Assembly (NCBI GenBank): GCA_900696575.1
Contig: CAADHD010000030.1
Coordinates: 1-42,489, forward strand
DNA length: 42,489 nt
Reading direction: 5' to 3'
DNA from: an uncultured Bacteroidota bacterium
Lineage (GTDB): Bacteria; Bacteroidota; Bacteroidia; AKYH767-A; OLB10
Below the pieces are notes generated by a model. It searched no databases. It saw only the letters and a list, made by a program, of their open reading frames with translations, and was not told where the DNA came from. The first letter of the stretch is position 1, and every line of letters starts with the position of its first letter. Below are positions 1 to 42,489 of this stretch, one piece after another. The translations under genes were made by a program, and so were the position numbers.

Positions 1-3000
1 TAACGGAGCGGTCAATGTGAACATTACAGGCGGAACGCAGCCGTATCAGTTTTTATGGTCAAACGGAGAAACCACGCAGAACATCGGCAGCCTTTCAGCC
101 GGAACATACACACTTACGGTAACGGATATCAATTCTTGTTTGGATGCATTCAGTACAATAATTACCCAACCAGACTCTATTGAGATAGGCTTTCTCATAA
201 CTCCGGCCAATGGTTCAGCAAACGGAATAATTCAGGCTGATGTGGTAGGAGGGATAGCGCCATACGATTATCTATGGTCGAATAATGCAACTACTCCTAC
301 CATTAATAATTTGCTTCCCGGTAATTACACGCTAACAGTTACTGATGATAATTTCTGCCAGAATAACCGTACCGGCTTTGTTCCGAATGCCGGAAGCTGC
401 CTGGTTATTATAGACAGCATTATAAATGTAAGTTGCTTTGGCTTGAGTGATGGATCAATTTACATTGATGTGCAGGGAGCGATATTGCCTGATTTTTTAT
501 GGTCAGATGGAAGTACAAACGAAGATTTACTGAATGTACCTGCCGGAACTTATACTGTAACCATTACTGATTTATTCGGATGTAATATCACGGCATCGGC
601 CACTGTTAATGAACCTGGCCAACTGAATGTAAGTCTTGATGTAACACATACAACCTGTGGTGCCGGCAATGGAAGTATTACGGCTCTTCCCTCCGGTGGA
701 ACAGCGGGCTACAGTTACCTGTGGAGCAATGGCAGTGCTTCTCCGACCATAACATCGCTTGCACCGGCAACCTATGAAGTAACGGTTACAGATAATAATC
801 TCTGTACCGCCACAGCATCCGCATCCATAAATTCTTCCACCAATCCTGCCATTACTGTTGATTCTGTAATTAATGTCAATTGCTTTGGCGGAAGTACAGG
901 AGCGATTTATATTTCTGTTTCCAGCGGAATTCCACCGTACACGTTTATTTGGTCCAACGGGGCTACGGTTGAAGATTTGAATTCCGTTGCTGCAGGCACT
1001 TATTCAGTAACCGTTACCGATTCGGCAGGATGTACTTCAACAATATCAGCAGTAATTACTCAGCCGGCAACTCCATTGTCTGTCAATCTCAGTTCGGTCA
1101 ATTCAACCTGTGGGAATGCAAACGGCAGTATAACAGCCAATCCTTCCGGTGGAACTCCGAATTATTCTTTTTCCTGGTCAAACGGCCAGACCTCAGCTAC
1201 TGCCATTAACCTATTAGCAGGAACCTATACCGTTACCGTAACAGACAGCAAAGGTTGTACGGTTACAGCTCAAAGTACCATCACTACAACACCCAATCCC
1301 GGAATTGTTCTGGATTCAGTTGTCAATGTTAAATGTTTCGGTGAAAGTACCGGAGCAATTTACATTGATATTACCACCAATCCTTCAGGCCTTACTTACT
1401 TATGGTCTGACGGTTCATCATCACAGGATTTAATAAATGTGCCTTCAGGTACTTACACGGTTACTGTTACTGATCCGCTTAATTGTACATCAACATTTTC
1501 GGCAGGCATTACCCAGCCGGCCTTGCTTCAGGATAGCGTAACGACCATAAGCGCTACCTGTAATAATGCCAATGGCTCAGCCACTGTTTGGCCTTATGGC
1601 GGAACGGCCCCTTATTCCTTCCTGTGGTCTAACGGTGCCCTTACCCAAACCATCAGTGGTGTTGCAGCAGGCACTTATACAGTAACCGTAACCGACAGCC
1701 TCGGTTGCGTAAGTACTACCCCGGCAGTTATTAACAACATTGGCGGTCCGGTAATTACTGTTGATTCTGTTAAGAATGTAAGTTGTTTCGGAGGCAATGA
1801 CGGAGCAGTTTATACATCCGTAAGCGGAGGCACCCTTCCTTATATTGTTCGCTTATGGTCAAATGGAGCCAGTAATGTTGACAGTATTCTGAATCTTACT
1901 GCCGGTAATTATACATACATCGTTATTGATTTTAACAATTGTCTTTCATCCATAACTCAACCGGTTACTCAGCCGGCACAACTCAATGCCACCGCTCAGT
2001 TGAACAATCCCACATGCCTGAATGCAAATGGCAGTATTCAAGTAATTCCGGTTGGCGGAACCCCCGGATTTTCATTCCTTTGGAATACCGGTGCAACTGC
2101 ATCTTTGGTTTCGGGCCTTGCAGCCGGTAATTATACTGTTACTATAACCGATACCAACTCCTGTTCGGTTATTAAAAATTACTCACTTACTACCAACGGA
2201 AATCCACTAATCTCGCTTGATTCTGTTGTGAATGTAAATTGTTTCGGACAAAACACCGGAGGCATTTTTATTTCGGTCTCTTCAGGCACTTCACCATATT
2301 TATACTTATGGTCAGACGGATTTACAGGACAGGACAACACTTCCTTGCTTGCTGGTACTTATTCAATAACGGTTACAGACAATAACGGATGTACGGCTTC
2401 ACAGTCATTTACAGTTAATCAACCGTTGCAATTGAATGTAAGTGTAAGTACAACAGCCAGCACATGCGGATTGCCTAATGGAACCGCTACTGCCAATGTT
2501 ACCGGTGGAACCCTACCCGTTGCTTCATACCTGTGGGCTCCGGGCGGACAAGCAACTCCTGTAATTGCCGGACTCGTACCCGGAGTTTACACTGTTACAG
2601 TTACGGATAACAATGGCTGTACTGCTTCCGGTTCAGGAACGGTAACCACACCGGGTAATCCTGTAATAATTCTTGACTCATTAGTAAATGTTACTTGCAA
2701 TGGTTTAAGCAATGGCATCATTGCCATTACTCCGTCAGGAGGAACACCGGGTTATTCGGTATTGTGGATACCGGGAGGGCAAACCGATACGATAATTCAG
2801 AATCTTTCTCCCGGAAATTATACAGTCATAATTACAGATGCACTCAATTGCACAGCACAGCAAACCTTTACCATTACTCAGCCTGCTGTGCTGAATAATT
2901 CTTTTTCAATCATAAATGAAACCTGCAGCAGCAGCAATGGTTCGGTAACGGCATTGCCAGCCGGTGGTACTCCAACTTATTCTTACCTCTGGTCAAATGG

Positions 3001-5814
3001 ATTAACCACGCAATCTGTTTCCGGTTTAAGTGCAGGAACTTTCACCGTAACCATAACCGACAGTAAAGGATGCACCAAATCCGGCACTGCGAATGTGATC
3101 AATCTGGCCGGGCCTTCTGTTCAGACAGATACAATCATTGATGTAACCTGTAACGGTTCTTCAGACGGGGAGATTCAGATTTTGATTGCTGGCGGAACAA
3201 CTCCTTTTTCATTTCTGTGGTCAACATCAGATACTACTCAGAACCTCTCTGGGCTTATCGCTGGTATTTATACCGTAACAGTTACTGATGCCAACATCTG
3301 TACTGCCACATCAAATTTCACGGTGAATGAACCCGATGTTCTGGCCGACAGCCTAGTGGTAGTTGATGCCAATTGCGGATTAAGTAATGGATCGGTTACT
3401 GCTTTTCCATTTGGAGGCAATGGCGGCTATTCATTTTTCTGGAATAATTCTTCCATTCAGCAATCTATTTCCGGATTAAATGCCGGAACTTACACTGTTA
3501 CCATTACCGATTCAAAAGGTTGTACAGTCATTGATTCGGCTGTGGTTGCCAGCGATCAACCGCTTTCACTCATCATTGATCAGCAATCTGAGCCATTGTG
3601 TTTTGGCGACAGTACCGCTCTTTTATGTATCAGCGTCAGCGGTGGTAATCTTCCGTATAGCTTTGTGTGGTCAACGGGCGAAACAATCAATTGTATCTCA
3701 TCCGTCCCTGCCGGTACTTACACGGTAACTGTTACGGATGGTAATGCCTGTTCCGTTTCTCAGCCATTCACCATTAATCAACCTTTGCAACTGGTAATTG
3801 ACAGTATTCCGGTCAGCAATGCATCCTGCAACTTATCCAATGGAACTGCAACAGTATTTGCATCAGGCGGAACTGCACCTTTTGGTTTTCAATGGTCAAC
3901 ATCAGGAAACGATACGCTCTCAACAGTAACCAATCTTTCTGCCGGGGTTTACACGGTAACCATTACCGATGCTAACGGATGTTCAACTGTTGATTCTGTT
4001 ATTGTAAATGATGCAGGTATTCCGGTTATTCAAACTTTTACTGTTCTTGATGTAAAATGTAATGGCGGAAATGATGGATCTGTTTCAGTAACTGCATCCG
4101 GGGGAACATCACCTTATACTTTCCAGTGGTCAACTTCAGCAACGGATACTTTAAGCACAGTTCCTAATCTCAGTGCCGGTAATTACACTGTAACGGTTAC
4201 TGATGTAAACGGATGTTCGGTTACGCAATCCTTTACGGTAAATGAACCGGATGCTTTACAGGATTCCGCTCAGGCCGTAAATCCGACCTGCGGAACATCC
4301 AATGGCAGCATTATCATTTTTCCGTATGGAGGAACCTCGCCATACAGTTATCAATGGTCAACTTCTTCAGCGGATACTTTGAGTTCAATTTCGAATGTAG
4401 CTGCAGGTGTTTTTACTGTAACCATTACGGATGCCAACGGTTGCACTCATGTGCAGTCGGTTACTCTTGCTGATCCCGGAAATCCTGTAGCAACTGTTTT
4501 CAATGTTCAGCATGTTTCCTGTTTCGGAGGCAGTGATGGTGCGGTAAATGTGAGTGTAACAGGAGGAACCAATCCTTACCAGTTTGCCTGGTCTAACGGT
4601 TCTTCAAATCAGAACCTAAGTGGCGTGCCGGCTCAGATTTACACCTTAACGGTTACCGACTCATTGGGCTGCGTGGCTACACTGACAGAAACCGTAACAG
4701 AGCCGACACAAATTCAATTATCCTTCAACATTATTCAGGCATCCTGCAATTTATCTGACGGCAGCGCAACAGTTACTCCGGTGGGAGGAACCCCGGGATA
4801 TTCATATTTATGGAGTAATTCAGTAACAGACTCAGTAATTACCGGAGTGCCGGCAGGCATTTACACCGTTACCATTACCGATGCAAACGGTTGTACGATT
4901 GATTCTACCATTCTTATTGCCAATCCGGCAGCACCTGTTATTCTTTCGGCAACAATCAATAATGTGTTGTGTAACGGTGATAGTACCGGTAGTATTTTTC
5001 CCGTAATACAAGGCGGAACTTTACCACTTGCATTTAACTGGTCAGGTCCTGTATCAGATACTACGCTTAACCTGATTAACATTCCTGCCGGAGTTTACAC
5101 CATTGTTGTAACTGATGCTGCTAATTGTAGTGCTGCAAATACTTTTACGGTTAACGAACCGGATGCCATTCAATCCACTTTCAATATTACGCCAGCAACA
5201 TGCGGAGCAAGCAATGGTCAGGTACAGGTTATTGCTTCAGGCGGAACGGGATCATTTACATTCCTTTGGAGCAACAACAATACAACCAACACCATTTCTT
5301 CAGTACCTGCCGGTACTTATACGGTTACGATTACTGATGGTAATAATTGTACCTTCTCGGCAACAGCATTTCTCAGCAACCTTGACGGGCCTCAGGTATC
5401 TGTTGCCGACTCTGCCAATGTTTCGTGTCCGGGTGTCAGCGATGGCAGTATTCAAATTCAGATTTCCGGAGGTACTTTTCCTTATATTATTCAGTGGAGT
5501 AACGGCCAAACGGGGACATCCATAAACAACCTTCCCGGAAATATTTCTTACACGGTTACTGTAACCGATTCAAACAGTTGTATTTCCTTTTTAACAGTCT
5601 TTATAGATGAACCCGAAGCCATACAACCTAATGCAGTCCTTTCGCAGCTTAACGGTAATTTTAACATCAGTTGTTTCGATGAGGAAGACGGATTTATATT
5701 GTTGAATCCCCAGGGCGGTACCCCTCCCTTCTCTTATATATGGTCAAACATTTCATTTAATCAGAATCTGACCAATGTGGGTGCAGGCTCTTATACAGTA
5801 ACTATTACCGATAG
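1..5814 (+). repeat. SprB repeat array with ~454-bp higher-order period
   Basis: There are about 26 repeats of roughly 76 residues. Cysteine codons of the NVxC(F/N)G motif fall at nt 434, 881, 1334, 1784, 2240, 2696, 3149, 3599, 4058, 4520, 4970 and 5426. The spacing is 447-462 bp, mean about 454. Each period holds one CFG-type and one TCG-type repeat. Copies are diverged at DNA level, so this is an old array rather than a recent expansion. Confidence 0.85.
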
Positions 5815-6634
5815 TGCAGGATGCACACAGTCTGCTTCTTTCCAGTTAATACAGCCACCTCAGGTGGTTGCTGCTGTTACCGGCAATCTTTTGATTTGCG
5901 GAACAGATTCCGATACTCTTAAAGCCATTAGTCCTGTTTATGGAAACGGAAGCTGGCTCTCGTTAAGTGCAGGGCCGCTTATCCTTAATCCTGATTCAGC
6001 CATTACTCCGGTGAGCAACCTTTCGGTCGGCAATAATTTTTTCCAGTGGATTGTAACCGATGGAGTTTGTTCCGACACTGCACAGGCCGTAATTACACTT
6101 AACTCCGAAATTATTGCCATTGCTGGTGCAGACCGTGAAATCTGTGAACCGGCAGTTATTTTAAATGCCACACCGCCTCAGTTTGGTTATGGTTACTGGC
6201 AGTTGATTTCAGGCAGCGCAAGTATTGTTGACACTTCCGTAGCTCAAACACAGGCTCTCGGTTTAGGGCAAGGGCCTAATGTTTTTAAATGGACAGTAGT
6301 AAATGGAAGTTGTACTGACGATGCATTGATTACAATTACTCTTTTACCGGAAGAGAGTTGCCGCGAATCACTACAGATTCCATCCGGCTTTACTCCCAAT
6401 GGTGATGGCTTTAATGATATTTTTCTGATTAAAGGAATTGAAGATTATGCTGATAATGCTCTGGTTATTTATAATCGCTGGGGCAATAAAGTGTTTGAGC
6501 AAAGTCCTTATAAAAACAAATGGAAAGGAGTGAACATGAGTAATGAACTTCTTCCCGAAGGAACTTATTTTTACATTTTTACAGTGAAAGCCATTGATCA
6601 GGTGTTTAAAGGATTTGTTGACATAAGGAGGTAA
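1..6634 (+). CDS. SprB-like giant repeat adhesin with T9SS class-B C-terminal domain (5'-truncated by window edge)
   Basis: The open frame runs into the left window edge (first full codon at base 2). The GTG at 17 lies inside a repeat unit (NGAVNVNITGG), so it is not the start. About 26 SprB-type repeats are visible, each with a GGTxPYxFxWSNG core and a GTYTVTVTD end, and about two cysteines per unit. They alternate between two subtypes: one begins with NVxCFG, the other with TCGxxNGS. After the repeats come two Ig-like domains (WTVVNGSCTDDA type), then from about nt 6378 a class-B sorting domain (IPSGFTPNGDGFNDIF, YNRWGN, GTYFYIF, KGFVDIRR). In Flavobacterium, SprB is the mobile cell-surface adhesin of gliding motility, exported by T9SS. 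The gene ends one base before a PorP/SprF gene, the classic partner arrangement. Family and export route are secure; a role in gliding is inference. Confidence 0.9.
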   Translation, partial: NGAVNVNITGGTQPYQFLWSNGETTQNIGSLSAGTYTLTVTDINSCLDAFSTIITQPDSIEIGFLITPANGSANGIIQADVVGGIAPYDYLWSNNATTPTINNLLPGNYTLTVTDDNFCQNNRTGFVPNAGSCLVIIDSIINVSCFGLSDGSIYIDVQGAILPDFLWSDGSTNEDLLNVPAGTYTVTITDLFGCNITASATVNEPGQLNVSLDVTHTTCGAGNGSITALPSGGTAGYSYLWSNGSASPTITSLAPATYEVTVTDNNLCTATASASINSSTNPAITVDSVINVNCFGGSTGAIYISVSSGIPPYTFIWSNGATVEDLNSVAAGTYSVTVTDSAGCTSTISAVITQPATPLSVNLSSVNSTCGNANGSITANPSGGTPNYSFSWSNGQTSATAINLLAGTYTVTVTDSKGCTVTAQSTITTTPNPGIVLDSVVNVKCFGESTGAIYIDITTNPSGLTYLWSDGSSSQDLINVPSGTYTVTVTDPLNCTSTFSAGITQPALLQDSVTTISATCNNANGSATVWPYGGTAPYSFLWSNGALTQTISGVAAGTYTVTVTDSLGCVSTTPAVINNIGGPVITVDSVKNVSCFGGNDGAVYTSVSGGTLPYIVRLWSNGASNVDSILNLTAGNYTYIVIDFNNCLSSITQPVTQPAQLNATAQLNNPTCLNANGSIQVIPVGGTPGFSFLWNTGATASLVSGLAAGNYTVTITDTNSCSVIKNYSLTTNGNPLISLDSVVNVNCFGQNTGGIFISVSSGTSPYLYLWSDGFTGQDNTSLLAGTYSITVTDNNGCTASQSFTVNQPLQLNVSVSTTASTCGLPNGTATANVTGGTLPVASYLWAPGGQATPVIAGLVPGVYTVTVTDNNGCTASGSGTVTTPGNPVIILDSLVNVTCNGLSNGIIAITPSGGTPGYSVLWIPGGQTDTIIQNLSPGNYTVIITDALNCTAQQTFTITQPAVLNNSFSIINETCSSSNGSVTALPAGGTPTYSYLWSNGLTTQSVSGLSAGTFTVTITDSKGCTKSGTANVINLAGPSVQTDTIIDVTCNGSSDGEIQILIAGGTTPFSFLWSTSDTTQNLSGLIAGIYTVTVTDANICTATSNFTVNEPDVLADSLVVVDANCGLSNGSVTAFPFGGNGGYSFFWNNSSIQQSISGLNAGTYTVTITDSKGCTVIDSAVVASDQPLSLIIDQQSEPLCFGDSTALLCISVSGGNLPYSFVWSTGETINCISSVPAGTYTVTVTDGNACSVSQPFTINQPLQLVIDSIPVSNASCNLSNGTATVFASGGTAPFGFQWSTSGNDTLSTVTNLSAGVYTVTITDANGCSTVDSVIVNDAGIPVIQTFTVLDVKCNGGNDGSVSVTASGGTSPYTFQWSTSATDTLSTVPNLSAGNYTVTVTDVNGCSVTQSFTVNEPDALQDSAQAVNPTCGTSNGSIIIFPYGGTSPYSYQWSTSSADTLSSISNVAAGVFTVTITDANGCTHVQSVTLADPGNPVATVFNVQHVSCFGGSDGAVNVSVTGGTNPYQFAWSNGSSNQNLSGVPAQIYTLTVTDSLGCVATLTETVTEPTQIQLSFNIIQASCNLSDGSATVTPVGGTPGYSYLWSNSVTDSVITGVPAGIYTVTITDANGCTIDSTILIANPAAPVILSATINNVLCNGDSTGSIFPVIQGGTLPLAFNWSGPVSDTTLNLINIPAGVYTIVVTDAANCSAANTFTVNEPDAIQSTFNITPATCGASNGQVQVIASGGTGSFTFLWSNNNTTNTISSVPAGTYTVTITDGNNCTFSATAFLSNLDGPQVSVADSANVSCPGVSDGSIQIQISGGTFPYIIQWSNGQTGTSINNLPGNISYTVTVTDSNSCISFLTVFIDEPEAIQPNAVLSQLNGNFNISCFDEEDGFILLNPQGGTPPFSYIWSNISFNQNLTNVGAGSYTVTITDSAGCTQSASFQLIQPPQVVAAVTGNLLICGTDSDTLKAISPVYGNGSWLSLSAGPLILNPDSAITPVSNLSVGNNFFQWIVTDGVCSDTAQAVITLNSEIIAIAGADREICEPAVILNATPPQFGYGYWQLISGSASIVDTSVAQTQALGLGQGPNVFKWTVVNGSCTDDALITITLLPEESCRESLQIPSGFTPNGDGFNDIFLIKGIEDYADNALVIYNRWGNKVFEQSPYKNKWKGVNMSNELLPEGTYFYIFTVKAIDQVFKGFVDIRR
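6624..6631 (+). promoter_or_regulatory. Shine-Dalgarno TAAGGAGG for the PorP/SprF gene
   Basis: TAAGGAGG ends four bases before the ATG at 6636. It is made from the final Ile-Arg-Arg codons of the upstream adhesin gene. Strong Shine-Dalgarno sites are uncommon in Bacteroidota, where many genes lack them. This one suggests translational coupling of the downstream gene to the adhesin gene. Confidence 0.6.
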
Positions 6635-6635
6635 C

Positions 6636-7556
6636 ATGAGAAAAATTTACATCGCTGTCGTTTTGACTCTTCTCCTTCTGCAGGGCTATGCCCAGCAAAT
6701 ACCTGTACTCAGCCAGTATATGTTTAACGGATTGGTGATTAATCCTGCCTATTCCGGCAGTAAAGATTTTATGAGTGCAACGTTAATGGTGCGGAAACAA
6801 TGGGCAGGATTTAACGGCTCTCCCTCCACTCAAAACGCCAGCATTCACGGACCGCTGCGCAAGAAAAAAGTAGGGTTGGGCCTGATGATATCTAACGATA
6901 ACATAGGCATTACTAACCAAACAGATGTATATGCCAGCTATGCTTATCATTTACCCTTGCAGCGCGGCAAACTATCCTTTGGATTACAGGGAGGAGTTTC
7001 CTATTTTAAATCTGTTTTTTCGGAATTGAATTACTGGGATGCCAATGACCCGATTTACCTGCAGCAATCACTCACCAACCTTCAGCCAAATTTCGGTGCT
7101 GGAGCTTATTACTATCAGGAAAAAATGTATGCCGGTTTCAGCATTCCTCAATTGATCAGTTATGATTCCATTCAACCGGTTAATTTTTACAAAGAAACAG
7201 TACATCATCAGGCGCGTCATTATTACCTGAATGCCGGTTATATTTTTGAAGTGAACAGAGAGTTTATCGTACGTCCTTCTTTTCTTGTCAAGTATGTGCT
7301 TCATGCACCGGTTCAATACGACCTCAACCTGAATTTGCTGCTGAGTAATATCTTCTGGGTAGGTGCATCGTACCGTTCAAGCGATGCTATTGTTGCCATT
7401 TTTGAGTATCAGGTCAACCGCAAATTACGCATCGGGTATTCGTTTGATTATACATTAACAAGAATCAGGAACTATTCCTCAGGCTCCCATGAAATTATGA
7501 TAGGTTACGACTTCGGCTACAATATCCTGCGAATGAAAACTCCTCGTTATTTTTAG
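6636..7556 (+). CDS. PorP/SprF family type IX secretion outer-membrane protein
   Basis: The 306-residue protein has a signal peptide (MRKIYIAVVLTLLLLQGYAQ) followed by the family hallmark QYMFNGLVINPAYSGSK. The rest is rich in alternating aromatic beta-strands and ends in YDFGYNILRMKTPRYF, as expected of an outer-membrane barrel. Length is normal for the family. In Flavobacterium, SprF is encoded just downstream of sprB and is needed for SprB to reach the surface; PorP is the Porphyromonas relative. Here the gene starts one base after the stop of the SprB-like gene and uses a Shine-Dalgarno site lying within that gene's last codons. The likely role is cognate secretion or anchoring partner of that adhesin. 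Paralogues are usually numerous in such genomes, so SprF versus PorP cannot be assigned. Confidence 0.92.
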   Translation: MRKIYIAVVLTLLLLQGYAQQIPVLSQYMFNGLVINPAYSGSKDFMSATLMVRKQWAGFNGSPSTQNASIHGPLRKKKVGLGLMISNDNIGITNQTDVYASYAYHLPLQRGKLSFGLQGGVSYFKSVFSELNYWDANDPIYLQQSLTNLQPNFGAGAYYYQEKMYAGFSIPQLISYDSIQPVNFYKETVHHQARHYYLNAGYIFEVNREFIVRPSFLVKYVLHAPVQYDLNLNLLLSNIFWVGASYRSSDAIVAIFEYQVNRKLRIGYSFDYTLTRIRNYSSGSHEIMIGYDFGYNILRMKTPRYF

Positions 7557-7571
7557 CCGCAGTTTTAATAC

Positions 7572-9464
7572 ATGAAATTTAAGTTTAATCAGGTATCCTT
7601 CTCTCTCTTATTTATATTTCTGATTGCAGTTTCCTGTACTTCAATACGGCTGCGTAATGCCAATGAGTATTATGATGCGTATGCTTTTGCCGATGCTATC
7701 AAGAACTATGAAAAAGTATTGGAAAAAAGAATGGTGCCTGATGCCATGATTCGACTGGCTGATTGTTACCGGCAGACTGGCAACACTGTTAAATCAGAGA
7801 ATCTTTACAGCCAGGTAGTACGTCTTCCCGATGCTTTACCTGTTCATCAGTTTTATCTAGCAGAAGCTATGATAGCCAATGGAAAATACGAACAGGCCAA
7901 GAAACCACTTGACGAGTATCTCAGAGTTTCACGAAGCGATTTCCGCGCTCAGCAAATGCGAATCTCCTGCGATTCCATAGCCTTGTTTTTTAGCGATACA
8001 ACTTTATTTGAAATTCAAACCTTGCCACTGAACAAATCAGGAGTTAATAACTTCAGTCCTGCATTCTACCGCTCAGGAATTGTGTTTGTATCTGATCGCG
8101 GTAAGCCGGGTGGCAGTTCGCACATGTCTTCCTATACAGGCAAGGAGTATTTCGATTTGTTTTATGCCAAAAAAACGGAAAGAGGCAACTGGCTTGAACC
8201 TGAAATTCTGCGCGGAAGCATTAACGGTCCTTATAACGAAGGGCCTGCTGTTTTTTCAAACGATTTCAATACGGTTTTTTTTACACGCAATGACTATCAT
8301 GGCACAACAGTAAACCGCAACCGTAAAAATTATAACAATCTTAAAATTTACAAAGGCAGTTTCGTAGGCGGTGAATGGAACATCAGTTTTGATTTGCCTT
8401 TCAACAATCCTGAATACACCACTGCGCATCCGGCATTGTCATCCAATGGACTTACTCTGTATTTTGCTTCTGATATGCCCTGGGGTTATGGCGGGATGGA
8501 TATTTATGCCAGTAAGTTTACCAATGGCAATTGGTCGGTAGCGCGTAATCTCGGCAGCCAGATTAATACCAATGGAAATGAACTGTTCCCTTTCATACAG
8601 AATGATTCTGTTCTTTATTTTTCATCTGACGGGCATTTGGGAATGGGCGGGCTCGATATATTTCAATCAGTAATGAATGATGAAAAATGGACACAACCCG
8701 AAAATCTTGGCTATCCCATTAACTCATCGCGCGATGATTTCGGATTCATCATTGAACATACAAACACACACGGTTATTTCTCAAGCAACCGCTATAACAA
8801 CACAGATAAGATTTTTGAGTTTATCCGCAAAGAACCGGTAATTACGATAACTCACCGTATTACCAATGAAAAGTTTCCACAGAACGCTACCGTTACTTTT
8901 AAACTGGATAATAATAAAGACACCTCCATTGCATTCAACAGCAATGAAATTTCCTTCTCAGCGCAGGTAAATAAAAAATATGCATTCAGAATTTCCGCTC
9001 CCGGATTTTATTCTGTAACCGATACCGTTAATACTGCCGGAAGAACCAAATCAGTTAATTTGATCAGAAGATTTCAGCTCAAAGAAGTTAGAAACGGGGA
9101 AACATTCAGAACCTATGCCATTCGCTTTGAAAAAGGTTCAGCACTCTTTAAAGGAAATTCTTCTCAGGCTGTTGATTCCGTTGCATCCTGGCTTAAGTTG
9201 AATCCATCCATCGAAATAGAGGTGCAGGTTCATACCGATGCAAGAGGCAACGACAAAGACAACCTCCAGCTTTCTCAGAAACGCGCAGAATACATTACAG
9301 ACTATCTGGCCATTCAGGGAATTCACCCACGCAGATTAAGCGCTAAGGGAATGGGCGAAACACGAATCCTGAATCAATGTACCAATGGAATTCTTTGCCT
9401 CGAAGAAGACCATGATGTAAACAACCGGGTTGAAGTCGTCATTACGGCCTCTGGCAGAAAGTAA
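7572..9464 (+). CDS. PorE-like OmpA-family lipoprotein (TPR, PD40 propeller, C-terminal OmpA domain)
   Basis: The 630-residue protein starts with a lipoprotein signal (FIFLIAVSC, acylated Cys about residue 22). A TPR-like segment follows (about 28-115, NYEKVLEK...YRQTGN), then WD40-like PD40 blades (about 150-410; FVSDRG, LYFASDMPWGYGGMDIY, LYFSSDGHLGMGGLDIF), a small beta-sandwich region (about 415-505), and an OmpA peptidoglycan-binding domain from about 515 (FEKGSALF, TDARG, LSQKRAEYI, NNRVEV). The Asp and Arg used to bind diaminopimelate appear present. This domain order and length match PorE of Porphyromonas, a T9SS component proposed to tie the outer-membrane complex to peptidoglycan. 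It lies 15 bp after the PorP/SprF gene in the same operon. Related multi-domain OmpA proteins are common, so true PorE identity is uncertain. Confidence 0.85.
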   Translation: MKFKFNQVSFSLLFIFLIAVSCTSIRLRNANEYYDAYAFADAIKNYEKVLEKRMVPDAMIRLADCYRQTGNTVKSENLYSQVVRLPDALPVHQFYLAEAMIANGKYEQAKKPLDEYLRVSRSDFRAQQMRISCDSIALFFSDTTLFEIQTLPLNKSGVNNFSPAFYRSGIVFVSDRGKPGGSSHMSSYTGKEYFDLFYAKKTERGNWLEPEILRGSINGPYNEGPAVFSNDFNTVFFTRNDYHGTTVNRNRKNYNNLKIYKGSFVGGEWNISFDLPFNNPEYTTAHPALSSNGLTLYFASDMPWGYGGMDIYASKFTNGNWSVARNLGSQINTNGNELFPFIQNDSVLYFSSDGHLGMGGLDIFQSVMNDEKWTQPENLGYPINSSRDDFGFIIEHTNTHGYFSSNRYNNTDKIFEFIRKEPVITITHRITNEKFPQNATVTFKLDNNKDTSIAFNSNEISFSAQVNKKYAFRISAPGFYSVTDTVNTAGRTKSVNLIRRFQLKEVRNGETFRTYAIRFEKGSALFKGNSSQAVDSVASWLKLNPSIEIEVQVHTDARGNDKDNLQLSQKRAEYITDYLAIQGIHPRRLSAKGMGETRILNQCTNGILCLEEDHDVNNRVEVVITASGRK

Positions 9465-9494
9465 GCCTGAATAAATGCTATCCTTGGAAAGACC

Positions 9495-9512
9495 CTGGCC
9501 CAGTCAGGCCAG
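9495..9512 (+). terminator. Candidate hairpin after the PorE-like gene
   Basis: CTGGCC and GGCCAG form a perfect 6-bp stem around a 6-base loop, 30 bp after the PorE-like stop. No T-run follows, so it may be an mRNA 3'-end stabiliser or weak terminator rather than a true intrinsic terminator. Confidence 0.35.
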
Positions 9513-9523
9513 TTACATTAACT

Positions 9524-9531
9524 TACATTTG
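9524..9531 (+). promoter_or_regulatory. prfC promoter -7 element TACATTTG
   Basis: Exact match to the Bacteroidetes -7 consensus TAnnTTTG, ending 21 bp before the prfC ATG. No good -33 TTG is visible at the usual 17-23 bp spacing. Confidence 0.55.
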
Positions 9532-9552
9532 CGCTTCTCATTTTTTTAATGA

Positions 9553-11160
9553 ATGAATAATCAAACCGAAATTCAAAAGCGCAGAACATTTGCCATTATC
9601 TCACACCCTGACGCAGGTAAAACTACGCTGACAGAAAAACTGCTTTTATTCGGAGGCGCTATTCAGGTAGCAGGAGCTGTTAAATCGAATAAAATTAAAA
9701 AAACTGCTGCATCTGATTTTCTGGAAATTGAAAAGCAACGCGGCATTTCGGTGGCAACCTCCGTTATGACTTTTGAATACCATAATCTTCTCATCAACCT
9801 GCTCGATACACCCGGTCATAAAGATTTTGCCGAGGATACTTACCGTACACTTTCTGCCGTTGACAGTGTCATTCTGGTAATTGATTGCGTGAAGGGCGTT
9901 GAGCCGCAGACGGAAGCCCTTATGGAAGTATGCCGCATGAGAAACACGCCCGTAATAGTTTTCATAAACAAACTCGACCGGGAAGGGCGCAATCCGTTTG
10001 ATTTACTGGATGAGATCGAACAGAAACTCAACATTCGTGTTCGCCCGTTAAGCTGGCCGATCGGAATAGGATTTACTTTTAAAGGTGTGTATAATTTGTA
10101 TGATCACAGCCTTTATCTTTTTCATGCCAACCGGAAAGCAACCGCTGAGGATCGTATTCCGATTTCTTCCATTGATGATAAATTGCTTGACGAACATCTG
10201 GGAAATGCGGTAAAACAACTTCGTGATGATGTTCACTTGATTGAAGGTGTTTATGACCCTTTTGATAAGGAGGCTTATCTGAAAGGAGACCTTGCACCCG
10301 TTTTTTTCGGAAGCGCTATCAATAATTTCGGAGTGAAGGAACTGCTTGATACCTTCACGGAAATAGCTCCGCCTCCCGGCCCGCGCCCTGCTGAAGAACG
10401 TATGGTAAATCAATATGAAAAATCATTTACCGGTTTTGTTTTTAAAATTCATGCAAACATAGATCCGCGCCACCGCGACCGTATTGCCTTCCTGCGTGTA
10501 TGCAGCGGAAAATTTGAACGCGGAAAATTTTACTATCATAACCGCTTGCAAAAGGAGGTAAGGTTTAATAACCCTTATTCCTTTTTAGCCAATGCCAAAA
10601 GTGTGGTAGAAGAAGCTTACCCGGGTGATGTGGTGGGATTGTATGATACCGGAAATTTTAAAATTGGTGACACTATCAGCGAAGGAGAGCAACTTCATTT
10701 TAAAGGTATCCCGCGATTCTCTCCCGAGATTTTCAAAGAGGTAGTCAATGCCGATCCCATGAAATCAAAGCAGTTTGAAAAAGGTATTGAGCAGTTGACG
10801 GATGAAGGAGTTGCACAGCTTTTCACACAGCCGCAGGGTAACAGAAAAGTTATCGGAACGGTTGGCGAACTGCAATTTGAAGTAATACAGCACAGGCTAT
10901 TACATGAATACGGAGCAGCCTGCCGCTACAATCCTTTAAATGTTTACAAAGCCTGCTGGATTACGGCCAAAGACAAACTGAAAATGGATGAGTTTATTCG
11001 TTTTAAAATGCATCAGATTATGCTCGATAAAGACGGGCATTACGTTTACTTAGCCGATTCGAGCTGGATGCTTGACCAGATGATGAAAAACAATCCGGAA
11101 ATAGAATTTCATTTTAACAGCGACACGGTTCAGTCATCTGCCCGTACGGAGAAAGTTTAG
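9553..11160 (+). CDS. prfC: Peptide chain release factor 3 (RF3)
   Basis: The 535-residue protein is close to the usual RF3 length (about 525-530). It is a translational GTPase that removes RF1/RF2 from the ribosome after peptide release. The GTPase motifs are intact: P-loop SHPDAGKTT (residues 17-25), DTPGHKDF from residue 85, NKLDRE from residue 139, and the [12 protein letters not shown] switch-I segment typical of RF3 rather than EF-G. C-terminal RF3 hallmarks [18 protein letters not shown] and [10 protein letters not shown] are present. The ATG at 9553 is used because an overlapping ATG at 9549 stops after three codons. A TAnnTTTG element sits just upstream, so the gene probably has its own promoter and is not part of the T9SS operon. 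Confidence 0.97.
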
Positions 11161-11219
11161 ATTTTATTTATCATAAAAATCACCGGCAAAAATTACCGGG
11201 GGATGGTCAGTATAAATTT

Positions 11220-13448
11220 TTACAACCGGATCAGTTTTCGTATGGCTTCAAAATTTTCTGATTTTATTTTTATCAGATAATGCCCTGATGCCAATGGCAG
11301 ATCATTCATCGAAAATTTCAGGAGGTTATCGGCTTTCAGCATGGAATGCTGATAAACTATTCTTCCGGAATTATCCGTAACAGCAATTTCTATTTTGCCG
11401 CGCTCTTCATTAAGCATAGCTAAATGGAAGATACCGTGAGAAGGGTTCGGATAAACGCTGATGGATGATGCAAACGGATTTTCATTAACCGAAACAGGAT
11501 TAATGGTAAAGTTGGCATTGTTGATGTCGAAAAAAATATTTCCTGCTGACTCTACCATCACCCGGGCAGTGCTTGTGCTTACGTTAGGTACAGTAAACGA
11601 ATGTGAGCCGTTGTTGGGCACATTGCTACCAAGTGTAATGGTAAAATCTGTTCCGCCATTTAAAGACAACACAACATTTACTGATGAGCAATTGATGGGA
11701 GAATTGTCTGTATTGGCTACATTCCACGTTACCGTTTCGGTGGAGTTTCCTGTCCAAACGATACCGGAAGTATTTTGAGAAGTAACTTCAAAAGGGCCGG
11801 AGTTACCATCTACAGTAAGAGTAACCGGAGTGTCATTATAAGTTACCCCTGCTCCGCCAAGAATATTATCGCGTACCGTACAACGGAATTTCAACTGGCG
11901 TGAATAGCTTGGTTTAATTTCACCAATGGTAGTGTTGTTATTCAATATGTTCTGAAGTTTAGGGAAAAGACGGGAAGGAGAGGAAACAGGCAAAAAACTC
12001 CGGAAGATAGGAGCATTGCCTGAAGGATTATTCCATGTGCCGGATGGTCCAAGGTCATATTGCTCCCAGCAATAAGTAAAAGGATCTCCATCCGGATCAT
12101 TGGCAACGGCAGTAAGCCTGAAGGGGGTATTCAATGGAATAATCTGATTGGAAGGAAGTGAAGTAATAACCGGTGCAAGGTTGCTTACTGTAGTTAATAC
12201 CGGACAGTTGTTACCTACATTGAGCTGTGTGTAATTGATGATCTCATCAAAACTACCGGTGTGGAAATAATCATTCGAAAAATTTTGCAGGTTCTGGCTG
12301 CCGCAAATTCCTGCGTAACTCATTATGGTACTTCCGCTGCCGGGCTCCCAGGCTGTGGAAGTATTAATGTTTCCGCTGCAACTGCTTACGGTTGTATTAA
12401 AGGTATGATTAGCTCCGTATTGATGGCCCATTTCATGACACACATAATCAATGTAAAAAGCATCACCTACCGGGGCGCTTAATCCTGTTACTCCGCGTGC
12501 TTTCTGGTTTGTTTTACAGGGTACTGCCAATTGAGCAATACCTCCTCCTCCGGTGCTGAATACGTGGCCAATATCATAGTTGGCATTTCCTATAAGGTTA
12601 TCGCAGGTAGTTTGATTTTGACCAAGCATGGTTGCGCCATTGTTATTGGTGTATGGGTCTGTACCCGCATTAAGGAAAATAAGTACTGTGTCATTCGGTA
12701 CTAACTGCATGGTTAGGCCGAATTCTCGTTCATACACACCGTTAACGCGGTTCATGGCTACGATCATGGCCGCTAATGCGCTTGCTTTGGTTCCGCCATG
12801 ATAGGTAGCATATTCACCGGTGCATGCCAAGGCAAGGCGGTAAGTGCGTAACTGTCCTTCAATGGTGCGGTTGCTGTTGCCTGCCAGTGCATTTTCAATT
12901 CGGTTATGCATTTCGTCTTCTGTTGTATTGCTTTCTGTATGGCAAATGAATGGCTCCGTTCTTCTTATTGCATTTAACTTAAGATAACTCATGTAAACAT
13001 CGCCCGAAACAGGGTTGATGAAATAACTGCCGTTGGGCGAAATGACCATGGCATGAAATCCATACCGGGTAATTTCAAATTTTAAAGTAGCAGCCGGATC
13101 ATCAATTCCCTGCCCTGAGTAGGTTTTGAAATCAGGATATGCTGCAGCTAAACCGGGATGCATCAATTGATTTTCCACAATTTTAAAAATACCGGTGTGT
13201 CCGTCAGGATGCGGAAGTTCCATATAAAAGCTGCTGTGGCGAAGCTGAACATTGTCCTGATGCGGACAGGAAGATAATTTCTGCCTTGCCATTATCAAGT
13301 CTATTTGAAATAAACGGAATTCCTGCGCCTGTTTCAGGGCAGCAGCGCGTTCTGTTTGAGAAGCGTTTTTAATTTCTTTCCAGAAATTTTCTCCCTGTAC
13401 TTTTTCTATAAAAAAAATGAGAATGATAACTGTGTAAATTTTATTCAT
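11220..13448 (-). CDS. Secreted reprolysin-like zinc metalloprotease with T9SS class-A sorting domain
   Basis: The frame is open for 31 further codons, but MNKIYTVIILIFFIEKVQG at 13448 is a clean signal peptide, giving 742 residues. After a propeptide-like region comes a metzincin domain: the zinc motif HEMGHQYGANH begins at residue 338, with a downstream Met-turn IMSYAGIC. This fits M12B reprolysin-like peptidases of Bacteroidetes. Ig-like or Fn3-like segments follow (around DPDGDPFTYCWEQYD and WTGNSTETVTWNVANT). The last 80 or so residues (SVYPNPSHGIFHLAM, GRIVYQ, LASGHYLIKI) are a class-A T9SS C-terminal domain. Secretion to the surface or medium is therefore likely, with an unknown protein substrate. 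It follows the sulfotransferase gene by 157 bp on the same strand. Confidence 0.92.
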   Translation of the reverse strand: MNKIYTVIILIFFIEKVQGENFWKEIKNASQTERAAALKQAQEFRLFQIDLIMARQKLSSCPHQDNVQLRHSSFYMELPHPDGHTGIFKIVENQLMHPGLAAAYPDFKTYSGQGIDDPAATLKFEITRYGFHAMVISPNGSYFINPVSGDVYMSYLKLNAIRRTEPFICHTESNTTEDEMHNRIENALAGNSNRTIEGQLRTYRLALACTGEYATYHGGTKASALAAMIVAMNRVNGVYEREFGLTMQLVPNDTVLIFLNAGTDPYTNNNGATMLGQNQTTCDNLIGNANYDIGHVFSTGGGGIAQLAVPCKTNQKARGVTGLSAPVGDAFYIDYVCHEMGHQYGANHTFNTTVSSCSGNINTSTAWEPGSGSTIMSYAGICGSQNLQNFSNDYFHTGSFDEIINYTQLNVGNNCPVLTTVSNLAPVITSLPSNQIIPLNTPFRLTAVANDPDGDPFTYCWEQYDLGPSGTWNNPSGNAPIFRSFLPVSSPSRLFPKLQNILNNNTTIGEIKPSYSRQLKFRCTVRDNILGGAGVTYNDTPVTLTVDGNSGPFEVTSQNTSGIVWTGNSTETVTWNVANTDNSPINCSSVNVVLSLNGGTDFTITLGSNVPNNGSHSFTVPNVSTSTARVMVESAGNIFFDINNANFTINPVSVNENPFASSISVYPNPSHGIFHLAMLNEERGKIEIAVTDNSGRIVYQHSMLKADNLLKFSMNDLPLASGHYLIKIKSENFEAIRKLIRL

Positions 13449-13605
13449 GTGAGGATAATTTAAGTGTAAGCAAATAAAATCTTTTCGGCTGACATAAATT
13501 GATTGGCAAGCTGACAACAACCGGCATAACCAAAAAAACACAAAAGTTTCTTGGTTGATAGCATTCGATTAAGATTGACAAATGGTGAATAATTTGACTT
13601 CGTAA

Positions 13606-14358
13606 TTAAATACGGTAGCCGCAGCGTTGCATGGTTTCTCCGCAAATATCCAGCAGCATTTGCTGATCGCTGCCTGACCATTGTTCAAATGACGGCAAGG
13701 ATTCTTCAACATAAGGTTTGCCTTTCCATCGTGCATACAACCAGCGGTAAACCGGGCTGCGGGTTCTGTTTATTTTCTCCGATTTCGTTTTTTTCCAGTC
13801 TTCTTCGGTAATTTCAATCTTAAGCGGTTCAATAAGCAATGTGCGAAACGATTGGTAATCTGAAAGGATATCTTCAAAGCGGATAAGCTGCACGGGTTGT
13901 TCAAGCAGCACGGAAGTCGTTTTATTCCAGTTCCAGCAAATTTGATATAACTTATTTCCATCAAGCCACTTTTCAATTTCGTGTTTTTGCTTCGGAAGAA
14001 GGTGCAGGTCGGTATCAATTCTTCTGGTGTATAGACTGGGAATGGTTTTCCGCGGATCTCTAACTAAATGAAAAATTTTATCAGAATTAAACACTTTCTT
14101 AAGTGCAGGCACGGCATTCTGCAAATAGCCGCTTATATCAATAAACATTCGTTTATCAAAGCTGTTTTCAATTTTTGCTTTTTCTCTGGTAAGAAAAGGT
14201 ATGGTGTAATCACTTTCTGTCAAATACCAGCTCAACAGCCAGAATTGCCGGTTACCTATGTACTCATGTTCTGAAACAATTCCTTTATCACAAGCCAGCA
14301 AACGGGTCAATAATTTGGTACCGCTGCGGCCCATACCGGTAATAAAAGCATACTGCAT
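13606..14358 (-). CDS. Sulfotransferase family protein
   Basis: The 250-residue protein begins with the 5'-phosphosulfate-binding loop ITGMGRSGTKLLTRLL (residues 6-21). The second PAPS-binding signature, HLVRDPRKTIPSLY, lies around residues 97-110. Both match PAPS-dependent sulfotransferases (Sulfotransfer_1/3 type). The acceptor substrate cannot be told from sequence; bacterial members modify glycans, lipids or small metabolites. No sugar-biosynthesis genes lie next to it. It is divergent from rlmN with 110 bp between starts, and 157 bp upstream of the metalloprotease on the same strand. No TAnnTTTG element was found for it. Confidence 0.85.
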   Translation of the reverse strand: MQYAFITGMGRSGTKLLTRLLACDKGIVSEHEYIGNRQFWLLSWYLTESDYTIPFLTREKAKIENSFDKRMFIDISGYLQNAVPALKKVFNSDKIFHLVRDPRKTIPSLYTRRIDTDLHLLPKQKHEIEKWLDGNKLYQICWNWNKTTSVLLEQPVQLIRFEDILSDYQSFRTLLIEPLKIEITEEDWKKTKSEKINRTRSPVYRWLYARWKGKPYVEESLPSFEQWSGSDQQMLLDICGETMQRCGYRI

Positions 14359-14453
14359 TAATATGAATGATTGGGGTTACGAGCGCGAAGTAAATTAATA
14401 ATGTTTAAAGTCTTTTTCATAATGGGGAAAAGTTTCGCACTGTTATCAGGCAG

Positions 14454-14461
14454 TATCTTTG
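14454..14461 (+). promoter_or_regulatory. rlmN promoter -7 element TATCTTTG
   Basis: Exact TAnnTTTG match whose last base lies only 7 bp before the rlmN ATG, implying a nearly leaderless transcript. A weak -33 candidate, GTTTC at 14432-14436, is 17 bp upstream. Confidence 0.6.
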
Positions 14462-14468
14462 TCCGCTT

Positions 14469-15506
14469 ATGCCAGTTGCTGATATTCTAAAATGTACCCT
14501 TGCTGACATTAAACAGTTTTTCGGTAAACATCAACAGCCTGATTTCCGTGCAAAACAGGTTTATGAGTGGCTTTGGAAGAAACAGGTACGCTCATTCAAC
14601 AGCATGACTAATTTATCGAAGGAGACAAGGCAGTTGCTTAACGAGCATTTTGTTATTAATGCCATTAGGGAGGATTATGTTCAGAAAAGCGCTGATGGAA
14701 CAATAAAAATGGCTTTCAGATTATTTGACGGCAATCGGGTAGAAGGGGTGCTGATTCCGCACGGAAAACGGATGACCGCCTGTATATCTTCTCAGGCAGG
14801 GTGCAGTCTTACATGCAGATTTTGTGCAACCGGTAAACTTGGCAGAATCAGGAATCTTGATGCTGCTGAAATTTTTGATCAGGTCGTGTTAATTCGTAAT
14901 AAAGCTGTGGAACACTATAACAGCCCGCTTACCAATATAGTTTATATGGGGATGGGTGAACCGCTGCTTAATTACCGTGAAGTAGCTCAATCTGTTCATC
15001 AGATAACTGCCTCTGAAGGATTGGGAATGTCTCCGCAACGAATAACTGTTTCAACTGCAGGTATAGCCAAGATGATCAGAAAGCTGGGCGATGATGAGGT
15101 GAAATTCAATCTTGCACTGTCGCTTCATGCAGCCAATGATGCCAAACGCTCACAGATCATGCCTATCAATGATCAGAATAATCTTCAGGCTTTAAGAGAA
15201 TCGTTGCTTTACTTTTTTGAGAAAACAGGAACACGTATCACATTTGAATATATCCTTTTTGATTCATTCAATGACAGTATAAAGGATGCGCAGGAACTGG
15301 TTGCATTTGCCAAAGGAATACCCTGTAAAATCAATCTGATTGAATATAATACAGTAGAAGGAACAGGATTTAAAAAATCAAAAGCAGAAAAGGTTCGGAG
15401 TTTTAAATTGTACCTCGAAGAAAAGGGAAAGTTGATTGCGAATGTCAGAAGAAGCAGGGGCAAAGACATTGATGCTGCCTGTGGTCAATTAGCCGGAAAG
15501 AATTGA
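14469..15506 (+). CDS. rlmN: Dual-specificity rRNA/tRNA adenine-C2 methyltransferase RlmN
   Basis: The 345-residue radical-SAM enzyme methylates C2 of A2503 in 23S rRNA and of A37 in some tRNAs. The radical-SAM cluster motif GCSLTCRFCATG supplies Cys112, Cys116 and Cys119. The SAM-binding MGMGEPLLNY follows. The second catalytic cysteine, which carries the methyl adduct, is Cys338 in the conserved SRGKDIDAACGQLAG tail. Length is standard. Cfr, the resistance-conferring C8 methyltransferase, is a relative, but the ordinary housekeeping setting and tail motif favour RlmN. The gene converges on gyrB, with a strong terminator at 15661-15692 between them. Confidence 0.97.
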   Translation: MPVADILKCTLADIKQFFGKHQQPDFRAKQVYEWLWKKQVRSFNSMTNLSKETRQLLNEHFVINAIREDYVQKSADGTIKMAFRLFDGNRVEGVLIPHGKRMTACISSQAGCSLTCRFCATGKLGRIRNLDAAEIFDQVVLIRNKAVEHYNSPLTNIVYMGMGEPLLNYREVAQSVHQITASEGLGMSPQRITVSTAGIAKMIRKLGDDEVKFNLALSLHAANDAKRSQIMPINDQNNLQALRESLLYFFEKTGTRITFEYILFDSFNDSIKDAQELVAFAKGIPCKINLIEYNTVEGTGFKKSKAEKVRSFKLYLEEKGKLIANVRRSRGKDIDAACGQLAGKN

Positions 15507-15513
15507 CACACTG

Positions 15514-15637
15514 ACAACCGGTTGTTCCTTTCTTTACAGGAAGCCGAAGGCATTGAAAAATCATACTTTTTACGTATTGCAGGAGTGATTACTCTGTTTA
15601 ACCTTTGTTTCGGTTTGAAATAGTTTTTAAAGGTTAA
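15514..15637 (+). other. Hairpin-rich region between rlmN and gyrB
   Basis: Two inverted repeats precede the terminator: a 12-bp palindrome ACAACCGGTTGT at 15514-15525, and TTAACCTTT (15598-15606) with AAAGGTTAA (15629-15637), a 9-bp stem with a 22-base loop. With the terminator at 15661-15692 the interval could be a structured rlmN 3' UTR or a small RNA. No internal TAnnTTTG promoter was found. Confidence 0.35.
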
Positions 15638-15660
15638 GGTTATACTTTTCTGTCCCTTCC

Positions 15661-15690
15661 ACCGGCATGCTGCGTCACATGCCGGTTTTT

Positions 15691-15692
<2 letters not shown>
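15661..15692 (+). terminator. Intrinsic terminator (plus strand)
   Basis: ACCGGCATG (15661-15669) and CATGCCGGT (15678-15686) form a perfect 9-bp stem with an 8-base loop, followed by seven Ts (15686-15692). Polarity suits plus-strand transcripts from rlmN. The T-run overlaps the gyrB stop codon at 15691-15693. Confidence 0.85.
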
Positions 15693-17688
<1,996 letters not shown>

Positions 17689-17697
17689 TTAACTTTT

Positions 17698-17705
17698 CAA
17701 AGGTA
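17698..17705 (-). promoter_or_regulatory. gyrB promoter -7 element TACCTTTG
   Basis: Exact TAnnTTTG match on the minus strand, 27 bp before the gyrB start at 17670. No convincing -33 element is at the expected spacing. Confidence 0.6.
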
Positions 17706-17870
17706 ATATTTCAAACCCTGAAATGGAAGTTAAAAGGCAGAAAAAATGAGGTTTTTTTAGCTTTTTATTGACAGGGTTTTAAGCACTGTATTTAGCATAA
17801 AAGCAAATAAGAAATCTCTATCTTAAGAGAAGTTAAATTTGATGGAAGCTATTTGAAAGCATTAAACTGT

Positions 17871-18410
17871 TTAGGCAAGCATACCGTTTACTTTATTTAA
17901 TTCCCATTCAAACAGCATCAATTCCTGATTTTCACCTTCGGGAGTAATTAATCCAGTGAAGTGGAATCCTGATTTAATCAACAGTTTTTGTGAAGGATCA
18001 TTGTCTTTGGTAGTAATGGCCGATAGTTTTTCCATTTTATAATCTTTAATTCCCTTTTGTATTACTGCACTGGCAGCTTCAATAGCAAATCCTTTTTTTT
18101 CAAACTGCGGAAGCAAGGCATATCCGAGGTCATAACGATTCTCTTTTTCTCGGAAATAGATGCCGCAAACCCCAATGGGAGTGTTGTTACTTTTAAGAAA
18201 TAGTGTGTTGTTTGAAAAACCTAACTTTTCAAGTTGTGGATACATCTTTTCCCTGATGTATTGGCGGGCTGCCTTTACGGAGTAAACTTTTCTGTCGCCA
18301 ATATGCCTGAGCCATCCTACCGTGTTCATCAACTTGTATAGAAATTCTGCATCATCGGTGTGCATTGGGCAAATTCTGAGACGTTCGGTTTCGAAGCAGG
18401 TAAATTTCAC
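17871..18410 (-). CDS. GNAT family N-acetyltransferase (RimJ/RimL-like)
   Basis: The 179-residue protein has the layout of the RimJ/RimL-type GNAT branch. It starts with an ETERLRICPMHTDDAEFLYKLM opening, then a central IGVCGIYFRE strand pair, LGYALLPQFEKKGFAIEA with the acetyl-CoA pyrophosphate loop, and a late KDNDPSQKLLIKSGF strand-helix. Relatives acetylate protein N-termini, amino acids or antibiotics; the substrate cannot be predicted here. It sits 200 bp upstream of gyrB on the same strand and is divergent from a small lipoprotein gene. No clear promoter was found. Confidence 0.88.
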   Translation of the reverse strand: MKFTCFETERLRICPMHTDDAEFLYKLMNTVGWLRHIGDRKVYSVKAARQYIREKMYPQLEKLGFSNNTLFLKSNNTPIGVCGIYFREKENRYDLGYALLPQFEKKGFAIEAASAVIQKGIKDYKMEKLSAITTKDNDPSQKLLIKSGFHFTGLITPEGENQELMLFEWELNKVNGMLA

Positions 18411-18458
18411 AAAATAGATTTAACAGTTAATGTTGAAAGCTTTGGTTATGGAGTTCAG

Positions 18459-18466
18459 TACTTTTG
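18459..18466 (+). promoter_or_regulatory. Promoter -7 element TACTTTTG for the lipoprotein at 18494
   Basis: Exact TAnnTTTG, with a TTG at 18433-18435 spaced 23 bp upstream. It places transcription start downstream of the apparent TTG start at 18464 and so supports the ATG at 18494. Confidence 0.6.
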
Positions 18467-18493
18467 TCAATCATCAGATATTGTGCAAACATC

Positions 18494-18877
18494 ATGAAAA
18501 ACATTTTTCCTTTCCTATTTCTGCTTTATGTCCTTTCAGCCGTGTTTACTTCCTGTGCCGAAAAAGAAAAACCTGTAATGTGTACAATGGAATTCCGAAC
18601 GGTTACGATCAAGGTGGATGGCGCACCGCTGGATGAGTTTTTTACCATCCGCCTTAAATCGAATGACACACTGAGGTTAAGCCGTGAAAATGTTATGGAA
18701 GAAAGCGTTTATCCTGTACTGGATGACAGTTTTCAAAAAATACTGGAAGGCAAAACGGAAGAATTCCGTTTTATCGGTTTTAAGAATAATGTGATGGTAG
18801 TGAACGAACCTTTTATTATCCGTGCAGATAAATGCCACATTGAATATGTAAGCGGACGGAGAGAAACGGAGTATTAG
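18494..18877 (+). CDS. Small lipoprotein of unknown function
   Basis: The 127-residue protein has a lipoprotein signal (MKNIFPFLFLLYVLSAVFTSC, acylated Cys about residue 21). The mature part is short and strand-rich, with FRTVTIKVDGAPLDEFFTIRL and FRFIGFKNNVMVVNEPFIIRADKCHIEYVSG. I recognise no family. The late Cys (DKCHIEY) could pair with one near the N-terminus (VMCTMEF). The frame continues upstream to a TTG at 18464, but that TTG is part of the promoter -7 element, so ATG 18494 was chosen. The gene stands alone between a divergent GNAT gene and a convergent lipoprotein gene. Confidence 0.75.
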   Translation: MKNIFPFLFLLYVLSAVFTSCAEKEKPVMCTMEFRTVTIKVDGAPLDEFFTIRLKSNDTLRLSRENVMEESVYPVLDDSFQKILEGKTEEFRFIGFKNNVMVVNEPFIIRADKCHIEYVSGRRETEY

Positions 18878-19212
18878 GATAGAACTTAAGAATAAAAGAA
18901 TAACAGAGTCTTAGAAAGTGAATGGCAGCAGTTTTTATTTAGGTAAGCAGTTTCATTAGCCTGAGAAGAACTTCAGATCTTAGGCAGCGGGGAGTGAAAA
19001 GAGATTCCTTTTTTCAATGCAATGACAGTGTGGGAGTGTGTATGGTGCAGCCTAAATGTTCTGATGCCTTAGATTGTATTGTTGTCATTACTGCGCCTGT
19101 CTGCCACAGGCATGGGAAGCCGGAATCTCCTTTTTTGATTTGGCATCGCACGAATCAGTGTATTTCAGTCAAAGTATGTTACGGTAAAGCAGATTGCACA
19201 AAAGCCGCAGAT
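18878..19212. other. Non-coding interval with degenerate palindromic element
   Basis: These 335 bp separate two convergent lipoprotein genes and hold no credible gene. A 7-bp hairpin with one wobble pair lies at 18960-18984 (CCTGAGA/TCTTAGG). A second, GCCTGT/ACAGGC at 19095-19111, is embedded in sequence resembling the common GTCATT...GGAATC palindromic repeats dispersed in bacterial genomes. An open frame from 18994 has unbiased codon use and runs into the opposite-strand gene. Confidence 0.45.
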
Positions 19213-19635
19213 TTATTTTACGGCAAAATTTCCTCTGATAAACTGAATATCTTTTTCAGGAGCATTCTTTGAAATAACAAGTGTAAAATATGAAGTATTA
19301 ATCAGCGTGTCGTTTACAAAATACTTTTCCCCATCAAACCATTTTCTTTTTTTGTTGTGAATGATGAAGTATTCGTATTCGGGTTTATCGGTTTTGGCAT
19401 AAACGAGTATGCCGTTAAAAGGAGGCTTTTTACCGGCATTCAGTTTCCGGTATTCTTTAGAGCTTCGGGCAAAAGAAAAATCACCGAATGTAAGCGATGA
19501 AAAATTTGCCTTGCCATTCGATACTTTCACATACATGCCTTCCTGTTTTATTTCAGTGTACTTGGAAAGTTTGTTGAAGGTGGAACAGGAGGAAAGGGAA
19601 ATGGTAATTATCAGAAGAAGGAGCGGGAACTTCAT
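19213..19635 (-). CDS. Small lipoprotein of unknown function
   Basis: The 140-residue protein starts with a lipoprotein signal (MKFPLLLLIITISLSSC, acylated Cys17). The body has several beta-strand-like segments (GMYVKVSNGKANFSSLTFGDFSFARSS, PPFNGILVYAKTDKPEYEYFIIHN). No known family was recognised. It lies 33 bp downstream of the M23 peptidase gene on the same strand and is probably co-transcribed with it, hinting at a cell-envelope role. No terminator was seen at its end. Confidence 0.75.
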   Translation of the reverse strand: MKFPLLLLIITISLSSCSTFNKLSKYTEIKQEGMYVKVSNGKANFSSLTFGDFSFARSSKEYRKLNAGKKPPFNGILVYAKTDKPEYEYFIIHNKKRKWFDGEKYFVNDTLINTSYFTLVISKNAPEKDIQFIRGNFAVK

Positions 19636-19668
19636 TAAATCGGGAATTTCAAATGCAATCTAAACTTT

Positions 19669-20640
19669 TCAATCAAATGACTGGTTAGCCCGTGATGCAA
19701 TTTCAAGGATGCGCTCGTACTGTTCGGGGCTAAGGTCATTGTAGAAAAAGTTAACGGGATTGATTTTCACTTCGTTCTTCATCACCTCATAGTGCAGGTG
19801 AGGAGCAGTGCTTAATCCGCTGTTGCCAACCAAACCGATAACATCACCGCGTTTTACTTTTTGCCCTTCGCGTACCAAAATTTTACTCAGGTGGCCATAC
19901 AGTGTTTCATACCCGAAACCATGACGGATGGTAACCGAGTTGCCATAGCCTTTTCCATTACGCTCAACCACTTTTACGGTGCCATTTCCAGTGGCATAAA
20001 TTTCTGTGCCAACCGGAGCCGTAAAGTCAACTCCCGTATGCAACATAGTTGTTTTATAAACCGGATGAATGCGGTAACCGAAACCCGAAGCAATACGCGT
20101 TAAGTCTTTATTCGAAATAGGTTGTATGGCAGGAATGGAAGCCAGCATATCGTTTTTGCTTTTGGCCAATTCGAAAATTTCGTCAAACGATTTTGATTGA
20201 ATGTAAAGTTGTTTGAGCAGTTTATCAATGCGCATGGTGGTTTCTACCATCAGTTGCGAATTGTCGTAACCGCTTAGAGCCTTGTATTTATCTACTCCAC
20301 CAAAACCGGCTTCGCGGATGGAAGAGGGAATTGGCTCCGCTTCAAATACCACCCGGTAAATGTTGTCATCATTATGCTGAATTTCTCGAAGTACGGCTTC
20401 GGCCTGCGCCACGCGTTTCTGAAGAATCTCGTATTGAAAAGTAAGCTCATTGATTTCGCGCTTTAATTGCTTTTCTTTTGGCGAATCGAGGTAATTGTAA
20501 GCAATCAGAATTATAACGGTACTGAATACAAGCGCTGTGGCAAGCCATCCCATAAGCCGAAGAAGCCTGTTTTTTAACGGAATCATGGCCCGCTCGTATT
20601 TAAGCGAATGGGGATTGAAATGGTATTTAGCTTTTGGCAT
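19669..20640 (-). CDS. M23 family metalloendopeptidase, membrane-anchored
   Basis: This is a peptidoglycan-cleaving LytM-type peptidase, probably periplasmic and anchored in the inner membrane. Taking the start at MPKAKYHFNPHSLKYER (20640) gives 323 residues. One transmembrane helix spans about 29-50, and a coiled coil covers about 50-100. The LytM domain follows with zinc ligands in HTGVD (His201, Asp205) and HLH (His281, His283). The frame is open to 20730, but that would make its start codon overlap the alaS ATG head to head, and family members in Bacteroidetes typically begin with a M-x-KAKYxxNP opening. Relatives act in cell separation, morphology or as activators of other hydrolases. 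A TACATTTG element upstream supports 20640. Confidence 0.92.
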   Translation of the reverse strand: MPKAKYHFNPHSLKYERAMIPLKNRLLRLMGWLATALVFSTVIILIAYNYLDSPKEKQLKREINELTFQYEILQKRVAQAEAVLREIQHNDDNIYRVVFEAEPIPSSIREAGFGGVDKYKALSGYDNSQLMVETTMRIDKLLKQLYIQSKSFDEIFELAKSKNDMLASIPAIQPISNKDLTRIASGFGYRIHPVYKTTMLHTGVDFTAPVGTEIYATGNGTVKVVERNGKGYGNSVTIRHGFGYETLYGHLSKILVREGQKVKRGDVIGLVGNSGLSTAPHLHYEVMKNEVKINPVNFFYNDLSPEQYERILEIASRANQSFD

Positions 20641-20655
20641 ACGGCCGGCTTCGGT

Positions 20656-20663
20656 TACTTTTG
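20656..20663 (+). promoter_or_regulatory. alaS promoter: TTTTG (20632-20636), 19-bp spacer, TACTTTTG
   Basis: Both elements match the Bacteroidetes consensus (TTG, 17-23 bp, TAnnTTTG) exactly, with a 19-bp spacer. The -33 element overlaps the first codons of the divergent M23 gene. The predicted alaS leader is about 60 bases. Confidence 0.75.
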
Positions 20664-20672
20664 CCTGCCCCG

Positions 20673-20680
20673 CAAATGTA
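20673..20680 (-). promoter_or_regulatory. M23 gene promoter -7 element TACATTTG
   Basis: Exact TAnnTTTG on the minus strand, 32 bp before the start at 20640. It faces the alaS promoter; predicted transcription starts for the two fall within a few bases of each other. No good -33 is seen. Confidence 0.55.
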
Positions 20681-20728
20681 ATTGCCGGCAAATTCATTAA
20701 CCTGTTAAGAAGTTTATAATTTTCAACC

Positions 20729-23347
20729 ATGACCTCAGCTCATATCAGGCAGGCTTTCCTTGATTTTTTTAAATCGAAAGGACATGAAATTGTTCCTTCA
20801 GCCCCCATCGTTATTAAAAACGATCCTACCTTAATGTTTACCAATGCAGGCATGAATCAGTTTAAAGATTGGTTTCTTGGCAATGAACCTGCCCGTTACA
20901 AACGCGTAGCCGATACCCAGAAATGCCTGCGTGTTTCGGGTAAACATAACGACCTTGAAGCCGTTGGGGTTGATACCTACCATCACACCATGTTCGAAAT
21001 GCTGGGCAACTGGTCGTTTGGCGATTATTTTAAGAAAGATGCCATTACCTGGGCATGGGAACTGCTTACCGTGGTTTATAAAATTGATCCGGATAAATTG
21101 TATGTAACCGTTTTTGAAGGCGATAAAAATGAAAATCTTCCTTTTGATCAGGAAGCTTATGATTGCTGGAAACAGCACATCAGTGAAGACCGCATTTTGA
21201 AAGGAAATAAAAAGGATAATTTTTGGGAGATGGGCGATACCGGCCCGTGCGGTCCGTGTTCAGAAATTCATATTGATTTGAGAAGCGAAGCGGAGAAGAA
21301 AAAAACTCCCGGGCATAAACTAGTGAATAATGATCATCCGCAGGTTATTGAAATATGGAATAATGTATTCATGGAATTCAACCGCAAGGCGGATGGAAAG
21401 TTGGAACCGCTTCCTGCAAAGCATGTGGATACAGGAATGGGTTTCGAAAGGCTTTGCATGGCTTTGCAGGGAAAACAATCGAATTATGATACCGATGTGT
21501 TTACACCCATTCTTGATAAAATTGCTTCCGTAAGCGAAATGAACTATGGCGCTGATGACAAAACCGATATTGCTTTCCGCGTTTGTGCCGATCATATCCG
21601 CGCCATTGCCTGTGTGATTGCCGATGGACAGTTGCCATCAAACAATAAAGCCGGGTATGTTATCCGCAGAATTCTGAGGCGTGCTGTTCGCTACGGATTT
21701 AATTTTCTTAACCGCAAAGACCCATTCCTGTATCAATTGGTTCCGGTGTTTGCCCATCAGGTCGAAAATGTTTTTCCCGAAATAAAACGTCAGGAAGATT
21801 TAATTCAAAAAGTGATTAGGGAGGAAGAAGCTTCCTTTCTGCGTACCCTCGAAAACGGAATTAAAAAGTTCGAGGCATGGAATAAAAAAGAAATCAGCGG
21901 AGAGTTTGCTTTTGAATTGTATGATACGTTTGGTTTTCCATTTGACTTAACTCAACTGATGGCGCGCGAAAAGAACATGACAGTGGATGTGAATGGATTC
22001 AACCGCTGCCTCGAACAGCAGAAAGAGCGCTCACGTGCCGATGCCGAAACCGAAAAATCTGACTGGATCATACTGCATGAAAACATACAGCCGGAGTTTG
22101 TCGGGTATGAACAGTTGGAATGTAAATCAAAAATCATTCGCTATCGCGAAGTTTCTTCCAAAGGCAAAAAGCAATATCAATTGGTGCTTGACAAAACGCC
22201 TTTCTATGCCGAAAGCGGAGGCCAGGTGGGCGATACCGGTTTCCTTATTTCAGTAAATGAAAAGGTTGAAGTGTTGGATACGAAGAAAGAAAACAACCTT
22301 ATCATTCATTTCTGCAACCGCCTTCCGGCAGATGTAAAATCAGAGTTTACTGCAGAAGTTAACCGGCAAAGAAGGGACGACATTACTTCCAATCACAGCG
22401 CCACGCATTTGATGCATGCAGCGCTGAGAAAAATTCTCGGCACACACGTAACGCAGAAGGGAAGTCTGGTTAATGAGAATGTTACCCGTTTCGATTTTTC
22501 GCACTTCAGTAAGGTAACCGATCAGGAACTTTCTCAGATAGAGCAGATGGTGAATGAGAAAATCATGGAAAATATTCCGTTAACTGAAGAAAGAAATGTC
22601 CCCATTAAACAGGCAATGGAGAAGGGTGCAATGGCTTTGTTTGGCGAGAAGTACGGAGAGTTTGTGCGTGTAATAACGTTTGACAAAAACTTTTCGGTTG
22701 AATTATGCGGAGGAACGCATGTGCCATCCACATCGCAAATAGGTTTGTTTAAGTTTATTTCTGAAAGCTCAGTGGCTGCAGGAGTAAGAAGGGTGGAAGC
22801 CATCACCGGACGAAAAGCTTTAGAATATGTAAACAGCAAGCTGAATGAGTTGCATCAATTGCGTGAAGCATTAAATAATCCGAAAGATTCTGTTAAGGCA
22901 GTTACTCATTTGCAGGAAGAGTTATCAGTCCTGAAGAAAGAAAACGAACAACTGATTACTGAGAAAGCCTCAGCAATTAAGGAAGAATTGAAGAAGAAAG
23001 TAAGACTGGTAAACGGCATATCCTGCATTGCCGAAGTAATCAAACTTGCATCATCGGAGGCGGTAAAGAATCTATCCTTTGCTTTGAGAAATGAAATCGA
23101 AAACCTCTTTCTGCTGCTTTGTTACGAATCGGAAGGTAAGGCATTTCTCTCGTTAATTATTGCTGATGAATTGGTAAAGAAACATCAGTGGGATGCTTCA
23201 AAAATGATTCGCGAATTAGCCAAAGAAATTCAGGGCGGAGGAGGAGGCCAGCCTTTTTATGCCACTGCAGGAGGAAAGAATGCAGCCGGATTTCCGAAAG
23301 CCATTTCAAAAGTTTCGGATATGATTAAGGCTGCTGCTGTTGCCTGA
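20729..23347 (+). CDS. alaS: Alanine--tRNA ligase
   Basis: The 872-residue class-II synthetase charges tRNA-Ala. The N-terminal catalytic core shows IRQAFLDFFKSKGHEIVPSAPIV, LMFTNAGMNQFKD and GDTGPCGPCSEIH. The editing domain has its zinc ligands intact: His556 and His560 in HSATH, Cys660 and His664 in CGGTH. The C-terminal C-Ala/DHHA1 domain ends with IQGGGGGQPFYATAGGKN near residue 835. Length is normal. The gene has its own promoter with a roughly 60-base leader and ends at a bidirectional terminator shared with rpoD. Confidence 0.98.
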   Translation: MTSAHIRQAFLDFFKSKGHEIVPSAPIVIKNDPTLMFTNAGMNQFKDWFLGNEPARYKRVADTQKCLRVSGKHNDLEAVGVDTYHHTMFEMLGNWSFGDYFKKDAITWAWELLTVVYKIDPDKLYVTVFEGDKNENLPFDQEAYDCWKQHISEDRILKGNKKDNFWEMGDTGPCGPCSEIHIDLRSEAEKKKTPGHKLVNNDHPQVIEIWNNVFMEFNRKADGKLEPLPAKHVDTGMGFERLCMALQGKQSNYDTDVFTPILDKIASVSEMNYGADDKTDIAFRVCADHIRAIACVIADGQLPSNNKAGYVIRRILRRAVRYGFNFLNRKDPFLYQLVPVFAHQVENVFPEIKRQEDLIQKVIREEEASFLRTLENGIKKFEAWNKKEISGEFAFELYDTFGFPFDLTQLMAREKNMTVDVNGFNRCLEQQKERSRADAETEKSDWIILHENIQPEFVGYEQLECKSKIIRYREVSSKGKKQYQLVLDKTPFYAESGGQVGDTGFLISVNEKVEVLDTKKENNLIIHFCNRLPADVKSEFTAEVNRQRRDDITSNHSATHLMHAALRKILGTHVTQKGSLVNENVTRFDFSHFSKVTDQELSQIEQMVNEKIMENIPLTEERNVPIKQAMEKGAMALFGEKYGEFVRVITFDKNFSVELCGGTHVPSTSQIGLFKFISESSVAAGVRRVEAITGRKALEYVNSKLNELHQLREALNNPKDSVKAVTHLQEELSVLKKENEQLITEKASAIKEELKKKVRLVNGISCIAEVIKLASSEAVKNLSFALRNEIENLFLLLCYESEGKAFLSLIIADELVKKHQWDASKMIRELAKEIQGGGGGQPFYATAGGKNAAGFPKAISKVSDMIKAAAVA

Positions 23348-23373
23348 AAAAAACAATAAACGCATAAAACACA

Positions 23374-23397
23374 AAAGCCGGAGATTAATCCGGCTTT
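23374..23397. terminator. Bidirectional intrinsic terminator between alaS and rpoD
   Basis: AAAGCCGGA (23374-23382) and TCCGGCTTT (23389-23397) form a perfect 9-bp stem around GATTAA. A-rich sequence lies to the left and T-rich to the right, so it can end both alaS and the convergent rpoD transcript. Confidence 0.85.
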
Positions 23398-23423
23398 GTT
23401 ATTAAAAGGTATCTGCTTCCTGA

Positions 23424-24296
23424 TTATTGAGCAATGTAAGAGCGCAGCAAATTGCCTTTGGCAGCGCTGTGGCGCAGGCGTTTAATGCCGCTGTCTTTTA
23501 TCTGACGTACTCTTTCGCGGGTCATGTTCAGTTTGGCGCTTATTTCTTCAAGTGTATAAGCACGCGGCTCACCGATTCCGTAAAACAAACGTAGCACATC
23601 GCTTTCTTTAGAAGGCAGTGAATTGAGCGAGCGCATTACATCATAATGCAACGACTCATTGATAAGCGAATCATCCGTGGTTGGTGTTGTCTGGTTTACC
23701 ATTACATCCAGCAAACAGCCCGAATCTTCTTTGGTATCAAGAGGAGCATCAACAGAAACCGCTTTACCCGAACTGCCTACTACATCATTAATCTGATCCT
23801 GTGTCATCTCAAGAACTTTAGAAAGCTCTTCAGCGCTGGGCTCGCGTTCAAACTCCTGTTCCAACTGAACAAAAGCTTTACGGATTTTATTCAATGCTCC
23901 GAGTTTGTTTAACGGAAGACGAACAATGCGTGCCTGCTCAGCCAACGCCTGCAGAATACTCTGACGGATCCACCATACGGCATAGGAGATGAACTTAAAA
24001 CCTTTGGTTTCATCAAACTTCTTGGCTGCTTTTATCAGTCCTAAGTTTCCTTCGTTGATAAGGTCAAGTAAACTCAAACCCTGATTCTGGTATTGCTTGG
24101 CAACTGAAACCACGAAACGAAGGTTGGCTTTAACAAGTTTATCAAGCGCAGCCTGATCGCCTTCACGGATTCTGCGGGCTAATCTTGGCTCTTCATCAGG
24201 AGTAATCATGCTTTCCTTTGCTATGTCCTGAAGGTATTTTTCCAACGAAGCGCTGTCGCGGTTGGTGATGGATTGTGTGATTTTTAACTGTCTCAT
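23424..24296 (-). CDS. rpoD: Primary RNA polymerase sigma factor (Bacteroidetes sigma-ABfr type)
   Basis: The 290-residue protein opens with [23 protein letters not shown], the typical start of Bacteroidetes primary sigma factors, which lack region 1.1. Region 2 is complete ([56 protein letters not shown] in the family order). Region 3 and region 4 follow; the latter has the helix-turn-helix [20 protein letters not shown]. This sigma class reads TTG-N19-TAnnTTTG promoters, which are found repeatedly in this window. The gene converges on alaS with a shared terminator and has a 391-bp upstream gap without an exact TAnnTTTG. Confidence 0.95.
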
Positions 24297-24687
24297 TCTT
24301 TTATCGGTGATTTAATGTTTAACAAATGTTCAATCTTCAAAGTTTATTCCCGGGCCTTCGGACTGACTAATTGGCATGTATTGAATCCAAGACGAAAAAC
24401 CGGTTGGTTTTGCACAAGCTGAACGAAAATTATTTCTGATTATTGGTTTCATGGCTTCAAAAATCGTCCTTTTCATGTTCTATTTCAATCTGTTAGCTCC
24501 TTCAAAAGTCATTCAGAACGGCCATGCAATATACAGGTGACTTTAATATTTGCCAAATGTTTTTAAAGAATTTTACCTGAAGATGTGATTTTGCGCTCTG
24601 CAAAACATTAAGTGAATCTTAATTCAGTTCAGCCGAAATTCTTAATTCGTTGAAAATGACAGGAAGGAAAAGCCTCGTTTAATCAAA
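24297..24687. other. 391-bp intergenic region upstream of rpoD
   Basis: This lies between the end of der and the start of rpoD, both on the minus strand. No open frame of interest and no RNA gene was recognised. Near-matches to the -7 element on the minus strand (AACATTTG at 24323-24330, AAACTTTG at 24338-24345) each miss the leading TA. A short direct repeat CTTAATTC occurs twice near 24615-24650. It probably holds the rpoD promoter and a long leader. Confidence 0.4.
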
Positions 24688-26004
24688 TTACTCAGGTTCG
24701 CTTTTCGATTTACTTTTAAAAATAAGTTTTATCGGAACTCCGGTCAGGCTGAAGTTTTCACGCATCTTGTTTTCGATAAACCTCCGGTACGACTCCAAAA
24801 TGTATTGAGGCAGATTTCCGAAAAAGACAAATTTTGGGTAATGGCCGGAAAGCTGGGTGATATACTTTATGCGTACAGTCTTTCCTTTTATGGATGGCGG
24901 AGGGGTTGATTCGATATAGGGAAGGATTATTTTGTTAAGTTGTGAAGTAGGGATTTTCTGTTTCCGGTTTTCATAAACTTTTACTGCCGTTTCAAGCGCT
25001 TTGTGAATTCGTTGTTTCTGGGTAACAGAGGTAAAGATGATTGGTACATCACTGAATGGCTCTATCCTTTTGCGCAGTACTTCTTCAAAGTGTTTAGTGT
25101 TTTTCTCCTCGCCCTGTATCAAATCCCACTTGTTAACAAGAATGACAATTCCTTTTTTATTTCGCTCGGCAAGGTGAAATATGCTGATGTCCTGTGCGCT
25201 TATTCCCTGCGAAGCATCAATCAGCAGTAAACAAACATCAGCGCTTTCAATGGCGCGGACGGTTCTCATTACGGAGTAAAACTCCAGGTCTTCTTTCACC
25301 TTTGCCCTTTTACGTAAACCGGCTGTATCCACCAGATAAAAATCAAATCCGAAAGCTGTGTATCTTACATCCACGGCATCGCGGGTGGTTCCGGCTATGG
25401 GCGTTACTATGCTTCTTTTTTTTCCGATTAAAGCATTGAGCAGTGATGACTTTCCGGTATTGGGCTGGCCTATGATGGCAATACGCGGAATGGCTGACTC
25501 TTCCTGCTCATCATTTACATACTTCACCAATTCATCTAACAGTTCACCTGTTCCGGCTCCGCTGGCCGAAGAAATGGGAAACACATCATTAAAGCCCAGT
25601 TTGTAAAACTCACCTGTATCGTAGCTCCTTTTAATGTTGTCAACTTTATTCACTACCAGAAAAACTCTTTTCCCCGATTTGTGGAGCAGCCTTGCCATTT
25701 CCTCATCAAGGTCAGTAATGCCTGAAGTTACATCAGTAAGAAACAGAACAATGTCGGCTTCATCAATGGCTAATTCAACCTGCTGGCGTATTTCTTCGGC
25801 AAAATCGTCTTCATGTTTGAAAACATATCCTCCGGTATCAATTACCGAAAATGTTTTTCCGTTCCATTCTGATTTTCCATAATGCCGGTCGCGTGTTACG
25901 CCTGCCGTTTCATCAACAATGGCTTCACGGCTTTCGGTTAAGCGATTGAATAAGGTTGACTTTCCGGTATTCGGCCTGCCGGTAATGGCTACTATGGTTG
26001 ACAT
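24688..26004 (-). CDS. der: Ribosome biogenesis GTPase Der (EngA)
   Basis: The 438-residue protein has two tandem GTPase domains, unique to Der, which acts in 50S subunit assembly. Domain 1 has GRPNTGKST (residues 8-16), DTGGY and NKVD. Domain 2 has GQPNTGKSS (about 179-187), DTAGLRKRAKV and NKWD. The C-terminal KH-like domain includes TPPPSIKGKTVRIKYITQ and PKFVFFGN. Length is normal. It is divergent from comEC with 58 bp between starts. A near-consensus element TATCTTCG at 26010-26017 on the minus strand may be its promoter. Confidence 0.97.
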   Translation of the reverse strand: MSTIVAITGRPNTGKSTLFNRLTESREAIVDETAGVTRDRHYGKSEWNGKTFSVIDTGGYVFKHEDDFAEEIRQQVELAIDEADIVLFLTDVTSGITDLDEEMARLLHKSGKRVFLVVNKVDNIKRSYDTGEFYKLGFNDVFPISSASGAGTGELLDELVKYVNDEQEESAIPRIAIIGQPNTGKSSLLNALIGKKRSIVTPIAGTTRDAVDVRYTAFGFDFYLVDTAGLRKRAKVKEDLEFYSVMRTVRAIESADVCLLLIDASQGISAQDISIFHLAERNKKGIVILVNKWDLIQGEEKNTKHFEEVLRKRIEPFSDVPIIFTSVTQKQRIHKALETAVKVYENRKQKIPTSQLNKIILPYIESTPPPSIKGKTVRIKYITQLSGHYPKFVFFGNLPQYILESYRRFIENKMRENFSLTGVPIKLIFKSKSKSEPE

Positions 26005-26062
26005 GGGGGCGAAGATAGGTTGTGTTTAAGGTTTATTATTTTCGACCTGCGATAAGGAGTTT

Positions 26063-28162
26063 ATGCGCATTTGGGGTGTTGTTCCTTTTCTCAGGATTCT
26101 GGTTCCGGTAATTGCCGGCATTCTGTTTTCCATTTTTACTGAGGTTCCTTTATATCTTCCTGTTTCCTTTTTTCTGTTTGGAGTGTTAACTGTTTTTATC
26201 CGGTTATTCTTCGGAAAAAAATTCCCGCGCAGGTTTGAATGGATAGCCGGTATCGGGTTTTCGCTATGCTTTTTATCATTGGGTCTGATTCGCGTTTATC
26301 TGGAAAAAGATTTCAGGTTCAATCATCATTACACACAGTTTAAAAATATCATTGCCGTTAAAGGAACATTGAGCGATGAACTGCATTCAAAATCAAAATC
26401 GTTAAAAACAACCATTCGCATTGTAGCGGTGAGAGACAGTGCCGGATGGCATAAATCTCATGGCGAAGTGTTATTTTACACCAACAAATCACCAAAGAAT
26501 GAAAACCTTACGTATGGCGACCTTGTACTCATCCATGCTAAGCCTTCCCGCATTGATGAGCCTTCCAATCCCGAAGAATTTAATTACAAACGCTACCTGT
26601 ATTTTCACAACGTGTATGCTCAGGTTTATGCCCCCGATGGAAAATGGATTTTGCTTAAAGAGTCTGAATCTTCTTTGATTGGATTTTCATTAAGGTTAAG
26701 GCAGAAGCTTATTTCAGTTCTTGACCGGTACCTTATCAAAAAGGAGGAAGTAGCCGTTGCTGCGGCTCTGGTTCTCGGCTTCCGTGATCATCTTGACATT
26801 GAGCAGATCAATGCTTTTTCAAGTGCAGGCGCAATGCATGTGCTTGCCGTATCAGGCATGCATGTCGGAATCCTTTTTATGATGCTCGGAGTTATGCTCA
26901 GTTGGTTTGATAAGCTGAAACGTATCCGCTGGTTAAAACATATCCTGCTATTATTATTCATCTGGTTTTATGCCATGATTACCGGATTTTCTCCATCCGT
27001 CATGCGTGCTTCAGTCATGATTTCGGTAATCATTACCGGGCAGATGATTTTACGGAGAGGAAATATTTACAATAGCATGCTTTTATCAGCAACCGTATTG
27101 CTGCTTTACAATCCTTTTATGATTACCGAAGTGGGTTTTCAGTTAAGCTTCCTTGCTGTTTTTGGTATTGTGGCCTGGCATCCCGTGGTTTTCCAATGGT
27201 TTGAACCTGCGAACTGGCTCATTCATAAAATATGGGAAATCACTTCCGTTTCCATTTCCGCACAACTGATGACTTTTCCGTTAGGCTTGCTTTATTTCCA
27301 TCAGTTCCCTCTTTTGTTTTTTATCTCAAACCTCATTGTTATTCCACTGGCATTTGTCATAATGCTTTGCACCATTGTTTTACTGGTTTTATCATTCATT
27401 CCATTCATGGAAGCGGTACTGACTTATGCAGCAATTATTGTTTTTGCCATCATCTATTTTCTTAATCAAAGCGTATTGATTTTTGATAAACAGGCAACCT
27501 CCGTATTAAAGGGAATTACCATTTCCATAACCGAAACATGGCTTATCTATGTCATCATCCTGTTTGGCTTTTTGTTTCTGACACAGAAAATTCCCAGGTA
27601 TTTTATTGCTGCTTTGGTTTCGTTTGTCTTGCTGCTTTCGTATCAGGTTTTTGAATCATGTCAGCAGGCACATCAGCAGTATTTCGTATGCTATTCTGCC
27701 GGAAAGTATCAGGCATTCAATTTTATTGAAGGAAGAAAGCAATTCCTCTTTGCTAACGACACGCTACGGGCAAACAAAAGTATGATGCTGTTTCATATAA
27801 ACCACCATCAATGGGCAACCGGAGCGCTCCGGATTACTGAGTTCAATCCACAGGACAGGTTCATAAATCATTACATTCACAAAGATTCATCTGTAGCTGT
27901 GTTTGCTGGTAAACGGTTTTGCTTTCAATCCAGTTTTCCTGAAGTGGCCGATGCAATAACTCCTTTGGTAACCGATTACCTTATTCTTTCTGACCGGGGG
28001 AAGTTTCATTTCGAATCGCTTAAACGGAGTATCGAAGCCGGCTCCATCATTCTCGATTCAACTTTTCCAAAATGGAAAGCAGAACGACTCATGAAAAAAA
28101 TAAAGGGTAATGTTTACAGTGTAAGTCATTCAGGAGCTTTTGTAGCCGATTTGAAACCATAA
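26063..28162 (+). CDS. comEC: ComEC/Rec2 family competence protein (DNA uptake channel)
   Basis: The 699-residue polytopic inner-membrane protein has an N-terminal pair of membrane helices and an OB-like DUF4131 domain (about 30-190). The Competence domain follows, with AVAAALVLGFRDHLD and the signature FSSAGAMHVLAVSGMHVG around residues 252-269, then about eight further membrane helices. The C-terminus (about 550-699) is short and lacks the HxHxDH of the metallo-beta-lactamase domain found in the Bacillus protein; this shortened form is frequent in Bacteroidetes. A Shine-Dalgarno-like AAGGAG lies just before the ATG. ComEC carries single-stranded DNA across the inner membrane in natural transformation; whether this organism is competent is not shown by the window. 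Confidence 0.9.
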   Translation: MRIWGVVPFLRILVPVIAGILFSIFTEVPLYLPVSFFLFGVLTVFIRLFFGKKFPRRFEWIAGIGFSLCFLSLGLIRVYLEKDFRFNHHYTQFKNIIAVKGTLSDELHSKSKSLKTTIRIVAVRDSAGWHKSHGEVLFYTNKSPKNENLTYGDLVLIHAKPSRIDEPSNPEEFNYKRYLYFHNVYAQVYAPDGKWILLKESESSLIGFSLRLRQKLISVLDRYLIKKEEVAVAAALVLGFRDHLDIEQINAFSSAGAMHVLAVSGMHVGILFMMLGVMLSWFDKLKRIRWLKHILLLLFIWFYAMITGFSPSVMRASVMISVIITGQMILRRGNIYNSMLLSATVLLLYNPFMITEVGFQLSFLAVFGIVAWHPVVFQWFEPANWLIHKIWEITSVSISAQLMTFPLGLLYFHQFPLLFFISNLIVIPLAFVIMLCTIVLLVLSFIPFMEAVLTYAAIIVFAIIYFLNQSVLIFDKQATSVLKGITISITETWLIYVIILFGFLFLTQKIPRYFIAALVSFVLLLSYQVFESCQQAHQQYFVCYSAGKYQAFNFIEGRKQFLFANDTLRANKSMMLFHINHHQWATGALRITEFNPQDRFINHYIHKDSSVAVFAGKRFCFQSSFPEVADAITPLVTDYLILSDRGKFHFESLKRSIEAGSIILDSTFPKWKAERLMKKIKGNVYSVSHSGAFVADLKP

Positions 28163-28212
28163 TTTATCATCAATGAAAGGCTGTTTCTGCTTTAATTGCC
28201 TGAGTCTTTCCC

Positions 28213-28220
28213 TAATTTTG
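28213..28220 (+). promoter_or_regulatory. def promoter -7 element TAATTTTG
   Basis: Exact TAnnTTTG whose last base lies 4 bp before the def ATG. Transcription would start at or next to the start codon, giving a leaderless mRNA. Confidence 0.6.
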
Positions 28221-28224
28221 CCCC

Positions 28225-28806
28225 ATGAGCGAAGTTACAACCGAAGGTAAACTGCTTCCTATTGTCGGTTATGGTAATGCTGTGTTGCGTAAAAAAGCGG
28301 TGAATATCACCAAAGATTATCCCGGCTTACCGGAAATTATTCAGAACATGTTTGCCACCATGTATTCCAGCGAAGGTGTAGGGCTGGCTGCTCCTCAGGT
28401 TAATCTTTCCATCCGCTTGTTTATTGTTGACGGTAAGTCATTTGCCGATGAAGACCCTCAACTTAATAACTTCAGACGTGTTTTCATTAATCCGCAGATT
28501 GTGGAAGAATCCGGTGAGAAATGGACTTTCAATGAGGGCTGCCTCAGCATTCCCGGCATCAGAGAAGATGTGCTTCGAAAACCCGATGTAACCTTAAAGT
28601 ATTTTGATGAAAACTTTAAAGAACATACAGAAAGCTTCAACGGAATTGCAGCCCGTATCATTCAGCATGAATACGACCATTTAGAAGGAGTATTGTTTAT
28701 TGACCACCTCTCTGCATTTAAAAGAAGATTATTAAAAGGCAGACTTGACGACATAACCAAAGGTAAAGTAGATGTTCGCTACCGCATGAAATTTGCCGGA
28801 CGGTAG
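28225..28806 (+). CDS. def: Peptide deformylase
   Basis: The 193-residue metallo-hydrolase removes the formyl group from nascent N-terminal methionine. All three family motifs are present: GVGLAAPQV (from residue 51), EGCLSIP (from residue 104, metal-ligand Cys) and QHEYDH (HExxH His at 148 and 152). Length is typical. It follows comEC by 62 bp but has a perfect -7 element close to its ATG, so it can be transcribed alone. The yqgF gene often seen beside def in this phylum is absent here. Confidence 0.97.
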   Translation: MSEVTTEGKLLPIVGYGNAVLRKKAVNITKDYPGLPEIIQNMFATMYSSEGVGLAAPQVNLSIRLFIVDGKSFADEDPQLNNFRRVFINPQIVEESGEKWTFNEGCLSIPGIREDVLRKPDVTLKYFDENFKEHTESFNGIAARIIQHEYDHLEGVLFIDHLSAFKRRLLKGRLDDITKGKVDVRYRMKFAGR

Positions 28807-29043
28807 AACTAATCTGAAAGTTTTTTCTGGTAAGAGTTGCGGGCAAGCACCCTTTAGGGCAACAGGTGTGCGCAGAATTAGTTGGTAAAAGAATGCGACC
28901 CATGGATAAGGTTTTTCTTGCCGGTCTGTTCCGCATTCATCGAAAGGAATGAGGCATTTTCTTTCATAGGCTATCCTACAACACCGGGCAGGATAACGCT
29001 CTGTTTATAAAATCTTAACAAAACATTTTGATGTGATTTTTGT

Positions 29044-29073
29044 TGGAAACGTTGCAAACTTTAATAGTTTCCA
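29044..29073. promoter_or_regulatory. Candidate TetR operator: TGGAAAC-N16-GTTTCCA
   Basis: A perfect 7-bp inverted repeat (29044-29050 and 29067-29073) brackets the -33 element and spacer of the tetR promoter; its right arm abuts the -7 element. Position and symmetry fit an autoregulatory TetR operator. Confidence 0.65.
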
Positions 29074-29081
29074 TAGTTTTG
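29052..29081 (+). promoter_or_regulatory. tetR-efflux operon promoter: TTG (29052-29054), 19-bp spacer, TAGTTTTG (29074-29081)
   Basis: Both elements are exact consensus at the optimal 19-bp spacing, ending 13 bp before the TetR ATG. It is overlapped by the inverted repeat at 29044-29073. Confidence 0.75.
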
Positions 29082-29094
29082 CCCTCGTTTTGTT

Positions 29095-29733
29095 ATGACA
29101 CAGCTACTAGACCAGGATAAAGAAACCAGCGACCGAATACTTGCCGCAGCCGAGCAATTGTATTTCCGTAAAGGAATAAAAGCTGTTACCATGGATGAGG
29201 TGGCCGGGCATTTGGGTATGTCAAAGAAAACCGTGTATCATCATTTCAGCGATAAAGACAAACTGGTTTGTGCATTGATGGAACAGAAGCTGAAGGAAGA
29301 AGAAACCAATGCTTGCATGATTGACCAGATTTCGACCAATGCCGTTGAATGGTTTTTTGTCCTGATGCACAAAATGCAGGAAATGTTTGACCGGATAAAT
29401 CCTGTTATGTTTTACGATTTGCAGAAGTATCACCCCGCAGCCTGGAAACTCTTTATTGGCTTTAAGGAAAATTGCATCCGACAATCAGTAGTTCAGGTAA
29501 TTGAGCGGGGCAAAAAGGAAGGTTTGATTCGTAAAGATGTGGAAACAGAAATCATGGCACAGTTTCGCACTGTGCAGATTGATATGCTTTTCAATCCTGA
29601 GTCGTTTCCCCCCAATCAATTTAAAATGTCAAAAGTTCAAACGGTTTTACTGGAGCATTTCCTCTATGGCATTTGTACCATGAAAGGTCATAAACTCATC
29701 AATAAGTATAAACATATTACTGAAGACGAATAA
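29095..29733 (+). CDS. TetR/AcrR family transcriptional regulator
   Basis: The 212-residue regulator has the N-terminal TetR helix-turn-helix (residues 33-52, MDEVAGHLGMSKKTVYHHFS) after the usual ILAAAEQLYFRKGIKAVT segment. The C-terminal ligand-binding half is helical and not assignable to a ligand. It is the first gene of a four-gene efflux operon (10 bp to the TolC-like gene). The palindrome covering its promoter suggests it represses itself and the pump until an unknown inducer binds. Confidence 0.92.
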   Translation: MTQLLDQDKETSDRILAAAEQLYFRKGIKAVTMDEVAGHLGMSKKTVYHHFSDKDKLVCALMEQKLKEEETNACMIDQISTNAVEWFFVLMHKMQEMFDRINPVMFYDLQKYHPAAWKLFIGFKENCIRQSVVQVIERGKKEGLIRKDVETEIMAQFRTVQIDMLFNPESFPPNQFKMSKVQTVLLEHFLYGICTMKGHKLINKYKHITEDE

Positions 29734-29743
29734 ACTTAACCTT

Positions 29744-31087
29744 ATGCATCCTTTTCGAATTCTCATTACGCTCTCATGCATTCTGACAGGTAGTTTTATT
29801 TCTGCTGCACAGAATACCTTCACAGTTCAGCAGGCTGTTGAATATGCCATTAAAAACGAAGCCAATGTTAAAAATGCATTCATTGACCGCGACATTGCCC
29901 AGAAAAAAGTAAACGAACTTATCGGTATCGGCCTTCCGCAAATCAATATGGAAGCAGATGCAACCCGCTTTCTGAAAATTCCAACCACATTTGTCCCTGC
30001 CGAATTTTTTAATGGTGAGTCCGGAACGTTTGCACCCGTTCAGTTTGGGCAGAACTATACGGCCAGTGCCGGCATTACCGCTACTCAGTTACTGTTTGAC
30101 GGCTCTTACCTTGTGGGTGTTCAGGCTTCTAAAACGTATGCCGAGCTGTCAAAGAAAACGTATGAGCAAATTAAAATAGAAACAGCCGAAAAGGTGATGA
30201 AAGCCTATTACTCGGTATTGGTAAACGAGGAAAGGTTTGCATCGCTAAATGCCAATGTGCAACGATTGAAAAAACTTCGGGATGATACTAAAGCGCTTTA
30301 TGAAAACGGGTTTGTAGAAAAAATGGATCTGGACAGAACAGAGGTAGCTTACAATAACCTTCTTTCCACCCGCGACCAAACTGAAAAGTTGCTGGCCTTA
30401 ACCAAAGGTTTTCTTAAGTTTCAAATGGGAATGGATCCGAAAGCGGATATTGTATTAACTGATAACCTGCAATCCATCACTTTCGAATCCTCTCCGGCCG
30501 ATGGTTCCATGCCTGACTTTAAAAACCGTATTGAATACTCCATTCTTGAAACCACGCAGAAACTTCAGCAACTTGACTTGAAGAAAAACCGGTTTCAGTA
30601 TCTGCCTTCGCTGGTGGCTTACGGCTCGTTCAGTTACAATGCTTCACGAAATAATTTTGATTTGTTTGATACAGACAAGAAATGGTATCCTACATCATTA
30701 ATAGGAGCAAAGATTTCTTTACCGGTTTTTGACGGCCTGCAGAAACGTGCCCGCATTCAGCAATCGAAACTTAACCTTGAAAAAATTAAAAACGGATTTA
30801 CTTCTCTTGAATATGGCCTGACGCTGGAAAGCATGAAAGCTCAAACCGACATGACTAACAGTATTTCTGCACTCGAAGCCCAGCGCAAAAACCGCGAACT
30901 TGCTAATGATGTGGTAAGAACGGCACGCATAAAGTACGAGCAAGGGGTTGGCTCTAACCTTGAAATCATTTCTGCCGAAACCGATTTGCGCGATGCAGAA
31001 ACAAATTATTACGCTGCCCTATACCAGGCGTTGGTAGCCCAAACCGATTTACAAAAGGCAAAAGGAACACTCTTGAAAAATTATTGA
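29744..31087 (+). CDS. TolC-family outer-membrane efflux protein
   Basis: The 447-residue protein has a signal peptide (MHPFRILITLSCILTGSFISAAQ) and two outer-membrane efflux (OEP) repeats. Each has the long alpha-helical and short strand pattern of TolC: FTVQQAVEYAIKNEANVKNA at the start, LVNEERFASLNANVQRLKKLRDDTKALYENG in the first half, and the mirrored ELANDVVRTARIKYEQGVGSNLEIISAETDLRDAETNYYAAL region in the second. It would form the outer-membrane exit duct for the adaptor and RND pump encoded next; only one base separates it from the adaptor gene. Confidence 0.94.
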   Translation: MHPFRILITLSCILTGSFISAAQNTFTVQQAVEYAIKNEANVKNAFIDRDIAQKKVNELIGIGLPQINMEADATRFLKIPTTFVPAEFFNGESGTFAPVQFGQNYTASAGITATQLLFDGSYLVGVQASKTYAELSKKTYEQIKIETAEKVMKAYYSVLVNEERFASLNANVQRLKKLRDDTKALYENGFVEKMDLDRTEVAYNNLLSTRDQTEKLLALTKGFLKFQMGMDPKADIVLTDNLQSITFESSPADGSMPDFKNRIEYSILETTQKLQQLDLKKNRFQYLPSLVAYGSFSYNASRNNFDLFDTDKKWYPTSLIGAKISLPVFDGLQKRARIQQSKLNLEKIKNGFTSLEYGLTLESMKAQTDMTNSISALEAQRKNRELANDVVRTARIKYEQGVGSNLEIISAETDLRDAETNYYAALYQALVAQTDLQKAKGTLLKNY

Positions 31088-31088
31088 T

Positions 31089-32243
31089 ATGAAAATGGAT
31101 TCAAACACTTTTATGAAAAATACACTCCAGACTATTCTTGCAGGTACAACCATCCTATTTGTTGTTGCCTGCTCTTCAGGTAACACCGGAGATAAGGCCA
31201 GCGAACTCGAAAAACTTAAAGCCCGGGAAGCAGAATTGAAACTGAAAATTGCCTCCCTCGAAAAGGAAATGAGCGCTACCGATACGGTTCAGAGAGGGAG
31301 AGTTAAAATGGTCTCGGTTACCGATATGCAGCCACAGCCTTTTGCGCATTATGTGGAAGTTCAGGGCGCTGTGGTGGGTGATGAAGATGTAATAGTAAGC
31401 GCTCAGGCTATGGGAACCGTAACGGATGTAATGGTAAAAGCCGGTGATAAAGTTTCAAAAGGACAGGTGCTTGCTGCCATTGATGACCGCGCTATCCGTC
31501 AAAGTATGGAATCGCTGAAAGCGCAGTACGAGTTAGCAGCCACTGTTTTTACAAGACAGAAAAACTTATGGGATCAGAAAATAGGAAGCGAAATTCAATA
31601 CCTCAATGCAAAAACACAAAAGGAATCTCTTGAAAAGCAACTGGCTTCCGTTCAGGAACAATGGGACATGACACGAATCAAGTCGCCTATTAACGGAACG
31701 GTGGATGAGGTAAAAATCAAAACCGGACAAACCGTTGCACCCGGTGTTCCGGCCCTGCGTGTAGTAAATCTTGAGAATCTCAAAGTTAAAGCCGAAGTAG
31801 CCGAATCATTCATCAGCAATGTAAATAAAGGCAATGATGTTATCATTCACTTTCCGGATATGAATGTGGATGTAAAATCAAAACTCGATCATGCCGGCCG
31901 TGCCATCAATCCGCTTAACCGTACTTTCAATGTGGAAGTGCGTTTGAAAAAATCAGACGGAACGTATTATCCAAACCAGGTGGCAGTTTTAAAAATTGCC
32001 GATTATTCTTCAGCTTCTGCCATGGTAGTTCCGGTATCTGCTGTTCAGAAAACTGCTGATGGCGAGTATGTTTATATGGCTTCCAGTTCTTCAGGCAACA
32101 GATATATTGCAAAACGCAAAGCGGTTACCACCGGAAAATCGTACAATGGTAAAGTGGAAATCACATCAGGGATTTCCCATGGCGAGCGTGTTATCACATT
32201 CGGAAGTCAGAATCTTGTTGATGGCGATCCCATTGCTTTCTGA
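31089..32243 (+). CDS. RND efflux periplasmic adaptor subunit (membrane fusion lipoprotein)
   Basis: The 384-residue protein begins MKMDSNTFMKNT; starts at 31089 and 31113 are both plausible. A lipoprotein signal ends at VVACSS (Cys28 from the first start). A heptad-rich helix follows (KASELEKLKAREAELKLKIA), then the two lipoyl half-motifs (MGTVTDVMVKAGDKVSKGQVL and SPINGTVDEVKIKTGQTV), the beta-barrel, and a membrane-proximal domain ending VITFGSQNLVDGDPIAF. This is the AcrA/MexA fold, bridging TolC and the inner-membrane pump. Confidence 0.93.
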   Translation: MKMDSNTFMKNTLQTILAGTTILFVVACSSGNTGDKASELEKLKAREAELKLKIASLEKEMSATDTVQRGRVKMVSVTDMQPQPFAHYVEVQGAVVGDEDVIVSAQAMGTVTDVMVKAGDKVSKGQVLAAIDDRAIRQSMESLKAQYELAATVFTRQKNLWDQKIGSEIQYLNAKTQKESLEKQLASVQEQWDMTRIKSPINGTVDEVKIKTGQTVAPGVPALRVVNLENLKVKAEVAESFISNVNKGNDVIIHFPDMNVDVKSKLDHAGRAINPLNRTFNVEVRLKKSDGTYYPNQVAVLKIADYSSASAMVVPVSAVQKTADGEYVYMASSSSGNRYIAKRKAVTTGKSYNGKVEITSGISHGERVITFGSQNLVDGDPIAF

Positions 32244-32276
32244 TACTAATTAACCTAATCACTTTTACTCTTTTTT

Positions 32277-35200
32277 ATGCAGGATACGAATAAAGAATTT
32301 AAGCCCAGTTCATGGGCTATTGATAACCGCACGGCCATTTTCTCTTTCACTGTCATTCTGTTGATTGCCGGAATGGTGGCTTACAATAAAATTCCGAAGG
32401 AAAGTTTTCCCGATATTTCACTTCCTAACGTGTATGTAAGTGTGGTGTATCCGGGTACTTCGCCTATGGATATGGAAAACCTCGTGGTGCGACCAATCGA
32501 AAAAGAATGCAAAAGCATTGCAGGAGTGAAAAAAATTAAAAGCAACTCCATGCAGGATTATGCCAATGTAATTGTGGAGTTTAACAGTGAGGAAAACATC
32601 ACCGAGGCTAAACGAAAGGTAAAGGATGCTGTTGACCGCGCGAAGAAAGATTTGCCATCCGACCTGCCCAGTGATCCATCCATTGAAGAAATCAATTTCT
32701 CAGACCTGCCCATCATGTATGTCAACATCAGTGGTGATTACGATCTGGCACGATTAAAAAAGTATGCTGATGATGCCAAGGACAAAATCGAAAGTCTTAA
32801 AGAAGTAAAGAAGGTGGATGTTATTGGTGCACTCACCCGCCAGATTCAGATTAATGTTGACATGTATAAAATGCAGGCAGCCGGAATCAGTATGGGAGAT
32901 ATTGAACGCGCTGTGAAGTATGAGAATATGACTGTTCCGGGAGGAAGCATTGCCATGGACGGAGTGCGAAGAACAATGAGCGTAAGCGGTGATTTTAAAA
33001 CGATAGATCAAATCGGAAATATGGTCATCAATTCCATTGAGGGCAAACCGGTTTACCTGAAAGAGATTGCAGAGGTGATTGACGGTTTCAAAGAGCAGGA
33101 AAGTTATTCGCGGTTAGACCATTTAAATGTAATCTCACTGGCTGTGGTAAAACGCTCAGGTGAAAACCTGATTGAAGCTTCCGATAAAATTGTTTCCTTA
33201 ATTGAGGAAATGAAGCAGAATTCCTTCCCTTCTGATTTGAAAGTAGTTTTAACGGGAGACCAAAGTGAACAGACACGTACCACCTTGCATGACCTTATCA
33301 ACACCATCATCATCGGCTTCCTTCTGGTCGTTGTATTGCTTATGTTTTTCATGGGGCCGGTCAATGCCTTTTTCGTTGCTATGTCTGTTCCGCTAAGTAT
33401 GTGTGTTGCCTTTCTGGTAATGCCAGCTATTGGCTTTACCATGAACTTTATTGTATTGTTCTCATTCCTGCTTGCATTGGGAATTGTGGTTGATGATGCC
33501 ATTGTGGTCATTGAAAATACACACCGGATTTTTGCGAACGGAAGAATACCGATTAAGGAAGCTGCCAGGCGTGCAGCCGGTGAAGTTTTTCTTCCTGTTT
33601 TTTCAGGAACGCTTACTACGCTTGCTCCATTCATTCCGCTCGCCTTCTGGACAGGTGTTATCGGTAAATTTATGTTCTTTCTTCCAATTACATTGATTGT
33701 TACCTTGATGGCTTCGCTGTTAGTTGCCTACATCATCAATCCTGCATTTGCCGCCCAATACATGAAACCTCACAGCGAAAATCATGATCCTAATAAAGGG
33801 TTGAAGATTTTTCTCATTATTTCCGGTGTAATCATTTTGTTGAGTTACCTCACAGGCTATCATGGTTTCGGAAATTTTGCCGTGCTTATTGTTTTGCTGA
33901 ATTTGTTATACCGTTTCTGGCTTCATAAAGTCATAAAGAATTTTCAGAAGAATATATGGCCCCGCTTTCAGAATTGGTATAAGCGAAAACTGGAATGGGC
34001 TTTGGCACGGCCATGGACTATGTTATGGTCAACCGTTGGATTGTTTTTCCTTTCCATTTTAATGCTCATCATCCGCAATGGCGGAGTACGGTTCTTCCCC
34101 GAAGCCGATCCCAACTTTGTTTTTGTTTACACTTCGCTTCCCGTAGGAACCGATCAGGCCTATACCGACAGCATTACCAAAATGGTAGAGCAAAGAGTTT
34201 ACAAGGTGATTGGGGAGAACAATCCGCTGGTAAAATCCGTCATTTCCAATGTGGGTGTAGCCGTTACCGATCCGCAGGATGAAGACCAGGGATATTATTC
34301 AAACAAAAGCAAGGTAACCGTTGCATTTGTAAAGTTCAGTGACCGCGATGGTAAATCAACACGCCAGTACCTTGATAAAATCCGTGATGAAGTAAAGGGA
34401 ATTGCAGGCGCTGAAATAACGGTTGCTCAGGAACAGGGCGGGCCTCCGGTTGGAAAACCCATCAGCATTGAGATTACAGGTGATGATTTCGAGCAATTGC
34501 TTACTTATTCCACCTCACTAAAACGTCATCTTGATTCGCTGCAAATACCGGGAGTTGAAGAATTAAAATCAGACCTGCAGGCCAACAAACCGCAGATTGC
34601 TTTCAAGATTGACCGCGAACGTGCCAACCGCGAAAACATTTCCACCGGACAAATCGGAAATGAAATCAACCTTGCTGTACTCGGACGGGACATTTCCAAG
34701 TTCCGCGAAGCGAATGATGAATACGATATTGTATTGAAATATAAAGATGAACAGCGCAACAACATTGATCAACTCCGGAACCTCAAAATTCAATACCGCG
34801 ATATGGCTGCCGGTGGCATGGTGCGTAATGTGCCGCTCAGTTCGTTTGCCGATGTGAAATATACTGACACGTATGCCGTCATCAAAAGGAAAAACCAGAA
34901 ACGCATTGTTACTATTTCGTCCAACGTGCTTTCAGGATTTAATGAACAGGCAGTGGTAGCCGCTGTTACGGATGCAGTTCAGAAGTTTCCTGAAGCAGAT
35001 GGTATCAGTAAGAAGATGGGCGGTGCTCAGGAAGAGCAGATGGAAACCATGAGCTTTCTTTTAACGGCACTGATGATTTCCTTCCTGCTTATCATTATTA
35101 TTCTTGTAACTCAGTTCAACTCTGTTGGTAAACCGTTAATTATTATGACCGAAATTGTTTTCAGCATTATCGGTACATTTCTCGGATTCTCCATTTTTAA

Positions 35201-35639
35201 AATGGAATTCAGTACGGTGATGAGCGGTATCGGAATCATTGCTTTGGCCGGTATTGTTGTACGGAACGGTATTCTGTTAGTTGAATTTACTGATTTGCTC
35301 CGCGGGCAGGGTGTGCCGGTTAGGGATGCAATTATTGAAGCAGGCCGCACACGTATGACTCCTGTTATTCTTACAGCTACCGCTACCATGCTCGGATTAA
35401 TTCCTCTTGCTGTTGGATTGAACATGGATTTTGAAACCCTGTTCACAGAGTTAAATCCGCATATTTTCTTCGGAGGTGACAGTACTGCATTCTGGGGTCC
35501 GCTTTCCTGGACCATGATTTTCGGTCTTGGCTTTGCTACCTTTCTCACATTGGTTTTAGTTCCGGTAATGTACCTGCTTGGTCATCGAACCATGGAAAGA
35601 TGGAGAAGATGGACAAAAGTAATGAAGCAATCTGCCTGA
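32277..35639 (+). CDS. RND superfamily efflux permease (HAE1/AcrB type)
   Basis: The 1120-residue proton-driven inner-membrane pump has the standard RND opening (IDNRTAIFSFTVILLIAGMVAYNKIPKESFPDISLP) and two porter-domain loops. The proton-relay Asp pair lies in TM4 (LGIVVDDAIVVIENT), and TM10-TM12 contain GIIALAGIVVRNGILLVEF and TPVILTATATMLGL. It is longer than typical AcrB (about 1050) because of an insert with two extra hydrophobic segments between TM6 and TM7 (about residues 508-560). Substrates are unknown. It is the last gene of the tetR operon, 33 bp after the adaptor, and ends 11 bp from a convergent FAD-enzyme gene with no obvious terminator between. Confidence 0.95.
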   Translation: MQDTNKEFKPSSWAIDNRTAIFSFTVILLIAGMVAYNKIPKESFPDISLPNVYVSVVYPGTSPMDMENLVVRPIEKECKSIAGVKKIKSNSMQDYANVIVEFNSEENITEAKRKVKDAVDRAKKDLPSDLPSDPSIEEINFSDLPIMYVNISGDYDLARLKKYADDAKDKIESLKEVKKVDVIGALTRQIQINVDMYKMQAAGISMGDIERAVKYENMTVPGGSIAMDGVRRTMSVSGDFKTIDQIGNMVINSIEGKPVYLKEIAEVIDGFKEQESYSRLDHLNVISLAVVKRSGENLIEASDKIVSLIEEMKQNSFPSDLKVVLTGDQSEQTRTTLHDLINTIIIGFLLVVVLLMFFMGPVNAFFVAMSVPLSMCVAFLVMPAIGFTMNFIVLFSFLLALGIVVDDAIVVIENTHRIFANGRIPIKEAARRAAGEVFLPVFSGTLTTLAPFIPLAFWTGVIGKFMFFLPITLIVTLMASLLVAYIINPAFAAQYMKPHSENHDPNKGLKIFLIISGVIILLSYLTGYHGFGNFAVLIVLLNLLYRFWLHKVIKNFQKNIWPRFQNWYKRKLEWALARPWTMLWSTVGLFFLSILMLIIRNGGVRFFPEADPNFVFVYTSLPVGTDQAYTDSITKMVEQRVYKVIGENNPLVKSVISNVGVAVTDPQDEDQGYYSNKSKVTVAFVKFSDRDGKSTRQYLDKIRDEVKGIAGAEITVAQEQGGPPVGKPISIEITGDDFEQLLTYSTSLKRHLDSLQIPGVEELKSDLQANKPQIAFKIDRERANRENISTGQIGNEINLAVLGRDISKFREANDEYDIVLKYKDEQRNNIDQLRNLKIQYRDMAAGGMVRNVPLSSFADVKYTDTYAVIKRKNQKRIVTISSNVLSGFNEQAVVAAVTDAVQKFPEADGISKKMGGAQEEQMETMSFLLTALMISFLLIIIILVTQFNSVGKPLIIMTEIVFSIIGTFLGFSIFKMEFSTVMSGIGIIALAGIVVRNGILLVEFTDLLRGQGVPVRDAIIEAGRTRMTPVILTATATMLGLIPLAVGLNMDFETLFTELNPHIFFGGDSTAFWGPLSWTMIFGLGFATFLTLVLVPVMYLLGHRTMERWRRWTKVMKQSA

Positions 35640-35650
35640 TCTGCTGCTGT

Positions 35651-36682
35651 TTATTTATTATGGGCTGATGCACCAACGAGTGCTGCTGCCATTTTATTTG
35701 AAAAATAAGGAGCCAGCAGAAATCCTTTTGTTCCCAATCCATTAAATACGGCTGCACGTTTCACATCGGGGTGTATTTCTGCAACCGGCCTGCGGCTTTG
35801 CATGGCCGGACGAATACCCGACCGGTGGTCAATTACGCGGTATGAAACATTCAGAAGCTTGCTGATGAACTTTTCTATCTTTTTCCTTGAAATGATGTCG
35901 GGTTGTTCATCCGTAAAATTCCGGTTGTAGGTTGAGCCGGCCAGAAATTTATTGTCTTCAAGCGGGCCAATGAATCCATCGCTCATCAGGATACAGTCAA
36001 GTTTTAAATCTCTTGATTCAAAAACCAGTAAATCGCCTTTTACGGGAAGCATTTGATGATGATTAAACAGAGGATTGTAAATCATTTTCCATCCTTCACA
36101 GAAAACCGTCATCTCAGCTTTTACATTTCTGAAAACAACTTCTTCCTTTTCAAACCGGAATTCATCAAACCGGAAGTCAACATTTTCAAATTTTACTTTC
36201 CTTGCTGCCAGAATCTTTTTCAATGCCTGAATGCATTTATCGGTTTTAACCATGGCTGAGTGTTGAAGAAAAATTCCTCCGTAAGGTGCATTTACTGCAT
36301 TGCCGAATTGGTCGTTGCCGAACTCTTTTCCGATAAATTTTTCATAACCCGGCTCTGCACTTCTTGCCTGCCAGTCGTTTTTCGTTTTAATGGAATCATA
36401 AATTTCAGCAATAGGGCAAGGGAAGAAAAATTTTTCATTGCTTAATGATTCAAGTTTTCTGTAAAATTCAAAAGCAACAGGAAAAAGCTCGGCAGCCATC
36501 CATGTCTTAACATGCCTTCTTCCGGTAATGGGATTTAAAATTCCTGCAGCTACGGAAGAAGCTGCATTCGGGTTTTCATCATCCAAAACAAGAATGGAAG
36601 CGCTTGAAATTTCTGTGAGAGAATAAGCTAATGTAAGACCTGCAAGCCTGCCTCCGGCAATCAGAAAATCAACCTGCTGCAC
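35651..36682 (-). CDS. FAD-dependent oxidoreductase (DAO family)
   Basis: The 343-residue flavoprotein belongs to the D-amino-acid oxidase-like (DAO) superfamily. It has an N-terminal dinucleotide-binding beta strand and Gly loop (FLIAGGRLAGLTLAYSL, residues 6-22), then SSVAAGILNPITGRR, and a late GIRPAMQSRRPVAEIHP and FNGLGTKGFLLAPYF. Close relatives in Bacteroidetes commonly carry GxGLAG; here the order is GGRLAG, with Arg in place of the second glycine. GTG at 36682 is the only possible start, because an in-frame stop lies just upstream and the Gly loop begins at residue 10. It starts 9 bp after the Ig-repeat gene, so it is probably co-transcribed. The substrate is unknown. Confidence 0.85.
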   Translation of the reverse strand: MQQVDFLIAGGRLAGLTLAYSLTEISSASILVLDDENPNAASSVAAGILNPITGRRHVKTWMAAELFPVAFEFYRKLESLSNEKFFFPCPIAEIYDSIKTKNDWQARSAEPGYEKFIGKEFGNDQFGNAVNAPYGGIFLQHSAMVKTDKCIQALKKILAARKVKFENVDFRFDEFRFEKEEVVFRNVKAEMTVFCEGWKMIYNPLFNHHQMLPVKGDLLVFESRDLKLDCILMSDGFIGPLEDNKFLAGSTYNRNFTDEQPDIISRKKIEKFISKLLNVSYRVIDHRSGIRPAMQSRRPVAEIHPDVKRAAVFNGLGTKGFLLAPYFSNKMAAALVGASAHNK

Positions 36683-36691
36683 AAATCTATA

Positions 36692-39600
36692 TTATCTCAA
36701 CACATGAACCCTGCCGGTGAATTCGCGTTGTTTCAATCCGCCATCAAAACGGATGCGGTAAACATATACGCCATTCGGGGCATCGGTGCTGCTGCCTTTT
36801 ATTTTTCCGTTCCAGCCTTCAAATCCGTTTGAAGAACTGAACACCACATTTCCCCATCGGTTCATAATCATCATTTCATAAGGAGGCATGGCATGACCAA
36901 CAGGCATGAATACATCATTCATTCCATCGGTATTCGGACTGAAAGAATTCGGAATGTAAATAGTTGTTACTTCTTCCACATACAATTCTCTGCTTAGTGA
37001 ATCTACACAACCGTCAGCGCTGGTGGCTATAAGTTGCACAGTATAATAACCGGCTTCCCGGTAAGTATGTTGCGGATATTGAACAGAACCCGAAGTGCCG
37101 TCTCCGAAATTCCACAGCCATTGAGTCGTGTTCTGCGAAGCATCAACAAAATCAAAGAAGGGATTCAGAATAGTGGCTTGAGGAGGTTTAATGGTGAAGG
37201 AAGGAACCGGCAATTCAAAAACCGTAATGGTGAAGGAATCCGTACGCTGAACAGAGCAGGAATCGGTAACGGTAACAGTGTAGGTAGTCGTAACCGGTGG
37301 AGAAAGTGTATAGTATGTCTGATTGCCGAGGTTGTTGTTCCAGGTATAATAATAAGGCCCGCCATTTCCTCCGGTGGTGTTTACTTCAAGAAATGCTTCT
37401 TTGCCGAAACAGATGGAAGGCGTTCCGGTAATTTCAGGGTCAAGTGGCGGCAGCCTGTCAATAATAATTTGATTAGATAAGACAGGATTTGCCGAAGGAC
37501 AATGCACCGATGAGGTCAATATAGCCTGCAGCGTATCGCCATGTTGCATGGTGGTACTGCTGAATGACGGAGCAGTAATGCTTAACGGATTTCCGTTTAC
37601 TGTCCATTGATAAAGCGGATAGTTTCCTTCGTTGTTAACTGCCGAGGAGTAAGTAATGTTCATCCCGTCACAGAAAGTGCCGGGCGGGTTGGCAGCTATG
37701 GAAATGGCAGGAGTAAGTATCGGGTCTTCCTGAATGATGTAAGTGAATGAAGTATCTGTAGGTGGAAGTACACAGGTGGCATTGGAAGTAAGCACTACGG
37801 TTATTTCATCGCCATTATTCAAAGCGGCAGAAGTAAAAGCAGAAGTGTCTGTTCCCGTTGGAATGCCGTTTACAAACCATTGAAAGTGTGGCGCAACACC
37901 ACCGTTAGTCCATGTTGAATGAAAAGTAATGGGTGTTCCGTCACACACTACCGTATCGGGTTGGGCAGTAAATGTGATAAAGGGAATGAGATTCGGATTC
38001 ACAGAAATCACTTTGATGTTAGAAAGTGCAGTAGCCTGCGTTAAACAGGTTTCAGAGGAAGTAAGTCTAACTCTTACGTTATCTCCGTTTACAATACTGT
38101 TGGTGAGAAAAACAGGCGAGTTATTTCCGGCAGGAGCTCCGTTTACAAACCATTGATAAGTTGGCGAACTTCCACCATTAACAGGCGTGGCTGTAAACTG
38201 AACAAAATCATTCGGGCAGATGGTATCAGCCGTTGATACAATGGTAACTGACGGGGTAAGGTTCGGATTCACCGTCATCACTATCAGGTTGGAGGTATCA
38301 GTTGGTTTTGACAAACAAACTTCATTGCTGGTAAGTACTGCTTTGATTACATCACCGTTTTGTAAAGAAGAGGATGAGTAGGAAGAATTGTTTCCCCCTG
38401 CAGGGTTACCGTTAACAAACCATTGATAAACCGGAGTGGATCCTCCATTCTGAATGTTAGAATTGAAAGTAACCTGTGCCCCGTCACAAACAGGTCCTGC
38501 CGGATTGGCCGTAATAGCTATTGCCGGAGTAACTATCGGGTTAACCGTCATTACAATCATGTTAGATGTATCTGCAGCAGGCTGCACACAGGTTTCATTA
38601 CTCGTCATCACTACTTCAATTCTGTCATTATTATTTAAGGTTGAGCTTAAAAATGTAGGGTTGTTGGTGCCTGTATTGATTCCGTTTAGTTTCCACTGAA
38701 AGGCTGGCGCTGCACCGCCATTAACCGGAAAGGCAGTGAAGGTAACAGGGTCGCCATCGCAAATAGGCCCGGATGGATTAGCCGTAATGCTCACCTGCGG
38801 AACAAGGTTCGGATTTACGGCCATGGTTAGCACGTTGGAATTAACCACAGGCGGAACGGGACAGGCCGCTGATGATGTCATGCTTACCTGTATGTTGCTG
38901 TTATTGGCAAGCGATGAAGTGGTAAAGGTTGGCGAATTGCTTCCGGCAGGAGTACCGTTTATGGTCCATTGATAGGAGGGCAATGCCCCGCCAGCAACCG
39001 GAGTGGCGGTAAAGGTTACGGTTGTTCCATCGCAAACCGGGCTTGCAGGAACGGAATTTATGCTTACTGAAGGCGTCACATTAGGATTGATAACAGCCTG
39101 TATAATATTGGAAGTGGCATTAGGCGCTGTTTTGCAGAGGAGGTTGCTGGTAAGAATACAGCGCACCTGAGCACCGTTAGTAAGCATGGTGGTGGTAAAT
39201 ACAGCACTGTTAGGGCCGGAGTTAACACCATTGACCTGCCATTGATAGAAAGGAGCTGTGCCGCCATTCGCGCCAACGGCTGTAAACGTAACCGCTGTTC
39301 CGCTGCATACCGGAAAGGCAGGGCTGTTGCTGATGCTGACCGATGGAGTAAGATTAGGATTAATCGTTACGACAATCACATTCGAATTGGCAGTGGCTGA
39401 AGTTGCACAGGGCGAATTGGAGGTTAGTGTAACGCTTACGGCATCGCCATTCTGTAAGGCGGAAGTGATAAATGTACTGCTGTTGGTTCCGGCATTCACT
39501 CCGTTTACTTTCCATTGATAGGAGGGTGCAGTGCCACCGAGAACGGGCGTAGCTGTAAAGGTTATATCCTGTCCGGCACATACCGGCATAGCCGGGCTGG

Positions 39601-41698
39601 CCGTAATGCTTACCGATGGAGTAGTGGGGGCATTAACTGTCATCACCACCACATTAGAATTAGCACCGGCAGGGTTCGGGCAACTGGCCGATGAGGTCAT
39701 AATAACCTGCACCTGGTCGCCATTGTTCCAGGTAGAAGAGGTATAAGTACTGCTGTTACCGCCAACATTCACTCCGTTAACCTGCCATTGAAACGATGGT
39801 GTGCTGCCCCCGTTGCTTGCAGTGGCGGTAAAGGTTACCGTTGCTCCCGGGCAGATGGCTCCGCTAACGTTGGGGGTAATGGTTACCTGCGGAACCGTTA
39901 CCGGATACACGGTTATGGTTATCACATTTGAAGCAGCAGAAGGGCAGTTGGCATCGGCTGTTAAACTAACAGACACATTACTGCCCATTGTCAAAGCGGA
40001 ACTGGAATATGTTGTTGAATTGCTTCCGACATTTACACCATTCACCTGCCATTGATAAACAGGCGTGGCTCCGGGGTTTACCGGTACTGCCGTAAACGTA
40101 ATATTGGTTCCTGCACAAACGGGTCCTGCCGGTATGGCTGATATACTAACCGATGGAGCAATGAACGGATTCACCGTCATCACAATGACATTAGACACTG
40201 CATTGAATGCTGAGACGCAAACCGAATTTGAAATCATGCTGCAGGTTATCACATCTCCGTTATTCAGCGTTGATGAGGTAAATGTTGTTGAATTGCTTCC
40301 AACAGGATTTCCGTTCAGAAACCATTGATACTGCGGATTGGTTCCTCCGAAGGTTGGTGTGGCCGTAAACGTTACCAATGTTCCTGTACAGATAGGACCT
40401 GCCGGATTGGCGGCAATACTGATAGCCGGAGTAGGATTGGGCGGTGCAGGCAATACATTGATGCTGTAAACCACATTCGTCTGCATGGGCGGGCAGCCGT
40501 TATCAATCACATTTACCAGAAACTGATACGGTGCAGGTTGCGCCATACCGCATTCCGTACTCCAGCAGAACAACGAGTTAACAATACCGTTACCCGCGGC
40601 ATTCGGCATGCTGGCCGGAGGATTTACCACTGCTCCGTTAAAGATATTTCCTGATGGGGTAAGGAAAAGACTGTCGCCATTCGGGTCAACAAATATGGAA
40701 GGAAAGCAAAGCGTTTGCCCTTCCACTACATTAAACGTGGTGCTTCCACTGCCTCCTGTAGCAGAAAGATTGGGAGGATTATTAGGCGGGCAGGCAATGG
40801 CTATCAACTGCAAATCTCTTCTGATGGCCGAAATCAATTGCCCGTTACGGTATTCTTTAATCTCAATTACCACCACATAAAATCCCTGATTGGGGATGTA
40901 GTAAGAAGTAAGACCGGTAACCGGATTGATGCCGGCATATCCGCCCGCGCCAAACGGATCAGTAACAGAGTACCCACCCGTATAAATGGCTTCCGGTATG
41001 GGCATGGCATAAGGATTCAGATCAATCTGCGGATCAGGAATGGCTGTTCCTGTTCCTGAATATCCGATGTAAGGAATCTCAAAACTGTAAACCAATACAT
41101 CTCCGTCAGGGTCAACAGCATTGTTAACTATGTTTACCGTATCGCCAATGCAGAGGTAAGGAACGGGTATATCGCTGAACAGGGGCGAACTGTTTATAAC
41201 AGGTGCAGGAGGAATAAACGTGTAATAGGTCATTCCTATACTTCCGGGTGAACTCAGGTTTACAATGTTGCCGTTTCGGCAGCAACGCTCAACTATCAGA
41301 TGATAACCTCCGGCATTGGGCGGCAGCGAAACATCCGACTCATAAATTCCTTCTTCCACACATACCGAAGCGTTGAAATTACAATTGATTCCCGGTGATG
41401 GCGGAGTGATAAACATCTGGCTCGTAATGGGCATAATGCTCGTTTCATACCAGTCCTTATCAGCATTCGGTAAGGCAGGGTCCTGTAGAAAAATACCAAG
41501 CAAAGCCTGCGGGTCAAGTGTAGCTGTGCCTCCTGTGCAATAGCGGTAAATCTTTAAGGTAACGTGATAATTATTATTCCCTCCGCTCTGGCCGGTGTAC
41601 CGGTATGTAAGACTGCCACCCATCAGGTGAGTGGCGCGGGCGCTGTAATGAACCAGCATAACAGCCATTATGCCCGCAATAAGTGTTAGTTTTTTCAT
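36692..41698 (-). CDS. Giant Ig-repeat surface protein with PKD domain and T9SS class-B C-terminal domain
   Basis: The 1668-residue protein has a signal peptide (MKKLTLIAGIMAVMLVHYSARA). An N-terminal domain beginning THLMGGSLTYRY, seen in other Bacteroidetes surface proteins, extends to about residue 420. Eleven tandem Ig-like repeats of about 91 residues follow (about 424-1418), with core motifs PxCxGxxVTFTA, YQWxVNG and a late conserved Cys that likely forms a disulfide with the first. After them come a further beta-rich domain, a PKD domain (WLWNFGDGTSG...HTY, near 1525-1575) and a class-B sorting domain (IPNSFSPNTDGMNDVF, MNRWGNVVF, GVYVYRI). It is probably a long fibrous surface adhesin exported by T9SS. 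Unlike the SprB-like gene it has no adjacent PorP/SprF gene. Confidence 0.9.
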   Translation of the reverse strand: MKKLTLIAGIMAVMLVHYSARATHLMGGSLTYRYTGQSGGNNNYHVTLKIYRYCTGGTATLDPQALLGIFLQDPALPNADKDWYETSIMPITSQMFITPPSPGINCNFNASVCVEEGIYESDVSLPPNAGGYHLIVERCCRNGNIVNLSSPGSIGMTYYTFIPPAPVINSSPLFSDIPVPYLCIGDTVNIVNNAVDPDGDVLVYSFEIPYIGYSGTGTAIPDPQIDLNPYAMPIPEAIYTGGYSVTDPFGAGGYAGINPVTGLTSYYIPNQGFYVVVIEIKEYRNGQLISAIRRDLQLIAIACPPNNPPNLSATGGSGSTTFNVVEGQTLCFPSIFVDPNGDSLFLTPSGNIFNGAVVNPPASMPNAAGNGIVNSLFCWSTECGMAQPAPYQFLVNVIDNGCPPMQTNVVYSINVLPAPPNPTPAISIAANPAGPICTGTLVTFTATPTFGGTNPQYQWFLNGNPVGSNSTTFTSSTLNNGDVITCSMISNSVCVSAFNAVSNVIVMTVNPFIAPSVSISAIPAGPVCAGTNITFTAVPVNPGATPVYQWQVNGVNVGSNSTTYSSSALTMGSNVSVSLTADANCPSAASNVITITVYPVTVPQVTITPNVSGAICPGATVTFTATASNGGSTPSFQWQVNGVNVGGNSSTYTSSTWNNGDQVQVIMTSSASCPNPAGANSNVVVMTVNAPTTPSVSITASPAMPVCAGQDITFTATPVLGGTAPSYQWKVNGVNAGTNSSTFITSALQNGDAVSVTLTSNSPCATSATANSNVIVVTINPNLTPSVSISNSPAFPVCSGTAVTFTAVGANGGTAPFYQWQVNGVNSGPNSAVFTTTMLTNGAQVRCILTSNLLCKTAPNATSNIIQAVINPNVTPSVSINSVPASPVCDGTTVTFTATPVAGGALPSYQWTINGTPAGSNSPTFTTSSLANNSNIQVSMTSSAACPVPPVVNSNVLTMAVNPNLVPQVSITANPSGPICDGDPVTFTAFPVNGGAAPAFQWKLNGINTGTNNPTFLSSTLNNNDRIEVVMTSNETCVQPAADTSNMIVMTVNPIVTPAIAITANPAGPVCDGAQVTFNSNIQNGGSTPVYQWFVNGNPAGGNNSSYSSSSLQNGDVIKAVLTSNEVCLSKPTDTSNLIVMTVNPNLTPSVTIVSTADTICPNDFVQFTATPVNGGSSPTYQWFVNGAPAGNNSPVFLTNSIVNGDNVRVRLTSSETCLTQATALSNIKVISVNPNLIPFITFTAQPDTVVCDGTPITFHSTWTNGGVAPHFQWFVNGIPTGTDTSAFTSAALNNGDEITVVLTSNATCVLPPTDTSFTYIIQEDPILTPAISIAANPPGTFCDGMNITYSSAVNNEGNYPLYQWTVNGNPLSITAPSFSSTTMQHGDTLQAILTSSVHCPSANPVLSNQIIIDRLPPLDPEITGTPSICFGKEAFLEVNTTGGNGGPYYYTWNNNLGNQTYYTLSPPVTTTYTVTVTDSCSVQRTDSFTITVFELPVPSFTIKPPQATILNPFFDFVDASQNTTQWLWNFGDGTSGSVQYPQHTYREAGYYTVQLIATSADGCVDSLSRELYVEEVTTIYIPNSFSPNTDGMNDVFMPVGHAMPPYEMMIMNRWGNVVFSSSNGFEGWNGKIKGSSTDAPNGVYVYRIRFDGGLKQREFTGRVHVLR
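37445..40429 (-). repeat. Eleven tandem Ig-domain repeats, 273-bp period
   Basis: The conserved YQW codons (seen on the plus strand as CCATTGATA and variants) occur at 37604, 37877, 38150, 38420, 38693, 38966, 39239, 39512, 39785, 40049 and 40322. Spacing is 273 bp in eight of ten intervals, with one each of 270 and 264. Each unit is 91 codons. Confidence 0.85.
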
Positions 41699-41717
41699 GG
41701 GGAGGTCAATTCCTTTT

Positions 41718-41725
41718 CAAAAGTA
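41718..41725 (-). promoter_or_regulatory. Promoter -7 element TACTTTTG for the Ig-repeat protein
   Basis: Exact TAnnTTTG on the minus strand, 19 bp before the start at 41698. No good -33 is at the expected spacing. Confidence 0.55.
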
Positions 41726-41804
41726 AGCAATTCCTGACAAGTGAGGCCTGATGGTTTTCATACTCTTTTTTACCTTTATGCCCACATCTTTAATACCTGC
41801 ACTC

Positions 41805-42185
41805 ATGCGCAATTACCTCTTCCTTCTTCTTGTTCTTATGGCATCTTCAGCCATTCATGCACAAACCCGCTGCATCCTTATAGGTGATAAAAGCGAAGCT
41901 GCCGTTCAGCAGCTTCTTCAATGGTCAGAAACGCCTCCTCTTTCTGCCCGGTGCGGAAAAGAAAAAGTCATTCTTACCTCTTTCGAGTTTACCATCTTCA
42001 CCAAAAAGCCCCTTCAATCCAAAACCTTCGGCCTTGGCGACCGTGGCGGCATCCCCATCATGGCCCATCAGGCACTCAAAGAACTACAGCCGGGCGCTAC
42101 CGTTATCCTTAAAGACGTAACAGCCCTTAATCCTGACAACACCGAAATCAGGATTGACAATATCTCAGTAGTTATTACTGAGTAG
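41805..42185 (+). CDS. Small secreted protein resembling the C-terminal domain of GldM
   Basis: The frame is open from 41751, but MRNYLFLLLVLMASSAIHAQ at 41805 is a clean signal peptide, giving 126 residues. The rest reads VILTSFEFTIF, a middle segment, then HQALKELQPGATVILKDVTALNPDNTEIRIDNISVVI. This resembles the last Ig-like domain of GldM, the T9SS motor-stator protein, whose family pattern is a VTSFxVxV strand, a helix before an LxxGxxVxFxxI strand, and a final hydrophobic strand. GldM itself is over 500 residues with an N-terminal membrane helix, so this would be a free periplasmic single domain. It is divergent from the Ig-repeat T9SS cargo gene. A near-consensus TACCTTTA lies at 41771-41778. 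The family match is from memory of the pattern and only moderately sure. Confidence 0.55.
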   Translation: MRNYLFLLLVLMASSAIHAQTRCILIGDKSEAAVQQLLQWSETPPLSARCGKEKVILTSFEFTIFTKKPLQSKTFGLGDRGGIPIMAHQALKELQPGATVILKDVTALNPDNTEIRIDNISVVITE

Positions 42186-42360
42186 GCATGCACCTCAGCA
42201 GCCACATTCAATGAACCGTCACTGCGGTCCCGTCAGCAATGGTAGTGTATGACGGGAGAAGCAGTATCATGAAATGAAGTACTGCACTCATACATGAGCT
42301 TGCATCTAACTTCATCCGCTACTGCGTCTGAAGTTCTCGCAATGACGTGCGGAGGGTAAA
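42186..42360. other. Non-coding interval with stacked inverted repeats
   Basis: No gene is visible. Four perfect inverted repeats follow one another: CCCGTCA/TGACGGG (42229-42256), GCAGTA/TACTGC (42261-42285), CTCAT/ATGAG (42287-42298) and AACTTCA/TGAAGTT (42308-42335). The last is followed by CGCAATGACG, resembling the common GTCATTGCGAG dispersed palindromic repeats on the minus strand. It may be a repeat cluster or a structured RNA. Confidence 0.5.
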
Positions 42361-42401
42361 TAAAAAAAATCCCGTCTCGTTATTCATAACGAGACGGGAT
42401 T
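42361..42401 (-). terminator. Strong intrinsic terminator for a minus-strand transcript from the right
   Basis: Two perfect 16-base arms (42368-42383 and 42386-42401) pair around a minimal loop. The eight As at 42362-42369 become a U-run in minus-strand RNA. The transcript must come from beyond 42489. On the plus strand the stem has almost no T-run, so it is not a good terminator for the gene ending at 42185. Confidence 0.8.
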
Positions 42402-42402
42402 A

Positions 42403-42480
42403 AGAGGCTGCGATGCCTGCTCAGCGCATGAGGCTTACGGCATCTCCGTTTCGGTTTGGCTTTACGATGCTATAGCCTCT
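42403..42480. other. 78-bp nested inverted repeat at the window edge
   Basis: AGAGGCT (42403-42409) and AGCCTCT (42474-42480) form a perfect 7-bp outer stem. Inside are GATGCC (42412-42417) with GGCATC (42439-42444), and CCGTTTCGG (42446-42454). It lies just upstream of the minus-strand terminator. It does not fold as a tRNA. It could be an RNA 3' end or the tail of a gene beginning off-window. Confidence 0.35.
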
Positions 42481-42489
42481 GCAATTTCA

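Follow-up and report, generated by a model that had tools for sequence, protein, structure and literature searches.

P0001, a protein of 126 residues encoded close to one end of the contig studied here, is, as judged from sequence profiles and a predicted model, an exported stand-alone homologue of GldM domain 4 (D4), and its tip-domain shape and the retention of its gene by close relatives suggested that it may tune the T9SS motor. D4 is the C-terminal domain of the proton-driven GldLM/PorLM motor, and it touches the GldKN/PorKN ring beneath the outer membrane. The window, meaning the whole stretch of DNA that was analysed, is an entire contig (42489 bases), which stops 304 bases past the P0001 gene. 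The gene and its parts were placed as follows.

41805 to 42185, plus strand: P0001 gene, encoding the 126-residue stand-alone GldM-D4-like protein (open reading frame, orthologues, dN/dS)
41805 to 41861, plus strand: signal peptide, residues 1-19, with a probable cut before Q20 (read from the sequence and from the family alignment A1)
41871 to 42179, plus strand: predicted D4-fold domain, residues 23-125, with element order b-a-b-b-b-a-b-b-b (AlphaFold2 model, VIA-align)
41871 to 41873, plus strand: Cys23, present in 21 of 21 orthologues when counted from the frames (the A1 row of L003, trimmed by hand, begins past it)
41952 to 41954, plus strand: Cys50, present in 19 of 21 orthologues and absent from L011 and L021
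42000 to 42035, plus strand: hairpin and next strand, residues 66-77 (conservation, contrast with GldM, residue mapping)

A secreted protein of 126 residues had been proposed here by the first-pass annotation, and an open reading frame with a signal peptide was indeed found at 41805-42185. The ATG at 41805 gives 126 residues, and an in-frame ATG at 41751 would yield 144; the former was preferred because its signal peptide lines up with those of the orthologues, an agreement that is partly by construction, as the orthologue starts were set at the Met preceding the hydrophobic stretch. The cleavage region reads A-I-H-A-Q-T-R-C by eye, with no lipobox, and the signal peptide, whose residues had low confidence in the AlphaFold2 model, is the sole hydrophobic stretch of the protein. 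No T9SS type A or type B sorting domain was detected (no CHU_C, TIGR04131 or TIGR04183 match at E <= 1), nor is P0001 a full-length motor protein, since TIGR03517 needs more than 180 bits, an N-terminal TM helix and D1-D4, and no NCBIfam match was obtained at E <= 1. With no D1-D3, lipobox or T9SS tail, and with the signal peptide as its only hydrophobic part, P0001 is most unlikely to act as a motor or to be a cargo, and it would be expected to remain periplasmic, presumably as a Sec-exported, soluble single D4 domain. Many orthologues (for example L102:10001-10459) carry a linker of variable length, rich in Lys, Pro, Ala and Ser, between signal peptide and domain, and P0001 has no such linker. 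Near the contig end, 42368-42401 of the window holds a perfect inverted repeat of 16 nt around a 2-nt loop; with a T run following on the minus-strand side, it is terminator-like for that strand. Rfam gave no match within the window.

The case for D4 is weak by single-sequence tools and strong when relatives are included. The Pfam model GldM_4th (PF12080) matched residues 87-124 of P0001 with 15.3 bits (E 0.033), under its gathering cut-off of 24.6 bits, and a PDB sequence search with the single protein found no GldM and nothing relevant. When the A1 family profile (21 rows) was compared with 29 GldM sequences, it aligned at their extreme C-terminus (Prob 92.3, E 5.5e-7), while the best of 50 column shuffles against the GldM profile reached 2.6; against GldM D4 alone, hhalign gave Prob 96.2 and E 2.8e-9. 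Three of the GldM rows had been found with the same P0001 profile, and the comparison was repeated without them, giving Prob 84.7 and E 6.7e-6 for full GldM and Prob 94.1 and E 1.3e-7 for D4, with a best value of 4.6 among 100 column shuffles against that reduced D4 set. Identity between the P0001 family and GldM D4 was about 15% across the aligned part. The family HMM was also run on 562 proteins (61 stand-alone, 29 GldM and 472 neighbours), and 42 GldM or stand-alone proteins outranked the first of the 472 unrelated neighbours; the three highest ranks went to GldM of L097-L099, which were earlier matches of the same profile. Left out of the ranking were L157 and L158, truncated at contig ends, L124, L138, L140 and L159, for which the wrong ORF had been picked, and L087 and L096, which lacked a start or had a broken frame. 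In a profile search of 395 genomes of the class, seven matches lay beyond the own family. Three of these were GldM D4, as read from their frames (E 1.9e-4 to 7.2e-4 per genome), and the remaining four (E 1.8e-4 to 0.008) covered positions 2-65 at most, that is, the signal-peptide end, the best of them being as strong as the best GldM match. GldM was also missing from the results of a profile search against PDB sequences; the rows that this search gave, mitochondrial uS17 (best E 0.045) and one phosphatase, were taken as chance.

The AlphaFold2 model of P0001, made from ten sequences (P0001 and nine homologues), had a pTM of 0.71 and a mean pLDDT of 82 (about 89 for residues 21 onwards). The six best PDB matches of this model in Foldseek were all PorM, and GldM (6EY4) came at rank 19 with E 0.22. 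VIA-align gave Z 9.9, 9.8 and 9.1 for PorM and Z 8.1 for GldM over 98-102 residues, and the next entry had Z 5.6; the best match was to PorM 404-516, with an rmsd of 2.8 over 98 residues. Mature P0001 is accordingly modelled as one domain with the whole D4 fold of GldM/PorM. The element string b-b-a-b-b-b-a-b-b-b, which ends a passage of Leone et al. and is taken to be that of D4 (PMC5790014), has one strand more at its start than the P0001 model. P0001 has whole-domain fold and profile homology in common with the GldM/PorM D4 (PF12080; PDB 6EY4, 6EY5, 6EY6 and 7CMG), but it differs in being a free exported domain of 126 residues that stays under the Pfam cut-off and has neither D1-D3 nor a motor helix. 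The likeness to the final GldM domain, first noticed by eye in the first-pass annotation, was upheld by a profile-profile match above shuffles and by the D4 fold of the model, and the HMM and structure comparisons with GldM domain 4 that it had called for gave Prob 94.1-96.2 and Z 8.1-9.9.

Orthologues were present in 21 of the 24 genomes of the own family and in none of 76 others (100 genomes, own included). In the family genomes G008, G011 and G015, whose assemblies have 270-410 contigs and 88-97% completeness, the gene was not found, also by profile, and the profile matches in G011 and G015 covered only positions 1-53 (E 0.18 and 0.31). The dN/dS was 0.04-0.10 in nine orthologue pairs and 0.19 in the most divergent pair. 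By this measure P0001 is a real gene under purifying selection. It is scarcely credible that P0001 is a decaying fragment of a duplicated gldM: it does match the C-terminal piece of a larger gene, but it has kept a signal peptide, its frame is open in 21 genomes, and all dN/dS values lie within 0.04-0.19. Within the family, Trp40 is the single most conserved residue, and P69 and G76 are invariant within residues 66-77. The hairpin K-K-P-L (residues 67-70) was the most conserved of the defined segments, with a mean JS of 0.695, while the same hairpin in 29 GldM D4 sequences scored 0.486, under the domain mean of 0.544; this comparison concerns four residues with self-chosen limits and two alignments of different depth. 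Trp40, Cys23 and Cys50 are conserved as much as the hairpin or more, and Cys23, Cys50, Trp40 and Pro69 are specific to the P0001 family when set against GldM/PorM D4.

PF12080 matches were found in 348 of the 395 class genomes, many of which hold further short ones, and single strong matches in this survey were taken as GldM. Counts of stand-alone proteins refer to the 188 genomes (61 + 60 + 67) with a complete list of PF12080 matches. Among these are 127 that, except for G062, had been picked for showing more than one match or just a weak one, so the 127 are not a random sample. The 61 stand-alone proteins collected comprised 22 under 175 residues, D4-only by length, and 39 longer ones; five of the longer proteins matched GldM model positions within 312-523, four that were scanned with Pfam matched GldM_3rd and GldM_4th, not all above the cut-offs, and some stand-alone proteins carry a lipobox by eye. 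Tandem D3-D4 mini-GldM genes occurred as four copies in L119:6315-9093 (minus strand) and as two copies each in L111, L113, L122 and L145. As in P0001, the final one or two GldM domains of the other stand-alone PF12080 proteins come after a signal peptide or lipobox, and a motor part is absent; unlike P0001, these proteins belong to different sequence groups and other families, and some stand in tandem or beside an ECF sigma gene, whereas the P0001 family is found in one family only and escapes the Pfam cut-off. As far as these sequence surveys go, truncated GldM relatives are widespread in Bacteroidia families.

A direct run of an ECF sigma gene, a gene for a single-TM protein of 514-590 residues without a Pfam family, and a D3-D4 mini-GldM gene was observed in L112, L126, L133, L135 and L136; L114 has the same run with one small gene between, and L122 and L153 have the TM gene only. 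Pfam was the basis of these assignments for the sigma genes in L126 and L135 and for the TM genes in L112, L126, L133 and L135, and BLAST clusters were the basis for the others. By gene order, the run resembles a sigma/anti-sigma unit with a link to GldM domains. The single-TM family extends beyond this operon: 39 of 76 genomes gave matches at E <= 1e-6, and many of these were partial. In L133:5816-8651, five small genes follow the ECF sigma and TM genes, and at least two of them have a PF12080 match.

The P0001 gene is divergent from its large neighbour, and the features between and beyond them are given below. TAnnTTTG is the Bacteroidota -7 element.

36692 to 41698, minus strand: gene for a 1668-residue type-B T9SS cargo with Ig repeats, PKD and CHU_C (Pfam/NCBIfam domains)
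41699 to 41804, no strand: 106-bp divergent intergenic region between the cargo gene and P0001
within 41699 to 41804, minus strand: TACTTTTG, which fits TAnnTTTG, 19 nt before the cargo ATG
within 41699 to 41804, plus strand: TACCTTTA, 26 nt before 41805

The neighbour of 1668 residues had been called a T9SS cargo in the first-pass annotation, and Ig, PKD and CHU_C/type-B sorting domains were all present. The divergent pair and its common intergenic region would suit P0001 as a cargo-specific adaptor for the adjacent type-B protein, but the neighbourhoods seen elsewhere make such a role very unlikely. At 20 orthologous loci, two of which (L023 and L036) lack the neighbour on one side at a contig end, no T9SS cargo gene was adjacent among the best 25 neighbour families. 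The scan covered 74 genes within two places (38 adjacent), called by a simple longest-ORF rule, and used C-terminal pieces of 110 residues with Pfam, and for 10 of the 74 also with NCBIfam. As the family tallies give the best 25 families (in one orthologue-neighbour tally, the best 25 of 36), families of one or two members may be hidden. The orthologue neighbours included ribH (lumazine synthase), TPR, PTPS and hybrid histidine kinase genes, a sigma-70 gene with DUF2279, a C1-type peptidase gene with a uracil-DNA glycosylase gene, and further genes that, read from sequence, we take to be dnaA, rpoD and one for an LMW phosphatase. At L035 and L042, a large protein two genes off carried a weak T9SS-A-like tail that scored under the cut-off.

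Stand-alone D4 or D3-D4 genes elsewhere were likewise not enriched next to cargo genes, as a TIGR04183 (type-A tail) gene was found in 6 of 99 adjacent genes versus 11 of 150 controls. The controls were genes 3-5 places away (150 of 167, 17 near the list end being left out by hand), two of the 99 near genes were placed by hand (L088:7376-7705, replacing a probable spurious ORF, and L093:6-335, which runs off the locus), and the test covered adjacent genes only. As far as seen, the pairing of P0001 with a cargo gene appears specific to this window. The idea that free copies adapt the motor to the cargo next door thus lost its support, and a conserved neighbourhood with T9SS cargo genes, the lack of which the first-pass annotation had itself said would speak against it, was not found as far as tested; what stands of that annotation is the stand-alone exported GldM domain 4 homologue, not the tie to the adjacent cargo.

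In the same genome, gldK, gldL, gldM and gldN follow one another, together with a PorP/SprF-family gene, and the genome's own GldM has 545 residues and a TIGR03517 score of 355.9 bits. We tentatively prefer, at somewhat less than an even chance, that P0001, a free D4 without a motor, attaches to the GldN/GldK ring and tunes how motor and ring engage. On this view it would dock where D4 does, on the GldN side of the ring; lacking a motor of its own, it would be a non-driving occupant (a cap, spacer or brake) that tunes the number of ring sites open to a motor. That P0001 may cap or compete with the motor is the reading we prefer. According to the accessible text of PMC5790014, PorM D4 by itself is enough for PorN binding in a two-hybrid assay. 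The accessible text of PMC12421860 reports a cross-link between PorM S460C and PorN A241C in E. coli cells making both, and models in which one D4 of the PorM dimer sits in a cleft between PorN copies and the other D4 is free. PorM S460 mapped to K67 of P0001, in the conserved hairpin, by a profile alignment that crosses a low-confidence stretch here; the numbering offset of 9 used for this was deduced and places a Ser at 460. The hairpin, which aligns to a site of PorN contact in PorM, is conserved in the P0001 family and variable in GldM, and we infer that the free D4 may keep a ring-facing contact. The accessible parts of PMC12635249 model the tip in the same PorN cleft with weak confidence and term the D4-PorN surface not substantially conserved, so a common fold need not retain binding.

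A stand-alone D4-type gene was counted in 43 genomes, including those of L114, whose gene runs off the contig, and L117, whose gene has no clear signal peptide; in 41 of the 43, GldM_4th also matched a frame of 500 residues or longer. Since 348 of the 395 class genomes have a GldM_4th match, this co-occurrence is weak evidence. The two genomes without a long GldM frame, G013 (206 residues) and G097 (297 and 86 residues side by side), look like they hold GldM pieces. No conserved neighbourhood of P0001 with T9SS genes was found at the 20 orthologous loci, which counts against a motor role. The D4 fold may instead have been reused for an envelope function unrelated to T9SS, for example with another periplasmic protein or ligand and a Cys23-Cys50 disulfide, which we regard as a serious though rather doubtful possibility. 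The mostly housekeeping-type neighbours, the low identity to GldM D4 and the family-specific Trp40, Cys23, Cys50 and Pro69 are in its favour, and Trp40, Cys23 and Cys50 could, from their conservation, serve another partner; the long GldM frames in 41 of 43 genomes (from the 188 listed in full) and the alignment of the conserved hairpin to the ring-contact site speak against it. P0001 might also pair with GldM's own D4, packing with it at the motor tip and changing the dimer head without involving the ring. The D4 domains do pack together in the GldM dimer, but isolated PorM D4 gave no self-interaction in the two-hybrid assay (both in the accessible text of PMC5790014), and such pairing seems improbable. 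A link of P0001 to GldK through a free Cys, by analogy with SprF and PorG as described in the accessible parts of PMC12635249, was considered as well.

Extending the preferred reading of P0001 as a ring-binding D4, Bacteroidota might encode a class of free GldM tip domains, comprising D4 alone and D3-D4 mini-GldM, which would take up places of the motor on the GldKN ring or track and serve the T9SS/gliding motor as clutches or brakes, some of them reporting motor state to gene expression via an adjacent ECF sigma factor and membrane protein, although we consider this wider proposal unlikely as a whole. Among titles and abstract starts, with subscription literature mostly outside the scope, no paper describing stand-alone GldM domains was found, and none was found linking GldM with sigma/anti-sigma. 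P0001 is a variant of a known domain that lacks the motor and for which a specific role is proposed, and its family, one among the truncated GldM relatives, escapes the curated models. It bears on how GldLM/PorLM motors engage, share and release GldKN ring or track sites; a docking domain that occurs naturally in soluble form would offer a tool ready for use and might also be a regulator.
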